Origin: Pseudalkalibacillus berkeleyi
Lineage (GTDB): Bacteria > Bacillota > Bacilli > Bacillales > Fictibacillaceae
NCBI RefSeq assembly: GCF_021608225.1
Contig: NZ_JAKIJS010000001.1
Location: forward strand, 62,001-126,000
DNA: 64,000 nucleotides
Direction of reading: 5' to 3'
The notes under the pieces were generated by a model, which had not been told where the DNA came from, searched no databases, and worked only from the letters and a program-made list of their open reading frames with translations. This document shows positions 1 through 64,000 of the stretch, piece by piece; positions within the stretch are counted from its first letter, which is position 1, and every line of letters starts with the position of its first letter. Made by a program: the position numbers and the translations under genes.

Positions 1-752
1 ATGCAAAGACTGCAGAAGAACTAGATCAAGCACGTTCTATCGTTTATGTTCTATTGTTCATCATCTATTTTGCGGTTATTTTCTATGGATCGATGATTGC
101 GACAGAAGTTGCCACAGAGAAATCGTCAAGAGTCATGGAAATTCTCATTTCTAGTGTTTCTCCTGTTAAGCAGATGTTCGGGAAAATATTCGGTATTGCA
201 CTATTAGGACTGACACAATTCGCATTAATTTTTATCGTTGGTTTTATTTCAATGAAATTTGCGCCTGAGCCAGAAAATCCAACTTCAATGGAAAGTTTTA
301 CAGACTTTATAACGATTGACCAACTACCGGTATCAACGATGGTTTATGCGGTAATTTTCTTCTTACTAGGATTTCTTCTATATGCGACATTGCTAGCTAT
401 GCTAGGATCACTCGTGAATAAAGTAGAAGAAGCGAATCAAGTCATTACACCTGTTATTCTCATTATAGTCGTAGCATTTATGATTGCGATGTCAGGTCTG
501 GCGAACCCTGAAGCAAGCTTCGTAACCATTACATCATACATTCCGTTCTTTACGCCAATGATCATGTTCTTGCGCGTCGGAATGCTTAATATTCCTATTT
601 GGGAAACGTTGATTGGTATTGTCGTCTTAATCGCGACAATTGGGATCTTCGCTGTTATAGCGGCTAAAGTATACCGTGGTGGTGTGCTTATGTATGGTAA
701 TGCTACGAGTTTAAAGAACTTAAAGAAAGCGCTAATGTTTTCAAAGAATTAG
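1..752 (+). CDS. yhaP: ABC-2 type transporter permease, C-terminal part (YhaP-like)
   Basis: The frame is open from the first bases of the window, so only the C-terminal part of the gene is present. It encodes about six hydrophobic segments, with the motif EVATEKSSRVMEIL right after the first one. That motif is typical of NatB/YhaP-type ABC-2 permeases, which work with a separate ATPase (YhaQ in B. subtilis, presumably just upstream) to export ions or small molecules. A strong hairpin terminator follows the stop. Family assignment is good; the substrate cannot be told. The yhaP name rests partly on the downstream yhaO-yhaN order. Confidence 0.85.
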   Translation, partial: AKTAEELDQARSIVYVLLFIIYFAVIFYGSMIATEVATEKSSRVMEILISSVSPVKQMFGKIFGIALLGLTQFALIFIVGFISMKFAPEPENPTSMESFTDFITIDQLPVSTMVYAVIFFLLGFLLYATLLAMLGSLVNKVEEANQVITPVILIIVVAFMIAMSGLANPEASFVTITSYIPFFTPMIMFLRVGMLNIPIWETLIGIVVLIATIGIFAVIAAKVYRGGVLMYGNATSLKNLKKALMFSKN

Positions 753-779
753 TCCGTGAACCATCTATACTCAATAAAG

Positions 780-833
780 AACAAGACCGAGAAGCGTTGA
801 ATCACAACTCTACGAGGTCTTGTTTTTTCTTTT
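780..833 (+). terminator. Rho-independent terminator of the ABC permease gene
   Basis: AACAAGACC at 780-788 pairs with GGTCTTGTT at 816-824, followed by a T-rich tail. It closes the permease transcript before the yhaO promoter region. Confidence 0.85.
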
Positions 834-954
834 AGATAATGAACAAGATGAAGTGCGACAACTATGTTTTGTTGATAGGTTGATGGACGAACAAATGCTC
901 GTATGAATATGATAAAATATTTGTAAGAATACATGATACGAAAGGGTGGACGTT

Positions 955-2184
955 ATGCGGAAAGTTCGCTTCATACATACAGCCGATTTACATTTAGATA
1001 CGCCATTTAAAGGTCTTGGTCATTTGCCAGAGTCGATCTTCACCCAAATTAAAAATAGTACATTTCTATCATTTGAAAGGATGATTACGAAAGCCATTCA
1101 ATTAGAGGTAGATTTCGTACTTCTAGCCGGCGATTTATTCGATGGTGCGAACCGTAGTTTAAAAGCTCAACTATTCTTAAAAGAACAATTTGAAAGGTTG
1201 AGCGAGGTCGGGATTGCTGCATATGCCATTCATGGTAATCATGATCATTTGGAAGGGAAATTTGTACAGCTTTCTTGGCCTGATCATGTTCATTTCTTTG
1301 GAAGTTCAGCTCCTGAAATGATCCCATTTTACAAGGATGGTCAGTTATGTGCTCATATATATGGCTATAGTTATCCGAAACGTTCGGTTACAGAAAACAT
1401 AGCAGCACGTTATGAAAAAGTGGACGGTGCTCCCTTTCATATTGCATTACTCCATGGAACAGTAGGAGGGAATACCGAACATGATCCATATGCGCCATCT
1501 TCACTCCAAGAGCTGCTCGATAAACCGTTTGATTATTGGGCGCTCGGCCACATCCATAAAAGGAGTGAGTTGAATCATGAGCCGCCAGTCGTTTACGCCG
1601 GTAATATTCAAGGACTTAATAGGAAAGAAGAAGGTGCTAAAGGTTGTTACCTAGTAGAATTATCGGATGAGAAACCTCAGTTACAATTTATTCAAACAGC
1701 ACCTATACAATGGACGAGTGTATCGGTATCGACTGAGGAGATTGATGAGGTTGATGATTTACTGCGATGTATGAAAGATGTGATTGAAACACACAGGTCA
1801 ACAGATGCCCACACGATATTATCTGTAGACTTGAAAGTGAATCAGACATTAGGTTCTATTTTACAAGATCAATCAACTCTTGATGACATTTTAGAACATT
1901 TACAACAATCCGAAGAGGAGGAAACGACATTCGTTTGGATCAATCGTCTTAACGTCCAACACAACAGTGGAGACCTCTTACAAGATATTGGAAGCTCCCA
2001 CTTCATAGAAGAAGTTATGGACGTATTTAATAACGAACTAGAAGACTTAGAAACTGTTTTACAGCCATTAGTTAAACACCGTAAAGGCAAACGTTTCATT
2101 GAACAAGATTTAGATCAGAATGAAATTAAGCAGGCTGCTCAATATCTTCTTTTTGATTCAATGATGAAAGACTCAGAAAGGTAG
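955..2184 (+). CDS. yhaO: SbcD-like metallophosphoesterase, DNA exonuclease (YhaO)
   Basis: Calcineurin-like phosphoesterase of the SbcD/Mre11 class. The metal-binding motifs appear in order: D-x-H near residue 11 (HTADLHLD), AGDLFD near 59, GNHD near 96, a LLHG histidine, and GHIH near 199. The C-terminal half is the family's extra domain. It probably acts with the YhaN ATPase, encoded about 10 bases downstream, as an SbcCD-like nuclease pair. I start at ATG 955 because AAAGGG at 941-946 is well spaced from it; the GTG at 946 overlaps that ribosome site. The yhaN ribosome site overlaps the end of this gene, implying translational coupling. Confidence 0.88.
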   Translation: MRKVRFIHTADLHLDTPFKGLGHLPESIFTQIKNSTFLSFERMITKAIQLEVDFVLLAGDLFDGANRSLKAQLFLKEQFERLSEVGIAAYAIHGNHDHLEGKFVQLSWPDHVHFFGSSAPEMIPFYKDGQLCAHIYGYSYPKRSVTENIAARYEKVDGAPFHIALLHGTVGGNTEHDPYAPSSLQELLDKPFDYWALGHIHKRSELNHEPPVVYAGNIQGLNRKEEGAKGCYLVELSDEKPQLQFIQTAPIQWTSVSVSTEEIDEVDDLLRCMKDVIETHRSTDAHTILSVDLKVNQTLGSILQDQSTLDDILEHLQQSEEEETTFVWINRLNVQHNSGDLLQDIGSSHFIEEVMDVFNNELEDLETVLQPLVKHRKGKRFIEQDLDQNEIKQAAQYLLFDSMMKDSER

Positions 2185-2194
2185 GTGAATCCTT

Positions 2195-5167
2195 TTGAAA
2201 ATCAAGAGCTTACATATTTATGGATTTGGACGTTTTGAAAATGAAAGGATTGATTTTGAGACAAATGGTGTTCAGGTCATTATAGGTGATAATGAATCTG
2301 GTAAATCGACGCTTATGGCTTTTATTGAATATATGCTTTTCGGGTTTCCAAAAAAGACTGAAAAGCGTCTACGTTATGAACCGAAAACAACTCAAGCATA
2401 TGGTGGCAAGCTAGTAATCGACTCGGATCGTCATGGTCTCGTAACGATTGAGCGAAAAGGGGGTGCATCAGGGTCCATTCACGTCGTTCGGTCTAATGGA
2501 CGAGAAGAGGATGAATCCTTTTTGCAAGAAATCCTTTCAGAGATCAACCTCTCAACCTATCGGAATATCTTTTCCTTTAATCTAGATGGCCTGCAAAGAG
2601 TAGGTGAAATTAGGTCAGAGGAGCTTGGTGAGTATCTTTTTAACGCGGGTCTGACTGGTGCACAACAATTAAATGGGATATCGAACCGATTGGAAAGTGA
2701 GCAAGGAGAGCTGTTTAAACCGAATGGACGAAATCCTATACTTAATCAAAAAATCGAACAACTGACTGATTTAGAAGATAAAGTGAAACGATGGAGCAAC
2801 AAGCTAGATGAGTATAATGACATGAAATCAGAGCATGAAAAGATTTCACTTGAACTGGCTCAACAAGAACAGCTAAGAGACAAATGGAAAGCAGAAGAGA
2901 ACAAGCTGAAGGTTTTTCAATCTATTCATCCTATAGTAGATCAAAAGAATGCATTACAAAGCCAACTAGAACAATTACCTCAGGCAACGCCTTTTCCCGA
3001 AGAAGGACTTGAAAGATTCCGTCGTTTAAAAGAACGTATTATAGAGTTATCAAGCGAAGGTCAGCATATAGAAGATTTAAAATCGCAAAATGAGGTAAAT
3101 CGAAAATCGATTCAATTAGATTATGAATTGCTAAGCCATGAAAAGGAGATACGAGATTTAGAATCCTCTTATGGACTCATTAAAGCTAGACAAGCTGATC
3201 TTGATAAACTGCAAGAACGGATTAATCAGTCAGAACGAGAAATTGAAGAAGAGTTGTCCTTAATCGGCAATGAATGGACAGAAGAAAGAATCCGTTCAGT
3301 TAGCACAGATTTAATTACGAAGCAACGACTAGTTTCCATACTGAAGCAGAATAATGAATTGGAAAATGAACAAAAGAGACTGGATCATGATTTACAGCAT
3401 GCACGTACACAGATTGACGACAATGAAGAAAAACGAGCACAGTTAAAAGAGAGACGATTAAATGATGAAACGGTAAAATCATATCAAGAACAATTGAAGA
3501 ACCAGACGAGTCATTCACCGACTCGGCTGAAAGAACAGCTAGCTAACATGAAGCAAATGAAAGACACACATAATTCAAAAAAGACTACAGGGATGATGAG
3601 CTGGCTACTGATAGGATTAGGTATATTGTTAGCGGTTGTTTGGGTCCTAAATGGCGATTTAATTGCAGGATTAGTGATCGGCATTAGTCTAGTAGGAACC
3701 GGTGTGGTTCTCGCTAATAAGAAGAATTCAACAGACATCAACGGACTAGATGAACAAATTCAAGCTTTAGAGAACGAGCTTTCACAACAAACCTTCGATG
3801 ATACAGAAGTAGAGCGTTTAGAGAAAATCATATATGAACAACAACATCTTACTCTGCAAGGTAGGCACTTAGAAGAGCAAGCGGTTGAACTAGAAAAACG
3901 TTACCAGAAAATCGCAAGACAATATGATAACTGGGAGCTAGATGACCATGAAACGAAAGACCAATTAGCCGAAATTCGGCAACACATTCAAATGCCAGAC
4001 CATATCCCTAACGACATGATGTTGGAACTGTTTGAAAGAATAGACCGGTTAAAGCGTCGGTTTTCTGAATTGAGTAACTGGAAAACTGAACGCGCAAAGA
4101 GACTTGAAGAAGTAGAAGCTTTCTCTACACGACTAAGTCGGTTAACCGAATTTGAAATCACTGATCACCATTCAATGGATCAGGCAATGCGTACACTTGC
4201 TTCAAACTGGAAAAGAACACAAGATCAGCAGAACAGCTTGTTGAAATTGAAGGATGAACAAGAAGATTTGATGAAAAGATTTGAGAGTGTGAAGAAGAAG
4301 ATAACCCTTTACGAGAAAGAAATACAAGAATTGTTTGATAAAGCAGATGTAAATGATGAAGAAACCTTTTGGGTAAGGGGAAAAGCGAATGAGAAGTTTC
4401 GGCAACTGAATGAGCAGTTAGAAATGCGAAATGCCCACCTTAAACATACTACTACTGAACAATTGATAAAAGAGCTTGAGGAAGCTTACCGAAGCTCAGA
4501 CCAAATAGATACTGACTTAACTAATGTTCAAGAGCGTCTTGATCAGTCAGACAAGACAATAGACGGTTTAAGAGATGAAGGAGCGAAAATTCAAGCCCAA
4601 ATTGCCCAACTAGAAAAAGACGGTTCATACTCTCATCACCTACATGCTTTTGAAGCTGCAAAGAGTGAATTCAATGAACAAGCCAAAAGGTGGGCAATTT
4701 TGAAAACTGCACAATATGCACTAGAGGTTGCGAAACAAAATTATCAATCTGAAAAACAACCAAAAATCATACAAAGAGCAGAAAGTTACTTTTCAGAACT
4801 GACCGAAAAAAGGTATCAAAGATTAATTGCTCCTAAGGATGATGAAAGTTTTCTAATTGAAAGAAACGATCAAATGCTATTTAAACCCGAGGAATTAAGT
4901 CGAGCAACGATGGAACAGCTTTACCTTGCACTTAGATTTGCATTAGGAGAAGAATACGAACATCGGGGTTATTTCCCATTTATTATGGATGATATTTTTG
5001 TAAACTTTGATCAGAAGAGAAGATTACTTGCGTCAAAACTAATTAATAGAATTGCTGAGAATAGGCAAATTCTATACTTTACCTGTCATGAAACGACAGG
5101 TAAAAATCTGTCAGATCACTGTCTTTATCTTCCGCAAGCAAACACAATGCAACCACAAGCATACTGA
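2195..5167 (+). CDS. yhaN: SbcC/Rad50-like SMC-type ATPase with internal membrane hairpin (YhaN)
   Basis: A 990-residue ABC-ATPase of the Rad50/SbcC/RecF type, starting at TTG just after the AGGTAG of the yhaO stop region. The Walker A motif GDNESGKST lies near residue 31 and the Walker B stretch PFIMDDIFVNFD near 927. Between them are long Gln/Glu/Lys-rich coiled coils. At about residues 467-507 two hydrophobic segments replace the zinc-hook region expected in Rad50, so the coiled-coil apex may insert in the membrane. It is likely the partner of YhaO in double-strand-end processing or a related DNA task. Function is inferred from family and neighbourhood. Confidence 0.88.
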   Translation: MKIKSLHIYGFGRFENERIDFETNGVQVIIGDNESGKSTLMAFIEYMLFGFPKKTEKRLRYEPKTTQAYGGKLVIDSDRHGLVTIERKGGASGSIHVVRSNGREEDESFLQEILSEINLSTYRNIFSFNLDGLQRVGEIRSEELGEYLFNAGLTGAQQLNGISNRLESEQGELFKPNGRNPILNQKIEQLTDLEDKVKRWSNKLDEYNDMKSEHEKISLELAQQEQLRDKWKAEENKLKVFQSIHPIVDQKNALQSQLEQLPQATPFPEEGLERFRRLKERIIELSSEGQHIEDLKSQNEVNRKSIQLDYELLSHEKEIRDLESSYGLIKARQADLDKLQERINQSEREIEEELSLIGNEWTEERIRSVSTDLITKQRLVSILKQNNELENEQKRLDHDLQHARTQIDDNEEKRAQLKERRLNDETVKSYQEQLKNQTSHSPTRLKEQLANMKQMKDTHNSKKTTGMMSWLLIGLGILLAVVWVLNGDLIAGLVIGISLVGTGVVLANKKNSTDINGLDEQIQALENELSQQTFDDTEVERLEKIIYEQQHLTLQGRHLEEQAVELEKRYQKIARQYDNWELDDHETKDQLAEIRQHIQMPDHIPNDMMLELFERIDRLKRRFSELSNWKTERAKRLEEVEAFSTRLSRLTEFEITDHHSMDQAMRTLASNWKRTQDQQNSLLKLKDEQEDLMKRFESVKKKITLYEKEIQELFDKADVNDEETFWVRGKANEKFRQLNEQLEMRNAHLKHTTTEQLIKELEEAYRSSDQIDTDLTNVQERLDQSDKTIDGLRDEGAKIQAQIAQLEKDGSYSHHLHAFEAAKSEFNEQAKRWAILKTAQYALEVAKQNYQSEKQPKIIQRAESYFSELTEKRYQRLIAPKDDESFLIERNDQMLFKPEELSRATMEQLYLALRFALGEEYEHRGYFPFIMDDIFVNFDQKRRLLASKLINRIAENRQILYFTCHETTGKNLSDHCLYLPQANTMQPQAY

Positions 5168-5181
5168 GGAGTTGAAGAATC

Positions 5182-5853
5182 TTGAGCACGTACACCATAT
5201 ACTTGGTTGAAGATGAAATAGACCTATCTTTACTTATGAAAGCGTACATGGAGAAAGAAGGATGGAGTGTGAGAGTTTTCTCAGATGGTAACAGTGCGGT
5301 AGAAGCAATCGACCAGCCACCTCACCTTTGGGTGCTCGATATTATGCTTCCTGATATTGATGGATACGAGATACTCCGTAGGATTAAAGAGAAGTCAGAT
5401 ACACCGGTTATTTTTGCATCTGCCAGAGATGAGGACCTAGATCGTGTGAAAGGCCTTGAACTCGGGAGTGATGACTATTTATCCAAGCCGTTTCTTCCGA
5501 AGGAATTAGTCATCCGTGCAAAGAAACTTCTCCAACGAATATATGAAGGAACGAATGGTAAGTTTCAGACTCGGTGGATTAATCATTACCGGATTCAACC
5601 GATCGAACGAAAGGTTTACTATGAAGATCGTGAAATTGATTTGACGTCTAAAGAGTTTGAAGTTGTCCTATACTTAACAGAACATGTGAATGAATTAAAA
5701 ACCCGCACAGAAATTCTTGAAGGTGTATGGGGAAATGACTATGTCGGGTCTGAGAGAGCGGTAGATGATGTCATTCGCCGTATCCGAAAGAAGATGCCAC
5801 GGTTAAACTTGGAAACATTGTATGGCGGCGGATACAGGGTTGAACATCCGTGA
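5182..5853 (+). CDS. cssR: Response regulator, OmpR family, CssR-like
   Basis: A 223-residue OmpR/PhoB-type regulator: receiver domain (phospho-acceptor Asp near residue 53 in VLDIMLPDIDG, conserved Lys in SKPF near 102) and C-terminal winged helix ending in TLYGGGYRV. The N-terminal run YTIYLVEDE, the segment PHLWVLDIMLPD and the stretch LELGSDDYLSKPFLP closely resemble B. subtilis CssR, which induces htrA/htrB under secretion stress. It starts at TTG 5182 behind GAGGAG and overlaps the kinase gene by four bases. In B. subtilis cssRS lies elsewhere; here it sits between yhaN and the exporter gene, a few kilobases from prsA. Orthology is inferred from recalled sequence. Confidence 0.8.
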   Translation: MSTYTIYLVEDEIDLSLLMKAYMEKEGWSVRVFSDGNSAVEAIDQPPHLWVLDIMLPDIDGYEILRRIKEKSDTPVIFASARDEDLDRVKGLELGSDDYLSKPFLPKELVIRAKKLLQRIYEGTNGKFQTRWINHYRIQPIERKVYYEDREIDLTSKEFEVVLYLTEHVNELKTRTEILEGVWGNDYVGSERAVDDVIRRIRKKMPRLNLETLYGGGYRVEHP

Positions 5854-7184
5854 AAATGTTAAGTATCGCCCAACGGATATGGCTTTCATTTTTTTTACTC
5901 GTATTCGTTGTAGGCTTAGCAGTCGTGATCATCTATCCACTTTCTATGAGAGAGGCGTTGACGGACGAAACGTATCGTTTAATTGAAGAACAGCAGAATT
6001 TAATTATTCAAGGATCGGATCCCGAACAAGAATTGCCTGACTCCAATCTAAACTTTATTGAAAGAAGAGAAGCAACGAGGTCGGTAGGACATCTTCTATT
6101 AGGGAATCAATCTTTTATTCTAAAAGGAGATGTTGTACCAGATGTTGTTTTAAGGCGAATGTGGGAAAATGCTTCTACACTCGGTGAACAAGCAGGTGAA
6201 TATCAGCTGACCTATAGGGACGCATCACTCTTTTATGTGATAAGAAAGATTGAAGTGAACGGCACACCGACGTTCTTAGTTTCCTATATGTGGGATACGT
6301 ACAGAGATCAACTCGTCCAAAAGCTTTGGGAGAGGTTAATCTGGATCCTGATCATTGGCATAATCATTAGTATCATTCCAGCGATTTGGCTATCAAATTA
6401 TTTAAGAAAACCGCTCAAAGTACTAGGCAAACGATTTGAGCAAATTGGGAGCCGCAATTGGAAAGAGCCTCTCCAATTGAAAGGAGATCAAGACTTTGAA
6501 TTGCTGTCCAATCAATTTGAGCGAATGCGGCAAAGCTTAATCCGAAACGATCAGTCTCAAAAGATGTTTATCCAACATGCGTCACACGAATTGAAAACAC
6601 CGATTATGACGATAAAAAGTTACGCACAATCGGTTAAAGATGGCGTCATGCCTGAGAAAGATTTAGAAGGAATGATGAATGTCATTATTCATCAGTCTGG
6701 TAGGATGGAAGAGCGGGTCAAGGATATGATTTACTTTTCCAAACTAGATACTTTAAAGGATTCCGAGCCGAATGCAGAGATTATCCGCTTCGGAACACTG
6801 CTGGATGAAGTACTCGACAGGTTCCGCTATCAACGAGAGGATTTACGCATTCATATTGAAGGAGAAGGGGTTACTTTTAAAGGAGACCGTCAGCAATGGG
6901 AAGTTGTATATGAGAACTTGATTCAAAATGCTTTCCGTTATGCAGAATCATTCATTGAGATTAAAGCGATTAATCAGAATGGTCATACATGGATGGAGGT
7001 TCGAAACGACGGTGAACGAATACCAGAAGAGGATCTTGCGCATATCTTCGAACCTTTTCAAATGAGTCATAAAGGACAATTTGGGCTTGGTCTAGCTATT
7101 GTCAAACGTATCGTAGAACTTCATAATGGTAATGTAGAGGTCCAAAATTATAAAGATGGTGTATCGATTACGATGATTATATAA
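5850..7184 (+). CDS. cssS: Membrane sensor histidine kinase, CssS-like
   Basis: 444 residues with transmembrane segments near 10-30 and 160-182 enclosing an extracytoplasmic sensor domain. HAMP, HisKA (HASHELKTP, phospho-His near 246) and HATPase (N-box NLIQNAFRYA, G-box FGLGLAIVKRI) follow. The sensor domain shares RSVGHLLL and a WDTYRDQL-type pre-membrane stretch with B. subtilis CssS, which senses misfolded exported protein. GTG 5850 overlaps the cssR stop; ATG 5856 is an alternative two codons later. Kinase identity is certain and CssS identity likely. Confidence 0.8.
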   Translation: MKMLSIAQRIWLSFFLLVFVVGLAVVIIYPLSMREALTDETYRLIEEQQNLIIQGSDPEQELPDSNLNFIERREATRSVGHLLLGNQSFILKGDVVPDVVLRRMWENASTLGEQAGEYQLTYRDASLFYVIRKIEVNGTPTFLVSYMWDTYRDQLVQKLWERLIWILIIGIIISIIPAIWLSNYLRKPLKVLGKRFEQIGSRNWKEPLQLKGDQDFELLSNQFERMRQSLIRNDQSQKMFIQHASHELKTPIMTIKSYAQSVKDGVMPEKDLEGMMNVIIHQSGRMEERVKDMIYFSKLDTLKDSEPNAEIIRFGTLLDEVLDRFRYQREDLRIHIEGEGVTFKGDRQQWEVVYENLIQNAFRYAESFIEIKAINQNGHTWMEVRNDGERIPEEDLAHIFEPFQMSHKGQFGLGLAIVKRIVELHNGNVEVQNYKDGVSITMII

Positions 7185-7217
7185 TGTCTGGACTGTAAGA
7201 CTTAGAAGGATGATTGT

Positions 7218-8423
7218 ATGAAAGAAACAAAGAAGAAAAAAGTAGCACCACTACTATTATTAATGATTAACTTATTTATTATCATGGTTGGAATTGGGCT
7301 TGTCATTCCAATTCTACCGTATTATGTTGAAGCTTTTGACGCTTCTGGAAGAGATCTTGGTCTTTTGGTAGCCTCGTTCGCTTTTATGCAATTTTTGCTT
7401 GCGCCTGTGTGGGGGAGATTATCAGATCGAATAGGTCGGAAGCCTTTGATTACATTAGGGATGTTTGGATTTGCATTAGCTGAATTTATTTTCGCATTCG
7501 CGACAGACCTATGGATGTTGTACGCCTCGCGCATTCTTGCAGGGACATTCGGATCCGCTATAATGCCAACAGCAATGGCCTATGTAGCAGATGTGACCTC
7601 TGAAGAAGATAGAGGAAAAGGCATGGGATTAATGGGCGCCGCCATGGCATTAGGAATTGTCATCGGTCCAGGTATCGGCGGATGGCTTGCAGAAATTGAT
7701 CTATCACTACCATTTCTCATTGCCGGATTTGCGGGTACGCTTGCTGCCGTGGTATCTGTTTTCATGCTAAAGGAGACCCTTTCAGACGAGGCAAGAGAAG
7801 AAGCGAAAAATGAGGAAAAGACGAACCATTTCGTTAGGATGGGAAATGCACTGAAGAGTCCTGTAGGCTTCCTCCTCGTGCTCGTTTTCGTAATGAGTTT
7901 CGCTTTGGCTAATTTCACGTCCATTTTCGGTTTCTATGCACTGAAAAAGTACGGGTACGATCCAGCTGAAGTTGGGGTGATTGTAGCCATAACAGGTATA
8001 ATCGGTGCAATTGCGCAAGGGACGTTAGTTGGTAGGCTCACAAAGCGCTTCGGTGATAATAGGGTTGTGTCTGGCTCTTTATTACTGAGTGCAATTGGAT
8101 TTATTTTGATGGTCTTTGCTTTTAACTATGTAACGGTTTTGATCACCGTTTCGATTTTCTTTTTAGGAAATTCAATTTTGCGCCCGTCACTGAATTCGTA
8201 TATTTCAAAATTAGCGGGAAAACAGCAAGGGACAATTATGGGACTAAACAATTCTTTCTTAAGTCTTGGGAATGCAGCAGGACCTGTTCTTGCAGGATTC
8301 TTGTTTGAAGTGGATATACATATTCCGTTTTGGCTTGGTGCTGTAGTGTTACTAGTAGCTTTAGCCGCAGTGAAAGTATGGACTTCAACGAGAATGGGAA
8401 ATGCAGTAGAAAATAGTGGGTAA
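7218..8423 (+). CDS. MFS drug:H+ antiporter, DHA1 family
   Basis: About twelve hydrophobic helices in 401 residues, with the MFS signature [11 protein letters not shown] between helices 2 and 3 and the antiporter motif [12 protein letters not shown] in helix 5. Both are typical of 12-TM DHA1 drug exporters such as Bmr/NorA. A charged loop near residues 190-210 separates the two halves. It starts 33 bases after cssS and could be co-transcribed with it; whether it belongs to the secretion-stress response is unknown. The substrate cannot be predicted. Confidence 0.85.
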
Positions 8424-8439
8424 TAAAGGAGGCAATGAA

Positions 8440-9408
8440 ATGAATAGAGGAATACAGCAATACGAGGTAGGAGATGTCTTTGATGACTTTCTTCTAATCA
8501 AATCAGCTACAAAAGGAGTTACGAGTACAGGAAAACCTTTCATGACGATTATGCTTCAAGATCATACGGGTGATATCGAAGCAAAGTTATGGGACTCTTC
8601 GCCTGAGGATGAAAAGATGTACCAGCCTGAGCTGATTGTAAGAGTCACAGGAGATATTACGAGTTACCGTGGTAAAAATCAATTAAAGGTCAAACAAATT
8701 CGGTTATCGAATGAACAAGATAGCGTTAGTGTACATGACTTTGTGGAGACAGCTCCAATCCCGCAAGAAGAAATGATTGAAGTGATCACACAAGCGATAT
8801 TCGAAATGAAGAATCCAAATATCCAGCGTTTGACAAGACATCTTGTGAAGAAGCATCAGAAGGCATTCTTAGATTATCCAGCTGCAACGAAAAACCATCA
8901 TGACTTTGTCTCTGGGCTTGCCTTCCATGTCGTATCCATGCTTCGTTTAGCTAAATCCATCGCTCAATTGTATCCTTCACTTGATACGGATCTCTTATAT
9001 GCGGGCGTCATTTTACATGATCTCGGTAAAACGAGAGAGTTGTCTGGTCCCGTTGCGCCGAGCTATACGCTAGAAGGGAACCTACTAGGTCATATTACGA
9101 TGATGGTAGAAGAGATTAAAGAGGCAGCGCAAGAGCTAGGGATAGAAGGTGAAGAAGTGTTAATCCTTCAACACATGGTTCTTAGTCATCATTCGAAAGC
9201 GGAGTGGGGAAGCCCTAAGCCACCATTAGTAAGAGAAGCTGAAATTCTTCACTATATTGATAACATTGATGCAAAGATGAATATGATGGACCGTGCTTTA
9301 AGTAAAGTTGAACCAGGAGAATATACAGAACGAGTATTCCCGCTTGAAAATCGTGCCTTTTATAAACCTTTAACTGAGAAGAAAAATTCAGTACCAACCA
9401 ATATGTAA
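8440..9408 (+). CDS. yhaM: 3'-5' exoribonuclease YhaM
   Basis: 322 residues matching YhaM along its length: an N-terminal OB-fold ([13 protein letters not shown]...) that binds nucleic acid, then an HD domain with [11 protein letters not shown], the metal motif HDLGK near residue 193, and the conserved stretch [14 protein letters not shown]. YhaM degrades RNA, and single-stranded DNA, from the 3' end. I start at ATG 8440 because AAAGGAGG at 8426-8432 is ideally spaced; an upstream in-frame GTG at 8416 lies inside the exporter gene and lacks a ribosome site. Confidence 0.95.
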
Positions 9409-9478
9409 TCAGTCATAAACAACCGTGTTCCTACATACCTTTGTAAAAAGAATGCTTGTCTACAAGGGAGGAATTTAG

Positions 9479-9751
9479 ATGCGTCGCCTTTACGTAGCCG
9501 CAACGGTTGTTTTGTTTTTTGTTCTATTGCAATGGACAGGAATATACAGCAACTTATCACCCGTGTTGTCCAATGTACCATGGTGGATGTATTTCTTAGT
9601 CGCTGGAATCGGTTATTCGGGTTATCGCGCTTGGCATCATACAGTTGAGGATAGAAAGCTAGACCGTGTTCATATTGAAGAAGAAGGAAAAGTCTATATG
9701 GAACGGATTGAAGAAGAGAAAAAGCGAAAAGATCAAGCATCAGGGGAATAA
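9479..9751 (+). CDS. yhaL: Sporulation protein YhaL
   Basis: 90 residues: two N-terminal hydrophobic segments (roughly 5-22 and 35-52), then a charged, Glu/Lys-rich cytoplasmic tail. Size, layout and position after yhaM and before prsA match B. subtilis YhaL, a sporulation protein of unknown mechanism. The ribosome site is GGGAGG, eight bases before the ATG. Confidence 0.85.
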   Translation: MRRLYVAATVVLFFVLLQWTGIYSNLSPVLSNVPWWMYFLVAGIGYSGYRAWHHTVEDRKLDRVHIEEEGKVYMERIEEEKKRKDQASGE

Positions 9752-9775
9752 ACTATATATTGGTGTTTGGAATGA

Positions 9776-9822
9776 AAGAGGCTGGCTTTGAGGACGATGT
9801 GTCCTTAATAAGTCAGCCTCTT
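9776..9822 (+). terminator. Hairpin, probable terminator downstream of yhaL
   Basis: A 13-bp stem (9776-9788 with 9810-9822, one G-T pair) encloses a second small stem AGGAC/GTCCT. The T-run after it is poor, so termination is likely but not certain. It belongs to the GGCTGRC...GTCAGCC hairpins seen again near 11,523 and 44,464. Confidence 0.6.
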
Positions 9823-9940
9823 GCTATATTTGAGCAGATTGATGATCATTTTTGTGAAATTGACGAGAAAAATAATCGGAAATGAGCTATTCAGACACTT
9901 TTTGAATTGAAATGAGTGTACATTTGTCCAAGTGCAGCCG

Positions 9941-10030
9941 TTATCTAGAAAAAAACGAAATTATCTCGAAAAATCTGAAATTATCTAGAAAAAACACAAA
10001 TTATCTAGAAAAAGCGTAAATGATCGAAAA
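9941..10030. repeat. 20-bp tandem repeat array, unit beginning TTATCTAGAAAAA
   Basis: TTATCT(A/C)GAAAAA starts at 9941, 9961, 9981 and 10001, exactly 20 bp apart, with a degraded fifth copy at 10021. The spacers end in variable ...(C/G)(A/T)(C/A)AAA. The array lies between the convergent yhaL and prsA genes. Two further copies of the same motif occur at 61,114 and 61,134, also 20 bp apart. No coding content is seen. Confidence 0.85.
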
Positions 10031-10085
10031 AAAAGGAGTGACATGGCGAGATCGGCTCTAATCAGCCCTCCTCCAGGTCACTCCT
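10027..10085 (-). terminator. Rho-independent terminator of prsA
   Basis: On the minus strand AGGAGTGAC (10085-10077) pairs with GTCACTCCT (10042-10034), followed by a run of Ts (10034-10027). It ends prsA transcription. Confidence 0.85.
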
Positions 10086-10095
10086 ACATTATGCT

Positions 10096-11013
10096 TTACT
10101 TTTCATCTTCTTTTTCTTTGTTATCATCTTGTTTTTTGAACAAGTCTTTATACTCGTCCACTTTAACTTTAATATCTGCATCTTCTAATGCTTTATCAAT
10201 TGGGTTTTCATTTGGATTCTTTTGTGCTTGTTCTTGTGCTTTTTGCTGTAATATTGTTTTCTTGATTTGATATTTAGCATCTTCAAAGGATTGTGTTTTC
10301 TGTTCAAGGACCTCAATGATATGGAATCCATGTTGAGACTTAACAGGGTCAGAAATCTTTCCTTTTTCTAGTGAAAACGCAACTTGTTCGAATTCAGGAA
10401 CCATTTGGCCTCTTCCGAAGCTACCTAATTCCCCACCCTTGTCTTTTGAACCAGGGTCAGTAGAATATTCTTTCGCTAATTTAGCAAAATCTCCACCATC
10501 TTCAAGCTTTTGCTTCACTTCTTTAGCTGTTTTTTCTTCTTTTACTAAGATGTGGCGAGCTTCTACTTCTTCCACTTTGTATTGCTCTTCATACATTTTC
10601 TTCATTTCTTTTTCTGAGACTTCCATACCGTCAGTTTGAGCTTTAAAGAAGACAAGGTTTCGCTTCACTACGTCACGTAGTTCATCTTCACCTTTAATAC
10701 CGCTTTGTTCTAGAGCATTTTTAAATCCATCTTCTCCACCAAATTGACTCTTAAGATAATCAATTTCTTTGTCTAATTCTTTGTCACTAACTTTATATTT
10801 TTCTGATAAAACTTTGTATTGTACAAGTTCTTTGAGCATTTGTTCTGATTGAGGTTGCTTCTTCAGTTCCTTGTAGAAATCATCTTGCGTTACATTACCT
10901 TCACTTGTTTCCACTAGGACTTTGCTATCTCCTGACTCACCATTATCATTGCTGCATGCTGCGACACCGAATATTGCTGTAGCGGCAGCAACCGATAGGA
11001 TCCACTTTTTCAT
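10096..11013 (-). CDS. prsA: PrsA foldase lipoprotein, parvulin-type peptidyl-prolyl isomerase
   Basis: 305 residues. A lipoprotein signal (MKKWILSVAAATAIFGVAAC, lipidated Cys 20) precedes an N-terminal alpha-helical chaperone region and a central parvulin domain (ARHILVKEE ... KGGELGSFGRGQMVPEFE ... QHGFHIIEVLE). The C-terminal helix ends in a charged Asp/Lys/Glu tail. PrsA folds exported proteins outside the membrane. AGGAG on the minus strand is well spaced from ATG 11013 and too close to the ATG at 11019, so I use 11013. The repeated charged C-terminus gives the DNA a low-complexity end. Confidence 0.95.
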   Translation of the reverse strand: MKKWILSVAAATAIFGVAACSNDNGESGDSKVLVETSEGNVTQDDFYKELKKQPQSEQMLKELVQYKVLSEKYKVSDKELDKEIDYLKSQFGGEDGFKNALEQSGIKGEDELRDVVKRNLVFFKAQTDGMEVSEKEMKKMYEEQYKVEEVEARHILVKEEKTAKEVKQKLEDGGDFAKLAKEYSTDPGSKDKGGELGSFGRGQMVPEFEQVAFSLEKGKISDPVKSQHGFHIIEVLEQKTQSFEDAKYQIKKTILQQKAQEQAQKNPNENPIDKALEDADIKVKVDEYKDLFKKQDDNKEKEDEK

Positions 11014-11227
11014 CGACATACACTCCTATGAAGTAGAAATTTTTTCACATGTTCTACTATAGCATATCCGCTCATTAAAAATACACTCCATACTTCAAAT
11101 ATGAGAAAAAATACACAATTATTGGAATTGATTGTGCAGGTGCCCTTTTTTCAAAATAAGGGCATTGGTCTAATCAAAACCCCTACTAGACTTATACACT
11201 ATATGGAATAACAAAGGAGGGATTGCA

Positions 11228-11314
11228 ATGGGGTACGGACATGGAAATAGTTTCGCATTAATCGTAGTACTGTTCCTTTTGTTGATCATCATAGGAGCTT
11301 GCTACCTTTATTAA
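11228..11314 (+). CDS. YjcZ-family sporulation miniprotein
   Basis: A 28-residue reading frame, MGYGHGNSFALIVVLF..., behind an AAAGGAGGG ribosome site. The Gly/Tyr-rich start followed by one hydrophobic helix FALIVVLFLLLIIIGA is the hallmark of the YjcZ family, tiny single-span membrane proteins made in sporulation. A close paralogue follows about 95 bases downstream. Confidence 0.85.
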   Translation: MGYGHGNSFALIVVLFLLLIIIGACYLY

Positions 11315-11408
11315 ATCAATGAATTTTTATGTATTTGAGGATAAGAGCCTATGCCTTGGCTTACGTCCATGCATAGGATAAAGCAACACCGGAATAGGGG
11401 GTGACATC

Positions 11409-11498
11409 ATGGGTGGATACGGATATGGAAAAGGATTCGCTTTGATCGTCGTATTGTTCATCCTATTGATTATCGTAGGCGCAGCTTGGATCTGCTAA
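11409..11498 (+). CDS. YjcZ-family sporulation miniprotein, second copy
   Basis: 29 residues, MGGYGYGKGFALIVVLF..., the same Gly/Tyr head and hydrophobic helix as the gene at 11,228 but ending ...GAAWIC. The ribosome site is GGGGGTG, a few bases before the ATG. The pair probably arose by tandem duplication and shares the terminator at 11,523. Confidence 0.85.
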   Translation: MGGYGYGKGFALIVVLFILLIIVGAAWIC

Positions 11499-11522
11499 TA
11501 CGTAACATAGAATGATATAGGG

Positions 11523-11558
11523 AAGAGGCTGACATCACCTGTCAGCCTCTTATTTTTG
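11523..11558 (+). terminator. Rho-independent terminator after the YjcZ pair
   Basis: AAGAGGCTGACA (11523-11534) pairs perfectly with TGTCAGCCTCTT (11540-11551), followed by ATTTTTGTT. Confidence 0.88.
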
Positions 11559-11689
11559 TTCTCCTATACACATTTACTTAAATTGCGGTAAAATAAAAGC
11601 TCAACCAGCTTTATAGCGTGGTTGAGTAAATGAAGACTCTTTGCGCACTGAAGGTTTGTGTGAGACCTCCTGTGGGTAATAATGAATTA

Positions 11690-11881
11690 TTATGAGACAT
11701 AAATAACTTCAATATATGAACTTACCAGAAGTATCGTAATCATAATATTAATCCAACGAAATACATTCACTTGCTTTTCAGCTGGAATGTTTTTTTGAAT
11801 ACATAAGCGATTCGTCAGTGAGTTGAACAAGAAAAGGACAACGCTTGCGAATGCTATATAATAGATTGCGATGAGTGTCAT
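11690..11881 (-). CDS. Small membrane protein of unknown function
   Basis: 63 residues with two hydrophobic segments (about 4-20 and 42-62) around a basic loop. The minus-strand ribosome site GGAGG sits seven bases before the ATG, which supports it as a real gene. It occupies the place of yhaK between prsA and yhaJ in B. subtilis, but I cannot confirm orthology by sequence. Function unknown. Confidence 0.6.
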   Translation of the reverse strand: MTLIAIYYIAFASVVLFLFNSLTNRLCIQKNIPAEKQVNVFRWINIMITILLVSSYIEVIYVS

Positions 11882-11984
11882 AATGGAACCTCCAACTTTA
11901 GAGATTGTATATTAAACATACCAAAAGATGAGGTAAAAGAACAGTGACAACTATTATCTATAGAGAGATAGGAGGAGAATTGAG

Positions 11985-12569
11985 TTGAAGTTAAGGTGGA
12001 AATCAGCCTTTTTTATTTTATTAACGATCATGATCATTGTACCTGTAATTGTCGTCTCACTCATTTTTGTGAACAATAATGATCTTGACAAAGCATCGAA
12101 ACAAGAGCCAAAACAAGGGAAACCGATATTTAATATTGAATCATCTAAAGAGCAATTAAACTTTCTCATAAGCGAACAGTTAACAGATTTAAAGTCAGGT
12201 CGAAACTCTAAGTTTGATTATGATGTGAAGCTGAAGGACACAGTTCAAGTAAGTGGATATTTCACCTTTTTCTCAAATCAAGTAGATTTTACGATGGACT
12301 TTGAACCGCAAGTACTTGATAACGGTAATCTCATACTAAAAGAGGAATCAATAAAACTCGGGGCATTAAAGCTGCCTGGGGAAAAAATTCTAGAATTCAT
12401 TAAAGGTAGTACGAAACTCCCGCCGTGGGTTGAAATCAATGACAACGAAGAAACGATTTTAGTAAAACTTACAGAGTATAAGTTCCAAGATCAATTGTTT
12501 CTTAAGGCTGAATCATTTGATTTAGAAAAGGATGATATTCGATTTAAAGTTTATTATATTACAGAATAA
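11985..12569 (+). CDS. YpmS-like (DUF2140) membrane-anchored protein
   Basis: 194 residues: one N-terminal membrane anchor (about residues 8-29) and an extracytoplasmic domain with YDVKLKDTVQVSGYFTFF and TMDFEPQVLDNGNLILKEES. This is the lipid-binding-like pattern of the DUF2140/YpmS family, whose role is unknown. The start is TTG 11985 behind GGAGGAG. It is flanked by genes on the other strand and probably forms its own unit ending at the hairpin at 12,572. Confidence 0.7.
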   Translation: MKLRWKSAFFILLTIMIIVPVIVVSLIFVNNNDLDKASKQEPKQGKPIFNIESSKEQLNFLISEQLTDLKSGRNSKFDYDVKLKDTVQVSGYFTFFSNQVDFTMDFEPQVLDNGNLILKEESIKLGALKLPGEKILEFIKGSTKLPPWVEINDNEETILVKLTEYKFQDQLFLKAESFDLEKDDIRFKVYYITE

Positions 12570-12571
12570 GA

Positions 12572-12598
12572 AAGGGTAGGCCACTATGGCCTACCCTT
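12572..12598. terminator. Bidirectional hairpin between convergent genes
   Basis: AAGGGTAGGCCA (12572-12583) pairs perfectly with TGGCCTACCCTT (12587-12598) with a three-base loop. The tail is more T-rich in the minus direction. It lies between the YpmS-like gene and the yhaJ-like gene, which converge. Confidence 0.75.
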
Positions 12599-12613
12599 AC
12601 GTATGGTATGTCT

Positions 12614-13150
12614 TTAGAATGTACGACGAACGATTATTTGAAAACCAGTAGCACTATCTTCTAAATACGAATCTTTTGGTGCATTCCACAGATGGAAGAT
12701 ATAAATCATATCCTTAAAGCAATAGAACATATTTACGGTTGAAATGATCGCGAATACATGCAAATATTCTGGATATAACAAAGGTCCAACGAGTGATAAA
12801 GATGTTAGGACAATTAGTGGAAACGATACCGAAATAAGCGCTGTTTTCTTAGGCAATACATTTGGAATTCGACAGAAAAATGAATAACGATTTTCTGCAA
12901 GCTCAATCCATGCTTTTTTACCTGTAAACCAAATTGGAATACAATGCAAAAGACTGTGTAATGGTATAACCATTATCACAAGTATTAGAATTGGGAGTAA
13001 CCCTGTTTGAGAATAGATCGTTTCTGGGTGAAACATTCTAAAGAGCATAAAATAAACGATAAAATACGTGAGACTAAATAAAGTAGACATCAGACCTAGT
13101 CGTAAATTACCGTAATCTCTAGTTAAATTAATTGACTTGAAGCAATTCAT
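12614..13150 (-). CDS. yhaJ: DUF3267-family zincin-like membrane protein (YhaJ-like)
   Basis: 178 residues with about four hydrophobic segments. The stretch PLHSLLHCIP carries an H-x3-H pair inside a membrane helix, the putative zinc-site pattern of DUF3267 proteins. The start MNCFKSINL and the C-terminal APKDSYLEDSATGFQI resemble B. subtilis YhaJ, which occupies the same place near yhaI and hpr. Enzymatic activity is not established for the family and the usual Glu of HExxH is absent here. Confidence 0.7.
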   Translation of the reverse strand: MNCFKSINLTRDYGNLRLGLMSTLFSLTYFIVYFMLFRMFHPETIYSQTGLLPILILVIMVIPLHSLLHCIPIWFTGKKAWIELAENRYSFFCRIPNVLPKKTALISVSFPLIVLTSLSLVGPLLYPEYLHVFAIISTVNMFYCFKDMIYIFHLWNAPKDSYLEDSATGFQIIVRRTF

Positions 13151-13367
13151 ATTGCATCACCTTCTTTGTCATGATGAAAGAGTGGGAAAAGGTGAAAACC
13201 TTACATTTTCAAAACCACGTACATACAATACGATTTTTCCAAGAAGAAATCAATAGATTTTACAAAAAAATAATAAAGTAAAAAGTATTATTTTCAGAAT
13301 TAAGGAAGAGGGGGTAAAATAAAGAATAAGGAAAGTTGATTTTGCGATTAGGATAGGGTGTGTTTGG

Positions 13368-13724
13368 ATGAACAGAAGTGAAGAAGAAAAGATGGAGCGT
13401 CTTATGTACTACCAACAAATTATGGTGGATACGATCGATCCAAAACGTTTTCCGTGGTATCGGTTCATTGTAGAAGCAGAACTAGGAAAAGACGAAGTAA
13501 AAGAAGTATATCAATTAATGAAAGAATTAGAAAAAGAGAAGGAAAGCTTAAGAGAAGCCGGAATGGTGGATCAGACTTCTCTGCTCCTTCATTATGTAGG
13601 AATGCTTAATTCGACTTTAAATCCTTTCACTACTGCCTCCGCGCTTAAACAGCAAGGTATGTTTGTGGATATAACAGCGGAGTTATTAGAAATGATGAAA
13701 GAGAATGAAAGTCCAACTAAGTAG
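13368..13724 (+). CDS. yhaI: YhaI family protein (DUF1878)
   Basis: 118 residues, helical and soluble, with [20 protein letters not shown] and a C-terminal segment of about ten hydrophobic and Gln/Met residues typical of YhaI/DUF1878. Its position beside hpr is conserved with B. subtilis. The gene converges on hpr and their ends overlap by eight bases, so the two transcripts must share or cross terminators. Function unknown. Confidence 0.8.
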
Positions 13725-14337
13725 TCGCCAATTTCTCCGGCTTTTCTCCTGGTTCATCATTTTGTTCAGTATCTTTAATAAGTTTGTTTGGCATCAATTG
13801 CCCATCAGTTTCGTCTAGTTCTTGATCAATTTTTGTAACAGTCGTATCAAGGATCGACATGAATTCACTTCCATAAACACTTCGAATGATCGCTACTAAC
13901 TCATCGAATTCTGGAAACTTTCCATATAAATCACGAATTTTAAGTGATGCACCGAAAATTCCATATTCTTCAGGGTCATAAGCTTCAATTGTACGCATAA
14001 GCAAATCTCTTCCTGAGTTTGTTAGCTTTACATACGTATTTCGCTTGTCATTTTCTTTCTTAGAGAAAGTGAGGTATCCTTGTTCTTCTAGCTTCTTAGA
14101 GAAGTTAAATGCGGTGGATACGTGCATGACACCATACTTTGAGATGTCAGAAATCGAAGCCCCTTCTAAGTGGTAAGCGATCCAGAGGATATGATGTTCA
14201 TTAATATTCAACCCAAATGGTTTAATCCAGCTTTGCCAATCTTTTTCTACGCATTTCCACATGGCTTTGCTGAGTTGAGCAACTTTATGACTAAACATCA
14301 TGGCTTCCTTCATTGAAAAATCTTTCTTGTTCTCCAT
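13717..14337 (-). CDS. hpr: Transition-state regulator Hpr/ScoC (MarR family)
   Basis: 206 residues with a MarR winged-helix core: [42 protein letters not shown] split by the recognition helix, then wing [14 protein letters not shown]. The long N-terminal helix [19 protein letters not shown] is characteristic of Hpr. Hpr represses extracellular protease and sporulation genes in the transition state. The C-terminal tail is acidic and divergent. A subtilase gene lies at 44.7 kb; any regulation of it by Hpr is conjecture. Confidence 0.92.
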
Positions 14338-14676
14338 AACGAGCCTCCATTCTGATTATATTATGACAGGAATTGTTAGATTTATAAAGCTAAATATCCA
14401 ACTTTTCACAACTTCTTAACAGTAAGAAGTGGCTATATCTATGTATAAAGGTACATACATTAGTGTTAATTCGACAGAAACAGACATTCACATTTATTTT
14501 TGTTGAAAAGTTTTAACCCCCACTCTTCTCGTTGTGATACGAACAAAAGTCTCACTCATTTATTATCGGTAATGTAGGAAGAAATTTAAATATGTAGCTC
14601 ATTTTGCCACAAAAAAACTGAGCTGCCTCAAAAAGAGGCGACTCAGCTTTTAAAAATGAAGCCTTGAATTTCACTT
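14338..14676. other. Intergenic region between hpr and yhaH
   Basis: About 340 bases holding the hpr ribosome site (GGAGG on the minus strand), AT-rich sequence with possible hpr promoter elements around 14,355-14,400, and the yhaH terminator at 14,611. I see no coding sequence or further structure. Confidence 0.6.
14611..14646 (-). terminator. Rho-independent terminator of yhaH
   Basis: On the minus strand GCTGAGTCGCCTC pairs with GAGGCAGCTCAG apart from a two-base internal mismatch, followed by TTTTTTT (14617-14611). Confidence 0.82.
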
Positions 14677-15048
14677 TTATTTAGCTACAGGTTTTTTCGT
14701 ATCTTCTTGTAGCTCAGATACGGATTCTTGAATCGTGTCCACTTCATCTTTAATGTGTTCAAGATTCGGTTCGATGTCTTTTTTCCATGTTTTGATATCT
14801 TCTTTTAAGTCAGTCGCAACTTCTTTAAATGCTTCTACACCTTCTTTAGAAACTTGAACAATTTGTTCTTTAAGGCTGATGCCTTCTTTCTTCACATCTG
14901 TCATCGTTTGTTTCAATTTATAGGTCGAATCTTTAATGTCTTTACGGAGCTCTCGACCTGATTTTGGTGTTGCTAATAATGTTGCTGCAGCCGTGACAAT
15001 ACTTCCTACCGCAAAGCCAATTAATACAGATTTCTGTTCGTTTTTCAT
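14677..15048 (-). CDS. yhaH: YtxH-domain protein YhaH
   Basis: 123 residues: an N-terminal glycine-zipper membrane segment (SVLIGFAVGSIVTAAATLLATPKSGRELR) and a long amphipathic helical tail with repeated KKE/KED motifs. This is the YtxH/YhaH pattern of stress-associated envelope proteins. The position between hpr and trpP is as in B. subtilis. Function is not defined. Confidence 0.85.
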   Translation of the reverse strand: MKNEQKSVLIGFAVGSIVTAAATLLATPKSGRELRKDIKDSTYKLKQTMTDVKKEGISLKEQIVQVSKEGVEAFKEVATDLKEDIKTWKKDIEPNLEHIKDEVDTIQESVSELQEDTKKPVAK

Positions 15049-15275
15049 TTTAAATTCATTCTCCTTTCATATCTTCCTCACTTGTTGAGAGGGTATAGGT
15101 GCTCACAAACAAATAAGGTAAGTCTCTTAATACATAATTCGTTAGAACCTCTTATAAACCTTTATTAATCGTTCGACCATTTCTACAAAACATTCCCATG
15201 AAATCGACATTCTTAAACAATTTTCGGGGAATAAAATGTCCTAACCATTCATAGGATGGTATGGGGTGATAAGTG

Positions 15276-15473
15276 ATGATCTATGGAGTTATTGTACTTG
15301 CTATACTTGGTTTACTTTTACTCTTTTTCATGATTCGAATGTTTATGGACACGAAAAGGTACTCATTCAGAAATGTAAGTGTTCATAAGAAGCAAAGTGT
15401 AGGCAAAATCTTTGGTATTGTCGGTAGTCTATGTCTGTTGCTTGTCGTGCTTTTTATTGTAATGAGTAATTAA
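15276..15473 (+). CDS. Small two-span membrane protein, unknown
   Basis: 65 residues: a hydrophobic segment at about 3-20, a basic loop (DTKRYSFRNVSVHKKQ) and a second segment at about 45-63. GGGGTGA precedes the start; ATG 15276 is best spaced, with GTG 15273 possible. No family is recognised. Confidence 0.55.
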   Translation: MIYGVIVLAILGLLLLFFMIRMFMDTKRYSFRNVSVHKKQSVGKIFGIVGSLCLLLVVLFIVMSN

Positions 15474-15611
15474 AGACAAGACCGTAGTAGTTTAACCTAT
15501 TCATGCTTGAGATACTTATCATTGTAAAATGTTAGACTTGGCAAACCTCCCTTATCTGATTAAGATTAAGTAAGATGTGGAAAATAAAAGGTAAGTAGGA
15601 GGCGAGTAGAA

Positions 15612-16037
15612 ATGCTGAAGAAAATAAAAGTTTTCATGTACTTCAGAAAAATGTTGAGGAGAGCACGTACAATAATTTCTGATCAATCGCAGAGTGGTAA
15701 TGTTGTTCAGGATGTGCGTGCTAAACTTCAAAAAGATGAAATACAGGAATCTTTAAAAGGATTCATGGACAAGATACAAGCTTTAATTCGACTTGTCGAT
15801 CAGTATCGTCTCGGAAACTATAGAGAGATATCCAAAAAATCAATGATAACCGTATTGGGCGGGCTATTGTATTTCCTTAGCCCAGTGGATGCGATTCCTG
15901 ATTTTATTGCAGGTCTTGGACTAGTTGATGATGTAGCAATTATTGGATACGTATGGAAGACAGTTAATCAAGAAATTCATCAATTTTTAAGCTGGGAAAA
16001 GGATGAGGTCATAAAGGAAAACGATACCATTACCTAA
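15612..16037 (+). CDS. YkvA-like DUF1232 protein
   Basis: 141 residues. The core GGLLYFLSPVDAIPDFIAGLGLVDD is the DUF1232 signature (two short hydrophobic stretches round SPxDxIPD) known from YkvA proteins. The N-terminus is basic and helical. A GGAGGCGAG ribosome site precedes ATG 15612. It ends at the bidirectional terminator shared with trpP. Function unknown. Confidence 0.75.
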   Translation: MLKKIKVFMYFRKMLRRARTIISDQSQSGNVVQDVRAKLQKDEIQESLKGFMDKIQALIRLVDQYRLGNYREISKKSMITVLGGLLYFLSPVDAIPDFIAGLGLVDDVAIIGYVWKTVNQEIHQFLSWEKDEVIKENDTIT

Positions 16038-16046
16038 ATGGCAATA

Positions 16047-16081
16047 AAAAATGCTGAACCATAAGTGGGTTCAGCATTTTT
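16047..16081. terminator. Bidirectional terminator between the YkvA-like gene and trpP
   Basis: AAAAATGCTGAACC (16047-16060) pairs with GGTTCAGCATTTTT (16068-16081), giving A/T runs on both sides. It serves both convergent genes. Confidence 0.9.
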
Positions 16082-16092
16082 GAATTGCTTAT

Positions 16093-16611
16093 TTACGTTT
16101 GATAAATCAAGTTAGATCTTTTCGTAATCGTTTGTAGGATTGGATAGAGCACTGTCATAACAATCGTATTAACAACGGTTGTAGGTAGAACTACAGTTAA
16201 GAACAATGCTACAAATGGTGCTGGTAATCCGGTGATTACTGCAGCAGATGTTAAGAATATTGTCCCACTGATTAAAGTACCAATCGCTGTAATCGTTGCT
16301 ACTAGCGCAACATGTCCGTGATATTTCTTTAATAGACTATATAGACCGAAAACAATAATGGCAGTAATCGGTTTGTCAATCATATTTGCAAGCTGGCCAC
16401 CAGGGAATGTAGTTGTCAACGCTGAGATGACACCTGTTGCGAGCGCTGTAACAGCTACGCTTTTTATATTTGGAAATAGGATGATCGCTAAGAACATCAT
16501 TGTTAAGAGCATGTCGAATTTCATTGCCCCTAATATTCCTGGAATGACAGCATGTAGGACTAATCCTACAGCAAGTAGTACACCTGATAAAGCTAATTGA
16601 ATCGATTTCAT
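16093..16611 (-). CDS. trpP: Tryptophan transporter TrpP
   Basis: 172 residues with five or six hydrophobic helices. KFDMLLTMMFLAIILFP and LTTTFPGGQLANMIDKP match TrpP (YhaG), the small tryptophan permease of Bacilli. Position between yhaH and serC is conserved. The ribosome site is embedded in an array of GAG/TAG triplets (16,620-16,650), so translation is expected to be blocked by tryptophan-loaded TRAP. Confidence 0.9.
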   Translation of the reverse strand: MKSIQLALSGVLLAVGLVLHAVIPGILGAMKFDMLLTMMFLAIILFPNIKSVAVTALATGVISALTTTFPGGQLANMIDKPITAIIVFGLYSLLKKYHGHVALVATITAIGTLISGTIFLTSAAVITGLPAPFVALFLTVVLPTTVVNTIVMTVLYPILQTITKRSNLIYQT

Positions 16612-16619
16612 TGTAAAAC

Positions 16620-16650
16620 CTCTCCTCTTCTCAACTCGTCTCGTCTACTC
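16620..16650 (-). promoter_or_regulatory. TRAP-binding (G/T)AG repeat array over the trpP ribosome site
   Basis: Read on the minus strand, the leader has GAG TAG AC GAG AC GAG TT GAG AA GAG GA GAG before GG and the start region. That is seven (G/T)AG triplets, five of them at the strict two-base spacing preferred by TRAP. The last two triplets coincide with the Shine-Dalgarno sequence. In B. subtilis TRAP represses trpP translation through a similar site. The TRAP gene (mtrB) is not in this window. Confidence 0.82.
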
Positions 16651-16750
16651 CAATAGTGCGCTAATGCCCATTGCAAGTAATACGGATGAACTTATTTTAA
16701 CAATAAGGAAGAAGGATGGAAAGGAAATTGTTCTATACACTTTTTGGTAA

Positions 16751-17845
16751 CTAATTAGAATGAACTTGTTTAAAGGTTTCCATAAAATGCGCAAGCTTCT
16801 CACAAGCTTCCATTTCAATTCCGTTGTATAAAGAGATGCGACAGCCACCGATCGAACGATGACCAGATATGCCAACAAAGCCAGCCTCATTTGCTTTTCT
16901 TAGAAAGGCCTCATTTAATTCAGATGTTGGGAGTTTAAATGTGACGTTCATTTTGGAACGGCTAGATTTTTCAGCATGGCCCTTATAAAAGTCATTACTT
17001 TGATCAATTATTCTGTAGAAGAGTTCTGATTTTTTATTACTTCGATCTTCAAACTCTTGAAGACCACCCTCTTGGTTCATCCATTGAACCATTAACCCTA
17101 ATACATAAATATTAAATGCAGGAGGCGTGTTATGAAGAGAGCCTTTCTTCGCATGTGCATTGTAATCGAGCATAATAGGGCGCTCGGTGTCGTGATCTAC
17201 AAGTAGTTCCTTATTTATAATAATGACCGTAACACCTGCCGCGCCTAAATTCTTTTGAGCTCCTGCATACGCAAGCGTAACCCGATCCCATGGAATGTCT
17301 TTCGTTCCTACGTCGCTTGAAATATCCATCACAATAGGTAAATCAGGTAAATCCTCATAATCTTGCCATTGTGTACCGTAAATCGTGTTATTACTCGTAA
17401 TATGGAGGTAGCTTGGAGTGTTAAATACATCCACATTCCAATCAGAACGTTTAGGGATTCGGTCGAATGTAGTATGTTTACTGCTGGCTAGAAGTTGTGT
17501 TTTTCCGATTTTCTGAGATTCATTAAACGCTTTCTCAGCCCATGATCCCGTAACAATGTGATACGCTGTATTGTATTTTGATAACAAATTCATCGGTACC
17601 ATCGTAAACTGGAGACTAGCGCCACCTTGTAAAAATAGAATGTCATGACTTTCTGGCACAGCAAGGAAATGACGGAGTTCGCTTTTTGCATTGTCATGAA
17701 TCAATTGATACTCTTGACTACGATGACTCATTTCTAATATGGATATGCCTGAGTGAAGCTCTTTATTGAGACCAGTTTGAGCTTTAGTGAGTACCTCATC
17801 TGGGAGAGCAGTTGGTCCGGGATTGAAATTCATTTTCTCGTTCAT
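16751..17845 (-). CDS. serC: Phosphoserine aminotransferase
   Basis: 364 residues of the class-V aminotransferase fold; makes 3-phosphoserine in serine biosynthesis (and the equivalent step for pyridoxal phosphate in some bacteria). Key stretches: FNPGPTALPDEVL at the N-terminus, the Schiff-base Lys in YAGAQKNLGAAG near residue 196, and the substrate segment GGCRISLYNGIE near the C-terminus. AGGAG precedes ATG 17845. The ends of trpP and serC are near, but trpP has its own TRAP leader. Confidence 0.95.
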   Translation of the reverse strand: MNEKMNFNPGPTALPDEVLTKAQTGLNKELHSGISILEMSHRSQEYQLIHDNAKSELRHFLAVPESHDILFLQGGASLQFTMVPMNLLSKYNTAYHIVTGSWAEKAFNESQKIGKTQLLASSKHTTFDRIPKRSDWNVDVFNTPSYLHITSNNTIYGTQWQDYEDLPDLPIVMDISSDVGTKDIPWDRVTLAYAGAQKNLGAAGVTVIIINKELLVDHDTERPIMLDYNAHAKKGSLHNTPPAFNIYVLGLMVQWMNQEGGLQEFEDRSNKKSELFYRIIDQSNDFYKGHAEKSSRSKMNVTFKLPTSELNEAFLRKANEAGFVGISGHRSIGGCRISLYNGIEMEACEKLAHFMETFKQVHSN

Positions 17846-17948
17846 AACGACACTCCTTATTTCCTTTGTTTATGGGTAGTTTGTATTCGTAATGCGTCTG
17901 AAAATTCATTATACTTGAAATGCAACTGAGATATAAGGGGATGAAGCT

Positions 17949-18878
17949 ATGTACAAAGAAAATAAACCAATCGATGTAAGTCCATATGATCATCCAGACA
18001 TATATCCTGGACCGAGACCTGATTCATCATTCATCTATTACGAAGGAAAAGCACACCGGATTGTTGAGGAAAAGGGCGTACCAATAGAAGATCTGCCTGT
18101 AGAGGTATCCGAATCTAATTCGTTAGCAGGATCATTTCAGGAGTCGTCTCAATCGATTCAGTCGATACGAGAATTTTTGAATGCTCATGATTTACTCCCT
18201 TTAGAAAAGCGGGTACCTTTAGTCGCGTATGGATCTAACATTTGTCTCGCACAATTACGTTATAAATTCAGTTTAAATAAAAATTTGAATGATTTTGTTC
18301 TATGTATGAGAGCATCCATGGTTGATTCAGATATCGTTTATGGATCTTTCTTAGCGCCATATGGTGCGCTGCCAGCGATTATTGCCCCAGTGAAGAACGC
18401 AGTTACAGAAATTTGGCTTACCTTCGTGGACCCCGAACAACTAGAACACATGAACCGTACAGAAGGCGGATATGTGTTACGAGAGCATAAAGGAGAGAAG
18501 CTTGTGACGACAAATGGAGAAACGTTTGACTCCATTTATGCGTATTATTATCCTCATGCACTTCAGTTTGATGAGCAATGGTTTCGCTTTAAAGATATAA
18601 GAGGGGAGTCTGTATTGCCTTCTGAATGGCAAGCGGACATGCTCAACCTTCTAATCGAGCGATTTAATTTTGAGGGAACACGTGAGGAATTCATTCATCA
18701 GCTTCGTTGGAATCGGGCATTCTTTGGAGAGATGAGTGAGTGGTTAACCCAATTTGATGGTCATTTTGATCATCCAGACTGGCATGAGCCGGAACTTATC
18801 CAAAAAGTTGGCGAATTGAAGAGATCTCATGTGAAAGGACATGACCTCGAAAAATTATTAGCCATCTATCAAAGGTAA
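17949..18878 (+). CDS. Gamma-glutamylcyclotransferase-like (GGCT-fold) protein, unknown role
   Basis: 309 residues. The central part reads VPLVAYGSNICLAQL, then LPAIIAPVKN, then LTFVDPEQLEHMNRTEGGY. This is the order expected for a GGCT fold: substrate-binding YGSN loop, a xATI-like strand, and an acidic residue just before a Gly-Gly-Tyr. An unusual 90-residue N-terminal extension (acidic, Pro/Tyr/Asp-rich) and a 100-residue helical C-terminal region flank it. No close family is recognised. It lies between serC and hit in place of the usual gene order and shares a terminator with hit. Enzyme activity is a guess from motif alone. Confidence 0.6.
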   Translation: MYKENKPIDVSPYDHPDIYPGPRPDSSFIYYEGKAHRIVEEKGVPIEDLPVEVSESNSLAGSFQESSQSIQSIREFLNAHDLLPLEKRVPLVAYGSNICLAQLRYKFSLNKNLNDFVLCMRASMVDSDIVYGSFLAPYGALPAIIAPVKNAVTEIWLTFVDPEQLEHMNRTEGGYVLREHKGEKLVTTNGETFDSIYAYYYPHALQFDEQWFRFKDIRGESVLPSEWQADMLNLLIERFNFEGTREEFIHQLRWNRAFFGEMSEWLTQFDGHFDHPDWHEPELIQKVGELKRSHVKGHDLEKLLAIYQR

Positions 18879-18890
18879 ATTGAATCAAAC

Positions 18891-18935
18891 AGGACCAAGT
18901 AGAGTAATTTTCTTCTACTTGGTCCTAAATTTTGT
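18891..18935. terminator. Bidirectional terminator between the GGCT-like gene and hit
   Basis: AGGACCAAGTAGA (18891-18903) pairs with TCTACTTGGTCCT (18914-18926), with AAATTTTGT beyond on the plus strand. Confidence 0.85.
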
Positions 18936-18949
18936 CTTATTGTTGCTTT

Positions 18950-19372
18950 TTACAATAATGGTTCTGATATTGTGTTTGCGATTTCTTGTAATTGTTCTGA
19001 ACTGTAGTCGCTTTCGTTTGTTTTCCAAACGGCTCCGAATCCGTCGCCTTTACCATACCGCGGAAGAATATGTACATGATAGTGGAAAACAGACTGACCA
19101 GCAGGCTCCTCATTATTGTTTAGCAGATTCAAACCGATAGGCTCATAGGCATTTTTAATTGAATTTGCTATTTTCGGAACGACGGAAAAGACTTTTTCTG
19201 CAACATCTTCAGGCAGTTCGTATAGGTTCTTGTGATGGTCTTTAGGGATGACAAGCGTATGCCCCTTCGTAACCTGGCTAATGTCAAGAAACGCGAGAAC
19301 ATGCTCATCTTCATACACTTTTGCAGCAGGAATATCACCATTTACAATCTTACAAAAGATACAATTATCCAT
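18950..19372 (-). CDS. hit: HIT-family nucleotide hydrolase
   Basis: 140 residues of the HINT/HIT family: N-terminal CIFCKIVNGDIP with a Cys pair, GHTLVIPKDHHKN, and the catalytic histidine triad HYHVHILPR. HIT proteins hydrolyse AMP-linked substrates. The location divergent from ecsA is as in B. subtilis. Confidence 0.93.
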   Translation of the reverse strand: MDNCIFCKIVNGDIPAAKVYEDEHVLAFLDISQVTKGHTLVIPKDHHKNLYELPEDVAEKVFSVVPKIANSIKNAYEPIGLNLLNNNEEPAGQSVFHYHVHILPRYGKGDGFGAVWKTNESDYSSEQLQEIANTISEPLL

Positions 19373-19490
19373 GAATCGCTCACACCTTTCAGAAATGATG
19401 GTTTAATGTTGTCATTGTATCATAGCCTCATTACATCATGGAATGCTTACTCCAAATGATAGATTACAGGCTCAACTTTGGAAAATCCTC

Positions 19491-19532
19491 ATAAAAAAGT
19501 GAAGAGCCCTACCATTAGATAGAGCTCTTCGG
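19491..19532 (-). terminator. Minus-strand Rho-independent terminator in the hit-ecsA gap
   Basis: On the minus strand GAAGAGCTC (19530-19522) pairs with the GGGCTCTTC of 19509-19501 (7 strong pairs plus a G-T and a G-C), and AC TTTTTT follows (19500-19493). No minus-strand gene lies immediately upstream, so it should end a non-coding transcript arising within 19,530-19,800. Confidence 0.65.
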
Positions 19533-19700
19533 AGAGGTCAGAGAAGAAAAGAGAAACAAGAGATCATGAACAATGGCTTGGGAAAGTGGTCATTGTTGAG
19601 AGAGTTGTCCGTAAACAAAAATATAGCCTCACGCCATATACTCTCCATTGAAGTTGGATTTACAACATCAATCTCTGTCTCTTTTCTTTTGAAGAAGAGG
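19525..19700. ncRNA. Candidate structured RNA between hit and ecsA
   Basis: No reading frame fits, yet the segment folds as a rod. 19525-19530 pairs with 19694-19699 (6 bp), 19542-19554 with 19678-19690 (13 bp, one G-T), 19559-19564 with 19671-19676 (6 bp), then two inner hairpins, 19569-19576/19590-19597 and 19600-19605/19640-19645. On the minus strand the transcript would end at the terminator at 19,491. Direction, promoter and boundaries are uncertain; a leader of ecsA on the plus strand is the alternative. Confidence 0.4.
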
Positions 19701-19829
19701 GGATGTCTTCTTCACTCCCCATCCTTTCCAATTCAACATTAAAACATACCCAAGGACCAATCATTTAGGCGGATGGGAGTCGAATTTGGTATGATAGATG
19801 AAACGACAGTTACAGGGAAGGGGTACAAA

Positions 19830-20567
19830 ATGGAACGTGTATTAGAGGTAGAAGAACTGACAGGTGGTTATAGTCAACAACAACCTGTTCTACATAACGT
19901 GAAATTCCATGTCAATCAAAGAGAGATCGTCGGCCTTATCGGATTGAACGGTGCTGGAAAGAGTACCTCCATCAAACACGTCTTAGGGCTGATGGAGCCT
20001 ATCTCAGGAACGGTTAAAGTAAGGGGTCAACGGATAGACGAAGGTCCAGATCAATATCGCTCACAAATTGCTTACATTCCTGAAACACCTGTATTATATG
20101 ATGAACTGACTTTATGGGAGCACCTTGAGCTCACAGCAATGGCATATGAGATAAAATCTGAAGACTTACAAAAACGTATTGATCCACTCCTAAAAGAATT
20201 CCGTATGGAAAATAAATTGAAGTGGTATCCAAGTCAATTTTCTAAAGGGATGAAACAAAAGGTGATGATTATGTGTGCGTTCTTAGTGCAACCATCGCTA
20301 TTTGTTGTAGATGAACCTTTTGTTGGACTTGATCCTCTTGGCATTCAATCGTTCCTTGATCTCATGATCCAAGTGAAGGAGAAAGGTACCGGTATATTAT
20401 TATCTACACATATTCTTTCGACTGCTGAGCGATATTGTGATCGATTCATCATTTTACATGAAGGAAAAGTTTTGGAAAGTGGTACGTTGTCTGAAATTCA
20501 GCAAAAAATGGACATGCCGAATGCTACGCTAGATGAAATCTATGTCCAGATTACAAAAGGAGCGTAA
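19830..20567 (+). CDS. ecsA: ABC transporter ATPase EcsA
   Basis: 245 residues: LTGGYSQQQPVLHNV, Walker A GLNGAGKST near residue 40, the EcsA-typical YIPETPVLYDELTLWEHLELTA, signature FSKGMKQKV, and Walker B LFVVDEPFVGLDP. EcsAB affects exoprotein secretion, sporulation and intramembrane proteolysis by RasP in B. subtilis; the transported substrate is unclear. I start at ATG 19830 behind GGGAAGGGG, matching EcsA length; an upstream ATG at 19773 lacks a ribosome site. Confidence 0.95.
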   Translation: MERVLEVEELTGGYSQQQPVLHNVKFHVNQREIVGLIGLNGAGKSTSIKHVLGLMEPISGTVKVRGQRIDEGPDQYRSQIAYIPETPVLYDELTLWEHLELTAMAYEIKSEDLQKRIDPLLKEFRMENKLKWYPSQFSKGMKQKVMIMCAFLVQPSLFVVDEPFVGLDPLGIQSFLDLMIQVKEKGTGILLSTHILSTAERYCDRFIILHEGKVLESGTLSEIQQKMDMPNATLDEIYVQITKGA

Positions 20568-20569
20568 AT

Positions 20570-21811
20570 ATGGGTGTTCAGACACTTTGGAAAGAAAGAG
20601 CCAATGCATTTTGGACGATGGCTATCAAATATTTGAGATATATTGGGAATAGTGGATTTCTCTTTTCGGTATACGTTGCAATTATTGCAGGAAGCTTTTA
20701 TTATGGAAAGCTGCTGAAAGCATTACCTGATTATTTTCCTGCAGTTGAGTTCATGACGGTTCTTCTATTGTTTTTTGTAGGAAGAGGAAAAATTAGAACC
20801 TTCCTAAAAGAACCAGACGCAAATTTCCTATTGCCACTTGAGCAAAGGTTTCGACCATATATACAACGGTCATTACTGTACAGTTTAATTATGCAAGCCT
20901 TTAACGTTCTCGTCATTATGCTCGTGTTAGGTCCGTTGTATTTTGCGCAAATCACAACAGATCGTGCATCCTATTTTGCAAGCTTGTTTCTAATCCTATT
21001 ACTGACGGGATGGAATTTGTTCGCGAGGTGGGAAGAGCTAAGGGTGCCTGACGGACCGAAGCGAACCCTGTTACCTATTACGCGTTACATCATGGTGTTA
21101 GTGACACTGTATGCGATTTTAAGTAGCGCGTGGATCATTACGGCCATCTTTGTTATCGGATTAGCCGTTCTCTATTTACTTCAATTTAGACCTTTAGCCG
21201 CAAAGCATACGTTAAAATGGAACCGGCTCATCTCGTTAGAAAACGATGCGCTCATGCTGTTTTACCGGATCGCTAATATGTTTGTTGAAGTTCCTCAGTT
21301 GAACAGGAAAGTGAAGAACAGAGCTTGGGCTACTCCTTTCATCACATTTTTGACAAAACCGTCAAGTAATATTTACGCATATATGTATGCAAGAGCATTC
21401 ATTCGTTCTAATGATTATTTCGGGATATTCCTGAGGTTGACGGTGATCGGCATCCTACTCATGGTTGTTTTACCTTCAGGAATGATTTTATGGACAGCCA
21501 ATGTATTGATTTTATATATGACTGCGATCCAGCTTACGACATTGTGGCCGCATTTTGACTTGAAAGTTTGGGTCGATCTTTATCCTGTTCCTAGACACAT
21601 TCGATTTGGTACGTTTCAAGGTCTAATCACGCGGATTATGTTCATACAAGTCCTTTTATTTTCAATAGCAAGCTTTGCTCGATACGGTTCAGTCATCGAA
21701 TCTGGAATCATCCTTGTATCAGGCTTATTCCTTGTAATCGCTTTTGTGAAAATAGTGCTCTATAAGCAGTTAAGTAAGCGGTTTGAAATCATAGAAGCGA
21801 AAAGCTCTTAA
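20570..21811 (+). CDS. ecsB: ABC transporter permease EcsB
   Basis: 413 residues with about nine hydrophobic helices, starting two bases after ecsA. Stretches such as GRGKIRTFLKEPDANFLLPLEQRF and DLYPVPRHIRFGTFQGLI are EcsB-like. It forms the membrane part of the EcsAB transporter. Confidence 0.93.
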   Translation: MGVQTLWKERANAFWTMAIKYLRYIGNSGFLFSVYVAIIAGSFYYGKLLKALPDYFPAVEFMTVLLLFFVGRGKIRTFLKEPDANFLLPLEQRFRPYIQRSLLYSLIMQAFNVLVIMLVLGPLYFAQITTDRASYFASLFLILLLTGWNLFARWEELRVPDGPKRTLLPITRYIMVLVTLYAILSSAWIITAIFVIGLAVLYLLQFRPLAAKHTLKWNRLISLENDALMLFYRIANMFVEVPQLNRKVKNRAWATPFITFLTKPSSNIYAYMYARAFIRSNDYFGIFLRLTVIGILLMVVLPSGMILWTANVLILYMTAIQLTTLWPHFDLKVWVDLYPVPRHIRFGTFQGLITRIMFIQVLLFSIASFARYGSVIESGIILVSGLFLVIAFVKIVLYKQLSKRFEIIEAKSS

Positions 21812-21833
21812 TTCGAAAGGGTTGGATGACGTC

Positions 21834-22562
21834 GTGGATAGTCAAGTAAAACGCGAGTTAAACGAATGGGAAAAGAAAATTTTGAAACGTTCCCCTTTAT
21901 ATAAACGTGCTGCGAATAAGATTCAAAAGCAAATTAATCAACGTATTCCAGAAAAAGTACACAACGTCGTTACGAATAGTATCATGCATATGATAAAGGC
22001 AACTTTAACAGGGACTGAATATACAACAAAACGACCACCGCTGTTAGGAAAAACACTTCAAGAGCGAGATGGATTGCTATTAGAAAGGAAGGAAGCTTAC
22101 AAAAAGACAGCCATGGCAGAAGGGGCTGGAACTGGTGCAGGCGGAATTCTTTGGGGACTCGCTGATTTCCCGCTGTTGGTTGGTATAAAGATGAGGTTCT
22201 TGTTTGAGTCAGCTAGAATTTATGGATATGATACGAGAAATGACCAAGAGCGAATTTTCCTTTTGCATATTTTTTTACTCGCTTTTTCAAGTGATGACAT
22301 TCGCAAAGAAACCTATGTAGCCATCAAAAACTGGGAGCAAACAAAAGAGAAGTGGGCAACGAAAGAATCGATACAGGATTATGATTGGAGAACGTTTCAA
22401 ATTACGTATCGGGATCATATCGATTTGGCAAAAATGCTTCAAATGGTTCCTGGATTCGGTGCAATCGTAGGCGCTTATGTAAATTACCACTTTTTAGATC
22501 AACTAGGTGAAACAGCTATGAACTGTTACCGGCTTAGATATTTACATGAAAAAGGAGACTGA
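21834..22562 (+). CDS. ecsC: EcsC family protein
   Basis: 242 residues ending the ecs operon. The Gly-rich hydrophobic core AEGAGTGAGGILWGLADFPLLV and the second amphipathic hydrophobic stretch MVPGFGAIVGAYVNYHFLDQLG define the EcsC family, whose role is unknown. AAAGGG at 21817-21821 directly abuts a TTG at 21822, too close to serve it, so I prefer GTG 21834; the start is uncertain. Confidence 0.88.
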   Translation: MDSQVKRELNEWEKKILKRSPLYKRAANKIQKQINQRIPEKVHNVVTNSIMHMIKATLTGTEYTTKRPPLLGKTLQERDGLLLERKEAYKKTAMAEGAGTGAGGILWGLADFPLLVGIKMRFLFESARIYGYDTRNDQERIFLLHIFLLAFSSDDIRKETYVAIKNWEQTKEKWATKESIQDYDWRTFQITYRDHIDLAKMLQMVPGFGAIVGAYVNYHFLDQLGETAMNCYRLRYLHEKGD

Positions 22563-22594
22563 TCCAGATAGGGATCATGTCTCCTTTTGTTTTA
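22549..22594 (+). terminator. Terminator of the ecs operon
   Basis: AAAAGGAGAC pairs with GTCTCCTTTT, extended inside by TGATCC/GGATCA. The upstream arm overlaps the last codons of ecsC. A T-rich tail follows and reaches the end of the convergent gene. Confidence 0.8.
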
Positions 22595-23791
22595 CTTAGA
22601 TTCAACCTTATTTTCAGTGCTGTATTTTAAATGTGAAAGCGTAGCTTCACCGAGCAGTTTTGCAGCGATTGGCAAGGAACGCTCATCAATCATAAATTTC
22701 GGGTGGTGGTGAGGAGCGACTTCACTTGCGTTTGGATCCTTCGCACCAACAAAAGCGAAGCTTCCGGGTACATGCTGTAAGTAATAACCGAAATCTTCTC
22801 CACCCATTTGTGCTGCCTTTTCACTTACTGAAAGGACACCTGGAATTCGAGATGCGACTTGCTTAATATGCTCGGTTTCTTCTTTATGATTTACGAGCGG
22901 AGGATAACCTCTTGTATAGTTGAATTCGTAATCCGTTCCACAGGCATCACAAACTCCTTTAATGACTTCTTCCATTCTGGATTGCATCTTACTACGTACA
23001 GATTCTTTAAAGGTACGAACGGTTCCCTTTAACTGAGTTGTATCTGCAATCACATTAAAGGCATTGTTCGCGACAAATGAACCGACAGATAAGACAGCAG
23101 ATTCAAGTGGATCGACATTACGACTTACGATTTGTTGTAATGAAACGACCAGTTGAGAAGCTGTCATAATGGAGTCCTTTGTAAGGTGAGGTTGAGCGCC
23201 GTGCCCGCCGCGACCGATGATTTTAATTTCGAACTGATCAGCAGCTGCCATGAATGGTCCTTCTTTATAGTATACTTCGCCGACATTATCAGTTGCCCAT
23301 AAGTGGACGCCATAAATGTAATCGACACCTTCAAGACAACCATCTTCAATCATAGAGATCGCTCCACCAGGGACGAGTTCTTCTGCATGTTGGTGGATAA
23401 GAACAATATTTCCTTCAAGCTCATCCTTCAATTGATTCAATACCTTCGCTAGAACGAGCAAGGTTGCAGTATGACCGTCGTGACCACAAGCATGCATGAC
23501 TCCATCGTTTTTGGAGCGAAATGGAACCTCGGATTGTTCATGAATCGGTAAAGCATCAAAATCTGCTCTGAGGGCTACCGTTTTCCCAGGCTTACTACCC
23601 TTGATCGTTGCAACAATCCCATTTCCGCCAACATTCGCACGGTAAGGAATACCAAGTTTCTCATAGTATTCAGCTATGTAAGCCGCTGTTTGAACTTCCT
23701 CAAAAGAAAGCTCGGGATATTGATGAAGGTATCTTCGAATTTCGACCATTTCATCAAAGTGCTGATCAATGAGCTCATAGAAATTTTTCAT
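22592..23791 (-). CDS. yhaA: M20 family amidohydrolase (YhaA-like)
   Basis: 399 residues of the M20D peptidase/aminoacylase family that includes N-acyl-amino-acid and indole-acetyl-amino-acid hydrolases. Metal ligands are visible in ACGHDGHTA, HQHAEE and GVHLWA, and near the C-terminus APHHHPKF. The dimerisation insert carries GRGGHGAQPHLTKD. The minus-strand ribosome site GAGGAGG is correctly spaced from ATG 23791; an upstream ATG at 23806 overlaps it. Position next to ecsC matches B. subtilis yhaA. The natural substrate is unknown. Confidence 0.9.
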   Translation of the reverse strand: MKNFYELIDQHFDEMVEIRRYLHQYPELSFEEVQTAAYIAEYYEKLGIPYRANVGGNGIVATIKGSKPGKTVALRADFDALPIHEQSEVPFRSKNDGVMHACGHDGHTATLLVLAKVLNQLKDELEGNIVLIHQHAEELVPGGAISMIEDGCLEGVDYIYGVHLWATDNVGEVYYKEGPFMAAADQFEIKIIGRGGHGAQPHLTKDSIMTASQLVVSLQQIVSRNVDPLESAVLSVGSFVANNAFNVIADTTQLKGTVRTFKESVRSKMQSRMEEVIKGVCDACGTDYEFNYTRGYPPLVNHKEETEHIKQVASRIPGVLSVSEKAAQMGGEDFGYYLQHVPGSFAFVGAKDPNASEVAPHHHPKFMIDERSLPIAAKLLGEATLSHLKYSTENKVESK

Positions 23792-23917
23792 AGTGCGCCT
23801 CCTCATCCAGGTAAAAGTTTGAAAAATCTGTCTTTTCCTTTGTCACAGTATAGCACGATTAAAGGATATAACGAAAGCTTGACACAGCCATTCTTTAGTT
23901 CTTTTTAATTAACATAA

Positions 23918-23946
23918 AAATGACACTGCTCACCGCAGTGTCATTT
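23918..23946. terminator. Hairpin terminator downstream of the ferritin-like gene
   Basis: AAATGACACTGC (23918-23929) pairs perfectly with GCAGTGTCATTT (23935-23946). A T-run follows on the minus strand, so it mainly ends the ferritin-like gene. Confidence 0.85.
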
Positions 23947-23960
23947 GATAATATGTCTCT

Positions 23961-24395
23961 TTATGAAAGTCGAGGGTCGCTTAGTAGACGATCCATTTCC
24001 TCCATATGATGTGTTTCATCAGAAATTAAGTCTTCTAATTTTACGACAAGCTCTGTCATGTTCAGTTCAGCTGCTTGTTTCTTACGCATTTCATATCGTT
24101 CAATCGTATCTTTTTCAGCTCTTCTTGCTTCTTCAAGCATTTCACGTACATCTGTCAGTTGCTTCACGTCTGCAGGACGGGTTGTTGGTGTACCACCAAG
24201 CGTGCTGATTTTTTCAGATAGGTACATTGCGTGTCCTTGTTCATCTGTTATTTCACCTTCAAAGAAAGGCTTCAAGACCTGGCGATACATACCTGATACA
24301 ACAGCGGCATTGTAAGTATACATGATGACTGCAGCATATTCATTGGCAAGGTCTTCATTTAGTCCGTCAATTAGTTCTTGTAAATCTTTGTCCAT
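23961..24395 (-). CDS. Ferritin-like (bacterioferritin/Dps-type) diiron protein
   Basis: 144 residues, all-helical four-helix bundle. Metal-ligand-like residues occur as NEDLANEYAAVIMY (helix 1 Glu), EGEITDEQGHAMY (Glu-x-x-His, helix 2), KDTIERYEMR (helix 3) and SDETHHMEEM (helix 4). This is the diiron ferritin-like pattern, suggesting iron storage or oxidant protection. It is monocistronic with its own terminator. Whether it stores iron or acts as a ferroxidase or reductase cannot be told. Confidence 0.85.
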   Translation of the reverse strand: MDKDLQELIDGLNEDLANEYAAVIMYTYNAAVVSGMYRQVLKPFFEGEITDEQGHAMYLSEKISTLGGTPTTRPADVKQLTDVREMLEEARRAEKDTIERYEMRKKQAAELNMTELVVKLEDLISDETHHMEEMDRLLSDPRLS

Positions 24396-24565
24396 TAGTC
24401 ATACATCCTTTCTAATGAAATATATCTTTTCTCACGTGTTTAATGTACCCTTTCGAATACAGCTTTAAACTTATGTTCCAATAAAATACAAACAGGTTTA
24501 ATAGAAGCGATTTCGGGAATAAAAACTACAGTCAAGTTAAATGTTAGAAAGGTTGTGAATACGTT

Positions 24566-25096
24566 TTGAGTAAGATTGCAGTATTAATGACCGACATGTT
24601 TGAAGATGTAGAGTACACAGATCCAGCAAAAGCTTACGAGGATGCTGGGCACGAACTTACAATCATCAGCACGGAGCGAAAAGAAATACAAGGGAAGCAA
24701 GGTGAAGTATCTGTCCAAGTAGATCAAACCATTGACCAAGTGGATCCAGATGACTTTGATGTTTTATTTATTCCAGGAGGTTTCTCACCAGATATCTTGA
24801 GAGCAGATGACCGTGTCGTAGAATTTGCGAAAAAGATGGTCTATCAGGAGAAACCCGTTTTTGCAATATGTCACGGTCCCCAAATTCTGATTACCGCCGA
24901 CGTATTAAAAGGACGTAATATTACGGGATTCAAGTCTATACAGGTGGATTTGAAACTCGCAGGCGCGAATGTGTTTGATGAACCAGTCGTCGTTTGTGGA
25001 GGCAACCTTGTTACAAGTCGCCAACCTGATGACCTACCAGTATTTATCGAAGAATCAAAAAAATTATTAAAACAAGGAGTGACTACAAGTGTCTGA
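24566..25096 (+). CDS. DJ-1/PfpI family protein (YraA/YfkM-like)
   Basis: 176 residues with the class-I glutamine-amidotransferase-like fold: MFEDVEYTDP with the conserved Glu, FIPGGFSPDILR, and the nucleophile elbow AICHGPQ. Members are called general stress proteins, proteases or protein deglycases; the true reaction is debated. It starts at TTG 24566. The next gene overlaps its last eight bases, suggesting coupled translation. Confidence 0.88.
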   Translation: MSKIAVLMTDMFEDVEYTDPAKAYEDAGHELTIISTERKEIQGKQGEVSVQVDQTIDQVDPDDFDVLFIPGGFSPDILRADDRVVEFAKKMVYQEKPVFAICHGPQILITADVLKGRNITGFKSIQVDLKLAGANVFDEPVVVCGGNLVTSRQPDDLPVFIEESKKLLKQGVTTSV

Positions 25097-25424
25097 AAAC
25101 AAACATATGGTAGATAAAAATGATCGATTACATGAGGAAGAAGTAAAATCAACAGTTGACCGAATACCTGAAGAAGAAAGAGGAAAGATTCTTGAGAACT
25201 TTGACGTATTCAAAAACTATTTAGGTAAGAGAGTGCGCATTGGTGAAAAAATGGGTATGTCTGAGGAACAGCTAGCAAAAACAGCGGAAAAAGTAGCAGA
25301 TTATTTAGCAGAAAATGAAGAACCTCGAAACAGAGAGGAAAAACTACTGAAAGAGCTTTGGAATGCGGGTACTGAAGAACAGCAGCACATGCTTGCACAC
25401 ATGCTCGTACGGATGGTTGATTAA
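25089..25424 (+). CDS. DUF3243 family protein
   Basis: 111 residues, charged, helical: IPEEERGKILENFDVFKNYL and RIGEKMGMSEEQLAKTAEKVADYL, then ELWNAGTEEQQHMLAHMLVRMV, typical of DUF3243 (YmfJ-like). GTG start inside the upstream gene's end with GGAG about a dozen bases before. Function unknown; co-transcribed with the DJ-1-like gene. Confidence 0.75.
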   Translation: MSENKHMVDKNDRLHEEEVKSTVDRIPEEERGKILENFDVFKNYLGKRVRIGEKMGMSEEQLAKTAEKVADYLAENEEPRNREEKLLKELWNAGTEEQQHMLAHMLVRMVD

Positions 25425-25472
25425 TTTAGGGAAAGAAATACTTTTTAAACACATTAAAATACGAGAAGATTG

Positions 25473-25508
25473 GCAGGCCAAAGAGTAAAAACTTTGGTCT
25501 GCTTTTTT
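25473..25508 (+). terminator. Rho-independent terminator after DUF3243 gene
   Basis: GCAGGCCAAAG (25473-25483) pairs with CTTTGGTCTGC (25492-25502, one G-T), followed by TTTTTTG. Confidence 0.88.
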
Positions 25509-25636
25509 GTATACCACTAGAATGAATTGAAGTATATAACATCTAACGAGCCTTATTCGTACCGCGAAAACGGAGAAAAGCTGAAATGGCGGATGGAAAG
25601 AAGCTGTTGTGATTAATTTACAAGTCTAAAATAATA

Positions 25637-25678
25637 CAAAAGCCGCACCTTTTTCCGTGAAGGATAGAGATGCGGCTT
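25637..25678 (-). terminator. Terminator of the methyltransferase gene
   Basis: On the minus strand AAGCCGCA pairs with TGCGGCTT, then TTTGTATTATTTT. Ends the genes read leftwards from 27.8 kb. Confidence 0.8.
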
Positions 25679-25683
25679 ATATA

Positions 25684-26283
25684 TTATGGTCTTGCCCATA
25701 TGTAATAAAGGAACCCGTTTAATTTACGTTCTACCTTTTCTAGTTGGAGATTTGACTCGTTTACAAATCGGGTGATATCCCGGTCTTGATGACATCCAAT
25801 CATTTTGTAAGCAATCGGATCGATCTTTTTTTGTACCCAACCGAGTGCACTACTTTTACAGATTCCGTGCTCCATCATTAAGATTCTTCCGTTTGGTTTG
25901 CACCATTTTTGAAAACGATTCAAGAGTTCAACAGGTGACTCATAAGAGCAGAAGGAGAGAGTGGAAACGATTGTATCAAATGTATTTTCCTCATACTCAA
26001 CCGTTTCTACATCAGCTTCTTCTAAATAAATGGGAAATGGAAATTGGTCTGAAGTATTTCGCGCAGCTTTAAGCATTTCCTTACTAAAGTCAATTCCATT
26101 TAACTCACTAATCCCCACGTAGTGAGGGAAGTTGAGCCCAGTACCTACAGCAACCTCAAGTACTTTACCCTTTGCATCTGGAATGAGTTTCTTCCGAAAA
26201 CGAGCTGTTGGATCTTTTTGTTGGAGCTTTTCATATCCTTTCGCTTGCTTTTCAAATATCTTGATATGTTTATTTTTATCCAT
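25684..26283 (-). CDS. Class I SAM-dependent methyltransferase (UbiE-like)
   Basis: 199 residues. The AdoMet site is VLEVAVGTGLNFPHY, followed by LNGIDFSKEMLKAAR and DTIVSTLSFCSYESP. The post-core GRILMMEHG and PNG motifs match small UbiE/COQ5-type methyltransferases. It lies downstream of a lipid kinase gene on the same strand, about 40 bases away, so a lipid or quinone substrate is possible but unproven. Confidence 0.88.
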   Translation of the reverse strand: MDKNKHIKIFEKQAKGYEKLQQKDPTARFRKKLIPDAKGKVLEVAVGTGLNFPHYVGISELNGIDFSKEMLKAARNTSDQFPFPIYLEEADVETVEYEENTFDTIVSTLSFCSYESPVELLNRFQKWCKPNGRILMMEHGICKSSALGWVQKKIDPIAYKMIGCHQDRDITRFVNESNLQLEKVERKLNGFLYYIWARP

Positions 26284-26322
26284 ATAAACGCCTCTCGTCT
26301 TGCTTATTCCGTCGTCGACCTT

Positions 26323-27225
26323 TTATTGCAAAGGAGGATAGTTTCCTACAGCCATTTGGATATGCCTCGGTAAGATAGAAATGGTTGATGGCGTTTCATA
26401 ATCTCGTTCGCCATCACAGTCAATCGTTTGATTAGGTTCTGTTTCGATGGAAATGTGGTCAGATTGAAAATAGAGGATATCCTCACTATTCGGGATATCT
26501 TGCATGACTTTAGCGCGAATCATGTCCCAAAAGGTTTGTAAACGATTGGACTCGATAATGAGTACCTCAAGCTTTCCATCCTCAATATTTGATTCTGGGA
26601 AGAAGGCTCTGATACCACCCGTAAAAGGGCCGTTTCCGATGAGAACCATTGCTGCGTTTCCCTCGTAAGCGCATTCATCTGATTCCAGTTTCAATTTAAA
26701 CGTACGGTCACGATTTACGGATTGAATTGCACTTAGATAATAGGAAAGACGGCCAAAACTTTCTTTCATTCTAGGATTTATATTGGTTGATACTTCTGTA
26801 ATCAAGCCTATACCCCAGAAGTTTAGAAAGTACTGGTGATTACATTTCCCTACATCAATTGCTCTAAATTTTTGATTACATATTTGTTCTACTGCTTCTA
26901 GTGGATTTTGTGAAATTCCAAGCGCTCTAGAAAAGTCATTGCATGTCCCACCAGGAATAATTCCGAACGCTGGACGATTTTGTAGTGGTGCTAGTGCATT
27001 TATAATTTCATAAACTGTTCCATCACCGCCAGCTCCGATAATCAGATCTGTCTCATTGTCTAGGTCCTCGATGTAAGAGGCTGCATCTCCAGGTTGATAG
27101 GTTTCATGTACACTAACATGTGGGAAATGACTTTCAAGAGTCTTTACAACTTGTTGTAACTGTTCTTTCAATCTTCCATTTCCAGCATTCGGATTTATAA
27201 TCAGGTCGACCCGTTTAATTTTCAA
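26323..27225 (-). CDS. Diacylglycerol/lipid kinase (YegS/BmrU family)
   Basis: 300 residues with the DAGK catalytic pattern: LIINPNAGNGR at the N-terminus, IGAGGDGTVYEIINAL, FGIIPGGTCNDFSRALGI, and a C-terminal sandwich domain with GNGPFTGGIRAFFP. It phosphorylates diacylglycerol or a related lipid. I use TTG 27225 because AAAGGAG on the minus strand is well spaced from it and too near the ATG at 27231. Confidence 0.9.
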   Translation of the reverse strand: MKIKRVDLIINPNAGNGRLKEQLQQVVKTLESHFPHVSVHETYQPGDAASYIEDLDNETDLIIGAGGDGTVYEIINALAPLQNRPAFGIIPGGTCNDFSRALGISQNPLEAVEQICNQKFRAIDVGKCNHQYFLNFWGIGLITEVSTNINPRMKESFGRLSYYLSAIQSVNRDRTFKLKLESDECAYEGNAAMVLIGNGPFTGGIRAFFPESNIEDGKLEVLIIESNRLQTFWDMIRAKVMQDIPNSEDILYFQSDHISIETEPNQTIDCDGERDYETPSTISILPRHIQMAVGNYPPLQ

Positions 27226-27261
27226 TGCCATTCTCCTTTCTAACCGACATCTGAACGATAT

Positions 27262-27777
27262 TTACTTTTCTGCTTTTTGTTCTAGATGAAACGATCGAAG
27301 GAATGGTTTTCCTGTGAAAATCGTTTGAGGGAGTCCTTCACTAGTTCCTTTACCTTTATGCGCTTTCTCATATGATTTTGATTCTTTCCATGCTTCAAAA
27401 TCTCTTTCGTCGACCCACATACTTGAAATGATATAGGTCTCGGTATCTTTTGGACGAAGAATGAGCAACCCTGCACAACCTGGTTCCTTTTCTACTAAGC
27501 CTGCACGTTGCTTAAATCGATCTTCAAACACGGGGCGACCTTCAGAGGAAACCGGAATATTGTTAAATACGATAAAGTTCGCACCTTCGAACCCACCAGA
27601 TTCTTCGATGACTTCATATGTGTGCCCTGATTCGAACAGCGTTTCATTTGATGTTTTATGTAGTAATACAGAATCTTCATGTCCTTCTAGCAAATAAAAG
27701 TCACCTTGTTCATTTTCGTATTTTTTCATTAACGTTTGCAAGAAATCCTTCGTTCCATAAGCAATATGATAATACAT
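27262..27777 (-). CDS. hmoB: Haem-degrading monooxygenase HmoB (YhgC)
   Basis: 171 residues: N-terminal domain MYYHIAYGTKDFL, then an ABM-fold domain with NNIPVSSEGRPVFEDRFKQRAG, EPGCAGLLILRP, the catalytic SSMWVDERDFEAW and SKSYEKAHKG. This agrees with B. subtilis HmoB (YhgC), which opens the haem ring and frees iron. It sits divergently from pbpF, and the hem biosynthesis genes follow a few kilobases on, as in B. subtilis. The minus-strand ribosome site is AAAAAGGAG. Confidence 0.9.
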   Translation of the reverse strand: MYYHIAYGTKDFLQTLMKKYENEQGDFYLLEGHEDSVLLHKTSNETLFESGHTYEVIEESGGFEGANFIVFNNIPVSSEGRPVFEDRFKQRAGLVEKEPGCAGLLILRPKDTETYIISSMWVDERDFEAWKESKSYEKAHKGKGTSEGLPQTIFTGKPFLRSFHLEQKAEK

Positions 27778-27937
27778 AGATTAATCGCTCCTTTTTCTCA
27801 TAAGTATACACAAAAATGGTTTTATTCATGATTTACCCCTAGTCGTGAGATACTAAACGAAACGAAAAGCTGGTAACATACGTAATTATTGGGTAAAGTG
27901 GAAAAGTAATTTTTACTTCGATAGGAGTTGATGCGTT

Positions 27938-30076
27938 GTGTGGAAAAAAGCAACGCGCATATCGCTTTGGGCAATGGCAGTCGTCCTATGTTCCTTGCTC
28001 GTATTCATAGCGATTGTGTTCGCAGGCAATTATGTTATTGATGAAAAGGATCTTGTCATGAGTTCGGCTTCTTCTCTCGTTGATGAAGAGGGCAATACGA
28101 TCACAAAGCTATTCGCTCAAAACAGGGAGCTTGTTGAAATTGATCAAATACCGGAACATGTACAACAAGCATTCGTAGCAGTTGAGGATCGTCGATTTTA
28201 CAAGCATCCAGGTATTGATCTTCAGGCGATAGGACGAGCACTGTATAAAGATATTAAATCAGGCTCAAAAGTGGAAGGCGGCAGTACGATTACACAACAG
28301 CTAGCTAAGAACATCTTTTTATCAGATGAAAAAACGCTGTTGAGAAAAACGAAAGAGGCAACCATTGCCATAAATTTGGAGCGGAAATATACAAAGAAAA
28401 AGATTCTTGAAATGTACATGAACCAGATCTATTTTGGCCATGGTGCTTACGGGATTCAAGCTGCCTCTCATCTCTATTTTAATAAAGATGTAAGTGAGTT
28501 AACGGTAGAGGAAGGGGCATTACTAGCAGGTATTCCTAAAGCACCCTCACATTATTCTCCAATTCGTCATATCGACAAAAGTAAGGATCGGAGAAATACC
28601 GTTCTCTCATTAATGGAGCGGCTTGATTACATTACACCCGAAGAGGCGGTGCGTGCACAAGGAAAAACGATTTCTCTAGATGTGAAGCGACTAGAAAAGA
28701 ACCCGTCCTATTCTACTTACATTGATATGGTACTGAAGGAAGTCTCTGAAAAGTATTCGCTATCCAACATGGAAGTGCTACAAGGCGGATATAAAATTGT
28801 CGTCCCAATGAGCAAGGAAGCCCAAGAAGCTTCATTTAAAGCACTACAAAACGACAAGTACTTTAGAGGATCCAATGTTAAAAAATCTCCACAAGGGGCA
28901 TTCGTTCTAATGGATTCACGAACTGGAGGTGTAATGGCTGTACAAGGTGGTCGGGATTATGTGAGGCAAGGCTTTAACCGAGTGAATGCCAAGCGTCAAC
29001 CTGGTTCGACCTTCAAGCCGATTGCCGTTTATGGACCTGCAATGGAAGTTGGTAAATGGGAACCGTACTCGATTTTAAAGGATGAGCGTTTAAAGTATAA
29101 CAACGACTATACACCTGAAAATTATAACGGTCAGTACAAGGGTTCTGTATCTATGTATGAAGCGATTGAAGATTCATTGAATGCACCAGCTGTTTGGTTA
29201 CTGAATGAAATCGGTTTGTCAAAATCCTTAGGGTATATACAAGAAATGGGGATGAATGTAGAAGAGCGGAAACTTGGAGTTGCCCTAGGTGGATTAGATG
29301 AAGGCGTTACACCATTGCAGATTACGCGTGCATTTTCTGCATTCGCTAATGACGGAAAGATGGTTGAGCCTTATTTTGTAAAAGAAATATATGATCGTAA
29401 AGGCAAATTAATTGGTGAGGCCAAAACCGATTCTCAAAAAGTGTTTTCTAAACAGAATGCTTGGTTTATGACAAGAATGCTTCAATCTGTTGTAAATGAA
29501 GGCACTGGACGAAGAGGTAAGGTTAACACTGAATTAGCTGGGAAAACGGGAACAACGACCTTTGATGCAGTAAATGGTGCGAATAGGGATCTCTGGTTTG
29601 CGGGCTATACCCCTACGGTTGTTGGAGCTGCATGGATCGGTTATGACCAAACCACCACATCCCAATACATGAAAGGGACAAGCTCAGATGCAACATTGAT
29701 GTTTAAAGATATCATTAATGAAATTCCTGAGCAACAAGGTTTGGCTTTCAAAAAGCCTAAAGGAGTCAAGGATTTAGAACCACCGATCCAGATGGTAGAA
29801 ATCGATAATTTAAGTGCACAATATGCGTTTAATCGGTTCGGGGTTCCTGGTATGCGACTTTCGTGGAAAGCATCAGACGACAATCGACTCATGTATAAAA
29901 TTTATATGCGTACAGATAACGGTGATCAGAAAATTGACACCGTAGTAGGGAAAGGTAGTTATACCGTCGTTTCTCCGAAGCTATTTACCTTTCCGGAATT
30001 TTACGTCGTACCTTATAATCCACTCACAAAGCAAGACGGTAAACGTTCTAATATCATCTCAACATCATTGTTTTAA
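27938..30076 (+). CDS. pbpF: Class A penicillin-binding protein PbpF (PBP2C)
   Basis: 712 residues: short cytoplasmic head, membrane anchor (about 8-30), GT51 glycosyltransferase (AVEDRRFYKHPGID, GGSTITQQLAKN) and a transpeptidase with RQPGSTFKP (active Ser), the SLN triad and KTGTT. A C-terminal fibronectin-like extension of roughly 80 residues follows (PGMRLSWKASDDNRLMYKI). It polymerises and cross-links peptidoglycan; PbpF is linked to spores in B. subtilis. GTG start behind TAGGAG. Position between hmoB and hemE is conserved. Confidence 0.92.
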   Translation: MWKKATRISLWAMAVVLCSLLVFIAIVFAGNYVIDEKDLVMSSASSLVDEEGNTITKLFAQNRELVEIDQIPEHVQQAFVAVEDRRFYKHPGIDLQAIGRALYKDIKSGSKVEGGSTITQQLAKNIFLSDEKTLLRKTKEATIAINLERKYTKKKILEMYMNQIYFGHGAYGIQAASHLYFNKDVSELTVEEGALLAGIPKAPSHYSPIRHIDKSKDRRNTVLSLMERLDYITPEEAVRAQGKTISLDVKRLEKNPSYSTYIDMVLKEVSEKYSLSNMEVLQGGYKIVVPMSKEAQEASFKALQNDKYFRGSNVKKSPQGAFVLMDSRTGGVMAVQGGRDYVRQGFNRVNAKRQPGSTFKPIAVYGPAMEVGKWEPYSILKDERLKYNNDYTPENYNGQYKGSVSMYEAIEDSLNAPAVWLLNEIGLSKSLGYIQEMGMNVEERKLGVALGGLDEGVTPLQITRAFSAFANDGKMVEPYFVKEIYDRKGKLIGEAKTDSQKVFSKQNAWFMTRMLQSVVNEGTGRRGKVNTELAGKTGTTTFDAVNGANRDLWFAGYTPTVVGAAWIGYDQTTTSQYMKGTSSDATLMFKDIINEIPEQQGLAFKKPKGVKDLEPPIQMVEIDNLSAQYAFNRFGVPGMRLSWKASDDNRLMYKIYMRTDNGDQKIDTVVGKGSYTVVSPKLFTFPEFYVVPYNPLTKQDGKRSNIISTSLF

Positions 30077-30085
30077 AAAGATAGG

Positions 30086-30130
30086 AAACACCCAACAATC
30101 TACCCTACCACGGATGTTGGGTGTTTTTTT
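30086..30130 (+). terminator. Rho-independent terminator of pbpF
   Basis: AAACACCCAACA (30086-30097) pairs with TGTTGGGTGTTT (30115-30126) and is followed by TTTT. Confidence 0.9.
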
Positions 30131-30149
30131 GATAGTAAGAAGGTGCTGA

Positions 30150-30251
30150 GTTCCACAAGCCGAGCAGAAAGTTCCACAAGCCGAGCAAAAAGTTCCCCAA
30201 ACCGAGTAGAAAGTTCCCCAAGCCGAACAGAAAGTTCCCCAAGCGGAACAG
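30150..30251. repeat. 21-bp tandem repeat array, GTTCC(A/C)CAAGCCGAGCAGAAA units
   Basis: GTTCC starts at 30150, 30171, 30192, 30213 and 30234, an exact 21-bp period over five copies with a few base changes each. It begins about 20 bp after the pbpF terminator. The period is a multiple of three, so it stays open in one minus-strand frame, but that frame lacks a ribosome site. Confidence 0.9.
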
Positions 30252-30406
30252 ATCATTCAACATTCTAAGCAGAAACTCCCCTAATTAAGTAAAAAACACA
30301 AGGTAAAATGGAAAAATTCCTGCACCCAGGAATTAATATCATCATCATGATCAAATAAAGTTCTGAACATTTCGTTAAATAGGGATATTGTCCTAAGGTT
30401 TTAATG

Positions 30407-30433
30407 TAAATATTTTGTTCGAAACGTCGATAA
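30407..30433 (+). promoter_or_regulatory. Probable sigma-D (motility) promoter of the chemoreceptor gene
   Basis: TAAA (30407-30410), a 15-base spacer, then GTCGATAA (30426-30433). The sigma-D consensus is TAAA-N15-GCCGATAT, so this differs at two positions of the -10 and has perfect spacing. It lies about 43 bases before the start codon of the methyl-accepting chemotaxis gene. Confidence 0.75.
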
Positions 30434-30475
30434 GAAAGAAGACAGATGGTTTTATTACCACAGGGGGTTAGGGAT

Positions 30476-32509
30476 ATGTTTAAGAAGTTGCAGACAAAGC
30501 TTATGCTTGTTATGGCTTTGATTTTGTTCGTCTCATTATTTGCGGTTGCTTTCCTTACATATGATCGTGTGAAGGACACGATGGAATCGAATGTAGATAC
30601 GCAATCTGAAGCGAAAGTCGATCAAATGTCGAGTCAAATTAGTATGTATTTAAGTGGAATTGAACAAACAATGTTGCGTTATAGTCAAGATGAAAGGGTG
30701 ATTGCGGCCCTGAAATCTTCTAACGAAGGCGGAGAGAATGAAGACAGCGATTGGAAAATCGTTGATCGAGATTTCTCTCAATATTTGGGGCTCAATGAGA
30801 ATGTTGCGTACCTTTATTTAGCTAGTCCGAACAAGAAAATGAAGATTACACCTTTTCTAGAGCTTCCAGCAGATTACGATCCAACATCAAGGCCTTGGTA
30901 TCAAACCGCGACGGAGAAACAAGAAAAAGTAATTTGGACTGATCCTTATGAGGACGCAGCCACCAAAGAGTATGTATTAACGACGGCGAAAACAGTTGTT
31001 GATCCAGAATCAGATCAAGTATTAGGCGTCATAGCGATGGATATGAGCTTGCAAAACCTTGCGAACGTCGTCAAGAATACAGATGTTCAATACGATGGTT
31101 TTCCTTTTCTTTTTGACCAATCTGGATTAGCGATGGTGCATCCGACTTTAAAAGGTGAAAAAGCGCTTGAAAAGAATGCGTTTGTGAAGGATATGTTTGC
31201 TTCAAAAGATCGTACTGTTCAAGACGAGAAAGAAGATCGTTTCATTAAGTTCGATACGATTGAATTGACAGGTTGGAAAGTAGGAACGTCGACGCCAAAT
31301 GAGGCTTTGACTCAAGAGGCAGGCAATATTCGGAATGTCATTCTCATTATCGCATTCGTAATCGTCATAATTTCTATTGCAATTAGTTATTTCGTAGCTA
31401 GAGGCATTACGAGACCCGTAAAACAACTAAGAGATCAGCTCACATTGGTAGCATCAGGTGATTTGACGGTAAAAGCTGAAACGAAGAGTAAAGACGAAAT
31501 CGGAGAATTGACGACTCATTTCAATTCTATGGTCGATAAAATGAGAGGCTTACTCTACTCAGTTAAAGATTCATCGTTCCAAGTTACGGAATCTGCAGAA
31601 AGTCTGAGTGCTGTAGCGGAAGAAACGATTGCCTCAAGTGAAGAAGTAGCCAGAGCAGTGACAGATATTGCAACTGGTTCATCTCAACAAGCTTCAGATG
31701 TAGAATCTACACATCTAAGAGCGATCAACTTATCTGAGGATATTGAACGAATTAGTGAGCAAACAAAATCAATGCTCATATTATCTGAAAGTGCGAACCA
31801 TGCAAATCAACAAGGCATGGATCAAATAACAACACTACGAACGAAAAATCAACAATCAAACGATGTACTAGAGTCTGTTGAAACAGTTATTAATGGCTTG
31901 AATGATAAAATTAAAGAAGTTGAAGAGGTCATCAGTACGATTACAGAAATCTCGGAAAAGACGAACTTGTTAGCGTTGAATGCCGGGATTGAGGCAGCAC
32001 GAGCTGGGGAAAGCGGAAGAGGCTTTGCGGTAGTTGCGACAGAAGTACGGAAGCTTGCTGAACAATCAGCAGTTGCTACAGAGCGTGTGAAAAGTATTTT
32101 AAAAGGCATCGAGAATGAGTCGAAACGCGTTGGCGTTGAAATGGATCATACAAAAGAAATTTCACAAGAGCAAAGTGAAGTAGTTGAAGGTACAGAAGCA
32201 GCGTTCAAAGTGCTGGCTGAATCATTAAATGAAATGATTACTTCAATTACATCTGTTGGCGATGATGTGACAAATCTCAGCGCGCATAAGGATGCTGTAA
32301 TGGAGTCCATTCAAAACATTTCAGCAGTCGCTCAACAAGCAGCAGCATCTTCTGAAGAAGTGAGTGCATCTACAGATGAACAACAACGTGCACTTGAATC
32401 AGTTGGACACTCAGCTGAAGCATTGAATACAGCTAGTAACGCTTTGATTGAATTAGTACAACAATTCAAGGTAGAAGCTGTAATTGAAGAAGATGAAATA
32501 AAAGAATAA
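30476..32509 (+). CDS. Methyl-accepting chemotaxis protein
   Basis: 677 residues: TM1 near 8-28, an extracellular double-Cache sensor ([38 protein letters not shown]), TM2 near 283-303, HAMP ([14 protein letters not shown]), and a cytoplasmic coiled-coil signalling domain. The hairpin tip [19 protein letters not shown] marks the kinase-control region. The start is ATG 30476 behind AGGGGG. dCache MCPs of Bacilli commonly bind amino acids; the ligand here is unknown. Confidence 0.93.
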
Positions 32510-32517
32510 AGTTGATA

Positions 32518-32566
32518 GAAGGCTTAATCGATTCTCTAGTTGGAGGAACGATTAAGCCTTCTTCTT
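32518..32566 (+). terminator. Terminator of the chemoreceptor gene
   Basis: GAAGGCTTAATCG (32518-32530) pairs perfectly with CGATTAAGCCTTC (32549-32561), followed by TTCTTTATATTTT. Confidence 0.85.
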
Positions 32567-32591
32567 TATATTTTACCAAGGCGGTTAGACG

Positions 32592-32637
32592 AAAAAAGGA
32601 CCCTTCCGGACGAATTTGTCCAGTGGGGTCCCTTTTT
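32592..32637 (-). terminator. Terminator of the minus-strand membrane protein gene
   Basis: On the minus strand AAGGGACCC pairs with GGGTCCTT (one mismatch), an inner GGAC/GTCC stem adds stability, and TTTTTTC follows. Confidence 0.75.
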
Positions 32638-32643
32638 ACATTA

Positions 32644-33345
32644 TCAACCTTCAGATTCTTCCTCTTCAATGACTTGATTCGACCTACTACTTCGGTATTT
32701 TTCAACGAGTAGCAGCCCGAACATTAACATGACTAATCCGTTTCCGATGAATTGGAATACGAGTTGATAGGAAGGTTGAAACTTAAACACAATCAGAACG
32801 CCAAAATAAAATAAAATGAATGGCAAGAAAATCAATTGCTTTGTTCGCCTCTTTACAATTAAGAAGAAGCTTGAAACCCTGTCAACGACCAAGAAGACAA
32901 CTGCCCAATAAAATAAGGAATACGATAAATTCAATGATCCACCTGTTCGCTGAATGAATAATGTAGTAAAGATCAAATGAATACCTAAAAGCGAAAGTAT
33001 AATCAGAAAGTAAAGACACGTATACAAAATCATCCGTAGCATGAATAGATTTGGGAGTTGATCAAATAAGATCCGTTCCTTGTGCCTCAGCTGTAACTTT
33101 CCATATCCAAACATGAAAATGATCGTACCTGCAATGATACTGAAAATATAAGATGAATCTAAATCACGTAAATATAGAGATGATATGTCTTCAATCGTTA
33201 AAGATGAAAAGAATAGCTTCTTTACAAAAACAATCAAGTAGACAATACCGTATCCGATGAAGAAAGTGGCAGCAAATTTATTCCACTTTGGCCCGGACTT
33301 TTCTGTCTTATTCAAATTTCTTCTCTCTTGACGTAATGAGCTCAA
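32644..33345 (-). CDS. Multi-pass membrane protein of unknown function
   Basis: 233 residues with about six hydrophobic helices, basic loops and an acidic C-terminal tail (VIEEEESEG). No family is recognised. The frame is open upstream to an ATG at 33441 with no ribosome site; a minus-strand GAGG eight bases before TTG 33345 makes that the better start. It lies between the chemoreceptor and the hem operon, divergent from hemE. Confidence 0.6.
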   Translation of the reverse strand: MSSLRQERRNLNKTEKSGPKWNKFAATFFIGYGIVYLIVFVKKLFFSSLTIEDISSLYLRDLDSSYIFSIIAGTIIFMFGYGKLQLRHKERILFDQLPNLFMLRMILYTCLYFLIILSLLGIHLIFTTLFIQRTGGSLNLSYSLFYWAVVFLVVDRVSSFFLIVKRRTKQLIFLPFILFYFGVLIVFKFQPSYQLVFQFIGNGLVMLMFGLLLVEKYRSSRSNQVIEEEESEG

Positions 33346-33579
33346 TGTTAGGTCCTCACTTTCAACCCTTCGAACACACAGAAGGGATTTTTGTATGATG
33401 CTAATTGGATATTGTACAACATTTTTTAAGTTTATGCTCATTTATGCTTATAATATGGAATTTATTGTTATTATTTGTGTTGGGTTTTAAGTATACCCTA
33501 CATTTGTACCATTGAAACGATAGGTACAATTTACGACTAATTTATGACAGATTTCTTGATGGTGTATACATAATAGAAC

Positions 33580-33608
33580 AAGACAAGTATAGTTATAATG
33601 GTTATAAT
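33580..33608 (+). promoter_or_regulatory. Probable hemE promoter overlapped by a PerR/Fur-like box
   Basis: AAGACA (33580-33585), 17 bases, TATAAT (33603-33608). Overlapping the -10 is TTATAAT-G-GTTATAA (33593-33607), a 7-1-7 inverted repeat matching the PerR box TTATAATNATTATAA except one base. Binding would cover the promoter. In B. subtilis PerR controls the hemA operon, and I do not recall it controlling hemEHY. The assignment to PerR rather than Fur or Zur is inference. Confidence 0.55.
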
Positions 33609-33701
33609 ATGACAATGTTTTTATTTTCTTTTACAATAATGATAACTGACTATAGTTACGGACTATTAATTGATAAGGCTTTTAACGAAAGGTGATTAGT
33701 C

Positions 33702-34733
33702 ATGGCGAAACAATTCAACGATCAATTTCTCAGAGCATGTAGAGGGGAAGAAGTTACACACGTACCGGTTTGGTATATGAGACAAGCTGGGCGCTCTCAG
33801 CCTGAATACCGAAAAATTAAAGAAAAATACTCATTATTTGAGATTACTCATCGACCAGAACTTTGTGCAGAAGTAACTCGTCTTCCAGTTGAGCAATACA
33901 ACGTGGATGCAGCTATCCTTTACAAGGACATCATGACACCACTCCCAGCGATTGGAGTAGATGTAGAAATTAAATCAGGCATTGGACCTGTCATCGATAA
34001 CCCGATTCGTTCAAAGGAAGATGTAGAACGACTAGGCGAGATAGACCCTTCTAGTGATGTTCCTTACGTACTTGACACAATTAAACTTTTACGTGAGCAG
34101 CTTTCGGTACCATTGATCAGTTTCAGTGGTGCACCTTTTACACTTGCGAGCTATATGATTGAAGGCGGACCTTCAAAGAATTACTACAAGACGAAAGCAT
34201 TCATGTATTCTGAGCCTGAAGCATGGTTTAAACTAATGGATAAGCTTGCCGACACAGTGATTCGATATGTGAAAGCTCAAATAGCTGCAGGTGTACAAGC
34301 GATTCAGATATTTGACTCTTGGGTAGGTGCGTTGAATGTAGCGGATTATCGCATCTTCATTAAACCTGTTATGGAAAGAATCTTTACGGCTTTAAGAGAT
34401 GAGAACGTTCCATTGATCATGTTTGGTGTTGGGGCAAGTCATTTAGCAGAAGATTGGAATGACCTTCCGTTAGATGTAGTCGGGCTTGATTGGAGACTAC
34501 CAATAAAAGAAGCACGTCAACGTGGCATTGACAAAACTGTTCAAGGAAATCTTGAGCCAGCATTGTTATTGGCGCCATGGGATGTTATAAAGGAACGTAC
34601 GAAGGAAATTTTAGACCAGGGAACGGAATCCTCGAAGTTCATTTTCAACCTAGGGCACGGTGTATTCCCTGAAGTCAATCCAGATACGTTAAAAAGGTTA
34701 ACAGCATTTGTTCATGAATATACTGCAAAATAA
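33702..34733 (+). CDS. hemE: Uroporphyrinogen decarboxylase
   Basis: 343 residues. It converts uroporphyrinogen III to coproporphyrinogen III. The substrate-binding signature [16 protein letters not shown] is near the N-terminus; [14 protein letters not shown] and [12 protein letters not shown] follow, with the catalytic Asp in LYKDIMTPL. First gene of the hemEHY operon; GAAAGGTGAT precedes ATG 33702. Confidence 0.97.
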
Positions 34734-34768
34734 TTGATTCGTTTAAAACAAAGACGGGGTGACTCATT

Positions 34769-35707
34769 TTGGAAAAGAAGAAAGTAGGGGTTCTCGTGAT
34801 GGCGTATGGTACGCCAAGGAACCCAGATGAAATTGAATCTTACTACACTCATATCCGCCGCGGGAAAAAACCACCCCGAGAAGACTTGCAAGATTTAGTG
34901 GATCGCTATGAAGCAATTGGAGGCGTATCTCCACTCGCTAAAATTACAAATGAACAAAAAGATAAACTAGAAGAAAAGTTGAACGAATGGCATGATGATG
35001 TAGAATTTAAAGCCTATTTAGGTCTGAAGCATATTGATCCATATGTGGAAGATGCTGTTCAACAAATGAAAAAGGATGGTATTGAAGAAGCGATTAGTAT
35101 TGTCCTCGCTCCTCATTACTCTACTTTTTCAGTTAAATCTTATAATGGCCGTGCTTTAGAGGAGTCAGAAAGAATTGGTGGGCCGAAAATTACACCTGTT
35201 GATTCTTGGTATGATGAGCCTGGGTATTTACAGTATTGGGCTGATCAAATCAAACCGATTTATGAGCAAATTCCTGAGAAAGAACATAAATGTACGATCG
35301 TCATATTTTCAGCTCATAGCCTGCCTCAACGCATTATTTCTATGGGAGACCCATACCCAGAACAACTGGAAGAAACAGCTAAGTTGATTGCAGAAAGAGC
35401 AGGCATCAAGAACTATACAACAGGATGGCAAAGTGCAGGGAACACGCCCGAACCATGGATTGGACCAGATGTACAGGATTTGACACAGGACCTGTTTGAG
35501 CAAGAAGGTTTCAAGAACTTCATATATTGTCCGATTGGTTTTGTAGCTGAACATCTAGAAGTACTTTATGATAATGATTATGAGTGTAAAGTCGTAACCG
35601 ATCAGCTTGGAGCGAATTATTATCGACCTGAAATGCCTAATGCCAAACCCGAATTTATTGAGACATTAGCAAGGGTCGTATCGAAAAAGTTAGAAAGCCG
35701 GGATTAA
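34769..35707 (+). CDS. hemH: Coproporphyrin III ferrochelatase
   Basis: 312 residues closely resembling B. subtilis Hem[46 protein letters not shown], the metal-ligand His in FSAHSLPQ and the acidic HLEVLYDND. It inserts iron in the coproporphyrin-dependent haem pathway of Gram-positives. It starts at TTG 34769 behind CGGGGTGA. Two bases separate it from hemY. Confidence 0.96.
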
Positions 35708-35709
35708 TC

Positions 35710-37098
35710 ATGAAACATATCGTTATTATTGGCGGAGGGATTACGGGTCTTTCTGCCGCTTTTTCTTTACAAAACAAAATCGATCAAGAACAGTTACCCG
35801 CAAAAGTCACCCTACTAGAAGCTAATAATCGATTAGGTGGTAAAATCGAAACTATCCACCGAGATGGTTTTACGATTGAAAGAGGACCCGATTCTTATCT
35901 AGGCAGAAAACCTGCGATGACTGAGTTAATTAAATCATTAGGGTTGGATCATGATCTTACTTACAACAACACAGGACAAGCTTACATTTTACATGGGAAG
36001 AAACTTCATCCTATGCCTGAAGGGGCAGTGATGGGCATCCCTACAAAGTTAAGCCCATTCGTAACGAGTGGTCTTTTTTCAATGAAGGGAAAAGCTCGTG
36101 CGAGTTATGATCTGTTTCTTCCAAAAAGCAATACATCTGGTGATCAGTCTGTCGGTGCATTTTTCAAAAGAAGACTTGGAAATGAAGTGGTTGAGAACTT
36201 AATCGAACCTTTGCTATCCGGTATTTATGCTGGAAACATTGATCAGATTAGCTTGAAATCTACGTTTCCTCAGTTTGAAAATATTGAATCTAAGCATCGA
36301 AGCTTAATTCTTGGTATGAAGAAAACGAGGCAGCCGAGTAAGAAAGGTAAATCCTCTAAGGGTGTTTTCCTGACGTTAAAGCAAGGTCTTTCATCATTAG
36401 TTGATGCACTTGAAAGCAATTTAACGAATCGAATTGATATCCAAACAGGGGTTACTGTAGAAAGTATTTTGAGAAAAGGTGAGGGTTATTCGATTTCAAC
36501 ATTAGATTCAGTGATTGAAGCGGATCAAGTGATTGTAACGACACCTGGCAGAAATGCTGCAAAGTTTTTCAATAATGAGATTCGAGAACTTATTGGTGAG
36601 GTGCCTGCCACTTCTGTTGCAACAGTGGCGATGGCTTTTCCTGAATCAGCAGTGCCAAAGGACATTGAAGGGACAGGGTTTGTCGTTTCAAAAAAATCAC
36701 CCTACACGATTACAGCATGTACATGGACGAATCAAAAATGGCCGCATACGACTCCAGAAGGTTCTGTACTTTTGAGGTGCTATGTCGGAAGAGCCCATGA
36801 TCAAACCATTGTAGATGAATCTGACGAATACATTCTTTCAAAAGTATTAGAGGATCTAGAAGAAGTGATGGGTGTGAAAAGTGAACCAGACTTTTACTAT
36901 GTGACACGCTGGAAAAAGGCGATGCCTCAATACTTGGTTGGTCATCAAGAGAATAAGGACAAGGTTCACTCTATTCTTGGAAGAGACTATCCAGGCGTAC
37001 AGCTTGCTGGTGCTTCTTTCGATGGGATAGGATTACCTGATTGCATCGTTTCAGGTAATCAGGCAGCTGAAAATGTTGTTCGTTCGTTAATGGAATAG
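35710..37098 (+). CDS. hemY: Coproporphyrinogen III oxidase HemY/CgoX
   Basis: 462 residues. N-terminal FAD-binding motif IIGGGITGLSAAF, then LEANNRLGGKIET and IERGPDSYLGRKPAM, with the C-terminal FAD segment VQLAGASFDGIGLPDCI. It oxidises coproporphyrinogen III to coproporphyrin III, the step before HemH. Last gene of the operon, ended by the hairpin at 37,114. Confidence 0.95.
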   Translation: MKHIVIIGGGITGLSAAFSLQNKIDQEQLPAKVTLLEANNRLGGKIETIHRDGFTIERGPDSYLGRKPAMTELIKSLGLDHDLTYNNTGQAYILHGKKLHPMPEGAVMGIPTKLSPFVTSGLFSMKGKARASYDLFLPKSNTSGDQSVGAFFKRRLGNEVVENLIEPLLSGIYAGNIDQISLKSTFPQFENIESKHRSLILGMKKTRQPSKKGKSSKGVFLTLKQGLSSLVDALESNLTNRIDIQTGVTVESILRKGEGYSISTLDSVIEADQVIVTTPGRNAAKFFNNEIRELIGEVPATSVATVAMAFPESAVPKDIEGTGFVVSKKSPYTITACTWTNQKWPHTTPEGSVLLRCYVGRAHDQTIVDESDEYILSKVLEDLEEVMGVKSEPDFYYVTRWKKAMPQYLVGHQENKDKVHSILGRDYPGVQLAGASFDGIGLPDCIVSGNQAAENVVRSLME

Positions 37099-37113
37099 GA
37101 ATAAAATTGATGG

Positions 37114-37177
37114 AAAGCTGGTGCTTGTCTGAATCACTTTAGGATGTGATTTTAGATGAATGTGCTAGCTTTTTTTC
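37114..37177 (+). terminator. Terminator of the hem operon
   Basis: AAAGCT (37114-37119) pairs with AGCTTT (37167-37172), with wobble extension and an inner AATCAC/GTGATT stem, then TTTTTTCTT. Confidence 0.75.
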
Positions 37178-37199
37178 TTATTGAGGGTGCATGGGACGT

Positions 37200-37290
37200 A
37201 TTCCCAACATATATTCGGAAATCGCACTAAATAAGTGGTGATTAGACGTTATTCCCAACATATATTCGGAAATCACACTAAAAAAGTTGT
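37200..37290. repeat. 51-bp direct duplication after the hem terminator
   Basis: ATTCCCAACATATATTCGGA begins at 37200 and again, apart from one base, at 37251, and the 51-bp units stay alike through ...AAATC(G/A)CACTAAA(T/A)AAGT. It occupies most of the hemY-kinase gap after the terminator. Nothing coding is seen. Confidence 0.85.
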
Positions 37291-37411
37291 GAATAGGAGA
37301 TATTCATCACCTTACACAATCTAGTTATTAAATTGGTCAAGCACCTTATGTTATAATGACAAATGGTACATATTTCACATAAATGGAAGTCAGAATTACA
37401 GAGGTGTATCC

Positions 37412-38659
37412 ATGATAGGGCTCATCAAACCGATTTTCGTTAACATATCTATAATTGTTTCATTAACGTTTATTGCGAATATGTTTTTCCCTTTTTCTCA
37501 TAAAGGGAGATTAACGATAAAAGAGAAGTTGTTTTTCGGCGTCTTAAGCTCGATCGCTGCACTTCTATGTATGATCTATCCTATAGAAGTGTTGAGGACC
37601 ACAGTTTTTGATTTGAGAACCGTTCCTTTGCTCGTCGTTACACTGTACGCAGGACTAATTCCTGGAGGTATATGTGCGCTTGTGATCATTATCGGTCGAA
37701 TGAGCATTGGTGGAGAGTTTGCGTGGATCGGTGTGTTAATTACTGTCGTTGCTTTATTTACAGGCTTCGGATACTCCAGAATGTTTAAAGATGCTAATAA
37801 AAAGTGGAAGCCAGGTTTACTGGCCATGTTTTTATATTTTCTTTTTTACATATTGATTTTGAGTATTTATATTGATTTTCTACCTATATCTTTTTATATC
37901 GCATACTTCATCCCGTTATACATTACGTTCTTTTTATTGATTTTCCTTATTGATCGATTGATTCGTATTAACATGCAGTTAGAAGAGACGATCTATCTTG
38001 GAAAGCTATCTATTCTAGGTCAGATGGCCGCATCTATTGCTCATGAAATCAGGAATCCTTTAACGACTGTCCGAGGGATGATCCAGTTCCTCTCGAAAGA
38101 TACAGACGATCAACAATTGAAGCAATACGGGCCACTGTTGATTGAAGAGCTTGATCGGAGTAACAAAATCATTTCTGATTATTTAGCGCTCGTTAAACCA
38201 AACGAAATCAACTTAAAAGAAATAAATTTGAAACAAGTCGTAGATGATACCATGGCCTTATTAGCTCCTTTAGGTGTCTATAGCAATGTAGTGATCCAAT
38301 CAAATTTAAAGCATTACCATAGCGTGAAAGCAGATGAACAACATCTTAAACAATGTTTGATTAATCTCATTAAAAATGCAATTGAATCTGTTCAAGATGA
38401 AGATGGAGGAACGGTTTTCATAAAAGAGAAAATTACAACGCCAGGTCATATTGATTTGATTATAGAAGATGACGGTAAGGGTATGACGAATGAAGAACTT
38501 GAAAAGATTGGCCTCCCTTTTTATACAACGAAAACGAAGGGGACAGGTCTAGGAACAATGATTACATATAAATTGGTGAAAAATATGAAAGGCTCAGTCT
38601 TTTATAATAGTATCCCGAACAAAGGGACAACAGTGACTTTACGAATTCCGCTTGCATGA
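37412..38659 (+). CDS. KinB-like membrane sensor histidine kinase (5TMR-LYT)
   Basis: 415 residues. The first 190 hold about six hydrophobic helices with the 5TMR-LYT arrangement (GLIPGGICALVIIIGRMSIGG), then HisKA (ASIAHEIRNPLTTVRGMIQFL, phospho-His near residue 212) and HATPase (NLIKNAIESVQ, DDGKGM, GTGLGTMITYKLV). This layout is that of sporulation kinase KinB and related orphan kinases feeding Spo0F. No response regulator or lipoprotein partner (KapB) is adjacent, which agrees with an orphan kinase. Confidence 0.85.
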   Translation: MIGLIKPIFVNISIIVSLTFIANMFFPFSHKGRLTIKEKLFFGVLSSIAALLCMIYPIEVLRTTVFDLRTVPLLVVTLYAGLIPGGICALVIIIGRMSIGGEFAWIGVLITVVALFTGFGYSRMFKDANKKWKPGLLAMFLYFLFYILILSIYIDFLPISFYIAYFIPLYITFFLLIFLIDRLIRINMQLEETIYLGKLSILGQMAASIAHEIRNPLTTVRGMIQFLSKDTDDQQLKQYGPLLIEELDRSNKIISDYLALVKPNEINLKEINLKQVVDDTMALLAPLGVYSNVVIQSNLKHYHSVKADEQHLKQCLINLIKNAIESVQDEDGGTVFIKEKITTPGHIDLIIEDDGKGMTNEELEKIGLPFYTTKTKGTGLGTMITYKLVKNMKGSVFYNSIPNKGTTVTLRIPLA

Positions 38660-38684
38660 TTAATATAGAATGATATTTATATAG

Positions 38685-38725
38685 AAAAAGAAGCAGAGGG
38701 GACGAATCCCATCTGCTTCTTTTTA
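38685..38725. terminator. Bidirectional terminator between the KinB-like kinase and the PonA-like gene
   Basis: AAAAAGAAGCAGAGGG pairs with CCCATCTGCTTCTTTTT (one mismatch) around a GACGAAT loop; A- and T-runs lie at both ends. It overlaps the stop codon of the PBP gene. Confidence 0.88.
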
Positions 38726-41350
38726 GGTTGTCTTATCTTTAGTGTTTGAACTTTCAGTTGAACCATCTTCAGTGCCAGTACTGTCTCCAGTATTACTTCC
38801 ATTACTGGAACCAGAACCAGTGCTGTCCCCAGATTCAGTAGTGTTGTCTTCATTAGAAGTATCGCCACTACTAGAACCAGAACCGTCACTAGAACCATCT
38901 CCGTCACCAGAGCCATCACCGCCACCAGAGCCAGTCCCGTCGCCAGAACCATCACCGTCGCCAGAACCAGATCCATCACCAGAACCGGAGCCGTCACCGT
39001 CACCAGAGCCGTCACCGTCACCAGAGCCGTCACCGTCGCCAGATCCATCACCGTCACCAGAGCCGTCACCGTCGCCAGATCCATCGCCGTCACCGGAGCC
39101 GTCACCATCACCAGAGCCGTCACCGTCACCAGAGCCAGTCCCGTCACCAGAGCCATCACCGTCGCTAGATCCGTCATCTTCACCAGATCCGTCATCTCCG
39201 TTGTTGGAATTCTCATCCTCATTAGATTGATCATCTGAGTTTTCTTCTGAGTCCTTTTTCTCTTTCTCTTTCTCTTTCTCTTTATCCTTATCTTGATCTT
39301 GTTCTTTATTGTTTTCAGGTTTTGATTTTTTTACTGGCTTGTATGCACTAGGAATATCTGTTCCTTTTACGTAAAGCTCAGTGATTATACTTGAACTTGG
39401 TGTATAGCTTGATGCTTTCTTACCATTTCGTTTATCAATCTTTACTTCTTCTACAGTTGAAGGTCGTTCAAAATCAGCCGTTTCTTTATCTTTAGATACA
39501 TAGCTCATTATCTCTTTAAATAGTAGTTTTGAGATTTTAGCATCTTGATCTGTGAGATATTGTTCTGTGCTTGTTTGTTCATAACCGGTCCAAACTGCTG
39601 CCGTATATTGTGTTGTATAGCCAACAAACCATGAATCTGTCGAACCATCCTCAACGCCTTCGGGAGCATTTGTTGTACCTGTTTTTCCAGCAACAGGTAA
39701 TCCTTCAATTCGTGCGAGTGTACCCGTTCCTTCTTTAATGACGTCCTTTAACATATCGGTGATCATGTATGCCGTATATTGATGCATTACTTTCTTTGAT
39801 TTAGCCTTATAGGTTTTCGCTTCACCATTCGGGTATTCAATCTTAGTAACTGTATAAGGCTTCGTGTATGTTCCTTTATTGCCAAAAGCAGCATATGCAC
39901 CTGCCATTTGAAGTGGTGATACTCCGCCTCTAAATCCTCCTATTGCATGTGAAGGGAATGCTTCCTTAAGTGGGATGCCTAATTGGTTTGCAAATTTGAG
40001 TGCGTTTTCGTTTCCTACCTCTTGGAAGGTTTTAATAGCCGGAATATTATAGGATTGAACAAGCGCTTTACGCATTGAAACCATACCATGGTGTTTTTCA
40101 TCCCAGTTTTGAATTTCCTTTCCATCAATGATCAATTCTTCGTCTTTTATTTGATGGTTGGTAGACCATTTCTTATATTCTATTGCCGGTCCATAATCCA
40201 AAATAGGTTTAATCGTCGATCCAGGTTGCCTCTTTGTATCCGTGGCAAAATTAAAACCACGTTTCACTTTCTGTTCAGAAGTTTGTCGGTCGCCACCAAT
40301 CGCTCTAATTGCACCTGTCTTCGTATCGGTTAGAACGACGCCAGCTTTGAAGTCGTCGTTAGGGTAGGGAATCGTATCATTTTTTGCTAGCATTTCTTGT
40401 GTATGAGCTTGGGCTTTCGGATCCAAAGTTGTATGGATTTTCAAGCCGCCAGTGTAGAGCTGTGCTTCATTTATACCTTTTTCCTTTAACTCATCAAGGA
40501 CATAGTCAATAAAAGATTGATACTCTGGATCCTCTGATTTTTTATGAAGTAGTTTTTCTAGCTTTGTAGACTTTGCTTTCTTTTCTTCTGATTTGGTTAT
40601 AAATCCATGCTTATTCATGAGTGAAAGGACGATACTTCTACGTTCGATTGCTTTGTCAGGATGTCTGGTTGGATCATATCCACTAGGTCTCTGGGGGAGT
40701 CCCGCTAACAATGCAGCCTCAGCAATGGTTAACTCATCTACATGCTTGTTAAAGTAAACTTCAGCTGCTGCCCCAATCCCATAAGCATTATTTCCAAAAT
40801 AAATCTTATTCAAATACATTTCTAAGATTTGATCTTTGGAATATTTTCTTTCCATTTTTATAGATAGATAAGCCTCTTGTACTTTTCGTTTAATTGTTTT
40901 TTCGGGAGATAAATATGTATTCTTAACAACTTGCTGTGTAATCGTACTACCGCCTTCAGAACCCCAGCCTTCCTTTAGGTTTGATAATGCAGCTCCCGCA
41001 ATCCGCTTCATATCAATTCCCGGGTGTTCTTTGAAACGTACATCTTCAACTGCAATAAAGGCATTTTTGACGTGTTCAGGTACGTTTTCAATACTGACTC
41101 TAATTCGATGTTCGTCCCCTGCAAGATCTGCTACCTTGTTGCCATTCATGTCATATATAGAAGAAGATTGAGCGTTCTTTAATTGTTCTTCAGTTAAGTT
41201 TGGTGCGCTTTGTATAAAGGCTAATCCTGTCACTCCTCCCGTAACGAGTAGAAGGAAGAAGACTAAGAAGGTAGCTAAGAGTACCTTTACATAGCCCTTA
41301 CTTTGTTTATGTTTTTGTTTATTTCTTCGCATTTTGAATCTAGACAACAT
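38723..41350 (-). CDS. ponA: Class A penicillin-binding protein (PonA/PBP1-like) with long acidic Gly-Ser-Asp repeat tail
   Basis: 875 residues: basic cytoplasmic head, membrane anchor near 25-47, GT51 domain (AVEDVRFKEHPGID, GGSTITQQVVKN), and transpeptidase with RQPGSTIKP, SYN and KTGTT. From about residue 695 a Lys/Glu/Asp-rich linker passes into a run of GSGDGD units, then a Ser/Asn/Thr end. The tail, nearly 180 residues, is far longer than in B. subtilis PBP1 and highly acidic. ATG 41350 is nine bases from AGAGGGG; a TTG at 41359 abuts it. The main bifunctional PBP is likely; ponA orthology is inferred. Confidence 0.9.
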   Translation of the reverse strand: MLSRFKMRRNKQKHKQSKGYVKVLLATFLVFFLLLVTGGVTGLAFIQSAPNLTEEQLKNAQSSSIYDMNGNKVADLAGDEHRIRVSIENVPEHVKNAFIAVEDVRFKEHPGIDMKRIAGAALSNLKEGWGSEGGSTITQQVVKNTYLSPEKTIKRKVQEAYLSIKMERKYSKDQILEMYLNKIYFGNNAYGIGAAAEVYFNKHVDELTIAEAALLAGLPQRPSGYDPTRHPDKAIERRSIVLSLMNKHGFITKSEEKKAKSTKLEKLLHKKSEDPEYQSFIDYVLDELKEKGINEAQLYTGGLKIHTTLDPKAQAHTQEMLAKNDTIPYPNDDFKAGVVLTDTKTGAIRAIGGDRQTSEQKVKRGFNFATDTKRQPGSTIKPILDYGPAIEYKKWSTNHQIKDEELIIDGKEIQNWDEKHHGMVSMRKALVQSYNIPAIKTFQEVGNENALKFANQLGIPLKEAFPSHAIGGFRGGVSPLQMAGAYAAFGNKGTYTKPYTVTKIEYPNGEAKTYKAKSKKVMHQYTAYMITDMLKDVIKEGTGTLARIEGLPVAGKTGTTNAPEGVEDGSTDSWFVGYTTQYTAAVWTGYEQTSTEQYLTDQDAKISKLLFKEIMSYVSKDKETADFERPSTVEEVKIDKRNGKKASSYTPSSSIITELYVKGTDIPSAYKPVKKSKPENNKEQDQDKDKEKEKEKEKKDSEENSDDQSNEDENSNNGDDGSGEDDGSSDGDGSGDGTGSGDGDGSGDGDGSGDGDGSGDGDGSGDGDGSGDGDGSGDGDGSGDGDGSGSGDGSGSGDGDGSGDGTGSGGGDGSGDGDGSSDGSGSSSGDTSNEDNTTESGDSTGSGSSNGSNTGDSTGTEDGSTESSNTKDKTT
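38895..39195 (-). repeat. 18-bp coding minisatellite in the PBP tail
   Basis: Roughly fifteen near-identical 18-bp units encode Ser-Gly-Asp-Gly-Asp-Gly. Third positions vary (GTCACC/GTCGCC and the like). The same DNA leaves long open frames on both strands that are not genes. Copy number is expected to vary through slippage. Confidence 0.85.
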
Positions 41351-41437
41351 GCGATTCAACCCCTCTAGTTATAAAATTATTTTGTATTGAAAAGTACCCT
41401 GAAAATTCCACATTTAAACATGCGCTGAGCAAGATGC

Positions 41438-41465
41438 TTGAATTTTATACTTATGTGTTTATTAA
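41438..41465 (+). promoter_or_regulatory. Probable sigma-A promoter of the OpuC-type operon
   Basis: TTGAAT (41438-41443), 16 bases, TATTAA (41460-41465), about 60 bases before the opuCA start. Elements are near consensus. No osmotic-regulator site is recognised. Confidence 0.55.
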
Positions 41466-41523
41466 TGGGTACTGTGGGGAATCTATAATGATGGTAAAAA
41501 AGATTCAAAAAGGGGGGACAAAG

Positions 41524-42642
41524 ATGATTGAATTTAAACAAGTCAGCAAAACGTTTGCTGATGGATTTGAAGCATTGAAAAATATTGATCTTCACGTACA
41601 TAAAGGAGAACTTCTAACTCTAATTGGTCCGAGTGGATGTGGGAAGACGACAACCATGAAAATGATCAATCGACTTCTTGAACCGAGCAGTGGTGAAATT
41701 TTGATAGATGAACAAGATATCAAAAACCAAAACCCTGTGGAGCTTAGAAGAAACATAGGATACGTCATCCAACAAATCGGGTTATTTCCTCACATGACCA
41801 TCGAAGAAAATGTTGCACTCGTACCGAAGCTGAAAGGTTGGTCGAAAGACAAATATATTAAGCGAGTCGATGAGCTGTTAGAGCTAGTTGGACTTGAGCC
41901 TCATATTTTCAAAAAGAGATACCCATCAGAATTAAGTGGAGGACAACAGCAAAGGATTGGTGTTATTCGTGCATTAGCAGCAGAACCGCCCGTTGTGCTA
42001 ATGGATGAACCATTTAGTGCGTTAGATCCGATTAGTCGTGAACAACTACAAGATGAACTAGTTGCACTTCAAAACAACATTCATAAAACCATTGTTTTCG
42101 TCACGCATGATATGGATGAAGCGCTGAAAATTGCAGACCGAATTGCGATTATGAATCATGGTGAAATTATTCAACTAGATACACCTGATCAGATCTTAAG
42201 ACACCCTGCCAATCAATTTGTAGAAGAATTCATAGGGGAAGAAAGAATGAATAAAGAGCTTGGCGGTAAGACAGCGAGCTCATTAATGATGTCTAAAGTA
42301 GCTACAGTCAAAGATAAACGCGGCTTAGCCGAGGCTTTAAAAATTATGAAAAGTTATACTGTGGATAGCTTAATGGTCACCAATAGCGATGGAGTCCTTG
42401 AAGGTGTGCTAGAGCTTGAGATTCTTGAAGACCACTTTGGTGATGAAACAAAGAAAGTAAAAGACGTCATGGTACCTGTTACAGTATCTGCTACGACTAC
42501 TACACCCTATACTGAAATTGCAGAGAATTTCGCTAAGTATGATGTGAAAACTGTGCCGGTCACTGAGGATGGAAAATTAGTTGGATTGATTACAAAGTCG
42601 AGTATGATGAGAGGGCTCGCAGGCATGAAACAAAATGTTTAG
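41524..42642 (+). CDS. opuCA: Osmoprotectant ABC transporter ATPase with CBS domains (OpuCA-like)
   Basis: 372 residues: ABC ATPase with Walker A GPSGCGKTTTMKM, signature ELSGGQQQRIGVIRAL and Walker B VVLMDEPFSALDP, then two CBS domains in the C-terminal third (KSYTVDSLMVTNSDG, DVKTVPVTEDGKLVGLIT). CBS modules sense ionic strength or nucleotides in OpuA/OpuC ATPases. AAAGGGGGG precedes ATG 41524; a longer open frame upstream lacks a ribosome site. First gene of a three-gene importer for glycine betaine, choline or carnitine-type solutes. Confidence 0.9.
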   Translation: MIEFKQVSKTFADGFEALKNIDLHVHKGELLTLIGPSGCGKTTTMKMINRLLEPSSGEILIDEQDIKNQNPVELRRNIGYVIQQIGLFPHMTIEENVALVPKLKGWSKDKYIKRVDELLELVGLEPHIFKKRYPSELSGGQQQRIGVIRALAAEPPVVLMDEPFSALDPISREQLQDELVALQNNIHKTIVFVTHDMDEALKIADRIAIMNHGEIIQLDTPDQILRHPANQFVEEFIGEERMNKELGGKTASSLMMSKVATVKDKRGLAEALKIMKSYTVDSLMVTNSDGVLEGVLELEILEDHFGDETKKVKDVMVPVTVSATTTTPYTEIAENFAKYDVKTVPVTEDGKLVGLITKSSMMRGLAGMKQNV

Positions 42643-42657
42643 GAAGGGGGTAGTGCT

Positions 42658-43308
42658 ATGGATTGGAGTAAATTTATAGATACCTTCATATTAAGATGGC
42701 CTACAATTTTGGAAGCGCTACAAGAACATTTGTATTTATCATTTGTATCCATATTTATCGGAATTTTGATTTCCGTTCCTTTAGGGATCGTCATTTCAAG
42801 ATTGAAGAAGATTGCTGAATTAGTGATTGGAATTACAGCGGTATTTCAAACGATTCCTAGTTTGGCCTTATTCGGATTTCTACTTCCTGTCTTTGGGATT
42901 GGTAGTACCCCTGCCATTATTGCACTGATGGTTTATGCATTATTACCTATCTTAAGAAATACATATACCGGGATCGTCGGTGTCGATGATTCACTTATCC
43001 AGGCAGGAAAAGGTATGGGTATGACATCTGGGCAAATACTATGGAAGATTGAACTGCCACTCGCATTACCTGTGATCATGGCTGGTATTCGGACAGCGAC
43101 CGTATTAACGATTGGTGTTGCAACACTTGCGACTTTCATTGGGGCAGGTGGCCTAGGCGATATCATTTATAGAGGATTAAGTACATTAAATAACGAGTTA
43201 GTTCTAGCTGGTGCGATTCCTGCTGCGTTATTAGCCATCTTTTTTGATACAATTTTGAAAGGTATTGAACGAATTGTTACCCCTAAAGGGTTGAAAAAAC
43301 AAGACTAG
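42658..43308 (+). CDS. opuCB: Osmoprotectant ABC transporter permease (OpuCB-like)
   Basis: 216 residues with about five hydrophobic helices and the binding-protein-dependent permease loop (DSLIQAGKGMGMTSGQILWKIELPLALP). GGGGGTAG precedes ATG 42658. It is the only permease of this operon, whereas B. subtilis OpuC has two (OpuCB and OpuCD). Confidence 0.9.
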   Translation: MDWSKFIDTFILRWPTILEALQEHLYLSFVSIFIGILISVPLGIVISRLKKIAELVIGITAVFQTIPSLALFGFLLPVFGIGSTPAIIALMVYALLPILRNTYTGIVGVDDSLIQAGKGMGMTSGQILWKIELPLALPVIMAGIRTATVLTIGVATLATFIGAGGLGDIIYRGLSTLNNELVLAGAIPAALLAIFFDTILKGIERIVTPKGLKKQD

Positions 43309-43317
43309 GAGGCTCAT

Positions 43318-44214
43318 ATGTTAAAGAAGATCGTCATTCCATTTTTCATGTTAATCTTGATTGTAGCTGGTTGTGGTGGTAACGGAGACTCTGGAGACAA
43401 GCTTGTAATCTCTGGTAAAAAGTGGACAGAGCAATATATCCTTCCACACCTTCTTGCAGAATATATTAAAGGCAACACCGATTATGAAGTAGAAGTGAAG
43501 GAAGCATTAGGTGAAGTCGATGTCCTGACCAAAGCGATGGAAGGCGGAGATATTGACATGTACGTTGAGTATTCAGGTACGGGATATCTTGCAGTCTTGA
43601 AGGAAGAATATAATCCAGACCAAACAGCTGAAGACATTTATGAAGCTACGAAAAAAGGTTATAAGAAGGAAAAAGGTATCGTTTGGTTACCACCTTTAGG
43701 GTTTGAAAATAACTACGCTTTAGCGATGACGGAAGAGACGTATAAAGATCTTGGTGTAAAGACAACTTCTGAATTAGCAGCAAAATCTGATGGACTTATC
43801 ATTGGAGCACCACCAGAGTTTTACGAAAGACCTGATGGAATGGATCCATTCGTTAAGAAGTACGATTTAAGTTTCAAAAAGGAAGAGAGCTTAGACCCTA
43901 ACTTGATGTACAGAGCGGTTAAGGATGGAGAGGTTGATGTCATTACGGCATTTACGACAGACGGTCGAATTCCGCGTTTTAACTTGAAAACAGTTGAAGA
44001 TGATAAGAATTTCTTCCCACCTTACTATGCAGCGCCAATCATTCGTCAAGAAGCTTTAGACAAGTTTCCTGATGTTGAGAAAGTGATGAAAGAGCTAGAA
44101 GGAAAGATATCGTCTGAAGACATGGCAAAAATGAATGCAAAAGTCGATATCGATAACGAAGATCCAAAACAAGTCGCAATTGACTTCCTAAAAGAAAAAG
44201 GATTAATTGATTAA
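43318..44214 (+). CDS. opuCC: Osmoprotectant-binding lipoprotein (OpuCC-like)
   Basis: 298 residues. Lipoprotein signal with lipidated Cys 19 (LILIVAGC), then the periplasmic-binding fold of the QAT family (GKKWTEQYILPHLLAEYI, DMYVEYSGTGYLA, FENNYALAMTEETY, DVITAFTTDGRI, FFPPYYAAPIIR). Aromatic residues of YSGTGY and PPYYAAP probably cage a quaternary ammonium. It ends the operon at the terminator at 44,231. Confidence 0.9.
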   Translation: MLKKIVIPFFMLILIVAGCGGNGDSGDKLVISGKKWTEQYILPHLLAEYIKGNTDYEVEVKEALGEVDVLTKAMEGGDIDMYVEYSGTGYLAVLKEEYNPDQTAEDIYEATKKGYKKEKGIVWLPPLGFENNYALAMTEETYKDLGVKTTSELAAKSDGLIIGAPPEFYERPDGMDPFVKKYDLSFKKEESLDPNLMYRAVKDGEVDVITAFTTDGRIPRFNLKTVEDDKNFFPPYYAAPIIRQEALDKFPDVEKVMKELEGKISSEDMAKMNAKVDIDNEDPKQVAIDFLKEKGLID

Positions 44215-44230
44215 TTCTTACGTATGAAAG

Positions 44231-44270
44231 AAGGAGCTGACCCAAAAGGACTTTAAAGCTCCTTTTTTTG
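44231..44270 (+). terminator. Terminator of the OpuC-type operon
   Basis: AAGGAGCT (44231-44238) pairs with AGCTCCTT (44257-44264), followed by TTTTT. Its loop contains one arm of the 12-bp inverted repeat that flanks the repeat array. Confidence 0.85.
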
Positions 44271-44283
44271 TGTAAACCCGGTT

Positions 44284-44415
44284 ATGCACGATAAATCAGA
44301 TATATGCACGATAATCTTCATAAATGCACGATAAATCAGATATATGCACGATAATCTTCATAAATGCACGATAAATCAGATATATGCACGATAATTTTCA
44401 TTTATGCACATTAAC
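44284..44415. repeat. 20-bp tandem array of ATGCACGATAA units with two alternating spacers
   Basis: ATGCACGATAA begins at 44284, 44304, 44324, 44344, 44364 and 44384, with a degenerate copy ATGCACATTAA at 44404, an exact 20-bp period. The nine-base remainder alternates between an ATCAGATAT-type and a TCTTCATAA-type form, so the higher-order unit is 40 bp. The array is flanked by GCTGACCCAAAA (44236-44247) and its perfect inverted copy (44464-44475). Confidence 0.92.
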
Positions 44416-44427
44416 CCATTTGCAACT

Positions 44428-44482
44428 AATAAAGGCTAGCCCTTACATCAATTTCCATTGATGTTTTGGGTCAGCCCTTTTT
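44428..44482 (+). terminator. Second hairpin with T-run after the repeat array
   Basis: AAAGGCTAGCCC...ACATCAA pairs imperfectly with TTGATGT...GGGTCAGCCCTTT, followed by TTTTTGG. It may be a back-up terminator or, with the inverted repeat at 44,236, part of a larger hairpin. Confidence 0.6.
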
Positions 44483-44694
44483 TGGTTAATTTAGACAATC
44501 GTGTAATTAAAATACAATCTTTGTATCAGATGTGTACTAATTTTACAGTATGGCATAAACCGTTGGTACTATGGAATAACCGTTTTGGACCTACATAAAA
44601 TTTGTGTCGTATGCATGATTGTTATGACGAAAAGATTACGGGAGAATTGAAATTGTAAGAAAAGTTAGACAAAAAGTACTTGGGGAGGAAGAAA

Positions 44695-46023
44695 ATGAAG
44701 AAATTTAGCTCGATTATTCTAAGCTTATCTTTGATTGTTGGATTGTTCTTCGCAGCACAGTCTAATAACCGTGTAGAAGCATCATCCATTGAAGTGGGTG
44801 AAACACTATCCAACGTATTGAACTCTGCAGGTAGTCAGTTCAAAGTGGAGGCTGTCGTCACGTATCCATCAATGCCGACAAGTTCACAAGTTCAAGCGCT
44901 TGATGACTTGGGGTTAATCACGAAAACGTACAAGAATCTCCCGATGGTAGCTGTGCAAGGAACAGCGGTTGAGGTAGAGTCAATCCTATCATCAGGTGTC
45001 AGCGCGACATCTTTATTTTATAACAAACAATTAGATTACAAGCTTCGTGACTCTAGACAATTAATTGGAGTCGAGCGCGTTTGGAACGACCTTGGATATA
45101 CAGGAAAAGGGACAACTGTAGCTGTCATCGATAGTGGAATTGATGCGACACACCAAGATTTACCCTTTGGTGACAAAGTTGTTCAAAACGTAAAGTTTCT
45201 TGCAGGTAGCATTTTCTCTGGCGGATCTGCCTTATATCAAGAAGATGTGTTGAACACGGATACATCTTCAGGACACGGTACGCATGTAGCAGGTACGATT
45301 GCTGGGTTAGGAACAGCTAGTGATGGACTATATAAAGGCGTAGCACCAGATGCGAAACTAGTTGGACTAGGAACAGGAGAAGCTATTAGTGTGCTATGGG
45401 CACTTGAAGCATTTGATTATGTACTTGAAAATCAAGAGAAATACGGCATTAACGTAATCAGTAATAGCTGGGGCACAACTGGCGATTACTCTCCTAACGA
45501 CCCGATCAATGTAGCAAGTAAGAAAGCACATGATGCTGGTATGGTTGTGGCATTCGCAGCAGGTAATGAAGGACCTGAAAACGATACTTTAAATCCTTAT
45601 TCTGCAGCACCATGGGTCATCTCGGTTGCAGCTGGAACGAAAGATAAGAAGTTAGCAGACTTTTCATCTAGAGGGATTCCAGGGGATAATCTCGTTCATC
45701 CTGATATCACAGCACCTGGTGTAGATATCGTTGCCACAAAATCTTCAACAGGACTCGTTATGAACACACTAGGAACTACGAAAGATATTAATTATATTGC
45801 AGTAGAACATTTACCATATTATACAACAGCTAGTGGAACGAGTATGGCAACGCCACACATTTCTGGTGTAGCAGCGTTAATGTTAGAAGCAAACAGTACT
45901 TTGACGCCAGACGACGTGTTAAATACGTTAGTCAACACTGCTGAGCCAATGGCTGGATATGAACTCCATGAAGTCGGAGCAGGATATGTAGACGCTTATC
46001 AAGCCGTTAACACTGTGAAATAA
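44695..46023 (+). CDS. Secreted subtilisin-like serine protease (S8)
   Basis: 442 residues: signal peptide (KKFSSIILSLSLIVGLFFAAQ), an I9-like propeptide region (FKVEAVVTYPSMPTSSQVQALDDLG), and an S8 catalytic domain with Asp 146 (AVIDSGID), His 194 (GHGTHVAG) and Ser 383 (GTSMATPH). The oxyanion Asn is in AAGNEGP. Start is ATG 44695 behind GGGAGG; a TTG at 44680 precedes that site. It ends soon after the catalytic domain, so it is a simple exported enzyme. Monocistronic. Confidence 0.93.
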   Translation: MKKFSSIILSLSLIVGLFFAAQSNNRVEASSIEVGETLSNVLNSAGSQFKVEAVVTYPSMPTSSQVQALDDLGLITKTYKNLPMVAVQGTAVEVESILSSGVSATSLFYNKQLDYKLRDSRQLIGVERVWNDLGYTGKGTTVAVIDSGIDATHQDLPFGDKVVQNVKFLAGSIFSGGSALYQEDVLNTDTSSGHGTHVAGTIAGLGTASDGLYKGVAPDAKLVGLGTGEAISVLWALEAFDYVLENQEKYGINVISNSWGTTGDYSPNDPINVASKKAHDAGMVVAFAAGNEGPENDTLNPYSAAPWVISVAAGTKDKKLADFSSRGIPGDNLVHPDITAPGVDIVATKSSTGLVMNTLGTTKDINYIAVEHLPYYTTASGTSMATPHISGVAALMLEANSTLTPDDVLNTLVNTAEPMAGYELHEVGAGYVDAYQAVNTVK

Positions 46024-46033
46024 AATGTCATTT

Positions 46034-46068
46034 GCAAAAGGCTGGTCCACTCAGATCAGCCTTTTTGC
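46034..46068 (+). terminator. Terminator of the subtilase gene
   Basis: GCAAAAGGCTG pairs with CAGCCTTTTTGC (one bulged T). Confidence 0.8.
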
Positions 46069-46074
46069 ATTTCT

Positions 46075-46335
46075 GTCCAAAAGTATATTTAGTGTTGCTT
46101 TCAAAAATAGAGACAAAATGCTTATATCGTAACCAGTTTCCTCCTTCACCTCCCTCATGCAAGCTTCAGCAGGTGTTTCATTACGTTCAATTTCACCACC
46201 AGGGAAGTTCTATACAATCGCGCCCCTATTGACATGTTGCTTCATCATCAATATTTAAGTGCCATCAATAATGATTGCTTGTGCAATCAAATCGTCAACT
46301 CGAGTACAAATGGTTAAATGATACCATTTTACCAT
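46075..46335 (-). pseudogene. Decayed NUDIX hydrolase gene with two in-frame stops
   Basis: On the minus strand from ATG 46335 one frame reads MVKWYHLTICTRV, ...IAQAIIIDGT, stop (TAA at 46257-46255), ILMMKQHVNRGAIV, stop (TAG at 46212-46210), NFPGGEIERNETPAEACM, REVKEETGYDI and a further short stretch. The NUDIX box G-x5-E-x7-REUxEExGU is intact at about 46,200-46,130. Without the stops it reads as the N-terminal two thirds of a NUDIX protein; the second stop stands where Trp is usual. The C-terminus is missing where the subtilase terminator begins. A recently inactivated, truncated gene. Confidence 0.82.
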
Positions 46336-46403
46336 TTCAAACAAAATTCTAATGAAATTATATTGTTAACCATTCGAACATTCTGAATTTTCGTTAATTG
46401 GGA

Positions 46404-46431
46404 TTGACAGCGAATTGTCGTTTCCTTACTA
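46404..46431 (+). promoter_or_regulatory. Possible cstA promoter
   Basis: TTGACA (46404-46409) with TACTAT 17 bases on. Upstream at about 46,375-46,400 two overlapping weak matches to the CodY motif AATTTTCWGAAAATT occur (about 11 of 15 bases each). Tentative. Confidence 0.4.
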
Positions 46432-46471
46432 TGTAGGATAAACAGTCAACAATGGGAAGGGGTAGGGAAAA

Positions 46472-48214
46472 ATGAATAGTTTAGTTTTGGCGATAGTTGG
46501 AATTACCATATTTTTGTTAGGATATCGATTTTATTCGAAATATATAGCAGACCGTATATTCCGTTTGGACCCGAATTACGTCACACCAGCTCATAAATAT
46601 AAGGATGGGGTAGACTTTGTTCCTACAAACCGATTTGTATTATGGGGCCATCACTATAGTTCAGTAGCCGGGGCAGCTCCGATTATTGGACCAGCCATTG
46701 CAGTTTATTGGGGTTGGCTCCCTGCCGTCTTGTGGGTGATTCTAGGCACAGTATTCGCAGCTGGTGTTCACGACTTCGGAACACTCGTACTTTCTGTCAG
46801 AAATAAAGGTCAATCCGTAGGTACACTAGCAAATAAGCTAATAGGAAAGCGCGCGAAGTTATTGTTCTTATTCATCATTCTCATCCTTGTGTTAATGGTT
46901 AACGCTGTGTTTGCATGGGCAATTGCGAATCTTTTCGTGACATTCCCAGCTTCGGTATTATCTATTTTCATACAAATTCCATTAGCGATTTGGATTGGTT
47001 ATTCGGTCTATAAGAAGAAAGGGAGTATGCTCATCCCTTCCATCTTGGCATTGGCAGTTATGTATGGAACGGCAGTACTGGCTTCTAATGTTCCAGCACT
47101 TCAAATCGATTTAGTCAGTTGGTTCGGAGGTAAAGATGCAACTGTCATGTTTGGCTTAAACGGTGTATCAATGGCTTTCCTTGTATGGATCGTCGTGTTG
47201 ATGGTTTATGTTTATATTGCATCAACGTTGCCAGTATGGAAGTTATTACAGCCGAGGGATTATATTAATTCTCATCAATTAGTGATTGGATTATTGATTC
47301 TTTATGCAGGTGTATTATTTGCGCGTCCTACGATTACAGCACCAGCAACAAATCCAGATGCTTCTATGTCAGTGTTCCCATTGTTGTTCATTACAATTGC
47401 TTGTGGTGCGATATCAGGCTTCCACGGACTCGTTTCTTCAGGAACATCATCTAAGCAACTTGATAAAGAAACGGATGCACGTTTTGTCGGTTATGCCGGT
47501 GCTGTAGGTGAAGGTATGCTTGCACTACTTGCCATTATTGCGGTAACGACTTTATTCTCTTCAGGAGCAGATTTTAAAGCCGCTTATAGTAGCTTTGCTG
47601 CAGCAAGTAGTGGTGGATTAGGAAACTTTATTGAGGGTGCTGCGATTCTCGCTTCAGGCATTGGCATCCCAGCTAATATTGCGGCAACGATTGTAGCTGT
47701 CATTGTCATCAGCTTTGCTGCAACTTCCCTTGATACGTCCGTTCGATTGATGCGCTATATCATTGCAGAGCTTGGTACAGAATATAAAATTCCAGCACTA
47801 ACGAAAGCGCATGTCGCAACAACGATCGCTGTTGGTACAAGCGCTATGCTTGTATTGCTACCTGAAGGACCAAATGGTTTTGGTTCTGGTGGATACCTAT
47901 TATGGCCGTTGTTCGGGACTTCCAATCAGCTGCTTGCAGGCATCAGCTTGTTGCTCATATCCATTTGGCTCAAACAGCAAGGAAGGAATTTCATGCCTAC
48001 CTTTATTCCGATGGTCTTCCTTTTGATTATGACGATTTGGGCGATGACGAAGCAGGTTGTATTTGATTGGTCAGGACTCGGTGACACCGACGCCAATCTA
48101 CTACTCTTTGTTTTCGGAGCGGCAATACTCGGATTTGCAATCTGGATTATCTTAGAGGCGTTAACGATATTAACGAAAAAACAATCGCCATCAGACATGG
48201 ACAAGTCCGCATAA
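46472..48214 (+). CDS. cstA: Carbon starvation protein CstA
   Basis: 580 residues with about sixteen hydrophobic helices. CstA motifs: PTNRFVLWGHHYSSVAGAAP, PIIGPAIAVYWGWLPA, GVHDFGTLVLSVRNKGQSVG, SGFHGLVSSGTSSKQL, GEGMLALLAI and a LLWPLFGTSNQLLAG segment. The family imports peptides or pyruvate at carbon starvation (CstA and BtsT in enterics). GGAAGGGG precedes the ATG. A strong hairpin follows its stop, then the (seleno)protein gene. Confidence 0.93.
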   Translation: MNSLVLAIVGITIFLLGYRFYSKYIADRIFRLDPNYVTPAHKYKDGVDFVPTNRFVLWGHHYSSVAGAAPIIGPAIAVYWGWLPAVLWVILGTVFAAGVHDFGTLVLSVRNKGQSVGTLANKLIGKRAKLLFLFIILILVLMVNAVFAWAIANLFVTFPASVLSIFIQIPLAIWIGYSVYKKKGSMLIPSILALAVMYGTAVLASNVPALQIDLVSWFGGKDATVMFGLNGVSMAFLVWIVVLMVYVYIASTLPVWKLLQPRDYINSHQLVIGLLILYAGVLFARPTITAPATNPDASMSVFPLLFITIACGAISGFHGLVSSGTSSKQLDKETDARFVGYAGAVGEGMLALLAIIAVTTLFSSGADFKAAYSSFAAASSGGLGNFIEGAAILASGIGIPANIAATIVAVIVISFAATSLDTSVRLMRYIIAELGTEYKIPALTKAHVATTIAVGTSAMLVLLPEGPNGFGSGGYLLWPLFGTSNQLLAGISLLLISIWLKQQGRNFMPTFIPMVFLLIMTIWAMTKQVVFDWSGLGDTDANLLLFVFGAAILGFAIWIILEALTILTKKQSPSDMDKSA

Positions 48215-48220
48215 CAATTT

Positions 48221-48250
48221 GAGAAGGTCGGGTTCCGGCCTTCTTTTTTC
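48221..48250 (+). terminator. Terminator between cstA and the (seleno)protein cluster
   Basis: AGAAGGTCGG (48222-48231) pairs with CCGGCCTTCT (48235-48244) with a three-base loop, then TTTTTC. Only 31 bases separate it from the next start codon, leaving no room for a normal promoter, so downstream genes depend on readthrough. Confidence 0.8.
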
Positions 48251-48280
48251 CAAACAACCACAACTAAGGGAGGTGCCGTC

Positions 48281-48679
48281 ATGAAGGAAGAGTTACTCAT
48301 AATTCGTGTATGGCCTGAAGTCGGCGGCGGCTGATGTGGGGGTGTTTCTGGTGACGGGTTCATCAGTATGGATGATCAATTTAAGGATGATTTAGCTGAA
48401 ATGAGAGAAACAGGAGAAGTTTATCGAAACATAGTAGAACAGTTTGGAGATCAGATTGAAGTTATTTTCGTTGATCCAAGAAACTCCATCTCTATTATGG
48501 ATTATATGTTCCGTCAGTTAAGAAAAAGGAAAATCAATGTATGGACGATGTTGAAAAATACCTTTGTCGGATCGAGAAGAGGGGCCATTTTTCTTAATGG
48601 TCACTGGTTGAATTCGAATGCTAGGTCTAATGAAGATATTTATTTGAATATCAGTGAGGAATTAGGTGTTCATAAATGA
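48281..48679 (+). CDS. Candidate selenoprotein with UGA-Cys motif, ArsD/thioredoxin-like fold
   Basis: AAGGGAGGTG lies seven bases before ATG 48281. The frame codes MKEELLIIRVWPEVGGG, then TGA (48332-48334), then CGGVSGDGF and about 105 more residues to 48,679 with no other stop. Without recoding the product would be 17 residues; the later ATG 48368 has no good ribosome site. I read TGA as selenocysteine in a Sec-Cys (Cys-Cys in relatives) motif after a first beta strand. The hydrophobic strands IEVIFVDP and GAIFLNG suggest a thioredoxin-like fold like ArsD. I recall an NCBI family name 'CC/Se motif family (seleno)protein' for such proteins, unchecked. A nonsense mutation is the alternative. 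Confidence 0.72.
48332..48366 (+). promoter_or_regulatory. In-frame UGA and bSECIS-like hairpin
   Basis: After the TGA at 48332-48334, CTGGTG (48348-48353) pairs with CATCAG (48361-48366) round a seven-base loop ACGGGTT. The loop starts about 20 bases after the UGA, inside the 16-37 base range for bacterial SECIS elements. A competing pairing CTGATG (48331-48336) with CATCAG spans the UGA itself. The stem is short, so the match is suggestive only. Confidence 0.5.
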
Positions 48680-48942
48680 GTGAAACAAAGTGGTCGATCA
48701 AAAAGCTGATTGGACTTTACGATGAAATATTGAGTCATCCACACAAACATGAAATTAAGCGAGAGCTGAGAGATGAAGACGATCTGTTCTTACTCTTATG
48801 TGTTTCAGAGCTATTAGGCATTCCGAACCCCGTTTCGTATTATACACTGGAAATCTATCCAGTGATTGTGGAGCGATTCCATGAATGGCATTTACGAATG
48901 GGAATGGAAAAATCACCATTAGAAGGCATAAGGTGTTGTTAG
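48676..48942 (+). CDS. Small protein ending in Arg-Cys-Cys (cory-CC-star type)
   Basis: 88 residues, ATG overlapping the upstream stop (ATGA). Mostly helical and charged, with one inner Cys (LLLCVSELLGIPNP) and a C-terminus PLEGIRCC directly before the stop. I recall the database name 'cory-CC-star protein' for this type. The terminal RCC is shared with enteric YbdD/YjiX, the small proteins encoded beside cstA and btsT. The Cys pair may bind a metal or form a thiol relay with the Sec/Cys protein. Function unknown. Confidence 0.75.
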   Translation: MSETKWSIKKLIGLYDEILSHPHKHEIKRELRDEDDLFLLLCVSELLGIPNPVSYYTLEIYPVIVERFHEWHLRMGMEKSPLEGIRCC

Positions 48943-48960
48943 TCAGAAGGGTAGGGGTAT

Positions 48961-49911
48961 ATGGTGAAGAAGATTTTGAACAAAAGCATTGTATTTTTCG
49001 GTGGTAAGGGTGGCGTCGGAAAGTCAACGTCAGCTTCGGCCTTTGCATTAACACTCGCTAGACAAGGCAAGCGAACGTTGCTCGTTTCGACGGACCCTGC
49101 TCATAATGTAGGGGACATCTTTCAGAAACAACTTTCTGGGAAACCTAAGCGATTAACAGACAATTTGTCGGCGATTGAAATTAATCCTGATGAAGAAACG
49201 AAACGATATTTAAAAGGGGTAAAAGAAAATCTGAAAGGGCTTGTGAAATCGAAAATGATTGAAGAGGTCCATCGTCAAATTGACCTTGCTGCAGGATCTC
49301 CAGGTGCGGATGAAGCCGCTCTGTTTGATCGTCTCGTTTCAATTATTCTGGATGAGAAAGAGTCCTTCGATACAATCGTGTTTGATACTGCACCGACAGG
49401 TCATACGATTCGACTTCTCACGTTACCAGAGCTCATGGGTGCATGGATAGATGGCATGTTAAAGCGTAGGGAGAGCATGAATGAGAATTACTCTTCGTGG
49501 ATGGGGGATGGTGAGCCTGTTGAGGATCCCATTTACGATATTCTCCATAAGAGGAAAGAACGTTTCGCTTCAGTTAGGAACGTGTTACTAGACGACAAAC
49601 AAACAGAATATGTTTTTGTTTTGAATCCAGAGCGATTGCCTATCGTTGAAACAGAGAAAGCAGTGCAAACTTTACAAAAGCATGAAATTGATGTGAGGAC
49701 GTTAATCGTAAATAAGCTTCTACCTAAAGAGGATACGAGTACCTTTTTCCAAAAACGGATTGAACAGGAGAAGCATTATTTAGAATGGATCAACCAATCG
49801 TTTGATCAAGAGAAAATTTATATTCCATTGCTAGATGGTGACGTTTCATCCTTAGAGGCTTTACATCAAGTGAGCGAGAGGATGGAGGAGGAGCTTTTCA
49901 TCGGGCAATGA
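48961..49911 (+). CDS. ArsA/GET3-type ATPase without cysteines
   Basis: 316 residues with a deviant Walker A (FFGGKGGVGKSTSASAF), switch I STDPAHN and switch II FDTAPTGHTIRLL, the ArsA/Get3 set. Helical insert around MIEEVHRQIDLAAGSPGADE. The protein contains no Cys at all, so the As(III) site of ArsA and the zinc CxxC of Get3 are absent; any metal or thiol chemistry must come from its two Cys-bearing neighbours. It closes the three-gene cluster and is followed by a terminator. Confidence 0.88.
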   Translation: MVKKILNKSIVFFGGKGGVGKSTSASAFALTLARQGKRTLLVSTDPAHNVGDIFQKQLSGKPKRLTDNLSAIEINPDEETKRYLKGVKENLKGLVKSKMIEEVHRQIDLAAGSPGADEAALFDRLVSIILDEKESFDTIVFDTAPTGHTIRLLTLPELMGAWIDGMLKRRESMNENYSSWMGDGEPVEDPIYDILHKRKERFASVRNVLLDDKQTEYVFVLNPERLPIVETEKAVQTLQKHEIDVRTLIVNKLLPKEDTSTFFQKRIEQEKHYLEWINQSFDQEKIYIPLLDGDVSSLEALHQVSERMEEELFIGQ

Positions 49912-49945
49912 GAGGACTGGCATAACGATAATAATTGCGAGGAAG

Positions 49946-49981
49946 AAACACGTATTTCAAATTGAAATGCGTGTTTTTAAA
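49946..49981 (+). terminator. Terminator after the ArsA-type gene
   Basis: AAACACGTATTTC (49946-49958) pairs with GAAATGCGTGTTT (49964-49976, one G-T), followed by TTAAATT. Confidence 0.85.
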
Positions 49982-50038
49982 TTGTGTGATTACCATTAAA
50001 AAACATTGTAAAAGGTTTTTCGTTTATGTTATTTTATG

Positions 50039-50052
50039 TGTAACCGGTTACA
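50039..50052 (+). promoter_or_regulatory. cre / LacI-family operator at the rbs promoter
   Basis: TGTAACCGGTTACA is a perfect 14-bp palindrome and a full match to the CcpA cre consensus TGWAANCGNTNWCA. A TTGTAA (50007) and a TTATTT (50030) 17 bases on form a likely promoter just before it, so the site overlaps the transcription start. It could serve CcpA, RbsR or both. Confidence 0.75.
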
Positions 50053-50083
50053 TACATATGAAGTTGAGCAGGGAGTGAAAGAC

Positions 50084-51061
50084 GTGGTGACGATTAAGGA
50101 TGTTGCAAAAGAAGCAGGCGTTTCAGTCGCGACAGTTTCTCGTGTATTAAATGAAAATGGATATGTGGGCGTTGATACAAAGAAAAAAGTATTACAGGCG
50201 ATTGCAAAATTGAATTACAGCCCAAACGAAGTTGCACGCTCTCTATATAAACGGAGGTCAAGATTAATCGGACTGCTTCTTCCTGATATTACAAACCCAT
50301 TCTTTCCTCAACTGGCAAGAGGTGTAGAGGACGAAGTTAGTGAGGCCGGCTTTAGGCTTTTACTCGGTAATAGTGATGAAAACGTTCAAAAGGAACTAGA
50401 TTACATACAAACATTCGCGCAAAACAACGTAGTTGGTATGATTTCAGCTACGAGTCATGTAGATTATGGGATTTATGATGCATTAAATCTTCCGCTCGTC
50501 CTATTAGACCGTATTTCTGACGAATACCCTGCCGTTTATGCTGATGGTGAAGAGGGAGGCCGACTTGCTGCCGAAACATTAGTAGAGAAAGGGGCAAAAC
50601 AGATAACAGTGATGAAAGGGCCTTCTCACATTAAACCAGCTCAGGATCGTTATCGCGGAGCTGTTGAGGCACTTAATAGGAGTGAAGCAAGCTATACTGT
50701 TATGTCTACGACTTCCTTTTCGTTTGAGGATGCAAAGGGATGGGCAGAGGAACTCTTTGCAAAGTATCCTGAAACGGATGCGGTTATTGCAAGTAACGAT
50801 ATGGTTGCAATCGCGATTCTACATGAAGCGCTTCAGTTAGGAAAAAGAATACCTGAAGACCTTCAGATTATAGGGTATGACGATATCCCACAATGCAGCC
50901 TGTCCTACCCAACACTTTCAACAGTTAGACAACCAGCATATGAAATGGGAAGGCAAGCAGCAAGGCTTTTGATGAAAACGATTAATAAAGAGCAGGAAAT
51001 TGAAAAGTCGATTCAGCTCCCAGTTCAATTAATAGAAAGAAATACAACGCGAAAGGGATGA
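50084..51061 (+). CDS. rbsR: Ribose operon repressor RbsR (LacI family)
   Basis: 325 residues: N-terminal HTH VTIKDVAKEAGVSVATVSRVL with hinge helix PNEVARSLYKRRS, then a periplasmic-binding-like sensor (IGLLLPDITNPFFPQLARGVE, AVIASNDMVAIAI, IIGYDDIP). First gene of rbsRKDACB. GGGAG eight bases before GTG 50084 supports that start over a longer frame through the operator. It should release DNA on binding ribose or a derivative. Confidence 0.92.
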   Translation: MVTIKDVAKEAGVSVATVSRVLNENGYVGVDTKKKVLQAIAKLNYSPNEVARSLYKRRSRLIGLLLPDITNPFFPQLARGVEDEVSEAGFRLLLGNSDENVQKELDYIQTFAQNNVVGMISATSHVDYGIYDALNLPLVLLDRISDEYPAVYADGEEGGRLAAETLVEKGAKQITVMKGPSHIKPAQDRYRGAVEALNRSEASYTVMSTTSFSFEDAKGWAEELFAKYPETDAVIASNDMVAIAILHEALQLGKRIPEDLQIIGYDDIPQCSLSYPTLSTVRQPAYEMGRQAARLLMKTINKEQEIEKSIQLPVQLIERNTTRKG

Positions 51062-51066
51062 AAAAG

Positions 51067-51957
51067 ATGAAGAAAGCAAAGATAGCGGTCATTGGAAGCG
51101 CCTCTATGGATCTTGTCGTATCCTCACAAAAGCGTCCTCAAGCTGGAGAGACGGTGCTCGGTGATTCTTTTAAAACGATACCAGGAGGAAAAGGGGCAAA
51201 CCAAGCAGTCGCAGCGGCTCGACTTGGAGCCGATGTTTTTATGATTGGTCGTGTCGGAGATGATTCATATGGCACAAATATCTTAGAAAACTTTAAAAGA
51301 AATCGTGTTTCCACGGATTATGTGGAACCGGTTACAGGTGTTGAAACAGGAACCGCACACATTATCCTTGCTGAAGGGGATAACAGCATCGTAGTCGTTA
51401 AGGGTGCTAATGAATACGTCACACCAGCATACGTGGAAAAAGCAGTACCTTTGATCAGCACATGTGATCTCGTCATGATCCAACAAGAAGTACCTGAAGA
51501 AACTGTTGAATATGTCGCAAGTATTTGTAAAGAACTTGGAATCCCGCTACTGTTGAACCCAGCTCCAGCACGAGAGCTTTCTGAGCGTGTTTTAGAACAA
51601 GCCACTTATATTACGCCGAATGAACATGAGTCAGAAATCCTCTTTGATGGATTACCTGTATCAGAAGCTTTGAAAAGGTTTCCTAATAAACTGATCCTTA
51701 CAGAAGGAGCAAAGGGCGTTCGTTACTTTAACGGAGAGAGTGAGATTCTTGTTCCAGCATTTCCTGTGAAAGTTGTAGATACAACTGGTGCGGGCGATAC
51801 ATTTAACGGAGCATTTGGTACTGCGATTGCGGAAGGGAAACGGATGGAAGAAAGCCTTCAGTTCGCGAATTTAGCTGCATCTATTTCGGTGACAGGACTT
51901 GGTGCACAGAGTGGGATACCGATGAGAGCAGAAGTAGAAAGGAGACTTGCAGAATGA
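51067..51957 (+). CDS. rbsK: Ribokinase
   Basis: 296 residues of the PfkB family: IGSASMDLVV, GGKGANQAVAAARLGADV and the C-terminal signature VVDTTGAGDTFNGAF with the catalytic Asp. Phosphorylates ribose to ribose-5-phosphate. AAAGGG abuts ATG 51058, so ATG 51067, nine bases on, is better. Overlaps rbsD by four bases. Confidence 0.94.
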   Translation: MKKAKIAVIGSASMDLVVSSQKRPQAGETVLGDSFKTIPGGKGANQAVAAARLGADVFMIGRVGDDSYGTNILENFKRNRVSTDYVEPVTGVETGTAHIILAEGDNSIVVVKGANEYVTPAYVEKAVPLISTCDLVMIQQEVPEETVEYVASICKELGIPLLLNPAPARELSERVLEQATYITPNEHESEILFDGLPVSEALKRFPNKLILTEGAKGVRYFNGESEILVPAFPVKVVDTTGAGDTFNGAFGTAIAEGKRMEESLQFANLAASISVTGLGAQSGIPMRAEVERRLAE

Positions 51958-52340
51958 AACGAAATGGCGTACTGAACAGTCATATTACAAAAGTGTTTGC
52001 AGACCTAGGCCACACCGATACCATCATAGTTGCTGATGCAGGTCTACCAGTACCTGCTGGAGTTCTTAAAATTGATATTTCCCTTAAAGAAGGAGTGCCA
52101 TCATTCCTTGATGTTGTAAATGTATTAAAAGAAGAGATGGTAGTCGAGAAGGTGACACTGGCAGATGAAGTCATCGGAAATCAGGACATCGATCAAGAGA
52201 TGAAGGTCCTTTTTGAACAAATTGATTACACACCACATGAAAAGTTTAAGGAACAAAGCCGACAGGCGAAAGCAATCATAAGAACAGGAGAGGTCTCACC
52301 GTTTGCGAACTGTATTCTCCACGCAGGAGTAACTTTTTAA
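51954..52340 (+). CDS. rbsD: D-ribose pyranase
   Basis: 128 residues. Near the N-terminus LGHTDTIIVADAGLPVPAG carries the catalytic His; TGEVSPFANCIL closes the protein. It interconverts ring forms of ribose for RbsK. ATGA overlap with rbsK. Confidence 0.95.
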   Translation: MKRNGVLNSHITKVFADLGHTDTIIVADAGLPVPAGVLKIDISLKEGVPSFLDVVNVLKEEMVVEKVTLADEVIGNQDIDQEMKVLFEQIDYTPHEKFKEQSRQAKAIIRTGEVSPFANCILHAGVTF

Positions 52341-52354
52341 GGAGGTGTAACTGC

Positions 52355-53845
52355 ATGCAAATAAGCATGAACAACATTCATAAAGCATTCGGTAAAAACA
52401 AAGTTTTAGAAGGTGTAAACTTAGACATTCATGAAGGACAGGTCCATGCTCTTATGGGTGAAAACGGAGCTGGAAAGTCAACATTAATGAACATTCTTGT
52501 TGGTCTTCATAAAAAGGATAAAGGAACGATCGTCATTGATGGTGAAGAAAAGACCTTCGCTGATCCAAAGAAAGCAGAGGATTTTGGGATTGCATTCATT
52601 CATCAGGAGCTCAATATTTGGCCAGAGTTAACGGTATTAGAGAATTTATTTGTTAATAAGGAACCGGTTACACCTTTTGGACTTATTCATACAAGTAAGA
52701 TGAAAGCGATTGCAAAGGAACAGTTCGATAAGCTATCGATTTCCATTCCACTTCATATGGAAGCTGGTAAATGTTCTGTAGGTGAACAACAAATGATTGA
52801 GATTGCTAAAGCGTTAATGACAGATGCAAAGGTCATTATAATGGATGAACCAACAGCAGCCTTAACAGAACGGGAGATACAGAAGCTATTTAACGTCATC
52901 CGTTCCTTGCAAAAAGCAGGTGTAACGATCATTTACATTTCACATAGGATGGAAGATATTTTCACTATTTGTGACACGATCACAGTTATGCGAGACGGTC
53001 GATCTGTGGATACATCACCAATAGCAGAAACGAATTTTAATGAGGTTGTACGGAAGATGGTTGGTCGAGAACTCAAGGATAGATTTCCTACACGGGAAGC
53101 AAAGTTAGGAGACACCGTACTAGAGGTTCAGAATCTTACGCGGAAAGATGTGTTTCAGAATGTCAGCTTTAAGGTTCGCTCAGGTGAAATTGTTGGAATA
53201 GCAGGCTTGATGGGAGCAGGGCGTACAGAAATCATGCGAACGATATTTGGCCTTGATGGCAAGTATACAGGGGACATCTTTGTGAATGGTCAAAAGGTCT
53301 TCATTAAATCACCTGATCAAGCTGTACGTCTCGGAGTTGGATTTATAACAGAGGATAGAAAAGATGAGGGTCTTGTACTTGATTTTTCAATAAAGGATAA
53401 CATTGCGTTGCCTAGTCTTTTCAGTTTTACTCAAAAGGCCATCATTAATGAAAAAAGCGAGAGAGAATACGTAGAATTACTGATCAAGAGGTTAACGATT
53501 AAAACTGAATCTGCACAGACTAAAGCTAAGAATTTGTCAGGAGGTAATCAACAAAAGGTAGTCATTGCTAAGTGGATTGGAATTGGTCCTAAAGTGCTCA
53601 TACTTGATGAACCGACGAGAGGTGTCGATGTAGGGGCAAAGCGAGAGATTTATGAGCTAATGAATGAACTGACAGATAGAGGGGTGTCGATTGTGATGGT
53701 ATCATCAGAGCTTCCTGAGATTTTAGGGATGAGTGATAACATTCTCGTTGTTCACGAAGGAATGATAGCTGGAGAGATTACTAGAGATGAAGCTTCCCAG
53801 GAAAAAATTATGACATTGGCGACAGGAGGTCACCTAAATGAATAA
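52355..53845 (+). CDS. rbsA: Ribose ABC transporter ATPase, two domains
   Basis: 496 residues with two ABC modules: first Walker A GENGAGKSTLMN, signature SVGEQQMIEIAKAL, Walker B IIMDEPTAALTE; second with degenerate P-loop GLMGAGRTEIMR and signature LSGGNQQKVVIAKWI, Walker B LILDEPTRGVD. Typical of sugar ABC importers. Overlaps rbsC by eight bases. Strong AAGGAGGTG ribosome site. Confidence 0.95.
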   Translation: MQISMNNIHKAFGKNKVLEGVNLDIHEGQVHALMGENGAGKSTLMNILVGLHKKDKGTIVIDGEEKTFADPKKAEDFGIAFIHQELNIWPELTVLENLFVNKEPVTPFGLIHTSKMKAIAKEQFDKLSISIPLHMEAGKCSVGEQQMIEIAKALMTDAKVIIMDEPTAALTEREIQKLFNVIRSLQKAGVTIIYISHRMEDIFTICDTITVMRDGRSVDTSPIAETNFNEVVRKMVGRELKDRFPTREAKLGDTVLEVQNLTRKDVFQNVSFKVRSGEIVGIAGLMGAGRTEIMRTIFGLDGKYTGDIFVNGQKVFIKSPDQAVRLGVGFITEDRKDEGLVLDFSIKDNIALPSLFSFTQKAIINEKSEREYVELLIKRLTIKTESAQTKAKNLSGGNQQKVVIAKWIGIGPKVLILDEPTRGVDVGAKREIYELMNELTDRGVSIVMVSSELPEILGMSDNILVVHEGMIAGEITRDEASQEKIMTLATGGHLNE

Positions 53846-54791
53846 CGTATTGAAATCTAATCACATCGGGAACGCAATGCAAAAGCTTGGACCATTGGTC
53901 GGGCTTCTTGTCCTTATGCTTACCGTTACAATCATTAATCCAAGCTTTATTGAACCCTTGAACTTATTGAATCTACTAAGACAGGTAGCGATTAATGCTC
54001 TTATCGCTTACGGGATGACGTTTGTCATTTTGACTGGTGGCATTGATCTGTCTGTAGGGTCGATTCTCGCATTATCCAGTGCATTGATGGCAGGGATGAT
54101 GGTTTCTGGTATTGATCCAATCCTAGCGATTCTTATTGGATGTCTACTTGGTGGCTTAATGGGCATGATCAATGGCGTTCTTATTACGAAAGGGAAAATG
54201 GCACCATTTATTGCAACACTTGCGACCATGACAATGTTTCGTGGGTTAACACTCGTGTATACAGATGGAAATCCGATTTCAGGACTTGGGGACAGCTATG
54301 CTTTTCAGTTGTTCGGCAGAGGATACTTCTTTGGTATTCCTGTACCAGCCATTACGATGTTCCTTGCCTTTGTCGTTCTATGGGTTATTTTACATAAGAC
54401 CCCGTTCGGCCGTAAGACATATGCAATTGGCGGAAATGAAAAGGCTGCTCTCATATCTGGAATTAAAGTACCCCGTATAAAAGTGATGGTTTATTCTCTT
54501 GCCGGGTTGCTCTCAGCACTAGCAGGAGCGATTCTCACATCAAGGTTAAACTCCGCACAACCGACAGCTGGGACAACTTATGAGTTAGACGCGATTGCAG
54601 CTGTTGTACTGGGCGGTACCAGTTTATCTGGTGGGAGAGGCCTCATTATCGGCACTCTCATCGGAGCACTCATTATTGGAACATTAAATAATGGTTTAAA
54701 TTTGCTCGGAGTATCTTCCTTCTTCCAGATGGTTGTAAAAGGTGCTGTTATTATCATTGCTGTACTAATAGATCGAAAGAAAGCGGCTTAG
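53838..54791 (+). CDS. rbsC: Ribose ABC transporter permease
   Basis: 317 residues with eight to ten hydrophobic helices. GGIDLSVGSILALSSALMAG and GRKTYAIGGNEKAALISGI are signatures of sugar permeases of the RbsC/XylH class; LGGTSLSGGRG follows. Translationally coupled to rbsA. Confidence 0.95.
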   Translation: MNNVLKSNHIGNAMQKLGPLVGLLVLMLTVTIINPSFIEPLNLLNLLRQVAINALIAYGMTFVILTGGIDLSVGSILALSSALMAGMMVSGIDPILAILIGCLLGGLMGMINGVLITKGKMAPFIATLATMTMFRGLTLVYTDGNPISGLGDSYAFQLFGRGYFFGIPVPAITMFLAFVVLWVILHKTPFGRKTYAIGGNEKAALISGIKVPRIKVMVYSLAGLLSALAGAILTSRLNSAQPTAGTTYELDAIAAVVLGGTSLSGGRGLIIGTLIGALIIGTLNNGLNLLGVSSFFQMVVKGAVIIIAVLIDRKKAA

Positions 54792-54801
54792 GAGGATTAT
54801 A

Positions 54802-55740
54802 ATGAAGAAAACACTATTATTCATTCTTAGTACGTCACTTCTACTACTTAGCGCATGCTCACTTCAACCACCTGAATGGGCGAAATCGAATAAAGAAACA
54901 GATCTAGAAGACATTAAAGTAGGATTGTCTGTCTCAACATTAAATAATCCTTTCTTCGTCTCCATTCAAAAAGGTGTACAAGAAGAAGCAAAAGCCCAAG
55001 GTATGGAAGTTATCGTAGTGGATGCACAAAACGACGCTGCCAAGCAAATAAATGACATTGAGGATCTGATTCAACAACAAGTAGATGTTCTTCTAATCAA
55101 TCCAACGGACTCAACAGCTATTTCAACTGCTGTTCAATCGGCGAATAGCCTCGGTATTCCTGTAGTCACACTAGATCGTTCTGCTGAAAAAGGTGACGTC
55201 GCAACGCTCGTCAGCTCAGATAACGAAAAAGGTGGGGAGATGGCAGCTCAATATGTGTTAGAACAACTTGGTGAAGGAGCGAAGGTTGCTGAGTTAGAAG
55301 GCGTTCCTGGAGCGTCCGCTACTCGTGAGCGAGGAAAAGGTTTTCACAATATTGCGGATGAGAAATTAGAGATAGTCGCAAAGCAAACAGCCAATTTTGA
55401 CAGAACAGAAGGGCTGAACACGATGGAGAACATTCTTCAAGGCAATCCTGATGTAGAAGCAGTCTTTGCGCATAACGATGAAATGGCAATTGGTGCTTAT
55501 CAGGCGATTCGAAGCTCAGGAAAAGATATTCTCGTAATTGGCTTTGATGGAAATGAAGATGCGATCAACAGTATTCAAGCAGGCGATTTAACGGCAACAA
55601 TTGCCCAGCAGCCCGAAAAGATTGGAAAGCTTGCCGTCCGAGCTGGGGGAGATGTATTACAAGGTAAAAAAGTAAAGCGGACAATCCCTGTTCAATTAAA
55701 GTTAGTGACAAATGAAAATGTCTCAGACACTAAGAAATAA
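54802..55740 (+). CDS. rbsB: Ribose-binding lipoprotein
   Basis: 312 residues: lipoprotein signal with lipidated Cys 19 (LLLLSACS), then the type-I periplasmic-binding fold (VGLSVSTLNNPFFVSIQKGV, LLINPTDSTAISTAV, VFAHNDEMAIGAYQAI, VIGFDGNEDAI). Delivers ribose to RbsAC. Last gene of the operon. Confidence 0.95.
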   Translation: MKKTLLFILSTSLLLLSACSLQPPEWAKSNKETDLEDIKVGLSVSTLNNPFFVSIQKGVQEEAKAQGMEVIVVDAQNDAAKQINDIEDLIQQQVDVLLINPTDSTAISTAVQSANSLGIPVVTLDRSAEKGDVATLVSSDNEKGGEMAAQYVLEQLGEGAKVAELEGVPGASATRERGKGFHNIADEKLEIVAKQTANFDRTEGLNTMENILQGNPDVEAVFAHNDEMAIGAYQAIRSSGKDILVIGFDGNEDAINSIQAGDLTATIAQQPEKIGKLAVRAGGDVLQGKKVKRTIPVQLKLVTNENVSDTKK

Positions 55741-55793
55741 AGGTTCAATTACCTCGTAAACGTGGGTATTTACTTCATTATGAATGTTTGACG

Positions 55794-55830
55794 AAAGGGG
55801 CTTACCTGAAAAGGTACGCCTCTTTTTTTA
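55794..55830 (+). terminator. Terminator of the rbs operon
   Basis: AAAGGGGCTTACCT pairs with AGGTACGCCTCTTT (one mismatch and one wobble), followed by TTTT. Confidence 0.83.
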
Positions 55831-55951
55831 GTCACACATATTGTTTACCAGCATATTTCCTATTTTGAGTATTGTGATTCTTCCCATTCTTTGGTAGAAT
55901 CTTTACTCTGTCTGTTTTTTCAGATAAATAAATAAGAGGGGGTAACTGATC

Positions 55952-58072
55952 TTGAGTAAAGAGAATCAAAGTGCCTTTGAAGTAGAGAAGCAGCAACTCA
56001 ATAAAATTGCTGCAGAAATAAGCGATCAGTTAGATCGGTTAGGTAAAATCCCACGATACTTCGGTGATGACATTACTGAGCAAGCGATAGATGATCGTCG
56101 CGAACAAATGAAGAAGAATTTACAGATTGCTGAGTCTGAACCTTATTTCGGACGACTCGATTTTCAAGAAGACGGGAAGAAGGGGCCTGATGAGCTCTAC
56201 ATCGGAAAGGTCGGTGTATCGAAGGACGCATCAAATGAATTAATGGTAATTGACTGGCGTGCTCCTGTAGCAAGTCTTTTTTATTCGTTTAACGGTGGTG
56301 AGGAGGACATCCATTATGATTCACCTGAGGGCTTAGTGGAAGGAGACATTCATCTGAAACGGAATGTCGTCATTCGGAAGGCAAAGTTACAACGGGTCGT
56401 TGACTCCTATGTAAAAGGTAGTGATGAATCAGGTGGAACAGATGAGTTTTTACTTTACCGACTTGGGGATAAGAAAGATAATCGCTTAAGAGATATCGTT
56501 TCTACGATTCAAGCAGAGCAAAATCATATCATACGAGCGGAGAAGAATAAGCCACTCATCATTCAAGGGGTTGCTGGCTCTGGGAAAACGACTGTCGCAT
56601 TGCACCGGCTAGCTTTTCTTCTTTATCATTACAGAGATTATATGAGTGCAAATCAAATGGTGATTTTCGCCCCGAACAGAATGTTTTTAGATTATATATC
56701 AAACGTTTTACCTGAGCTTGGTGTAGGAGGCATTCAACAAACAACCTTTCCTGAATGGGCACATGAAATTTTTGGTAGGAAGTTTCGAGTGAGAGATGAT
56801 ACAGCTGATTTAAGCGAGTATTTTTCAACTCACTTACAATTTAAGAACCGTACGAATGCAGGTAAGATCAAAGGGGCTTTAACGTTCAAGTCCATGATTG
56901 ATGAAGCCTTTTCCTTATATGAACAGAACCTCATTCCAGCTGAAGACTTTGTTTTATGGGATGGTTGTAAAATAGACCGGAAGCGAATAGAGCAGTGGAA
57001 TGAGGAACAACGTCACTTTCCAACGAAAATACGTCGAACTAAAATACAAAAGAGATTGAAAGCTTGGATCAAGGAGCAAGTTGAAAATCAATTGCCTCAT
57101 GAGAGAAAAGAACGAAAGAAGACAGCTGACAATAAGCTAAGAGCATTTATGAAAGCTTGGCCAGATTATGACGCTTTCTCTTTCTACAAAGAATTATTTA
57201 AGAAATCACATGTTCAAGCATTTGCCCAACCTGTGCAACACGATCTCCCAGAAGAAATAATTGAAGAAACGAGGAAACGCTTGAATAAGAAAGAGGTTAC
57301 TGCTGAAGATTTACCAGCAATGCTGTGGATACATCAAAAACTGGTAGGAAAGGATAAACAGTTTACTTATCAGCACGTCGTAATAGATGAAGCACAGGAC
57401 TTTTCGCCCTTCCATATTGAAGTGTTAAAGTCCAATACGATGGAAGATTCCTTTACGATATTAGGGGATATATCACAAGGAATCCACTCTTATAAAGGGA
57501 TTGATCGCTGGCAAGAATTCATCGATGTATTTGAAGGAAAGAATAGTCAGTACGTAGAGTTGAAAAGAAGCTACCGGTCCACATATGAAATCATTGAATA
57601 TGCAAATCGAATTTTAGAAAATATGAAACATACGGGCGGGCTAGCCAAACCGGTGTTCCGAAGTGGAGAACCCGTAAAAGAAATTCAATTGGGTCCCGAT
57701 GAACGGATTGAAAAAGTCACTTCAATTGTAAAGCAGATGAAAGATACTGAGATTGATAGTATCGCACTAGTCGGAAGAACGGCGAAGGATTGTGAGAAAC
57801 TTTATCACAGTTTGGTTGCTCTAGGTGAAGATGAATGGAAGCTAATTACAGCAGACCAATCTGAATACAAAGGCGGCATTTCGATCATTCCAGTTTATTT
57901 GACGAAAGGTCTTGAATTCGATGCGGTTATAATGATTGACGCTGATCGTCACAACTACCAGCATAATGATCGAGACGCTAAGCTTATGTATGTCGGATGT
58001 ACGAGAGCCCTTCACCAACTCTGGATATTACACGAAGAAGAAATTACTCCACTAGTTGGAATTAAAAATTAA
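55952..58072 (+). CDS. helD: HelD, RNA polymerase recycling UvrD-like ATPase
   Basis: 706 residues. N-terminal coiled coil (VEKQQLNKIAAEISDQLDRLG), then a split superfamily-1 helicase core: Walker A VAGSGKTTVALHR near 207-214, Walker B VVIDEAQDF, motif III LGDISQGIH, and late motifs VYLTKGLEFDAVIM and LMYVGCTRALHQL. HelD pulls stalled RNA polymerase off nucleic acid. TTG start behind AGAGGGGG. Monocistronic or co-transcribed with the small gene at 58,141. Confidence 0.93.
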   Translation: MSKENQSAFEVEKQQLNKIAAEISDQLDRLGKIPRYFGDDITEQAIDDRREQMKKNLQIAESEPYFGRLDFQEDGKKGPDELYIGKVGVSKDASNELMVIDWRAPVASLFYSFNGGEEDIHYDSPEGLVEGDIHLKRNVVIRKAKLQRVVDSYVKGSDESGGTDEFLLYRLGDKKDNRLRDIVSTIQAEQNHIIRAEKNKPLIIQGVAGSGKTTVALHRLAFLLYHYRDYMSANQMVIFAPNRMFLDYISNVLPELGVGGIQQTTFPEWAHEIFGRKFRVRDDTADLSEYFSTHLQFKNRTNAGKIKGALTFKSMIDEAFSLYEQNLIPAEDFVLWDGCKIDRKRIEQWNEEQRHFPTKIRRTKIQKRLKAWIKEQVENQLPHERKERKKTADNKLRAFMKAWPDYDAFSFYKELFKKSHVQAFAQPVQHDLPEEIIEETRKRLNKKEVTAEDLPAMLWIHQKLVGKDKQFTYQHVVIDEAQDFSPFHIEVLKSNTMEDSFTILGDISQGIHSYKGIDRWQEFIDVFEGKNSQYVELKRSYRSTYEIIEYANRILENMKHTGGLAKPVFRSGEPVKEIQLGPDERIEKVTSIVKQMKDTEIDSIALVGRTAKDCEKLYHSLVALGEDEWKLITADQSEYKGGISIIPVYLTKGLEFDAVIMIDADRHNYQHNDRDAKLMYVGCTRALHQLWILHEEEITPLVGIKN

Positions 58073-58140
58073 GGTCCAGATACGTCTATGTTTTATATTA
58101 AGTCAGAGGGGAAATACCTTTTGAAAAGGAGGTATTATCA

Positions 58141-58320
58141 ATGGCAACTGATAAGAAAGATAAGAAGAAAAGGGAAGAGCCAGATCATACACTTCATGAG
58201 GACGAAACGGTTGATCCGATACCTGTTGAAGATCAAAAGCAGGAAGTAAGGGAAGAGAAGCAAAAGGATAAAACGAAGGATGATTCATCAAGTGAAAAGA
58301 AATATAGGAAAGATGAATAA
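58141..58320 (+). CDS. Small highly charged protein, 59 residues
   Basis: AAAAGGAGG sits eight bases before ATG 58141, and the frame MATDKKDKKKREEPDHT... ends in KKYRKDE at 58,320, followed by a terminator. About two thirds of the residues are Lys, Glu, Asp, Arg or Gln; there are no hydrophobic segments, so it is likely disordered. No family is recognised. The excellent ribosome site argues for expression. Confidence 0.7.
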   Translation: MATDKKDKKKREEPDHTLHEDETVDPIPVEDQKQEVREEKQKDKTKDDSSSEKKYRKDE

Positions 58321-58323
58321 ATA

Positions 58324-58347
58324 AAAGCGGCCCCAAATGGGCCGCTT
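58324..58347. terminator. Bidirectional terminator
   Basis: AAAGCGGCCC (58324-58333) pairs perfectly with GGGCCGCTTT (58338-58347), between the small charged protein and the convergent SDR gene. Confidence 0.88.
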
Positions 58348-58360
58348 TCTTATTTGGAAT

Positions 58361-59005
58361 TTATACTGACTTCAGTGCCGTTGTGATGTCTTGATCACCG
58401 GATAGGATTTCAAATGTTTTACGAGATGTATTTTTGTAATTCAAACATTCCGACATCACTTTCGCTACATCTTCACGTGGAATGCTTCCATTATAATCAC
58501 CGAGTTTTTCAGCAAGTTGAATACGTCCGTTACCTGCATCATTAGATAATGCACCTGGGCGTACGATCGTGTAGTCCAACGTACTTTCGCGTAACGCCTT
58601 ATCTGCTTTACCCTTTGACTCGAAATAATGCTTCATATCACCTGAACCATATTCAGGATTATCTGCCCCAACAGTACTGAGCATAATAAATCGTTTAACG
58701 CCATGCTTTTCCGCGCTTTTAATAAGATTGATTGCGCCTTGTTCATCAACACTAACAGTTTTCTCTGGTCCTGTTTTAGACCCAGAACCTGCAGCGAAGA
58801 TGACCGCGTCACAACCTTCCACTGCATGATCAAGCTCACCTTCAAGATCAGCGAGCACAGTTTCTTTCGTACCGAGTTGTTCTAGCTCTGCTGATTGAGT
58901 GATATCCCTGATCATAGCAACAGGTTCATGTTGACCACTTTCACTCAAAATTTGTATTATATTGCGACCTGTGCCGCCATTTGCTCCTGCAATAAGTACT
59001 TTCAT
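58361..59005 (-). CDS. yhfK: NAD(P)-binding SDR-like protein (YhfK-like)
   Basis: 214 residues, atypical short-chain dehydrogenase fold: KVLIAGANGGTGRNIIQIL (dinucleotide site), GCDAVIFAAGSGSKTG, RFIMLSTVGAD, HYFESKGKADKAL with the YxxxK-like part replaced by a KGKADK stretch, and DYTIVRPGALSN. Strongly similar in layout to B. subtilis YhfK, which neighbours yhfI and lplJ there. Substrate unknown. Confidence 0.85.
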   Translation of the reverse strand: MKVLIAGANGGTGRNIIQILSESGQHEPVAMIRDITQSAELEQLGTKETVLADLEGELDHAVEGCDAVIFAAGSGSKTGPEKTVSVDEQGAINLIKSAEKHGVKRFIMLSTVGADNPEYGSGDMKHYFESKGKADKALRESTLDYTIVRPGALSNDAGNGRIQLAEKLGDYNGSIPREDVAKVMSECLNYKNTSRKTFEILSGDQDITTALKSV

Positions 59006-59275
59006 GAATTATTCAAGCTCCTTTCAAGCAAACATAATTATTATGTACCACAATATCGGATATCATAAACGAGTTCAAATAAGAAACAGCGGTATACTAT
59101 AAAAAACTTGATGAAACCAAGCTTGCGAAGGTTGAATCTTAGTTACGCTTATACTGAATGCGTAAACTTTTCCCCAACGTCGAAATCGCGCCAAAGTGAA
59201 AAGTTTATAAACCTTTAAGTAGAACTAAAGACTGATGTCCTATACAATAGGAATAAAATGAGAAGGGTGATTTGC

Positions 59276-60013
59276 GTGAAAGTGACCGTTGTAGGCTGCT
59301 GGGGTGGTTTCCCTAAGAAATTAGAAGCGACATCTGGGTATTTAATTCAAGAAGATGGTTTTAACCTATTAGTGGATTGTGGAAGTGGTGTGCTTTCACA
59401 GCTACAATCATACATAGAGGTCGAGGATTTGGATGCAGTCATTTTGTCTCATTATCATCATGATCACATTGCAGATATTGGTCCGTTACAGTTTGCAAGA
59501 CTCGTGAAGTCGCATACGGGTTCAACTATGCCAGAACTACCCATCTATGCGCACCGGTTCAATGAGACTGAATTCAAGAAATTATCGTATAAAGGTTTTA
59601 CAATAGGTGAAGAGTACAATCCTGCCGTTCCTATTACCGTTGGTCCTTTTAAAATTTCATTTTTACAGACGAGGCATCCTGTGCCATGCTATGCGATGCG
59701 GATAGAGGGGAAAGATCAAACGGTCGTATATTCGGCAGATACAAGCTTCCAAGAGGAATTTATTGATTTTTTCCATGGCGCAGATTTATTACTCATGGAA
59801 TCTAACTTGTATAAAGGAATGGATGGTGCAAGTATCGGTCACACAACAAGTGAAGAGGCGGGGATCCTGGCGAAGGAGTCCAGTGTCGGCCATCTTGTTT
59901 TGACTCATTTACCTCATTTCGGTGACTTGCAACAACTTGTTGATGAAGCTAAAGAACAATTTGATGGACCAGTTACCTTAGCAACAAGTGGGTTTGTCTG
60001 GTCTGGTGAGTAA
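59276..60013 (+). CDS. yhfI: MBL-fold metallohydrolase (YhfI-like)
   Basis: 245 residues. Starts KVTVVGCWGGFPKKLEATSGYL; metal motif SHYHHDHIADIGPLQFA, then HPVPCYAMRI, VVYSADTSF, ESNLYKG and THLPHFGD, the RNase Z-like/YhfI set. AAGGG is eight bases from GTG 59276; the ATG at 59258 overlaps the ribosome site. Followed 19 bases later by the lipoate ligase gene, as in B. subtilis. Substrate unknown. Confidence 0.88.
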   Translation: MKVTVVGCWGGFPKKLEATSGYLIQEDGFNLLVDCGSGVLSQLQSYIEVEDLDAVILSHYHHDHIADIGPLQFARLVKSHTGSTMPELPIYAHRFNETEFKKLSYKGFTIGEEYNPAVPITVGPFKISFLQTRHPVPCYAMRIEGKDQTVVYSADTSFQEEFIDFFHGADLLLMESNLYKGMDGASIGHTTSEEAGILAKESSVGHLVLTHLPHFGDLQQLVDEAKEQFDGPVTLATSGFVWSGE

Positions 60014-60032
60014 ATTATAAAGGAGGATACGA

Positions 60033-61028
60033 ATGTTACTATTTATTGATAATGATCATATAACAGATCCAAGAATTAATTTAGCAATTGAGGAGTATGC
60101 ACTTAAGCATCTAGATATAAATGATACGTACTTGCTTTTCTATATTAACGAACCTTCCATAATCATAGGGAAGAACCAGAATACGGTTGAAGAGATTAAT
60201 TCAGATTATGTGAGAGAACATGGACTACATGTTGTCCGCAGACTTTCAGGTGGAGGTGCGGTCTACCATGATCTAGGTAATCTCAACTTCAGCTTTATAA
60301 CGAAGGATGATGGAAACAGCTTTCATGACTTCAAGAAATTCACGGATCCGGTAATCAAGGCTCTACACAAACTTGGTGTGCCAGCAGAATTAAGTGGACG
60401 GAACGATATCCTTGTTAACGGAAAGAAAATTTCAGGTAATGCTCAGTTTTCAACGAAAGGTAGAATGTTCAGTCATGGTACGCTCATGTTTGATTCTGAA
60501 ATTGAAAACGTCGTCTCCGCGCTTAATGTGAATATGGATAAAATAAAGTCTAAAGGCATTAAGTCCATTAGAAGTCGAGTAACGAATATTCGTGAACACT
60601 TAGACGAAGATATGACAGCTGAAGATTTCAGAGGAACATTGTTGAAGTATTTATTTGAAGAACAAGAGGAAATTCCACATTACTCACTGACAGATGAGGA
60701 TTGGAAAGCTATTCATAAAATTTCTGAAGAACGGTACCAAAACTGGGATTGGAATTACGGAAAATCACCTAAATTCAACGTGAAGCATTCGCACCGATTT
60801 GAAGGCGCTGGCCAATTGGATGTACGACTGGATGTTGAGAAGAACATCATCCAGCACTGTAAAATTTATGGCGATTTCTTTGGTGTCGGGGATGTGGAAG
60901 ACGTAGAAAAGAGACTTGTTGGCGTACGTTACGACCGAGAAGAAATCTCCAAAGCCATTGGTGATTTAGAGATCGGACACTACCTAGGAAAAATAACACG
61001 CGAACAATTCTTAGATCTCTTACATTAA
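60033..61028 (+). CDS. lplJ: Lipoate-protein ligase LplJ
   Basis: 331 residues of the LplA/LplJ family: DPRINLAIEEYAL, the lipoate-binding RRLSGGGAVYHDLGNLNFSFI, GRNDILVNGKKISGNAQ with the catalytic Lys region, and FSHGTLMFDSEIENV, then a C-terminal accessory domain. It attaches salvaged lipoate to enzyme domains. AAAGGAGG before ATG 60033. Confidence 0.94.
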   Translation: MLLFIDNDHITDPRINLAIEEYALKHLDINDTYLLFYINEPSIIIGKNQNTVEEINSDYVREHGLHVVRRLSGGGAVYHDLGNLNFSFITKDDGNSFHDFKKFTDPVIKALHKLGVPAELSGRNDILVNGKKISGNAQFSTKGRMFSHGTLMFDSEIENVVSALNVNMDKIKSKGIKSIRSRVTNIREHLDEDMTAEDFRGTLLKYLFEEQEEIPHYSLTDEDWKAIHKISEERYQNWDWNYGKSPKFNVKHSHRFEGAGQLDVRLDVEKNIIQHCKIYGDFFGVGDVEDVEKRLVGVRYDREEISKAIGDLEIGHYLGKITREQFLDLLH

Positions 61029-61038
61029 ATTCTAAAGA

Positions 61039-61071
61039 AACGACCACTGAATAGTGGTCGTTTTTTTTTGT
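61039..61071 (+). terminator. Terminator of the yhfI-lplJ genes
   Basis: AAACGACCACT pairs with AGTGGTCGTTT, followed by a T-run of nine. Confidence 0.9.
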
Positions 61072-61113
61072 AAGTTGACCTTTCAACAACCTCGGAACCA
61101 TACAAATGCATGA

Positions 61114-61147
61114 TTATCTAGAAAAATTGGGTTTTATCTAGAAAAAT
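61114..61147. repeat. Two TTATCTAGAAAAA units, 20 bp apart
   Basis: TTATCTAGAAAAA starts at 61114 and 61134. The sequence and spacing equal those of the array at 9,941, so this is a dispersed family. It again lies just beyond a terminator. Confidence 0.8.
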
Positions 61148-61235
61148 GAAAAACGCACTGTACGCACTTAAATAAATGAGGCACATCCATCCACTAGGTG
61201 AATATCATGGTTATTGTGAAAGAAAGGAGTGGATG

Positions 61236-61598
61236 ATGTTGTCAGATAACAAAAGACCACCAAAAGACGTGAGGCATGGTTCGTCTTCCAAAGAGAAAGA
61301 AATGTATGATATGTGTAAATCCTATAAAATGTACCACGTGCTAATAGAGACAAAAGATGGGGAGCAATTTGATGCAATTGTAATGGATGTCAAGAAAGAT
61401 CAGGTTGAATTACTTGTACCCGAAATGATGGAACCTGAGTCATATAGTCGGATAGGAGAGCCAAACGAACGACAACCACGATACCGAAGATTTGGAGGAC
61501 TGTTGCTACCCTTAGCAGGAATAGCAGCGTTGTCACTCATCCCATACTATCGACCGTATCCATATTACGGATATCCGTACCCATATCCTTACTACTAA
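61236..61598 (+). CDS. Small protein with Tyr/Pro-rich tail, possible spore surface protein
   Basis: About 120 residues. An N-terminal half with YHVLIETKDGEQFDAIVMDV and VELLVPEMM looks like a small beta domain (Sm/KOW-like spacing, unproven). A hydrophobic stretch FGGLLLPLAGIAALSLIPYY follows, and the end is made of Tyr-Pro-Tyr repeats (PYYGYPYPYPYY). Such tails occur in spore coat and surface proteins. AAGGAGTGG precedes three possible starts, ATG 61233, ATG 61236 and TTG 61239. Function unknown. Confidence 0.65.
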   Translation: MLSDNKRPPKDVRHGSSSKEKEMYDMCKSYKMYHVLIETKDGEQFDAIVMDVKKDQVELLVPEMMEPESYSRIGEPNERQPRYRRFGGLLLPLAGIAALSLIPYYRPYPYYGYPYPYPYY

Positions 61599-61600
61599 TA

Positions 61601-61627
61601 CTCCCTCATTGCAGGGAGATTTTTTTA
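61601..61627 (+). terminator. Terminator of the Tyr/Pro-tailed gene
   Basis: CTCCCT (61601-61606) pairs with AGGGAG (61613-61618), followed by ATTTTTTT. Confidence 0.82.
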
Positions 61628-61904
61628 GTTCAAATAATGAATGGTGCTAGTAAACGGTTCCTGGATTAGAGAACTGTCAGGTGTACTTAGGAAATTCAGT
61701 ACTTTCATACTATAAAGAAAATGCCCCACCAAGGAGCAGAGGGGACACTGAAATTCTCAACTTTGTTGATAAAAATTTGAATATGATATAGGTAAGGTGT
61801 CTGACACTTCAATAATTGACAAGAAAGCGCTTTCCTTATAAGCTTTTTGTATATCAGTTTTGTGTGAGTTCGATTTTTTTTCGTTATATAAGGGAGGCGA
61901 TGGT
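61628..61904 (+). promoter_or_regulatory. Control region of the phenylacetate genes with cre-like site
   Basis: No gene is seen. TTGACA at 61816-61821 is followed by AGAAAGCGCTTTCC (61822-61835), which is the cre consensus except its first and last base, and by TATAAG at 61837. The cre therefore fills the promoter spacer (15 bases, shorter than ideal). Just upstream AAGGTGTCTGACACTT (61793-61808) is a near-palindrome that could hold a pathway regulator. Confidence 0.6.
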
Positions 61905-63236
61905 TTGATATACAATGTCGAAATGGAAACGATGGAAATCAGTCAAAAAGAGCAGTTACAGTTAGAACGTTTAAAGAAGACAGCAGAAACGGTTTATGAG
62001 AGGGTTCCTTTTTACAAAAAGAAGTTTGAAGATTCAAACATTACACCCGATAAAATCAGAAAAATTGAGGACTTGAGAAAGTTGCCCTTCACTGTAAAAC
62101 AAGACTTACGTGATCATTATCCGTTCGGGTTATTTGCGGTAGATCAGAAGGAAGTTGTTCGATTACATGCATCTTCTGGCACGAGTGGTAAACCAACCGT
62201 CGTCGGTTATACGAAAAATGACATTAACCTATTCAGTGAGGTTGTGGCGAGATCGATTGCAGCAGCCGGAGGTATTCCAGGTAACGTCCTTCACAATGCT
62301 TACGGATATGGTCTTTTTACAGGTGGGCTAGGGTTGCACTATGGATCAGAGCAGCTTGGTATGGCAACAGTACCCGTCTCCGGAGGCAATACATCAAGGC
62401 AAATTCTTCTCATCGAAGACTTCAAACCACAAGTCATTTGTGGAACGCCTTCCTACATTTTAAATATTGCTGAAACGATGGAGAAAATGGGGAAGGACCC
62501 AAGAAAAACAAGCTTGAAGTACGGTATTTTCGGTGCAGAACCATGGTCTGAGGAAATGCGACAAACTTTAGAGGAAAAGCTCGACATTAAAGCTGTGGAT
62601 ATATATGGGCTGAGCGAGATCATCGGACCAGGCGTTTCAATTGAATGTCATGAAGCACAAGACGGACTACATATTGCAGACGATCATTTCTATGTTGAAG
62701 TAATCGATCCCGACACACTCCAACCAGTAGCAGATGGTGAGTATGGGGAACTTGTATTCACAAGCTTGACGAAAGAAGCATTCCCGATTATTCGATACCG
62801 AACGGGAGATATCGCGGCAATAAACCGAGAAACGTGTACATGCGGAAGAACTTCTGTCCGGATGACGAGAGTGAAGGGCCGTATAGATGACATGCTCATT
62901 ATTCGTGGGGTGAACGTGTTCCCATCTGAAATTGAGAACTGCTTATTACAATTAGAAGAAATCGTGCCTCACTATCAAATACAACTTAAGAAGAATGGAA
63001 CAATGGATCAGGTAGTATTACAAGTCGAAGTGAGCGACGCCACATACAATCACTGTCTGAAAGACATGAATCATGTAAGCCTCGATGAGCTGAAAGCTAA
63101 GATCCAACAAACGATCAAGTCTAACTGTCTCGTTTCCATTGAAATTGACATAAAAGAACCGAATTCCGTTCCACGCTCAGAAGGAAAAGCAGTTCGTGTA
63201 GTCGACCTTAGAAAAGAAGAAGTGCTTCAGAAGTAA
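61905..63236 (+). CDS. paaK: Phenylacetate-CoA ligase
   Basis: 443 residues of the adenylate-forming family: HASSGTSGKPTVVGYT (ATP loop), YGYGLFTGGLGLHYG, GAEPWSEEMRQ, YGLSEIIGPGV, IRYRTGDI and GRIDDMLIIRGVNVFPSEIE. It makes phenylacetyl-CoA. GGGAGG is seven bases before TTG 61905, the start used here; a longer frame from 61,860 runs through that site. First gene of an aerobic phenylacetate operon continuing with paaA. Confidence 0.93.
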   Translation: MIYNVEMETMEISQKEQLQLERLKKTAETVYERVPFYKKKFEDSNITPDKIRKIEDLRKLPFTVKQDLRDHYPFGLFAVDQKEVVRLHASSGTSGKPTVVGYTKNDINLFSEVVARSIAAAGGIPGNVLHNAYGYGLFTGGLGLHYGSEQLGMATVPVSGGNTSRQILLIEDFKPQVICGTPSYILNIAETMEKMGKDPRKTSLKYGIFGAEPWSEEMRQTLEEKLDIKAVDIYGLSEIIGPGVSIECHEAQDGLHIADDHFYVEVIDPDTLQPVADGEYGELVFTSLTKEAFPIIRYRTGDIAAINRETCTCGRTSVRMTRVKGRIDDMLIIRGVNVFPSEIENCLLQLEEIVPHYQIQLKKNGTMDQVVLQVEVSDATYNHCLKDMNHVSLDELKAKIQQTIKSNCLVSIEIDIKEPNSVPRSEGKAVRVVDLRKEEVLQK

Positions 63237-63320
63237 CACTTTTGCAAAAATGATTGAAATTATTATAACGATAATCTATAATGACGTTAAATAAACGTAA
63301 CATTCGGAAGGTGATAATAG

Positions 63321-64000
63321 ATGACTATCGAAACCTCGTTCGATCAGTTGACAGAAGAAGAAAAATACGAGCACTTTCTAGCCCGAATTGATGCGGGTGA
63401 GAAGATTGAACCAAATGATTGGATGCCAGATGATTATCGTCAATCGTTAATTCGTTTGATTTCAATGCACGGGATCAGCGAAATTATGGGAGCGCTTCCA
63501 GAAAAGGAATGGGTACCGAAGGCACCAACTTTACACCGCAAACTAGCGATTATGGCAAAGGTTCAAGATGAAATGGGTCATGGACAGTTACTCCTACGTG
63601 TGGCTGAAGACTTAATGGAACCGCTAGGCATGAACCGAGAAGATATCATGCAGAATTTGTTTTCAGGGAAACTGAAGTTCCACAATGTGTTTCATATGAA
63701 AGCGCCTACATGGGGAGACGCTGGAATTATCGCATGGCTCGTTGACGGAGCAGCAATCATCTCACAAAGTATGATGCTGAACTCATCATATGGCCCTTAC
63801 GCAAGAGCGTTAAAGCGGATCTGTGCTGAAGAGGTCTTCCACGCACAGCACGGCGAAAGTATCATCATGGCACTTGCAGAAGGCACACCTGAACAACGAG
63901 AGCTTTTACAAGATTCGTTAAACCGCTGGTGGACAGCACTGCTCATGTTCTTCGGACCTAAGAGTAAGGAAAACGCATCTACTTCTCACGTCGACAAGAA
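63321..64000 (+). CDS. paaA: Phenylacetyl-CoA 1,2-epoxidase subunit PaaA, N-terminal part
   Basis: Starts at ATG 63321 behind GGAAGGTGAT and runs off the window after 226 codons. The diiron sites are visible as AKVQDEMGHGQ and CAEEVFHAQHGES, with TWGDAGIIAWLVDGAA between. This is the catalytic subunit of the ring-epoxidising multicomponent oxygenase. paaB and later genes presumably follow outside. Confidence 0.93.
   Translation, partial: MTIETSFDQLTEEEKYEHFLARIDAGEKIEPNDWMPDDYRQSLIRLISMHGISEIMGALPEKEWVPKAPTLHRKLAIMAKVQDEMGHGQLLLRVAEDLMEPLGMNREDIMQNLFSGKLKFHNVFHMKAPTWGDAGIIAWLVDGAAIISQSMMLNSSYGPYARALKRICAEEVFHAQHGESIIMALAEGTPEQRELLQDSLNRWWTALLMFFGPKSKENASTSHVDK

Follow-up and report, generated by a model that had tools for sequence, protein, structure and literature searches.

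Comparative sequence evidence for a selenoprotein gene with a predicted thioredoxin-like product in a cstA operon of Pseudalkalibacillus berkeleyi

In the 64,000-nucleotide stretch of the Pseudalkalibacillus berkeleyi genome analysed here (the window; NZ_JAKIJS010000001.1, positions 62,001 to 126,000), a reading frame starting at ATG 48281 meets a TGA already at codon 18 and then continues without a stop. This raises the question of whether the TGA terminates translation or is read as selenocysteine (Sec). An ORF search of positions 48281-48679 with translation table 11 yields only a 103-aa piece starting at ATG 48368. A first-pass annotation, made from the letters alone, had favoured Sec, pointing to a good ribosome-binding site, the TGA at codon 18 and about 114 open codons behind it. 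Reading the sequence confirmed these points: the TGA is followed by TGT and 113 further sense codons (114 open codons) up to a stop TGA at 48677-48679, and the proposed motif Gly-Gly-Gly-UGA-Cys-Gly-Gly is encoded (GGG-U-CGG). The features of the locus are compiled in Table 1.

Table 1. Features of the candidate selenoprotein locus (positions of the window).
Feature	Positions	Strand	Basis and remarks
CstA-family transporter	46472..48214	+	immediately upstream of the selenoprotein gene; Pfam PF02554, E 1e-149; neighbour in 29/30 loci
GC-rich hairpin with T-run, terminator/attenuator-like	48221..48248	+	between cstA and the selenoprotein gene; -16.4 kcal/mol, z -4.1
Shine-Dalgarno (SD) sequence AAGGGAGGTG	48266..48275	+	5 nt before ATG 48281; read from the sequence
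Candidate selenoprotein gene	48281..48679	+	132 codons with Sec as the 18th, ending in TGA; translation with TGA=U and homologue alignment
Putative Sec codon TGA, then Cys TGT	48332..48334	+	21 homologues have TGA; 11 close relatives lacking selA have TGT/TGC
SECIS-like hairpin CTGGTGA-CGGGT-TCATCAG	48348..48366	+	synonymous sites invariant in Sec forms only; one C-G/G-C compensatory pair
cory-CC-star protein, ending ...GIRCC	48676..48942	+	NF041419 scored above cut-off (E 9e-37)
Single-domain ArsA/Get3-type ATPase, no cysteine	48961..49911	+	TIGR00345, E 3e-88; Cys count

Homologues were searched for in genome samples of the genus, the order, the class and the phylum as well as in one public plasmid; these samples are draws from larger groups, and the counts given here are not a census. 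The family was found in 28 of the 397 genomes of the order sample and, across all searches, in Bacilli only, with no reliable member outside this class. TGA-Cys occupies the same position in 21 intact homologues, with protein identities as low as roughly 30-40%. Cys-Cys is encoded there in 11 close relatives without selA and in several distant relatives, too. Both kinds of homologue align at positions 18-19, a pattern which the first-pass annotation had named as support for its proposal. The recurrence of frame, TGA and motif in 21 homologues, with TGA alternating with TGT/TGC, is more than expected by chance. The Cys forms of Bacillaceae possess a third cysteine (CCGGxC, i.e. CC-x3-C), which is missing from the Sec forms (UC with Ser) and from the distant Cys forms. 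The tree of these sequences fits a history in which the operonic clade had Sec first and changed to Cys once, in a family that lacks selA and whose Cys forms are those with the third cysteine.

If the UGA were an ordinary stop, the true gene would start at ATG 48368 and encode 103 aa. This is the default table-11 reading, and one relative has been annotated accordingly: RefSeq entry WP_233812010.1 of Cytobacillus spongiae (L109 4010-4297), named 'hypothetical protein' and flanked by CstA and cory-CC-star in RefSeq, begins downstream of its own UGA. The wrong start anticipated for gene callers thus has a public counterpart, such genes being truncated by gene finders because a selenocysteine codon resembles a stop. 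However, the 17 codons upstream of the TGA are conserved at protein level with mostly synonymous changes, SD-like sequences precede the homologous upstream starts, the frame is open from end to end in the Cys-form relatives, and TGA tracks selA across genomes (see below). Upstream conservation and Cys homologues thereby rule against a stop with a downstream start, which we regard as extremely improbable. A genome-wide recoding of TGA was discarded as well, since TGA ends genes here, including that at 48281-48679. Judged from these comparisons, 48281-48679 almost certainly encodes a real selenoprotein.

The genome of the strain (3.5 Mb, 99.97% complete, close to Rossellomorea) encodes SelA (E 5e-167), SelB and a tRNA-Sec with UCA anticodon within about 10 kb. 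SelD is encoded in the same stretch on the minus strand (L024), so that a search for selA, selB, selC and selD, as recommended at the outset, found all of them present and clustered. The selD gene contains an in-frame TGA itself (read GGUGCKIG) and, as far as its sequence tells, is a built-in positive control for Sec decoding. We detected selA in 19 of 20 whole genomes carrying a TGA homologue. Within the order sample, where selA has a background of 181 in 397 genomes, it scored above cut-off in 14 of the 15 genomes whose TGA gene is intact, compared to none of 11 Cys-form genomes; tRNA-Sec behaved likewise, except for one additional miss (G065). In one assembly with an intact TGA gene (G029, L054 5602-5988), selA, selB and tRNA-Sec were all not found; this gene hardly differs from its counterpart in G030, where selA, selB and tRNA-Sec are present, making a recent loss or an assembly gap likely in G029. 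Some distant Cys-form genomes do carry selA, indicating that a genome can have the Cys form without having lost Sec. Decayed copies occur in two genomes retaining the Sec machinery (L023/L056 and L074), the signs of decay being a missing UC motif and a TAG within the hairpin; the CC-star and ATPase genes are kept.

The short hairpin noticed in the first pass, with its loop about 20 bases after the UGA, was confirmed and proved to be conserved in TGA forms only. Its arms (48348-48354 and 48360-48366) enclose the loop CGGGU (48355-48359), and the gap from UGA to loop is exactly 20 nt. The sequence CUGRUGA-CGGGU-UCAUCAG is nearly fixed in 18 Sec genes, though the proteins differ by up to about 65%. 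The Gly-Phe-Ile codons within the hairpin are GGG TTC ATC in 18 of 18 Sec genes versus 0 of 11 Cys genes, even though the genomes that were checked use these codons in a minority of cases. At the base of the stem, four sequences show a compensatory change from C-G to G-C (99% of alignment cells paired). Two distant Sec forms (L093/L094) have different stem sequences, with a hairpin at a similar position and a loop beginning with G. Bacterial SECIS elements have been described as having a loop of 3-9 nt, a stem of 4-16 bp, a G in the first two loop positions, a distance of 16-37 nt from the UGA and an energy of at most -7.5 kcal/mol (PMC13188914). The hairpin of the window fits this geometry (a 5-nt loop with G as its second base, a 7-bp stem, 20 nt from the UGA). 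Its energy is -6.8 kcal/mol over 23 nt (z -2.65) and -7.2 kcal/mol over 45 nt, compared to the published limit of -7.5; most relatives reach the limit on 45 nt. A 42-nt stretch prefers another fold, and Rfam gave no match at the hairpin. Folding energies after codon shuffling differ between Sec and Cys genes (mean z -1.5 vs -0.35) and are individually weak; on present sequences it is the fixed codons, not the shuffle energies, that carry the hairpin signal. Modest when taken alone, the hairpin of the window becomes convincing because of the comparative evidence. One Sec-form gene (L076 5203-5703) has a 28-residue insertion right after the SECIS region. Together, homologues, Sec machinery and a hairpin restricted to TGA forms support the selenoprotein reading of the first pass, whose redox or metal-binding role is a candidate function.

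The operonic setting, likewise part of that reading, is evident from the overlap of the stop with the start of the next gene (ATGA, 48676) and from the gene order. We fetched 30 Bacillales loci with intact or decayed family copies together with their flanks; 29 of them have the order cstA, family gene, cory-CC-star, ArsA/Get3 ATPase (exception G165). Among 12 more distant loci, cstA lies directly upstream in nine, and CC-star plus ArsA were found in only three, six of the nine cstA-linked loci giving no CC-star or ArsA match. In the fetched DNA of three distant members and of G165, cstA was not seen. Because cstA stands upstream even where CC-star and ArsA are unmatched, CstA appears as the constant partner, and the selenoprotein very probably acts with it. 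This constant link to CstA had escaped the first pass. The CC-star protein ends in RCC in all Bacillales loci, and the ATPase lacks cysteine altogether at 26 of the 30 loci, with none conserved. CstA itself has exactly one invariant cysteine (Cys311 in the window; ACGA(I/V)SGFH) in all 18 sequences compared, common to E. coli CstA and BtsT. In G034 (L073 5764-6435) the selenoprotein frame continues without a stop into cory-CC-star, possibly a natural fusion, although an SD and an ATG are still present within it.

Between cstA and the following three genes most relatives have a hairpin, often with a T-run, which might serve as attenuator or mRNA-processing signal; a pattern scan did not list a terminator-like hairpin after cstA, but folding does show one. 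A LytS/LytTR two-component pair is encoded upstream of cstA in two loci examined. The CstA relative BtsT of E. coli is under the control of BtsS/BtsR (PMC5847655). G433 (L113 421-15069) has a selD-selA-tRNA-Sec-selB cluster, a LytS/LytTR pair and the cstA-selenoprotein-CC-star-ArsA operon side by side. Distant Cys-only members are located between a second CstA type and selA in L110, L111 and L112, selD adjoining selA in L110 and L111.

No convincing match to Pfam or NCBIfam was obtained with 27 family members, and none of the 119 selenoprotein families catalogued in 2026 resembles this one (PMC13188914, Table 1). The literature within reach, subscription papers being mostly outside it, contained none linking a carbon starvation protein with this selenoprotein. 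Apparently, the family is undescribed so far. The AlphaFold2 model (b-a-b-a-a-b-b-a, pLDDT 80) has low confidence in the UC loop. Foldseek gave weak matches for the model (best E 0.37); VIA structure matches were mostly thioredoxin-fold rows with Z at most 7.7, a level that is non-diagnostic. The predicted fold is thioredoxin-like, with the Sec-Cys pair in the loop after strand 1.

As the best explanation of the whole, we consider it quite probable that the gene encodes a UGA-decoded, thioredoxin-like selenoprotein serving as selenol/thiol partner of the CstA module. The ribosome would read the UGA at codon 18 as selenocysteine by means of SelA, SelB, tRNA-Sec and SelD together with the hairpin whose loop follows 20 nt later. 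A protein of about 15 kDa would result, probably cytosolic, with the Sec-Cys pair placed where thioredoxins carry CxxC. It would belong to the module formed by the CstA transporter, the CC-star protein and the ArsA-type ATPase, and may keep this module active by reducing thiols or exchanging with them, the candidate targets being the C-terminal Cys-Cys of CC-star and/or Cys311 of CstA. Sequence evidence establishes coding through the UGA, the exchange of Sec and Cys, the Sec machinery, the hairpin and the operon; the fold is predicted, and we infer the partner contacts and the redox chemistry. Thiol/selenol redox chemistry seems somewhat favoured over metal transfer.

Metal handling is the main rival. 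By analogy with the transfer of As(III) from ArsD to ArsA, the protein might act as a metallochaperone, binding a soft metal(loid) by its Sec-Cys or Cys-Cys pair and passing it to the ATPase or to the CC tail. The vicinal UC or CC pair and an ArsA-family ATPase as neighbour would suit such a role, and ArsD, too, is a small protein with vicinal cysteines whose gene lies beside that of an ArsA-family ATPase. The cysteine spacing of ArsD is CC-x4-C, to which the CCGGxC of the Bacillaceae Cys forms comes close. Yet this third cysteine is restricted to those forms, no arsR or arsB was seen adjoining the gene, some CstA-linked members have no ATPase match, and the ArsD Pfam model matched none of the 27 members up to E 1. 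Membership in ArsD was rejected because of the sequence, the different spacing of cysteines and an ATPase free of them; the absence of ArsD from the VIA rows carries no information. Since the ATPase lacks cysteine, an ArsD-like metal(loid) transfer is weakened; we regard the metallochaperone as unlikely. The same lack of conserved metal-binding cysteines would agree with a role in assembly, as would the assignment of the ATPase to the GET3/ArsA/TRC40 subfamily and the continuous frame of selenoprotein and CC-star in G034. By analogy with Get3, the selenoprotein and CC-star might then form a redox-sensitive chaperone or adaptor for the membrane assembly of CstA rather than take part in its transport cycle. 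Distant CstA-linked members without an ATPase match argue against this, and we judge it quite improbable.

A selenol/thiol partner of CstA would link selenium to pyruvate and carbon-starvation transport in a way that is testable in a Bacillus relative. The locus adds an apparently unlisted selenoprotein family truncated by annotation pipelines, and natural Sec, Cys and decayed versions of one operon offer a comparison of selenium-dependent and Cys forms.

Among known selenoproteins, SelW/Rdx-like and other thioredoxin-fold members resemble the protein in the predicted thioredoxin-like topology and in Sec being located in the loop that follows strand 1. VIA ranked SelW-related structures among its best matches (Z 6.8-7.4, a non-diagnostic level), but the motif is CxxU there and adjacent U-C here, and there is no sequence match. 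The KCU-star/DUF466 proteins (YbdD/YjiX relatives; NF033934, PF04328) are small and have adjacent Cys and Sec, too, and the E. coli YbdD and YjiX genes adjoin those of CstA and BtsT. Pyruvate uptake by E. coli CstA requires YbdD (PMC5847655), and Epsilonproteobacteria YbdD relatives end in Cys-Sec (PMC4607533). In these proteins, however, Sec is found at the C-terminal end, and they form a separate family, resembling the neighbour CC-star in its tail and not the selenoprotein. RCC is likewise the C-terminus of E. coli YbdD and YjiX; hhalign aligned just the 7-residue tail, so that only the tail motif is common to CC-star and YbdD, and homology of the two was rejected. It is a tentative and rather doubtful generalisation that CstA-type pyruvate/peptide transporters in general need a vicinal thiol/selenol partner that acts on the single cysteine invariant among them, and that selenium was recruited to this task twice, in the thioredoxin-like UC protein of Bacilli and in the C-terminal Cys-Sec of the KCU-star (YbdD-like) proteins of Epsilonproteobacteria.

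The closest counterpart are the CstA-CstX-ArsA operons described by Castillo and Saier in 2010, comprising cstA, cstX of about 90 aa and a single-domain ArsA homologue of about 300 aa without arsR, for which it was proposed that ArsA energises CstA through CstX (PMC2963123). By size and place, the CC-star gene would correspond to cstX. The available text of that paper reports no selenoprotein or thioredoxin-like component for these operons, and, measured against it, the selenoprotein is a missed component and supplies the module with a missing part.
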